Assembly: GCA_016987375.1 (NCBI GenBank)
Contig: PJRA01000005.1
Span: 269,205-286,295, forward strand
Source of the DNA: Brachionus koreanus
Taxonomy: Eukaryota; Rotifera; Eurotatoria; Ploima; Brachionidae
Reading direction: 5' to 3'
DNA length: 17,091 nucleotides
Of the stretch, positions 1-17,091 are shown piece by piece; positions within the stretch are counted from its first letter, which is position 1, and every line of letters starts with the position of its first letter. Position numbers and translations under genes: made by a program. The notes under the pieces are model-generated. The model was not told the DNA's origin, made no database searches, and saw only the letters and a list, made by a program, of their open reading frames with translations.

Positions 1-982
1 GACACCTGAACTAAAGCATTTACATTTACCACCGGAACAAGTACCATTACATTGGCACGAAATCTCTATTTCAGTCAAATCCTTATCTCTTTTATTAGTT
101 TTTTTAGAGGCTTCTCTTAATGAAATTTTATTTGTAATTGCAGATAATTCAAAACCTAAGAGACCATAATACATTTCCAAATCGCAAGCACGTAGACAGT
201 CTTTTAATATTCCGTGCTCCGTTACTATCTCACAAAATTCTCCTTCGTTACTTACTCTACGAATTATACCAGGTAATCTTGGTAGATCACTACCACCCCT
301 GTCTATTCTTGGAATTAGAACACTTACCTTATCACCTACTACAAACTCAAGTGCTTTTCTTGCATTTTTTTGGATGCTTTTTCTTGATTATCACGAACAG
401 TATCACGAATCGGGACTTTAATGACTTGAACATCTTCTTGAGTGATTTGTACTGGCTCGAGAATAGCTGGTTGTGGGTCAGGGGATGAAGATTGAATAAA
501 TTGCTGATTGTCTTGTCCCATTAAGTTAGCAGTTGAAGTTAAATCGTTTCGTTCAATAATTCGTTCGATTTCTTCATTGTTTTCATTAACTATTTCTACA
601 ATTTGTTTTTCATTACCTAAATTAGGTTGAATATTGAAAACTACTTCATAAGGTGTACATTTCGTAGCTATTAATTAAATTAAGCAATTAACAAAGGTAA
701 AAAAATTATAATTAATTATAACTTACATGAACTTTGCTGTGTATTTAAATTAAATTGTATTTTTGGTATTAAAGCCACCCAATCATTCGTATTGNTTGTC
801 AGCTTGTAAGATTCCGGGTAAACCAAAAAGAGAAAATACATAGCGCTCTAAACCTTCGGCTACTTCTTCAGCACATTTATGCTCTTGTGCCCATAAAATA
901 TGAAACTTTGTAAAATGATCCATTACATTACATGATAAAAAATGATATTTTGAATTGGGAATCAATTCAAATTTTTTATAAA
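1..982 (-). pseudogene. Broken integrase gene of the KRBA2-like (Ginger/Gypsy-type) family, C-terminal part
   Basis: Reading leftward, the exon from about 982 to 796 follows a TATAG acceptor and encodes the start of an rve-type integrase core, with MDHFTKFH and then LPGILQADN, whose D is the second catalytic aspartate. At 795 is an unresolved base. Beyond it the frame changes and the next block (NDWVALIPKIQFNLN) belongs some 60-70 residues later in the family, so the stretch with the catalytic glutamate is missing. A 59-bp intron (668-726, GTAAGT...ATAG) restores the frame into CTPYEVVFNIQPN. A further shift lies in the T run at 365-371. After it come VGDKVSVLIPRIDRGGSDLP and a Cys-rich tail (CQCNGTCSGGKCKCF), open to the left edge. 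These motifs and their order match KRAB-A domain-containing 2-like proteins as I know them. The T-run shift could be a sequencing error; the missing core is less easily explained that way. Upstream exons were not found. Confidence 0.8.
668..726 (-). other. Inferred 59-bp spliceosomal intron in the integrase gene
   Basis: On the minus strand a GTAAGT donor follows TTCAT and an AATTAATAG acceptor precedes CTACGAA. Removing it joins a phase-1 codon (T|CT, Ser) and gives the continuous family motif SSTKCTPYEVVFN. Without removal the frame hits stops. The splice is inferred from sequence only. Confidence 0.75.
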
Positions 983-1384
983 CTATAAGCCTTTTTAAAA
1001 AGTTGAAATTTAAATGTTTGTTGATAAAAATAAAATTTTATTAAGTAGCTTTTAAAAAACTAAGCATAATTCTTAAAAAATTTTTATTAATTTTAAAAGA
1101 AATATGATACCGTCTTCGTCTTAAGGACGTGTTTAAGATCCTCTACGTCCATTGCGAGCCCACAGACATAATCATAAACAATAATAATAATGAAATGAAA
1201 AGTCAAAATAAAATTCAAATAAAATATAATTATAATAATTTTAGTTAATCATAATCATGATATTTTTGCATCTCCGTCAAGAACATATCTTATCGGTAGT
1301 TCAAATGTTGTGCGCAATCAATCTGAAAAACGAAATTAAACTCAATGTACAAGTTTATGTCCCTCATCATTCTCGTCAACAAGA

Positions 1385-1501
1385 TCCGGACTGTTATCAA
1401 TTTAAAAGTCTTCTATTTGCCATCCGCCAATAGTCCGGCGGACGCGCCTTCTAGGCGCATATCACAGTAAACTTCCTTTCGTCTTGGCAATAGAAGACTT
1501 T
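1385..1501. repeat. Nested inverted repeats forming a cloverleaf-like fold
   Basis: An outer stem pairs AAAGTCTTCTATTTGCCA (1405-1422) with TGGCAATAGAAGACTTT (1485-1501), with one bulged base. Inside lie TCCGCC/GGCGGA (1423-1428 with 1437-1442) and GCGCC/GGCGC around TTCTA (1444-1448 with 1454-1458). CCGGACT at 1386-1392 can alternatively pair with AGTCCGG at 1432-1438. It could be a structured RNA or a foldback element; nothing shows which. Confidence 0.65.
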
Positions 1502-1576
1502 ATTATAAATATAACTGTTTTTCTGCTGCCAAAACAGCTTTTGAAATTTTCTTTTATTAATTTAAAATAAAATCGA

Positions 1577-1603
1577 CTGACTCGTGGTCAAGCCACCGGT
1601 CAG
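1577..1603. repeat. Hairpin with two stacked stems
   Basis: CTGAC (1577-1581) pairs with GTCAG (1599-1603), and inside it GTGG (1584-1587) pairs with CCAC (1593-1596) around TCAAG. It lies in the same GC-richer patch as the nested hairpins about 80 bp to the left. Function unknown. Confidence 0.5.
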
Positions 1604-3110
1604 CCAACAAAGCGTCCTCTTTTCATGGCCGTCTAAGCTGGTTTAGATATGTCCAACAATTGATTTTTATTCACTAGTAATTATCCGTGTAGCTGATCAA
1701 CCTGAATCTTACTTTCTTTGAAGGTTCGTATCATCACTATTAGATTTTGAACCAATCTTGTACCTTTGTTTTTTCAAACACATCTGTTGCCTTTTTCTAT
1801 GCATATTTCACAATTTACTGTTGTTGTTTCTGATGGTACTTTTTTTCCAATAGTGACGCAACAGTACAAAATTAAAAATTTTTCTTTTATAGTTTTCACT
1901 TAATATTTTTTTTAGAATTAAATAAACAAAGAGTTTGACAGTTTGATTATTTTGAAGAGAATTCAATTCTGTTCAATTTGACATCTAATATGACTTAAAG
2001 TCTTAGAATTACCAAGATGCTAAAATCGATAAAAAACATCTAATTTTGTAAAAGACATAATAGTTTTGGAATTTTTTAAAATAAAAAAAAAGCACGCGCA
2101 ATACTGAAAAAAAAATTCTTTGTTCTTCACCGAAATATTCTTTATATTAAAAAGTTTTAAATTTTTCAATTAAATTTTATTTTAACAAAAGAGAATTTTT
2201 TTAATTAAATCAAATTTTTAAAATAGAAAGACCAATAAATGGTAATCTAATAGAAAAGTAAAACAAAACAGAAATTATCTTGGAATTCAGTTTAATGGCT
2301 TAGAAAAATTATTTGAGCTAAAATAGATTTGAAGCAATTTAGACAAGTAATTAAATCAGATCAGCAAAGTACTAGGAAAAATCGAGATGCATTTATGTTT
2401 GACTTAAAAAGCATAAATCTAATTTATTTGTTAAGACATGGGATTATTTTACTACAAAAAAATTCAACTTTTTACAACTGGCATTAAAAGCTTATTTAGG
2501 TGTTGAAATAATTGAAAATTTGATTAAAATTGCCTTCTTAATCTAGCCTTGCTAATAATCTTGAAATTTAATTAGTCATTTAATCTGGTATGATGTAAAA
2601 GCTGATTAAGATAGCCGAAATAAAATATGGCATGCTCATATTTCACTCAAACACATTGCGACACTAACTTCCCTTACACACAGGATTTAAAAGAAAAAAA
2701 AATCGAATAAAAATTTTATTGAAACAATTAAATAATTATAATAATTTTGGACAAAAAAAATAAATTAAAATTATTGAAAATATTTATCTAATCCGTTATC
2801 TTTTGGTTTCGAAATGGATTAAGAGAAAATTAGAAAAAAAAAGGAGATAAATGTTAAAATTAAACAAAATTTTAATAATCTATGATGTAATAGTGCTAAA
2901 TACAACGGACAACAACAAAAATATAAATTAGATTTTTTCTGAACATTTATTTCGCCATAATGCTCAGTACAGCATTTAACCATTAATCTAGTCTTTAGTT
3001 GTAAAAAAAAAATTAACAAATTACCTGGACAATAAAAGTTGATAGATTGATGCCCATAAATTTTTAGCTTTATTTTTTTATTTTTTTTTTTTTTGTTGAA
3101 ATTTTTTTCT

Positions 3111-3116
3111 TTTATT
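3111..3116 (-). terminator. Poly(A) signal of the calmodulin gene
   Basis: The minus strand reads AATAAA here, about 55 bases after the calmodulin stop codon and followed by AT-rich sequence. Position and exact hexamer fit a polyadenylation signal. Confidence 0.75.
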
Positions 3117-3121
3117 ATTTA

Positions 3122-3685
<564 letters not shown>

Positions 3686-3703
3686 TTATTTTTTCTTTTC
3701 TCA

Positions 3704-3705
3704 CT
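3704..3705 (-). promoter_or_regulatory. Possible 3' splice site in the calmodulin 5' leader
   Basis: On the minus strand a T run ending in AG (AATTTTTTTAG) lies 27 bases before the calmodulin ATG. It could be the acceptor of a 5' UTR intron, or a trans-splicing acceptor if the organism adds a spliced leader. No matching donor was identified. Confidence 0.35.
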
Positions 3706-6262
3706 AAAAAAATTAACTATCTAAAATAAAATATTTTTCAAAAAAATTCATTTTTAAATAGATTTAGGAAAAAATTAATTTTTGACAATTTTTCGCTCAC
3801 AAGTCACACAACGAGCCATGGATAAACCAAATGCATGGCTCTAAATTGAATATTACCACTGAGACCCGGCTTTTTCTTAGAAATAACGAGCTTTTTTCGT
3901 TTCTTTTCGAAACGAGAAAAAAAAATATCAAAGAAAATTTCTCTATGCGCTTTAAATAACACAAATTTCTAATTGAGCTAGAGCTTTTTGTTCTCTATGT
4001 AGTAATTTTTGAGGTAGGATGAAGTGAGCGCCTCGTGAATAATCGAACATAAATTATCTGCCTTTTTAAATCATGTTGCAATTGCAACATTTCGAGCCTA
4101 GACCAATCGGATTAAAGAGCGACTCTGGTTGCTAAAACAAAAATTAGAAGGACTCTCAGCCGATTTGGCTTGCTAGGTTAATATCCCTAGGTTAATGGTC
4201 GTTAATGGCAACAACAAAAAAAACAAATTTGTTTAGATAAGTGAGACTTATTTAGCTGGGTTTAAATCAAACGATTGGCTTCGAAATCTGAGTGCTGCAA
4301 TGCAACAAATACTAAACAATTAAATTGTCATTAGAAAAGTATTTTTTTCATTATTATTATTATGCAAATTGACTTTAAAATTTAGTACGGAAATTGGCAT
4401 TTTTACCTAAAAAAAAAATTTTTTTTTTCCAAATACGAAAAAAACTAGTCTATATTTTTATTGATAAAAAAAATTTTTTTTTTTCAATTTTGAGATAATT
4501 TATTTTTTAATAGTTTAGATTAAGCTATGAAAAAAAAATGAAAAATTTTTAATTTAATTTTTAGAAAAAAAAAATTGAAAATTATTTAGACATTCTTGAC
4601 AGACTAGAGCGGATTAGAGGGCACGCATTATCACAATAGTTAATCATTATGATTAATGATCAAATTTCTAAGAATAAATTCGATTTATTGATTGTTGAGA
4701 AAAAAATCTGAACAAGAAAAATGAAAATATGAAATTTCTAAGTAAATTAATTATTAAAATGGAACTAAAGTTTGGCGCAATTGATAATAATGGCACGCAC
4801 AGAGCATTAATGTGTGATCAATTTTCCCACTTATCCTTATTTCTTACTGATAATTAATCCAATTACAAACTAGCACAATTTCCAGAAAATTAGTTCGAAA
4901 TTTTGCCAAAGCTCTTGTCACATAAATCTAGCCTGAGCAGTGACGGAAAAAGCGTCTTGTCTAGCACAAAGTTTAATTTCTTATTCCTGCAACTGGAACA
5001 AATTTAATAAATGTTTATTAATAAATAAATTTTCTGCTCGCTTTAGTTTTTTTGTATGTCAAGTTCATTTTTTTTTGGTAATTTTGCGATCTCAGATGAA
5101 TTGGTGCAATTAATCAACATTTATTCAACATTTATTTAATTGAATTTATTGAATAAAATTTTTTAACTTTAATTATACTTATCGGTAATATTCCCCGAGC
5201 AATACTGAATTTATGTAGGAAAATTTAAATTTTTCTGAATTTTACAATAAGCAAGCAAATATAAAATAAATAAAAAAAAAGATAAGTAGTTTAGTATTTA
5301 TCTTGGATGTTTAAGTGCGTATAAATGAGCTAAACATTGCATCGAAATAATTAATTATTTTTCTCTTTTAATTTATTTAATTCATAGCTTCCTGTCTTTT
5401 TTTTGACAATACAAATTCCTTTAATTTATTCTCTTGAATGCCATCAATTACTAAAATATATTGAATAATCAACAAACAATTTTCCGCTAATACACCAAAT
5501 TGAAATAAAGTGAAACAAAATTGAATTTGAAAAAATTAAGATAATTTGTTTATTAATTCAATTTAAATATACCCCATGGTTTTCAAAATTTTGTTGCTCC
5601 TAAAATCACTTGCTAATATGCATATAGCTATAAATAAATTTGATGAAGCTGGTTTCATCTTTATAGAATTGAAATTTTCAAGAAATTCAAGCCGCTTTCG
5701 AAAAAAAAAATAAAATCAAAATTAAAAATTTTTTTTTATATTTTAAATTAATGTTAAGACCCGAGTCTTGACACTTGTCCTTATTATATTTGTTAACTTA
5801 ACTCCCGTTTGAATCACTAACATTTGTTAATTTACTAAATAATCGATTATGTTTTCTAATTAAATTGGAATCAATAAGATATTTTTAAAGTCTTTTTTAT
5901 TTATTGATCCCATACAAGAAGTATAAACAGGCTTCTATATTAAAAATTTTAAAAAAATGAAAAATAAAATAAAATTTAATCATTTTTGAAGAAATAAACA
6001 TTGTTAAATTGATATCAAATTTTTTGAGTTTTTCACTAACTCAACATAGATCAATTTGATGTTGAAAATTGTAAATCGAAAGCTTGAATGTTCAGCACCG
6101 ACCTTATCAATCTTGATTTAAAAAAACCCAAGCGTTTTCTCTACATTATTTTTTTTGGCATTGGTTTAATCAAATTCTCGCAATTCCTTAAATTAAAGCT
6201 TAAATTTATCGAGTCATTTTTTGTTAGTCTTTTTAATTCTCAGACGAGTTATGATAGAAGAG
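3706..6262. other. Long non-coding region, proximal part likely calmodulin upstream sequence
   Basis: No coding region is supported. The part nearest calmodulin (about 3780-4320) is richer in complex sequence and holds an 8-bp inverted repeat (GAGCCATG, 3813-3820 with 3834-3841), an 18-bp palindrome at 4073-4090, a CCAAT box on the plus strand (4103-4107) and one on the minus strand (4274-4278). From about 4330 on it is mostly simple AT sequence, with long A-then-T tracts near 4410-4430 and 4466-4485. A small open frame at 6088-6273 has no recognisable features. Confidence 0.5.
4073..4090. promoter_or_regulatory. 18-bp perfect palindrome upstream of calmodulin
   Basis: ATGTTGCAATTGCAACAT reads the same on both strands and lies about 400 bp upstream of the calmodulin start codon, 12 bp from a CCAAT box. 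Such symmetry would suit a dimeric DNA-binding protein. There is no other evidence of function. Confidence 0.35.
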
Positions 6263-6520
6263 GGCATTGTTAATTTTGGAACAAAAAACAAAAACAAAAA
6301 TTTAAAATTAAAAAAACTGTTTTTCTAGGGCCTTAAAAATCGTTCTGCAAAATCTATCAGCTGATACAACGTATGTATCACTCAAATTTAGTCCGTGCAA
6401 AATCTGTGCAATTTAATTTTAATATTTTGTTAAATCATATACTTTTTGCACCATTGCAGAGTCATTTCACAGACTAAATTTGGGTGAATTTGGTATGTTG
6501 AATATTGGCCATATTTTTCC
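6263..6520. mobile_element. Degraded foldback element related to the MITE at 13475
   Basis: The left end starts GGCATTGTTAATTTTGGAAC, close to the terminal repeat of the 13475 element. About 98 bp in, CTGATACAACGTATGTATCA resembles CTGATACATAGTTTGTGTCA of that copy. It has its own inner inverted repeat: 6378-6397 against 6468-6487, 17 of 20 matching. No right terminal repeat was found, so the right boundary is only approximate and this copy is probably decayed or truncated. Confidence 0.5.
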
Positions 6521-6736
6521 AAAAAAGTTTTTAACATCATAAAAGGCAAGTAAATGGTAAGTGACAATTTCAAGCTGTCCGGAGTCTTCCCCTAAGTAAT
6601 AAATATATATAAATATTTAAAAATCTTTCCCTTCTTTTAGTAAATTCATATGTCATTTTAAACCTCAATGATATTTTTTTTGTCTTTTTTTTGTAAGATT
6701 TTGTTGCAGATTTTATTCTAGCTAATTTAATAATAC
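6521..6736. other. Short AT-rich spacer before the tandem array
   Basis: AT-rich sequence between the foldback element and the first array unit. No gene, RNA or repeat was recognised. Confidence 0.5.
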
Positions 6737-7993
6737 CCAGACTCTCCCAGTCGGGCCCAAGGCCCTCCTTCCATAAATTTAAACTTTTCTTTTTTTGTTT
6801 TTATGTTTGGACTTTTATTTTGCTTTAATATTGAATATTTTTATTAAATTAAAATATTTTAGGAAATAACAGAAGAGTTTATGGTAAACGCCTAATTTTT
6901 TTTTCTTATTTTCTAAAAAGTTTAGATTTTATTCTTAAATTTTTAAATATTTATTAAATTTCTTTTTAAAAACCTTATTTTCATCTCTTCAAACATTTCT
7001 TTTAATTTAAATTATATAAAAATTTCCTTTTTTTAATTGTAACACGGGCATCCTTAAAATTGCAAGCAATTTTAAGTCTGCCCTTATATTTTATTTATTA
7101 AATCCTAAAAACTTAGATGCAGCTTCGCTGCTGAACACAGTGCTCGCCTGCGGCTCGCAAATTTTGGCCCAAAGTTTTTTATCATAGCTCGGCTTCGCCT
7201 CGCCTAGTGTTTTATTTTAATTTCTAAGCTCACTCGGCTTCGCCTCGCTCGCCGTGTTTAATAAATTTAATGGAATTTTTTATTTTTTTCCATTTTGTTT
7301 AAAGGTTTTGACTAAGTTAAAGTTTAATCTTAATTTATAGTGGTTTTTTACAATTTTTGCAGAGAAAAGGCAACCAAACTGTCTATAATATGTTCAGGTA
7401 GATTTCGCTTAATGCAAGCTATCGAATGATACCCAATTTTTCCTATTTAAATTACTTTTGAGTAAGATAAAACTCTTAAAAAACACAATTGCAAAAATTA
7501 GCAACTTTAAGGCTTCATAGAAGATCAAAAAAGATACCAATTATCAAAAGTAAACATATATTTAGATAGATCTCGTCGAGATCTGCAAAATGATACCCAT
7601 TATGTCCAAATCGGTGACAATTTTTTTTTCAAACTTGATTTTTTGGGCCTTTTTAGCCCTTTTTCACCCTTAATTTAAAGGCATAAGACAAAACAAATGA
7701 CACCACGTTTTGTTTGGCAACATTACCTACATAACGGTATACAACATGTCCGTGAAAAACCCGTTTGAAAAAATCACATTTTCCGCCATTTTGACCGAAA
7801 AAAAAGACAATTTTTGGACGCTCATAGTTCAGCGAGGAATACATAAATGTATCGTTACTCAAGTGCGGGCACCCCTTTGGTCTCTTCTCTTTCATTAAAG
7901 ACCGTTTTTGTGTGATGAGGACGCGCGGACGCATAGATCCTGTCTGTATACGAAAGGTCCATTTTTGTTTCTTGTCAATTTAAATAAGTATAA
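6737..7993. repeat. Tandem array unit 1 (1257 bp)
   Basis: Begins CCAGACTCTCCCAGTCGGGC and ends in AAATAAGTATA before the next copy. In order it holds GACT/AGTC and GGGCC/GGCCC hairpins (6740-6765), a 38-nt hairpin (7046-7083), GCAGC-TTC-GCTGC (7119-7131), three GC hairpins with TC/TC internal loops (7141-7159, 7187-7203, 7233-7247), and two TGATACCCA sites (7427 and 7591). The second site is preceded by AGATCTCGTCGAGATCT (7568-7584). Positions 6861-7630 are almost identical to unit 3 at a constant offset of 2652. Frames open on both strands near 7650-7930 are judged non-coding. Confidence 0.93.
7046..7083. repeat. Invariant 38-nt hairpin of the array units (first copy)
   Basis: GGGCA pairs with TGCCC outside and CTTAAAATTGC with GCAATTTTAAG inside, separated by a TC/TC internal loop and closed by AA. 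The same 38 nt occur without change at 8301-8338, 9698-9735 and 10956-10993, although flanking sequence has diverged, most clearly in unit 2. Confidence 0.9.
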
Positions 7994-9407
7994 CCAGACT
8001 CTCCCAGTCGGGCCCAAGGCCCTCCTTCCATAAATTTAAACTTGTCTTTTTTTGTTTTTAAATTAGGACTTTTATTTTGCTTTAATATTGAATATTTTTA
8101 TTAAATTAAAATATTTTAGGAAATAACAGAAGAGTTTATGGTAAACGCCTAATTTTTTTTTCTTATTATCTCAAAAGTTAAAGGATTCTTAATTATTTAA
8201 ATATTTATTTAATTTTTTTTTAAAGAGCCTTATTTACATCTCTCCTAACATTTCTTTTTATTTTAATGATATAGAATTTAACCTTTTTGAATTGTTATAC
8301 GGGCATCCTTAAAATTGCAAGCAATTTTAAGTCTGCCCTATATGTAATATTCATTCTTTAATAGAAGAGAAAAAATGTTTTTTTGGATTCTTTTTTGATT
8401 TATTTAGAATTAAAGGAAATCTTTTTTTTCTAAAATCTAATTGATTATCTTTTTTAATATTAACTACAAAGTTTTATAATTTAAAATTTAAATTTATAAT
8501 TTTTAAATTCCGAATAGATGCAGCTTCGCTGCATTAACGATGCTCGCCTTTGGCTCGCAGTGATGGCCCTCAGGTACCGCTCGTTTTTGTCGAAGCTCGG
8601 CTTCGCCTCGCTTCGAATTCTCTTTTATTTTTCTTTATTTGTTGAGATAATATTTTGATAGATTGGTGCATACTCAGTTTAACCTCTTTTTTTCATATTT
8701 TACTTTCTAACATAAAAAAAATTGAGGAAAAAAAGCTTAATTTCAAATTTGAAATCGTTTTCTTACATTTTATTACTAAAAAAGCTTACTTGAAAATTTT
8801 TATCCTAAAAATGGCTTTTTTTCTGCATAATTATGTGTCAATGACTATTGATCAAGTCAAAAAGTATTTTAATTTGTAGATCTCATTGAGACCTATCGAT
8901 CGATACCCAATTTTACCATTTTATTTGCTAAATGGCTCATAAATATTTTACCAAAGTAGCCGTTCCTCGAAAAGTCAACTTTAAGACCTGACAAAAAACT
9001 AAAATGATACCCATTATGTCTCAATTGGTGACAATTTTTTTTTTAAAGTTGATTTTTTGGGCCTTTTTAGCCCTTTTTCACCCTTAATTTAAAGGCGTAA
9101 GACAAAAAAATTCACACCACGTTTTGTTTGGTAAAATTACCTACAAAACGGTATATAACATGTGCGGGAAAAACCCGTTTGAAAAAATCACATTTTCCAC
9201 CATTTTGACCGAAAAAAAAGACAATTTTTGGACGCTCATAGATCAGCGAGGAATACATAAATGTATCGTTACTCAGTTGCGGGCACCCCTTCGGTCTCTT
9301 CTCTTTCATTTAAGACCGATTTTGTGTGCTTACGATGCGCGGACGCATAGATCCTGTCTGTATACGAAAGGTCCATTTTTGTTTCTTGTCAATTTAAATA
9401 AGTATAA
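7994..9407. repeat. Tandem array unit 2 (1414 bp)
   Basis: Same start, 38-nt hairpin (8301-8338) and hairpin order as unit 1, but the middle (about 8340-8520 and 8620-8880) is diverged. The hairpin at 8541-8559 keeps its stems but has a TTT loop. The one at 8590-8616 has a longer outer stem, TCGAAGC with GCTTCGA. The third TC/TC hairpin is absent. The two GATACCCA sites (8902 and 9006) are only about 104 bp apart, against 164-165 in the other units. Positions 9001-9309 match unit 4 almost perfectly at an offset of 2630, whereas the last 100 bp match unit 3. Confidence 0.92.
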
Positions 9408-10645
9408 CCAGACTCTCCCAGTCGGGCCCAAGGCCCTCCTTCCATAAATTTAAACTTTAATTTTTTTGTTTTTAAATTTGGACTGAATATTTTTTTTAAA
9501 TTAAAATATTTTAGGAAATAACAGAAGAGTTTATGGTAAACGCCTAATTTTTTTTTCTTATTTTCTAAAAAGTTTAGATTTTATTCTTAAATTTTTAAAT
9601 ATTTATTAAATTTCTTTTTAAAAACCTTATTTTCATCTCTTCAAACATTTCTTTTAATTTAAATTATATAAAAATTTCCTTTTTTTAATTGTAACACGGG
9701 CATCCTTAAAATTGCAAGCAATTTTAAGTCTGCCCTTATATTTTATTTATTAAATCCTAAAAACTTAGATGCAGCTTCGCTGCTGAACACAGTGCTCGCC
9801 TGCGGCTCGCAAATTTTGGCCCAAAGTTTTTTATCATAGCTCGGCTTCGCCTCGCCTAGTGTTTTATTTTAATTTCTAAGCTCACTCGGCTTCGCCTCGC
9901 TCGCCGTGTTTAATAAATTTAATGGAATTTTTTATTTTTTTCCATTTTGTTTAAAGGTTTTGACTAAGTTAAAGTTTAATCTTAATTTATAGTGGTTTTT
10001 TACAATTTTTGCAGAGAAAAGGCAACCAAACTGTCTATAATATGTTCAGGTAGATTTCGCTTAATGCAAGCTATCGAATGATACCCAATTTTTCCTATTT
10101 AAATTACTTTTGAGTAAGATAAGACTCTTAAAAAACACAATTCCAAAAATTAGCAACTTTAAGGCTTCATAGAAGATCAAAAAAGATACCAATTATCAAA
10201 AGTAAACATATATTTAGATAGATCTCGTCGAGATCTGCAAAATGATACCCATTATGTCCAAATCGGTGACAATTTTTTTTTCAAAGTTCATTTTTTTGGC
10301 CTTTAAACCCCTTTTTCCCACTCTTTTAAAAGTCATAAGACAAAACTTATGTCACCACGTTTTGTTTGGCATCATTACCTACAAAATGGTATACATATTG
10401 TCCAAGTAACACCTTTCTGAAAAAATCACATTTTCAGCCATTTTGACCGAAAAATAAGACAATTTTTAAACGCTCATAGTTAAGCAAAGAATACATAAAT
10501 GTATCGTTACTCAGTTGCGGGCACCCCTTCGGTCCTTCCTCTTTAATTCAAGACCGATTTTGTGTGCTTACGATGCGCGGACGCATAGATCCTGTCTGTA
10601 TACGAAAGGTCCATTTTTGTTTCTTGTCAATTTAAATAAGTATAA
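9408..10645. repeat. Tandem array unit 3 (1238 bp)
   Basis: A near copy of unit 1 from 9513 to about 10282, differing there at only a few bases. It carries a roughly 19-bp deletion just before that block. Hairpins lie at 9698-9735, 9771-9783, 9793-9811, 9839-9855 and 9885-9899, and TGATACCCA sites at 10079 and 10243. After about 10285 it diverges from unit 1, and its last 100 bp match unit 2. Confidence 0.93.
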
Positions 10646-12036
10646 CCAGACTCTCCCAGTCGGGCCCAAGGCCCTCCTTCCATAAATTTAAACTTGTCTT
10701 TTTTTGTTTTTAAATTAGGACTTTTATTTTGCTTTAATATTGAATATTTTTATTAAATTAAAATATTTTAGGAAATAACAGAAGAGTTTATGGTAAACGC
10801 TTAATTTTTTTTTCTTATTTTCTAAAAATTTTAAATTTTATTCTTAAATTTTTAAATATTTATTGAATTTTTTTTTAAAAACCTTATTTTCATCTCTTCA
10901 AACATTTCTTTTAATTTAAATGATATAAAAATTTACTTTTTTTGAATTTTTATACGGGCATCCTTAAAATTGCAAGCAATTTTAAGTCTGCCCTTATATT
11001 TTATTTCTTAAATCCTGAAAACTTAGATGCAGCTTCGCTGCTGAACACAGTGCTCGCCTCCGGCTCGCAAATGTTGGCCCAAAGTTTTACATAAGAGCTC
11101 GGCTTCGCCTCGCTTTATATTTCATTTGTTCACTCGGCTGCGCCTCGCTTACATTTTTTATTATTTTTTTGAGATTTTGAATTCAATATTTAACGAAAAA
11201 ATTCTAATTCTTTTTTTTTGTCAACTTTCAGTATTAATAAATAAGGTATCGAAAGTTTTTTAACTAAACCTAATATATCATTTTATAGATCTTACAATTT
11301 TGAATATTTTTTAGAAAAAATATTTATTTATTTGATATTTGGTTTGAAGAATAAAAAATTTTAAAGTTTGAGTCTATTTTATGTGGTTTTTCACAATTAT
11401 TTTTAAAATAAGACAATTTTAAAGTCTACATTAGGTGTCATTGGATTCCGCTCATCCAGAGCTATCGATTGATACCCGATTTGTATCATTTGGTTACTCT
11501 TTTGACTGACATTAGGCTCACAAAAAACACGATTCCTAAAAAAGTCAACTTTGAGTGCAAATATAAAATCAATGCATGTACTAAATATCAAAAGCATACA
11601 CATATTCAGATAGCTGACGTCAAGACCTACAAAATGATACCCATTATGTCTCAATTGGTGACAATTTTTTTTTTAAAGTTGATTTTTTGGGCCTTTTTAG
11701 CCCTTTTTCACCCTTAATTTAAAGGCGTAAGACAAAAAAATTCACACCACGTTTTGTTTGGTAAAATTACCTACAAAACGGTATATAACATGTGCGGGAA
11801 AAACCCGTTTGAAAAAATCACATTTTCCACCATTTTGACCGAAAAAAAAGACAATTTCTGGACGCTCATAGATCAGCGAGGAATACATAAATGTATCGTT
11901 ACTCAGTTGCGGGCACCCCTTCGGTCTCTTCTCTTTCATTAAAGACCGTTTTTGTGTGATGAGGACGCGCGGACGCATAGATCCTGTCTGTATACGAAAG
12001 GTCTATTTTTGTTTCTTGTCAATTTAAATAAGTATA
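10646..12036. repeat. Tandem array unit 4 (1391 bp), right end of array
   Basis: The start and 38-nt hairpin (10956-10993) match the other units. Later hairpins are at 11029-11041, 11051-11069 (loop TCC), 11097-11113 and 11133-11147 (loop TGC). Positions 11150-11400 are private to this unit. From 11631 to about 11939 it is almost identical to unit 2. The final 95 bp instead carry the unit 1 version (GTGATGAGGACGCGCGGACG). The array stops after AGTATA and is followed by simple AT sequence. Confidence 0.92.
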
Positions 12037-13400
12037 ATTAAATAATTAATTAATTATAAAATTTATTTTCAATTAATTAAAATTCTTTTATCTTTTTTAT
12101 ACAAGAATTAAAAAATTACTTTGTTTTTTTTTAATTAAACTAAATTTATTTTCTATTGTTTATTTTAAAAAATAGTTTAAATTTTTCAAATCAAACAATT
12201 AATTTTTATTTTAAAAAAAATAATTGATTATTATTAAAAAACTTAAATTATTTTCAAAAAACTTAAATTTACATATAAATCAGACTTGTTTTTAAATCAA
12301 AAAAATTTTAAGTCATTGACTTGATTTGACTTAAGAACTATGACTAAAAAACTAGTCTGAGATAAATAATAAAAAAAGGTGAAACTTTTTCCTAGCCTAT
12401 TTTGTGAAAATCTGTATAATAAGTGACATAATGAAAATGATCTGTTTAAACAAAAATTTCTTGATTTTTGGTTAGTAATTAGCGAATAAATGTTATTGTA
12501 AATCTAGAAAAAAATTGATTGATTTAATTTTTAAAAAAAGGTTCGGTTAGCAAAAATAAAATAAAAAAGTAAAAGATTCAAAAAATAATTTTTAATTGAA
12601 TCAAAATACCGATCAATTATTTTAAAGTTTAAATTAACGTATTTTCACAAAGACACTCTTTTAATTAGCTTTAAACTCCCTTTGTTAATAAAACTATGAG
12701 AAATGCAATATTTGAACTTAAAAACTCCGTCTTTGTCTATAAATCAGAACTGAAGTTGCAAAATTAAGTTTACAATTTAATTAATCTATAACAAATGTAT
12801 AATTAAGCGACCTTCGATACATATTTCTTTTTATATTTCTCCCTTATTAATTCCTTCTTTTTCAGAACCTATCAACAACTTAATATGTTACCAGTGTCAT
12901 TTATAATCTAATATTTTTTAATTTTCTTCTTTCTACATTGTAATTATATTTAAATGAAAAAATAATGATTTTTTAAGAAAATTTCGCCAACAATTTTATT
13001 AACACTGATTATAATTTTGTTATCTTATTTTCAGAAAAAATGATAGTCTGTCAAGTTTTTCGTGTTCATACCTATAAAACTTAAGTTAGATTTAAACTGA
13101 AGAAAATTTCTTTATTCGAATTGTAATGAAAAAGTAATGATTTTTTAAGGAAATTTTCTCTAATTTAAATGCCTTTCTTCAACTGACCTCATTTATCTTA
13201 AAGAGAACTACACGAGCTTTCTATCAATGTGTTTAATTAGTTTAGTTTTAAATATATTTGAAATAATTTTTATTTATTTATTAAGTTTTTTCAAACAAAA
13301 GAATCATTAAATTTTTTTTCCGACGAATATACTTTGTCTTCATTGTTTAACCTTTGAATAAAAAAAAATAAATTTTAAATTTAAATTTTTTTAAAAAAAG
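12037..13400. other. AT-rich non-coding stretch; may hide upstream exons of the TLDc gene
   Basis: Mostly simple AT sequence. Two splice-acceptor-like sites are seen (CTTTTTCAG near 12866 and TTATTTTCAG near 13034), but no exon with a convincing product follows either. A 31-bp direct repeat (12954-12984 and 13126-13156, two differences) lies here. The start codon of the plus-strand gene at 13401 should be in this stretch or further left. Confidence 0.45.
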
Positions 13401-15094
13401 AATATTCAAAATTCACAAACAAAAATAGAAAGACCTGTAATTTCAAATCCTAAAGGTAGGATTAAATAAAATTAGGCAATGTGAATTTTGGAACCAAAAA
13501 ACTAAAAAAAAATTTTTAAAATTAAATTACTTTTTTAATTTGACTTAAAAACATGTTCGGCTGATACATAGTTTGTGTCACTTAAATTTAAAATGTGCAA
13601 AACCTCTGCAACTCTGCAAAATATTATATTCATAGAGAATATATCAAAATTACATTGCAGAGTCTTTGCACACTTCTGTTCTGGATGATATTTGCTATTT
13701 ATCAAATGATACAATTTGCAGAATAAGCTTAACAGTCAAACTAACAAAGATATTTCAATTTTTTCTGCTTGTTGTTCCAAAACTCACATTGCCATAATTT
13801 TAGGTATTTAATTTTAATTAAATTTTAGAATACATAAGCTCGACTATTTTGACTGAAAATGAGCTTATAGATTTGATTAATCAAATCAAATTTAGAGATC
13901 AAAAATGGTATCTTAAGTATAGAGGCAGTCGTGATGGATTTAAGTCTGAAAATTTTCACAATAAATGTGATGGCTTATCGAATACTCTAACAGTTATACA
14001 AACCGAGAATAAAGCCGTATTTGGAGGATACACAGGTGCATGTTGGTCTAAAGATGGGGGATTTGTTGAAGATCAATATTCGTTACTGTTCAGCTACTAC
14101 AACTCACTGAATAAAAAGCTTATATTTGAATGCAATCGATCTCTAGAGGCAATTTATTGTGAGCCGAATAGTGGCCCTTCGTTTGGCTACAATGATTTAT
14201 TCATTGCAAATGAGTGTAATAACAATTTGGACAGTTCTTGCCATATCGGATACAGCTACTTCAACACAATCAATTCATACAATTCAGAAGAATCGAGAAC
14301 ATTTTTAACTGGATCAGCTAATTTTAAGGTTACTGAGATTGAAGTTTACACTAAAGTGTGTGAGAAATTTTCTCAAGTAAATTCTCAAAAAATAATTTTA
14401 AAAATTAAATTTTTTTTTTTTAATTTTTTTAGGAGAAAATGAAAGCATTGTGTGAAAAAACTGGAAAAAATTTAAAAGAAATCGAAGAAATATACGATGC
14501 TTATAATGTATGTGTTAAAAAATTTTGCTTTAAAAAAAAATAAATTTTTTTAAGGCTGTTGCAATAAACGGACAAATAAAATTGGATTTATTTGTATCAT
14601 TTTTGATACGCAAAAATCAAAACATCGAAACAGAAAAAGAACTGAAAGAAATGGAAAATATACTTAAGTTTGTATTTGAATATTTTGATGAAGGTATATT
14701 CAAAAATAATTTTTTTTTAAATAAAAATTTTACAATTAAAAAAAAGACAAAAGTGGACATTTGGATTTTTTTGAATTTATCGAATGTTACTTTATATTTG
14801 AAGCTAAAAATAGAAAAAAATGCCAAAAAGCTATTCTTGAGTAAATTTTATTTTGGAAAATGTTTTGTTTCAATTTTAGTTTTTCTATTTTTAAGATTTT
14901 TGTTCGATTTGGCTGATGAAGATAAGAGTCAGAACCTTGAAATTGAGGAAATAAATGTTCTTTTGAAAAAATTCCCCAACATCCTTAATAGAAATAATTT
15001 TGCATCACATCTAAGGGACAAAGTTAATTTGAGCACAAGCAAAATATTAACAAGAAATGAATTTTGTGAACTATTAGATTTGTTATTTTCATAG
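13401..15094 (+). CDS. TLDc-domain protein with two C-terminal EF-hands, multi-exon, 5' end missing
   Basis: Proposed coding exons are 13401-13455, 13829-14376, 14433-14507, 14555-14693, 14747-14840 and 14896-15094; all junctions keep the frame and give 369 residues. The second exon is a TLDc domain: WYLKYRGSRDGFKSENFHNK, then NTLTVIQ, VFGGYTGACW, EAIYCEPNSGPSFGYNDLFI, and LTGSANFKVTEIEVYTK at the end. A charged helical linker follows. Two EF-hand loops come next, DEDKSGHLDFFE (built across the 14693/14747 junction) and DEDKSQNLEIEE, then a helical tail ending LLDLLFS. TLDc proteins are linked to oxidative-stress protection and V-ATPase binding; the EF-hands suggest calcium control, which is inference. 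No in-frame ATG precedes the TLDc core, so an upstream exon is needed. The first listed exon (18 codons) is the least certain. Introns are 47-56 bp apart from the MITE-bearing 373-bp one. Confidence 0.85.
13475..13793. mobile_element. 319-bp MITE with 22-bp terminal inverted repeats, inside an intron
   Basis: The left end GGCAATGTGAATTTTGGAAC and the right end (13772-13793) are inverted copies matching at 20 of 22 positions. A second inner pair, 13594-13611 and 13655-13672, matches at 16 of 18. There is no coding capacity, so it would depend on a transposase from elsewhere. No clean target-site duplication is visible (ATTA on the left, ATAA on the right), so the superfamily is not assigned. 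It lies inside the proposed first intron of the TLDc gene. Confidence 0.8.
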
Positions 15095-15115
15095 ATAATT
15101 TTGTTTCAAATTATG

Positions 15116-15121
15116 AATAAA
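15116..15121 (+). terminator. Poly(A) signal of the TLDc/EF-hand gene
   Basis: AATAAA lies 22 bases after the TAG stop codon at 15092-15094, in AT-rich sequence. Spacing is short but fits the compact gene structure seen here. Confidence 0.65.
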
Positions 15122-15935
15122 AAATTTATAAGAAAAATCTCAATATTTGACATTAGAGTGTTTTCTATATTTAATGTCATTGGAAAAAATAATGCCAAGA
15201 TCCATCTCTTATACTGTGTCTTTTAAACAATTGGCTTAATTGGTAAAGTCCTTTTTTTACCTAAAGAAAAAAAAAAGTCTTATGTCGTTTATATGAAAAA
15301 ATAGTGTTGAATTAAAATATTCGAAGGATTTTTATCCAGTTTTTTTATTTTCTTATGAGTTTTTTTTTTAAATTCATTTAAATTAAAAAAAAACCAAAAT
15401 GATTAAATAAAAAATTTCATGTTCATAAAGTATTCATAATTTTAATCTTTATTATTGAAATTACATCATTTAATTAATTTTAATGTCCTTTTTAGCTCAA
15501 AATAATTCAAAATATATTGAATATTTAAAAATTCAAGTATATATGATTTTATAATGTTATAAGATCAATTTAACTAAATTTTGTTGTGCCGTATTGTTTG
15601 GAAAGAGTAAAAACTAAATAATTTTAAATATGATTTTTTCATAAAATCAAATAAAAATACAGAAATAAAATTTAATAGATTAAATCTTTAAAAAAAATAC
15701 AATTTCAGATTTTAAAGAAAAAAATCGGGCAAAAATTTTTTGAATCTTATCAATTTATATCCAAATGTAAATAAATTCAGCAGTGCATATCTTTTAATGA
15801 AATTTTAATTTTCAGCATGTTTAAAAATATCTAATATAAATTAAACATAAATATTGGAACCGTCATCATTTTTACAAAATTTAAAAAGAAAAGAAATTTA
15901 ATTATTTTTAAAATATTCAATGAAAATTTTACTTT
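15122..15935. other. AT-rich intergenic stretch
   Basis: No gene was recognised. TGGCTTAATTGG at 15232-15243 fits the tRNA box A consensus, but no box B or acceptor stem follows. A small inverted repeat, GGTAAA with TTTACC, overlaps its right side. Confidence 0.55.
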
Positions 15936-17091
15936 AGTATAGTATAGTATAGTCTAGGGGTTTATTGCAACGCATAAATGCGTAAAATCTGACAACAGAT
16001 TATGTGCAAAAAATATTATGACGGTTTTTGTCTATTTTTGCTTTAAAAATATCGCAAGATTGAGCATCCACTGCATCAACTTCCAGCTTATTCCAGCCAT
16101 TTACTACACGGTTTGTGAAGAAGTGGTATCGTTGGGCACAATTTTTGATTATTTCTCTTTTAATTTTGTATGGCCTCATGTACTTCTGCTTGAAAAAGTT
16201 AGTGGAGATTGCCATTTCACGTGATCAATATTTCTTTTAGCATTAAACATTTGAATTAAGTCACCTCTCATTCGCCTTCCGGTCAAATTCATTAGATTTA
16301 GAGCCTTTAGTCTATCGTTGTAGTTTAGATCTCTAAAACCAGAAATGGCACGAGTAGCTCTTCGTTGAACAGCCTCTTGAATTCTCTTATCTTTCTCTAA
16401 GTATGGGCACCATACTGGAATAGCATACTCTAAGTGAGGTCTTACAAGACTGGTATAAAGTAATTTAATGACCGTCTGTGTCCGAAATTTAAAACCATGA
16501 AGAACTTGCCCAAGTATTCTGTAGCCTTTTGAGGCTGCTGAACAAACTTGCGAATGCCATTTTAAATCGTTTTGAATCCAGATTCCTAGGTATTTCTGGA
16601 TCCGAGATCTAGAGACAATATGAGTTTTTCCATTGGCTAAATCATTCATAATAAATTCATATAGGAGCCCTTGATTTCGATTAAAACTCATAATCTCGCA
16701 TTTATCAAAATTTAGATCCATAGACCATTCATTACACCAGCTAATTAATGAGTCAATATCATCTTGAAGTAACTTAAATGATTCATGCGGATTGTTTCGA
16801 TCGATAATACAGAATATCTTGCAGTTGTGTTTTTTAGTCTGTTTGGCAAATCATTAATAAAAATTGTGAAGAGCAACGGACCGAGGACAGAGCCTTGTGG
16901 TACACCACTAGTCACATTAAGCCATTAAGAAACGATTCAATCCATTTTAATAACATTCCGTCAATACCAAGTCGTTTAAGTTTAAATAAAAGTTTTGAGT
17001 GATTCACTCTATCGAAGGCTTTAGAGAAATCTGTATAGAGTACATCCACTTGTTTGCCTAAAGATATTTGATGTGTCAAAAAATCAAGACT
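15936..17091 (-). mobile_element. 3' part of a non-LTR retrotransposon (jockey/CR1-L2-like), runs off the right edge
   Basis: The element lies on the minus strand with its 5' part outside the window. Its coding remnant is followed by a 3' UTR of about 50-65 nt with two hairpins: TCTG/CAGA, and ACGCA/TGCGT (15970-15983). Then comes a tail of three ACTAT repeats (15936-15950 on the plus strand as AGTAT, followed by AGTCT). Short tandem-repeat tails and 3' stem-loops are known in CR1-like and other non-LTR clades. The left boundary is set by the last repeat. Confidence 0.85.
16000..17091 (-). pseudogene. Reverse transcriptase and C-terminal domain of the non-LTR element, inactivated
   Basis: The visible part starts within the RT palm: YTDFSKAFDRV (motif A, catalytic Asp) in the block 17091-16924, then TSGVPQGSVLGPLLF (motif B) in another frame, 16924 to about 16832. 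A third frame runs from about 16829 to 16176 with NCKIF, WSMDLNFDKCE, KYLGIWIQNDLKW and LVRPHLEYAIPVW. NCKIF is followed directly by CIIDRNN, so the FADD catalytic motif expected there is deleted. A further deletion removes the segment between FLN and WLNVTSG. Near the end TGA (16176-16178) stands where this family usually has an arginine codon, and a frameshift leads to the last block (16170-16000) with HFFTNRVVNGWNKLE. The gene would have encoded an endonuclease/reverse transcriptase for target-primed copying; this copy cannot act. Confidence 0.9.

Follow-up and report, generated by a model that had tools for sequence, protein, structure and literature searches.

Judged from its sequence, the repetitive part of a 17,091-nucleotide stretch of Brachionus koreanus DNA (contig PJRA01000005.1; hereafter the window, meaning the whole stretch analyzed) holds four copies, arranged head to tail, of a rolling-circle transposon of the Helitron superfamily. 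Selection seems to maintain the small hairpins of one shared design within it, acting on the strand presumably peeled off as single-stranded DNA during movement. The array (6737–12037) consists of four copies of a non-autonomous element with minus-strand sense. Unit 1 (6737–7993, 1257 bp) was delimited from its boundaries and alignment, and units 2 (7994–9407, 1414 bp), 3 (9408–10645, 1238 bp), and 4 (10646–12037, 1392 bp), also on the minus strand, from unit alignment. The copies meet at exact junctions (7993/7994, 9407/9408, and 10645/10646), with the outer 5′ end at 12037; a fourth exact array junction was found on C11. The sequence-only reading that preceded this work had recognized the tandem array, here resolved into head-to-tail units, but not its transposon nature.

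The sense of the units was assigned from the Rep and helicase ORFs that a related C11 copy (L018) carries; a Pfam scan of its ORFs returned Helitron_like_N (E = 3.5e-60, 203.9 bits) and a PIF1 helicase (E = 1.3e-35, 123.4 bits). Three proteins apparently from other rotifers (P0121–P0123) are 83–87% identical to this Rep. Through this copy, the family possesses the pairing of Rep (HUH) and PIF1-type helicase expected of the Helitron superfamily; PF14214 had six matches genome-wide. The same hairpin module is located upstream of Rep in the C11 copy, and both ORFs share the strand of GA/GA. Because the minus strand is the sense strand of the element, the GA/GA loops are on the sense strand. The 5′ end of the Rep-bearing copy falls in an assembly gap. 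The Pfam scan, which covered three minus-strand ORFs, detected no endonuclease domain, a Helentron trait. The largest ORF spans 107 aa in the window units and 119 aa in the C29 copy; that both retain the hairpins without long ORFs fits a role in cis. A plain local satellite was ruled out by at least 45 genome matches to the unit family (pieces counted), and no relatives were confirmed in viral contigs.

The element ends further inform the classification. At the 3′ terminus of unit 1 (6737–6769, minus strand), a 5-bp GC palindrome is followed after 12 nt by CTGG, and likewise at 7994, 9408, and 10646. This arrangement recurs in all eight family-A 3′ ends examined, with one changed base in the L017 stem, and corresponds to the superfamily hallmark of a 3′ palindrome shortly before a CTRR end. 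Two related ends (C46 and C20), where the exact boundary is not fixed, carry GAGTCTTGT in place of CTGG. The 5′ end of unit 1 lies at 7964–7993 (minus strand; TTATACTTATTTAAATTGACAAG...). As all eight 5′ ends start with TTATA instead of the TC of canonical Helitrons (Helitron1), the element is not filed among the latter. It nonetheless resembles canonical Helitrons (e.g., Helraiser from bats) in its Rep and helicase, present in the related copy, in its palindrome 12 nt before a CTRR end, and possibly in insertion between A and T, its flanks being mostly A on the 5′ side (4/4 non-tandem ends) and T on the 3′ side (3/4 non-tandem family-A ends, with G at the window array). The exact head-to-tail junctions are also similar to circle junctions described in PMC4778049. 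Besides TTATA, the extra internal GA/GA hairpins set the window element apart.

Helentrons/HINE/DINE-1 and Helitron2 share with the element the rolling-circle mode, non-autonomous copies, and a 3′ palindrome. Excerpts of PMC4067079 refer to palindromic subterminal repeats and describe Helitron2 as having palindromes on both ends. The 12–15 bp subterminal inverted repeats of Helentron/HINE elements were not found here, as the longest exact inverted match between the ends was at most 8 nt (outer 150 nt of four copies, exact matches only); the CTGG end and internal GA/GA hairpins are further differences.

A cluster of short GC-rich hairpins lies approximately 750–1000 nt from the element 5′ end, with a 38-nt hairpin and the 3′ palindrome positioned separately. 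On the minus strand, the cluster contains hairpin E (7119–7131; GCAGC-GAA-GCTGC, without an internal loop), hairpin B (7141–7159, 8541–8559, 9793–9811, and 11051–11069; TC/TC on the plus strand), hairpin C (7187–7203, 8590–8616 with a 7-bp outer stem, 9839–9855, and 11096–11114), and hairpin D (7233–7247, 9885–9899, and 11133–11147; missing in unit 2), the outer stem of which is poor. The 38-nt hairpin (7046–7083, 8301–8338, 9698–9735, and 10956–10993, minus strand) carries the GA/GA loop and a sense-strand tip loop of CTTG. Requiring GC of at least 0.4 and an outer stem of at least 1 bp, we counted 19 TC/TC hairpins, GA/GA on the minus strand (5, 4, 5, and 5 in units 1–4). Setting aside the four terminal palindromes leaves four 38-nt hairpins, four B, four C, and three D, which reproduces the 15 instances reported by the sequence-only reading; its examples at 7141–7159, 7187–7203, and 8590–8616 were recovered exactly as written. 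That reading also regarded the stems as unrelated and doubted that duplication alone could account for the shared loop, which is only partly right. The 38-nt hairpin differs in sequence from B, C, and D and has the same internal loop. B, C, and D resemble one another (in unit 1, B shares 14 of 17 bases with C) and are most simply paralogues, so duplication accounts for much of the repetition. The outer stem of the terminal palindrome, 2 bp long in the four units and 1 bp by eye in the C46 and C20 ends, is too short for it to count as a further case.

The motif is far commoner than in dinucleotide-shuffled sequence, and the earlier observation is confirmed. With 500 shuffles per unit, the mean numbers of hairpins were 0.026, 0.014, 0.010, and 0.008 (maximum 2), and the observed count was matched by 0/500 in every unit. 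When all 16 identical-dinucleotide loops were tested in the window, TC gave 16 rows with GC of at least 0.55 and each of the other fifteen gave none; the TC rows represent 12 places, the four terminal palindromes each being readable two ways. Across the window and other loci (186,534 bases, with some overlap), the GC-rich or long-stemmed rows comprised TC 29, AT 3, TA 3, GC 2, GA 2, AA 1, and CA 1; both GA rows stem from members of this element family lying in reverse orientation.

Genome-wide, the core design CGAGSCNNNGSCGAG occurred as a hairpin in 30 matches, 28 of which are at loci with further element similarity and two in a single module-only relic on C9. The two patterns used detected no GA/GA hairpins of this core elsewhere in the genome; this distribution disfavors a free-standing mobile palindrome. 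The sense-strand tip loop is GNA in 22 of the 30 matches, which are not independent. A design common to all Helitrons of the genome is likewise unsupported: such hairpins were absent from the 10.3 kb searched of the C1 Helitron family (partly gap, ends of the family not identified; 35–60% identity in tblastx pieces) and from the 3.2–3.5 kb searched at each of four other Rep loci. In the Rep-bearing copy on C11, no 38-nt hairpin was detected.

Identity between copies was 0.91–0.97 in hairpin columns and 0.57–0.68 in spacers (10 of 12 aligned copies). The GA positions of B (0.96; 253/264) and D (1.00; 40/40) are as conserved as the stems of these hairpins, while the tip loops fall to 0.65 and 0.50, respectively. 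Hairpin C shows no such difference, with 0.90 at the GA positions against 0.93 in the tip loop. A swapped pair distinguishes type B from C/D, which may represent one ancestral event. The covariation score, calculated from 20 intact copies only, was 0.317 versus 0.165 in shuffles, with none of 500 as high; two pairs were changed on both sides (a number reached in 488/500 shuffles), and five further pair types were seen (reached in 246/500). In full-length pairwise alignments, other intervals, above all the element ends, often matched the hairpins in conservation; these alignments, which misplaced E, B, and C in one of eight comparisons (unit 4 with unit 2), were excluded from the main numbers. 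Their remaining low rows apparently reflect hairpins missing from the second copy.

Stems or GA were broken without compensation in B on C9 and C11d and in C on C16 and C8:2357 kb. The sequence-only reading had named such breakage as evidence against its proposal; the affected copies look like decayed relics. Its central claim, selection for a minus-strand fold, is partly supported: it gains from the sense strand being the minus strand, from hairpins far better conserved than their spacers, from the retained GA of B and D, from the swapped pair, and from the lack of matches to this core elsewhere in the genome by two patterns, and is tempered by hairpins that are not all independent and by the broken copies.

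The reading that we favor, if with slightly less than even confidence, is that the hairpins have a predicted function as a cis-acting signal that operates in single-stranded DNA during the rolling-circle cycle. During movement, the sense strand would be peeled off as single-stranded DNA, whereupon the sites would adopt compact hairpin folds held by sheared G·A pairs (tandem GA in the stem, with a tip that is mostly GNA or CTTG). These may then be bound by the RepHel protein of the element or a host replication protein, acting in cis as the loading, pausing, or second-strand-start signal of the circle. DNA folding predicted full folds for the 38-nt hairpin (7046–7083), for the 7-bp version at 8590–8616, with the strands nearly equal (−8.6 vs −8.2 kcal/mol), and for B (7141–7159), although shuffled sequence did as well as B (z −0.18). 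At 7187–7203, the prediction was limited to the inner stem of 3 bp (−1.6 kcal/mol, z 0.16), and the terminal palindrome folded without GA/GA. Py-GA-Pu is the best setting for sheared pairs in DNA; in the 38-nt hairpin, GA sits instead between a purine and a pyrimidine.

RNA fits at least as well by predicted folding, since the sense strand folded better than the antisense in all four hairpins tested, by 2.1–2.8 kcal/mol (−5.4 vs −3.3 kcal/mol at 7187–7203). The hairpins could thus act in the 5′ leader or an intron of the Rep transcript, controlling stability, splicing, or translation, with non-autonomous copies having inherited them along with the 5′ region; in the C11 copy they precede the Rep ORFs and have GA/GA on the Rep strand, which agrees with such a role. 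We consider it rather unlikely, however, as B and C are kept equally well in Rep-less copies and in the Rep-bearing copy, and GNA triloops are specially stable in DNA. A known RNA family was also rejected, with no Rfam match at the gathering threshold and three at E ≤ 10, all below their cut-offs. Alternatively, the hairpins may have no selected function, having arisen from a chance palindrome in the ancestor that was duplicated within it, with apparent conservation coming from GC-rich palindromes that evolve unlike AT-rich spacers or from young, gene-converted copies. The duplicate-like B, C, and D and the broken copies are compatible with this, as is the variable number of hairpins, with an additional C in two C11 copies, no D in unit 2, and no C in those parts of C46 and C11d that were aligned. 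Unit alignment also showed units 1 and 3 to be near-identical in the middle and different in other parts, which suggests exchange between array copies. Set against the strongly diverged spacers, a stem preserved through the swapped pair, and tip loops of B and D that vary while GA and stems do not, a lack of selected function appears unlikely.

The 3′ palindrome works as a Helitron terminator (PMC4778049), and its family-A version is flanked by GA/GA, raising the question of whether the internal hairpins are spare terminators at which the RepHel helicase pauses, such that a transposed copy may end early and yield short derivatives. CTAA, a CTRR, does occur 2 nt past hairpin E in three of the four units, but hairpin E lacks GA/GA, and for all 15 internal GA/GA hairpins in the window the 20 nt that follow are free of CTRR. 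Together with the short outer stem of the terminal palindrome, these observations make spare terminators highly improbable.

Comparable hairpins are known from other systems. The Helitron hairpin is described as a single one, at the 3′ end, in the sections of PMC4778049 at hand, and we found no report of hairpins like those of the window in Helitrons in the open-access literature searched. Streptomyces telomeres form several short hairpins in which the loops are GNA or CTTG and G·A pairs are sheared (PMC7205883). They belong to bacterial chromosome and plasmid ends, the likeness noted is one of design, and the excerpted text makes no mention of a tandem GA/GA stem loop. The early promoters of coliphage N4 likewise use a short DNA hairpin whose 3-nt loop contains a sheared G:A pair and which is stabilized on one strand and protein-bound (PMC4496689); these are phage promoters, and no relation is claimed. 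It is conceivable, although doubtful, that the cluster is a single-strand origin, in which sheared-G·A DNA hairpins, convergent in design with those of Streptomyces telomeres and of N4 promoters, would recruit the machinery that makes the single-stranded Helitron circle double-stranded.

Helitrons move gene fragments. Their single-stranded intermediate was described in 2016 only as “possibly converted” to double-stranded form (PMC4778049), and a conserved, strand-specific internal module offers a concrete site to test. If the favored reading is true, DNA hairpins with G·A pairing, described for bacterial telomeres and phage, would extend to a eukaryotic transposon.

The hairpin module is real, well conserved and strand-specific, and it lies inside a Helitron-superfamily element. 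At window positions 6737–12037, four units of 1257, 1414, 1238 and 1392 bp stand head to tail with zero spacer between them. Searching the 83-Mb eukaryotic assembly (92 contigs) gave at least 45 matches to the array region, pieces included, which makes the array part of a dispersed repeat family. One unit on contig C11 stops at position 538 of the extracted locus L018, and a second element begins immediately with the identical terminal sequence. This element carries three long minus-strand ORFs, of which one matches PIF1 helicase (Pfam, 123.4 bits), another matches Helitron_like_N (203.9 bits), and the third has no Pfam match. Its Rep ORF is 83–87% identical to three proteins, with the rest of the best 120 of 3636 matches at 36–59%. 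The adjoining position, the shared terminal sequence, and the minus-strand Rep and helicase ORFs indicate that the window units are non-autonomous relatives of a rolling-circle transposon, with the window minus strand as the sense strand. The C11 copy also contains the hairpin module (L018:8420–8600), upstream of Rep; its sequence enters an assembly gap at L018:9127, beyond which the 5′ end is out of reach. The window units are mosaics, with units 1 and 3 near-identical mid-unit and units 2 and 4 near-identical near the sense 5′ end, suggesting exchange between units.

On the sense strand, the 3′ ends of family A, to which the window units belong, consist of a GC palindrome, 12 nt, and CTGG in all eight examined, and one palindrome base is changed at the 3′ end of L017. 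Two related 3′ ends, on contigs C46 and C20, have GAGTCTTGT in common instead of the CTGG arrangement. The 5′ ends start with TTATA (8/8 examined) rather than the canonical TC. At ends that do not abut another unit, the 5′ neighbor is A (4/4) and, for family A, the 3′ neighbor is T (3/4, the exception being G at the window array). In four copies, exact inverted repeats between the outer 150 nt of the two ends do not exceed 8 nt. We class it as a Helitron-superfamily element whose 5′ end is non-canonical. Another, divergent Helitron family (L043, L039, and L044; C1:558500–568800) shows 35–60% identity in the tblastx pieces shown; no GA/GA hairpins occur in the pieces read of this stretch, which is partly assembly gap.

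Several other features were recorded. Elsewhere in the window are a 185-aa ORF (3119–3676, minus strand), which we take to be calmodulin-like; a piece of a TLDc domain protein (13849–14442, plus strand; Pfam TLD, E 4.4e-25); and a reverse transcriptase-matching fragment (16176–16721, minus strand) with no Pfam family, whose best hits among few named matches are Brachionus calyciflorus proteins. The host is probably a rotifer. Three similar ORFs lie in a row at L017:3540–5839, adjoining the C11 Helitron cluster; the central ORF has matches to peroxiredoxins, but no clear one among named proteins. At L028:4563–4621, the arms of a perfect inverted repeat, 27 bp long, are separated by a 5-nt loop.

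Using a script that requires an identical dinucleotide on each side of the internal loop, we listed 19 TC/TC hairpins (GA/GA on the sense strand) in units 1–4 (5, 4, 5, and 5). The excess over shuffled sequence anticipated by the sequence-only reading is borne out, as 500 dinucleotide shuffles per unit averaged 0.008–0.026 (maximum 2) and none reached the observed number. Among window rows with GC ≥ 0.55, TC accounts for 16 (12 places) and the other 15 dinucleotides for 0. The GA/GA hairpins are of five types: T (the 3′-terminal palindrome), the 38-nt hairpin (7046–7083 in unit 1), B (7141–7159), C (7187–7203; a version with a 7-bp outer stem at 8590–8616 in unit 2), and D (7233–7247). T is not counted as firm because its outer stem is only 2 bp; with T set aside, the 15 instances of that reading hold. 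None of these 15 has CTRR within 20 nt downstream, whereas hairpin E of the same cluster (7119–7131), which lacks the internal loop, does in three of four units.

In an alignment of 12 module copies, identity per compared base is 0.91 for D, 0.95 for C, 0.93 for B, and 0.97 for E, excluding loci C9 and C8:2357 kb, versus 0.59, 0.57, and 0.68 for the D–C, C–B, and B–E spacers, values that anchoring on the hairpins may have lowered somewhat. With all 12 rows, hairpins are at 0.90–0.93 and spacers at 0.55–0.65. GA positions exceed the tip loop in B (0.96 versus 0.65) and in D (1.00 versus 0.50; present in only 5 of 12 rows); C lacks this contrast, with GA at 0.90 and the loop at 0.93. By manual tally, sense-strand tip loops of 30 related, non-independent matches are GNA in 22 (GAA 15, GCA 5, GGA 2), AAA in 6, ACA in 1, and GCT in 1. 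Stems are not unbroken across copies: B on C9 and C11d, and C on C16 and C8:2357 kb, are altered in the stem or GA, uncompensated.

Genome-wide, CGAGSCNNNGSCGAG has 32 matches, 30 with complementary stems by manual count, against 3 for its reversed control. Eleven of the 30 lie inside the window, and 28 are at loci with additional element similarity, which on C2 and C28 is some 160–430 bp away from the hairpin; the remaining two are in the C9 relic, where the module alone is recognizable. A second pattern, GCNNGSCNNNGSCNNGC, puts no constraint on the flanking pairs and occurs at 36 places, against 9 for its reversed control. By manual tally, 20 of the 36 have GA/GA, all in the element family, one is a B hairpin on C9 that has decayed, and the remaining 15 are elsewhere. 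Among these 15, seven show inner-stem complementarity; their flanks all differ, and none is GA/GA. For this stem core, the hairpin design thus belongs to the transposon rather than to the genome at large.

Pairing was assessed on 20 intact copies, 14 of them distinct, made up of 6 of the 11 B matches to CGAGSCNNNGSCGAG and 14 of the 19 C/D matches, decayed copies being excluded. Paired cells amount to 91.7% versus 81.3% in shuffles (0/500 as high), the covariation score is 0.317 versus 0.165 (0/500), and cells altered on both sides number 9 versus 5.5 (5/500). Pairs with both-side changes (2; 488/500) and further pair types (5; 246/500) are not above shuffles in these copies. The signal is mostly paralogue difference, B versus C/D, which may represent one event; in unit 1, B and C differ at 3 of 17 bases, namely both sides of one pair and the loop middle. 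The shared loop stands, but the proposal that it recurs in hairpins of unrelated sequence holds only in part, because B, C and D are most simply paralogues.

The stems can form on both strands. GA/GA and GNA loops, here on the sense strand, are the versions known to stabilize through sheared G·A pairs. In DNA folding, z was −2.15 for the 7-bp version, −5.26 for the 38-nt hairpin, and −0.18 for B, each of which was predicted to form completely; for the short C hairpin and T, the inner stem alone was predicted. RNA folding favored the sense strand in all four hairpins tested. Folding therefore gives no decision between DNA and RNA.

Hairpins of other systems are compared here for likeness in form, with no relation claimed. 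For Helitrons, the hairpin at the 3′ end serves as terminator, transposon circles form, and the single-stranded circle is "possibly converted" to double strands (PMC4778049). Streptomyces telomere hairpins carry GNA or CTTG loops as caps and show sheared pairing (PMC7205883); the element also has both, with CTTG in the 38-nt hairpin and GNA in the majority of the B, C, D, and E copies. The N4 promoter hairpin has a sheared G:A pair within its loop (PMC4496689). As for the function that we infer for the module, the hairpins persist in copies that lack Rep, and this favors a cis role on DNA.
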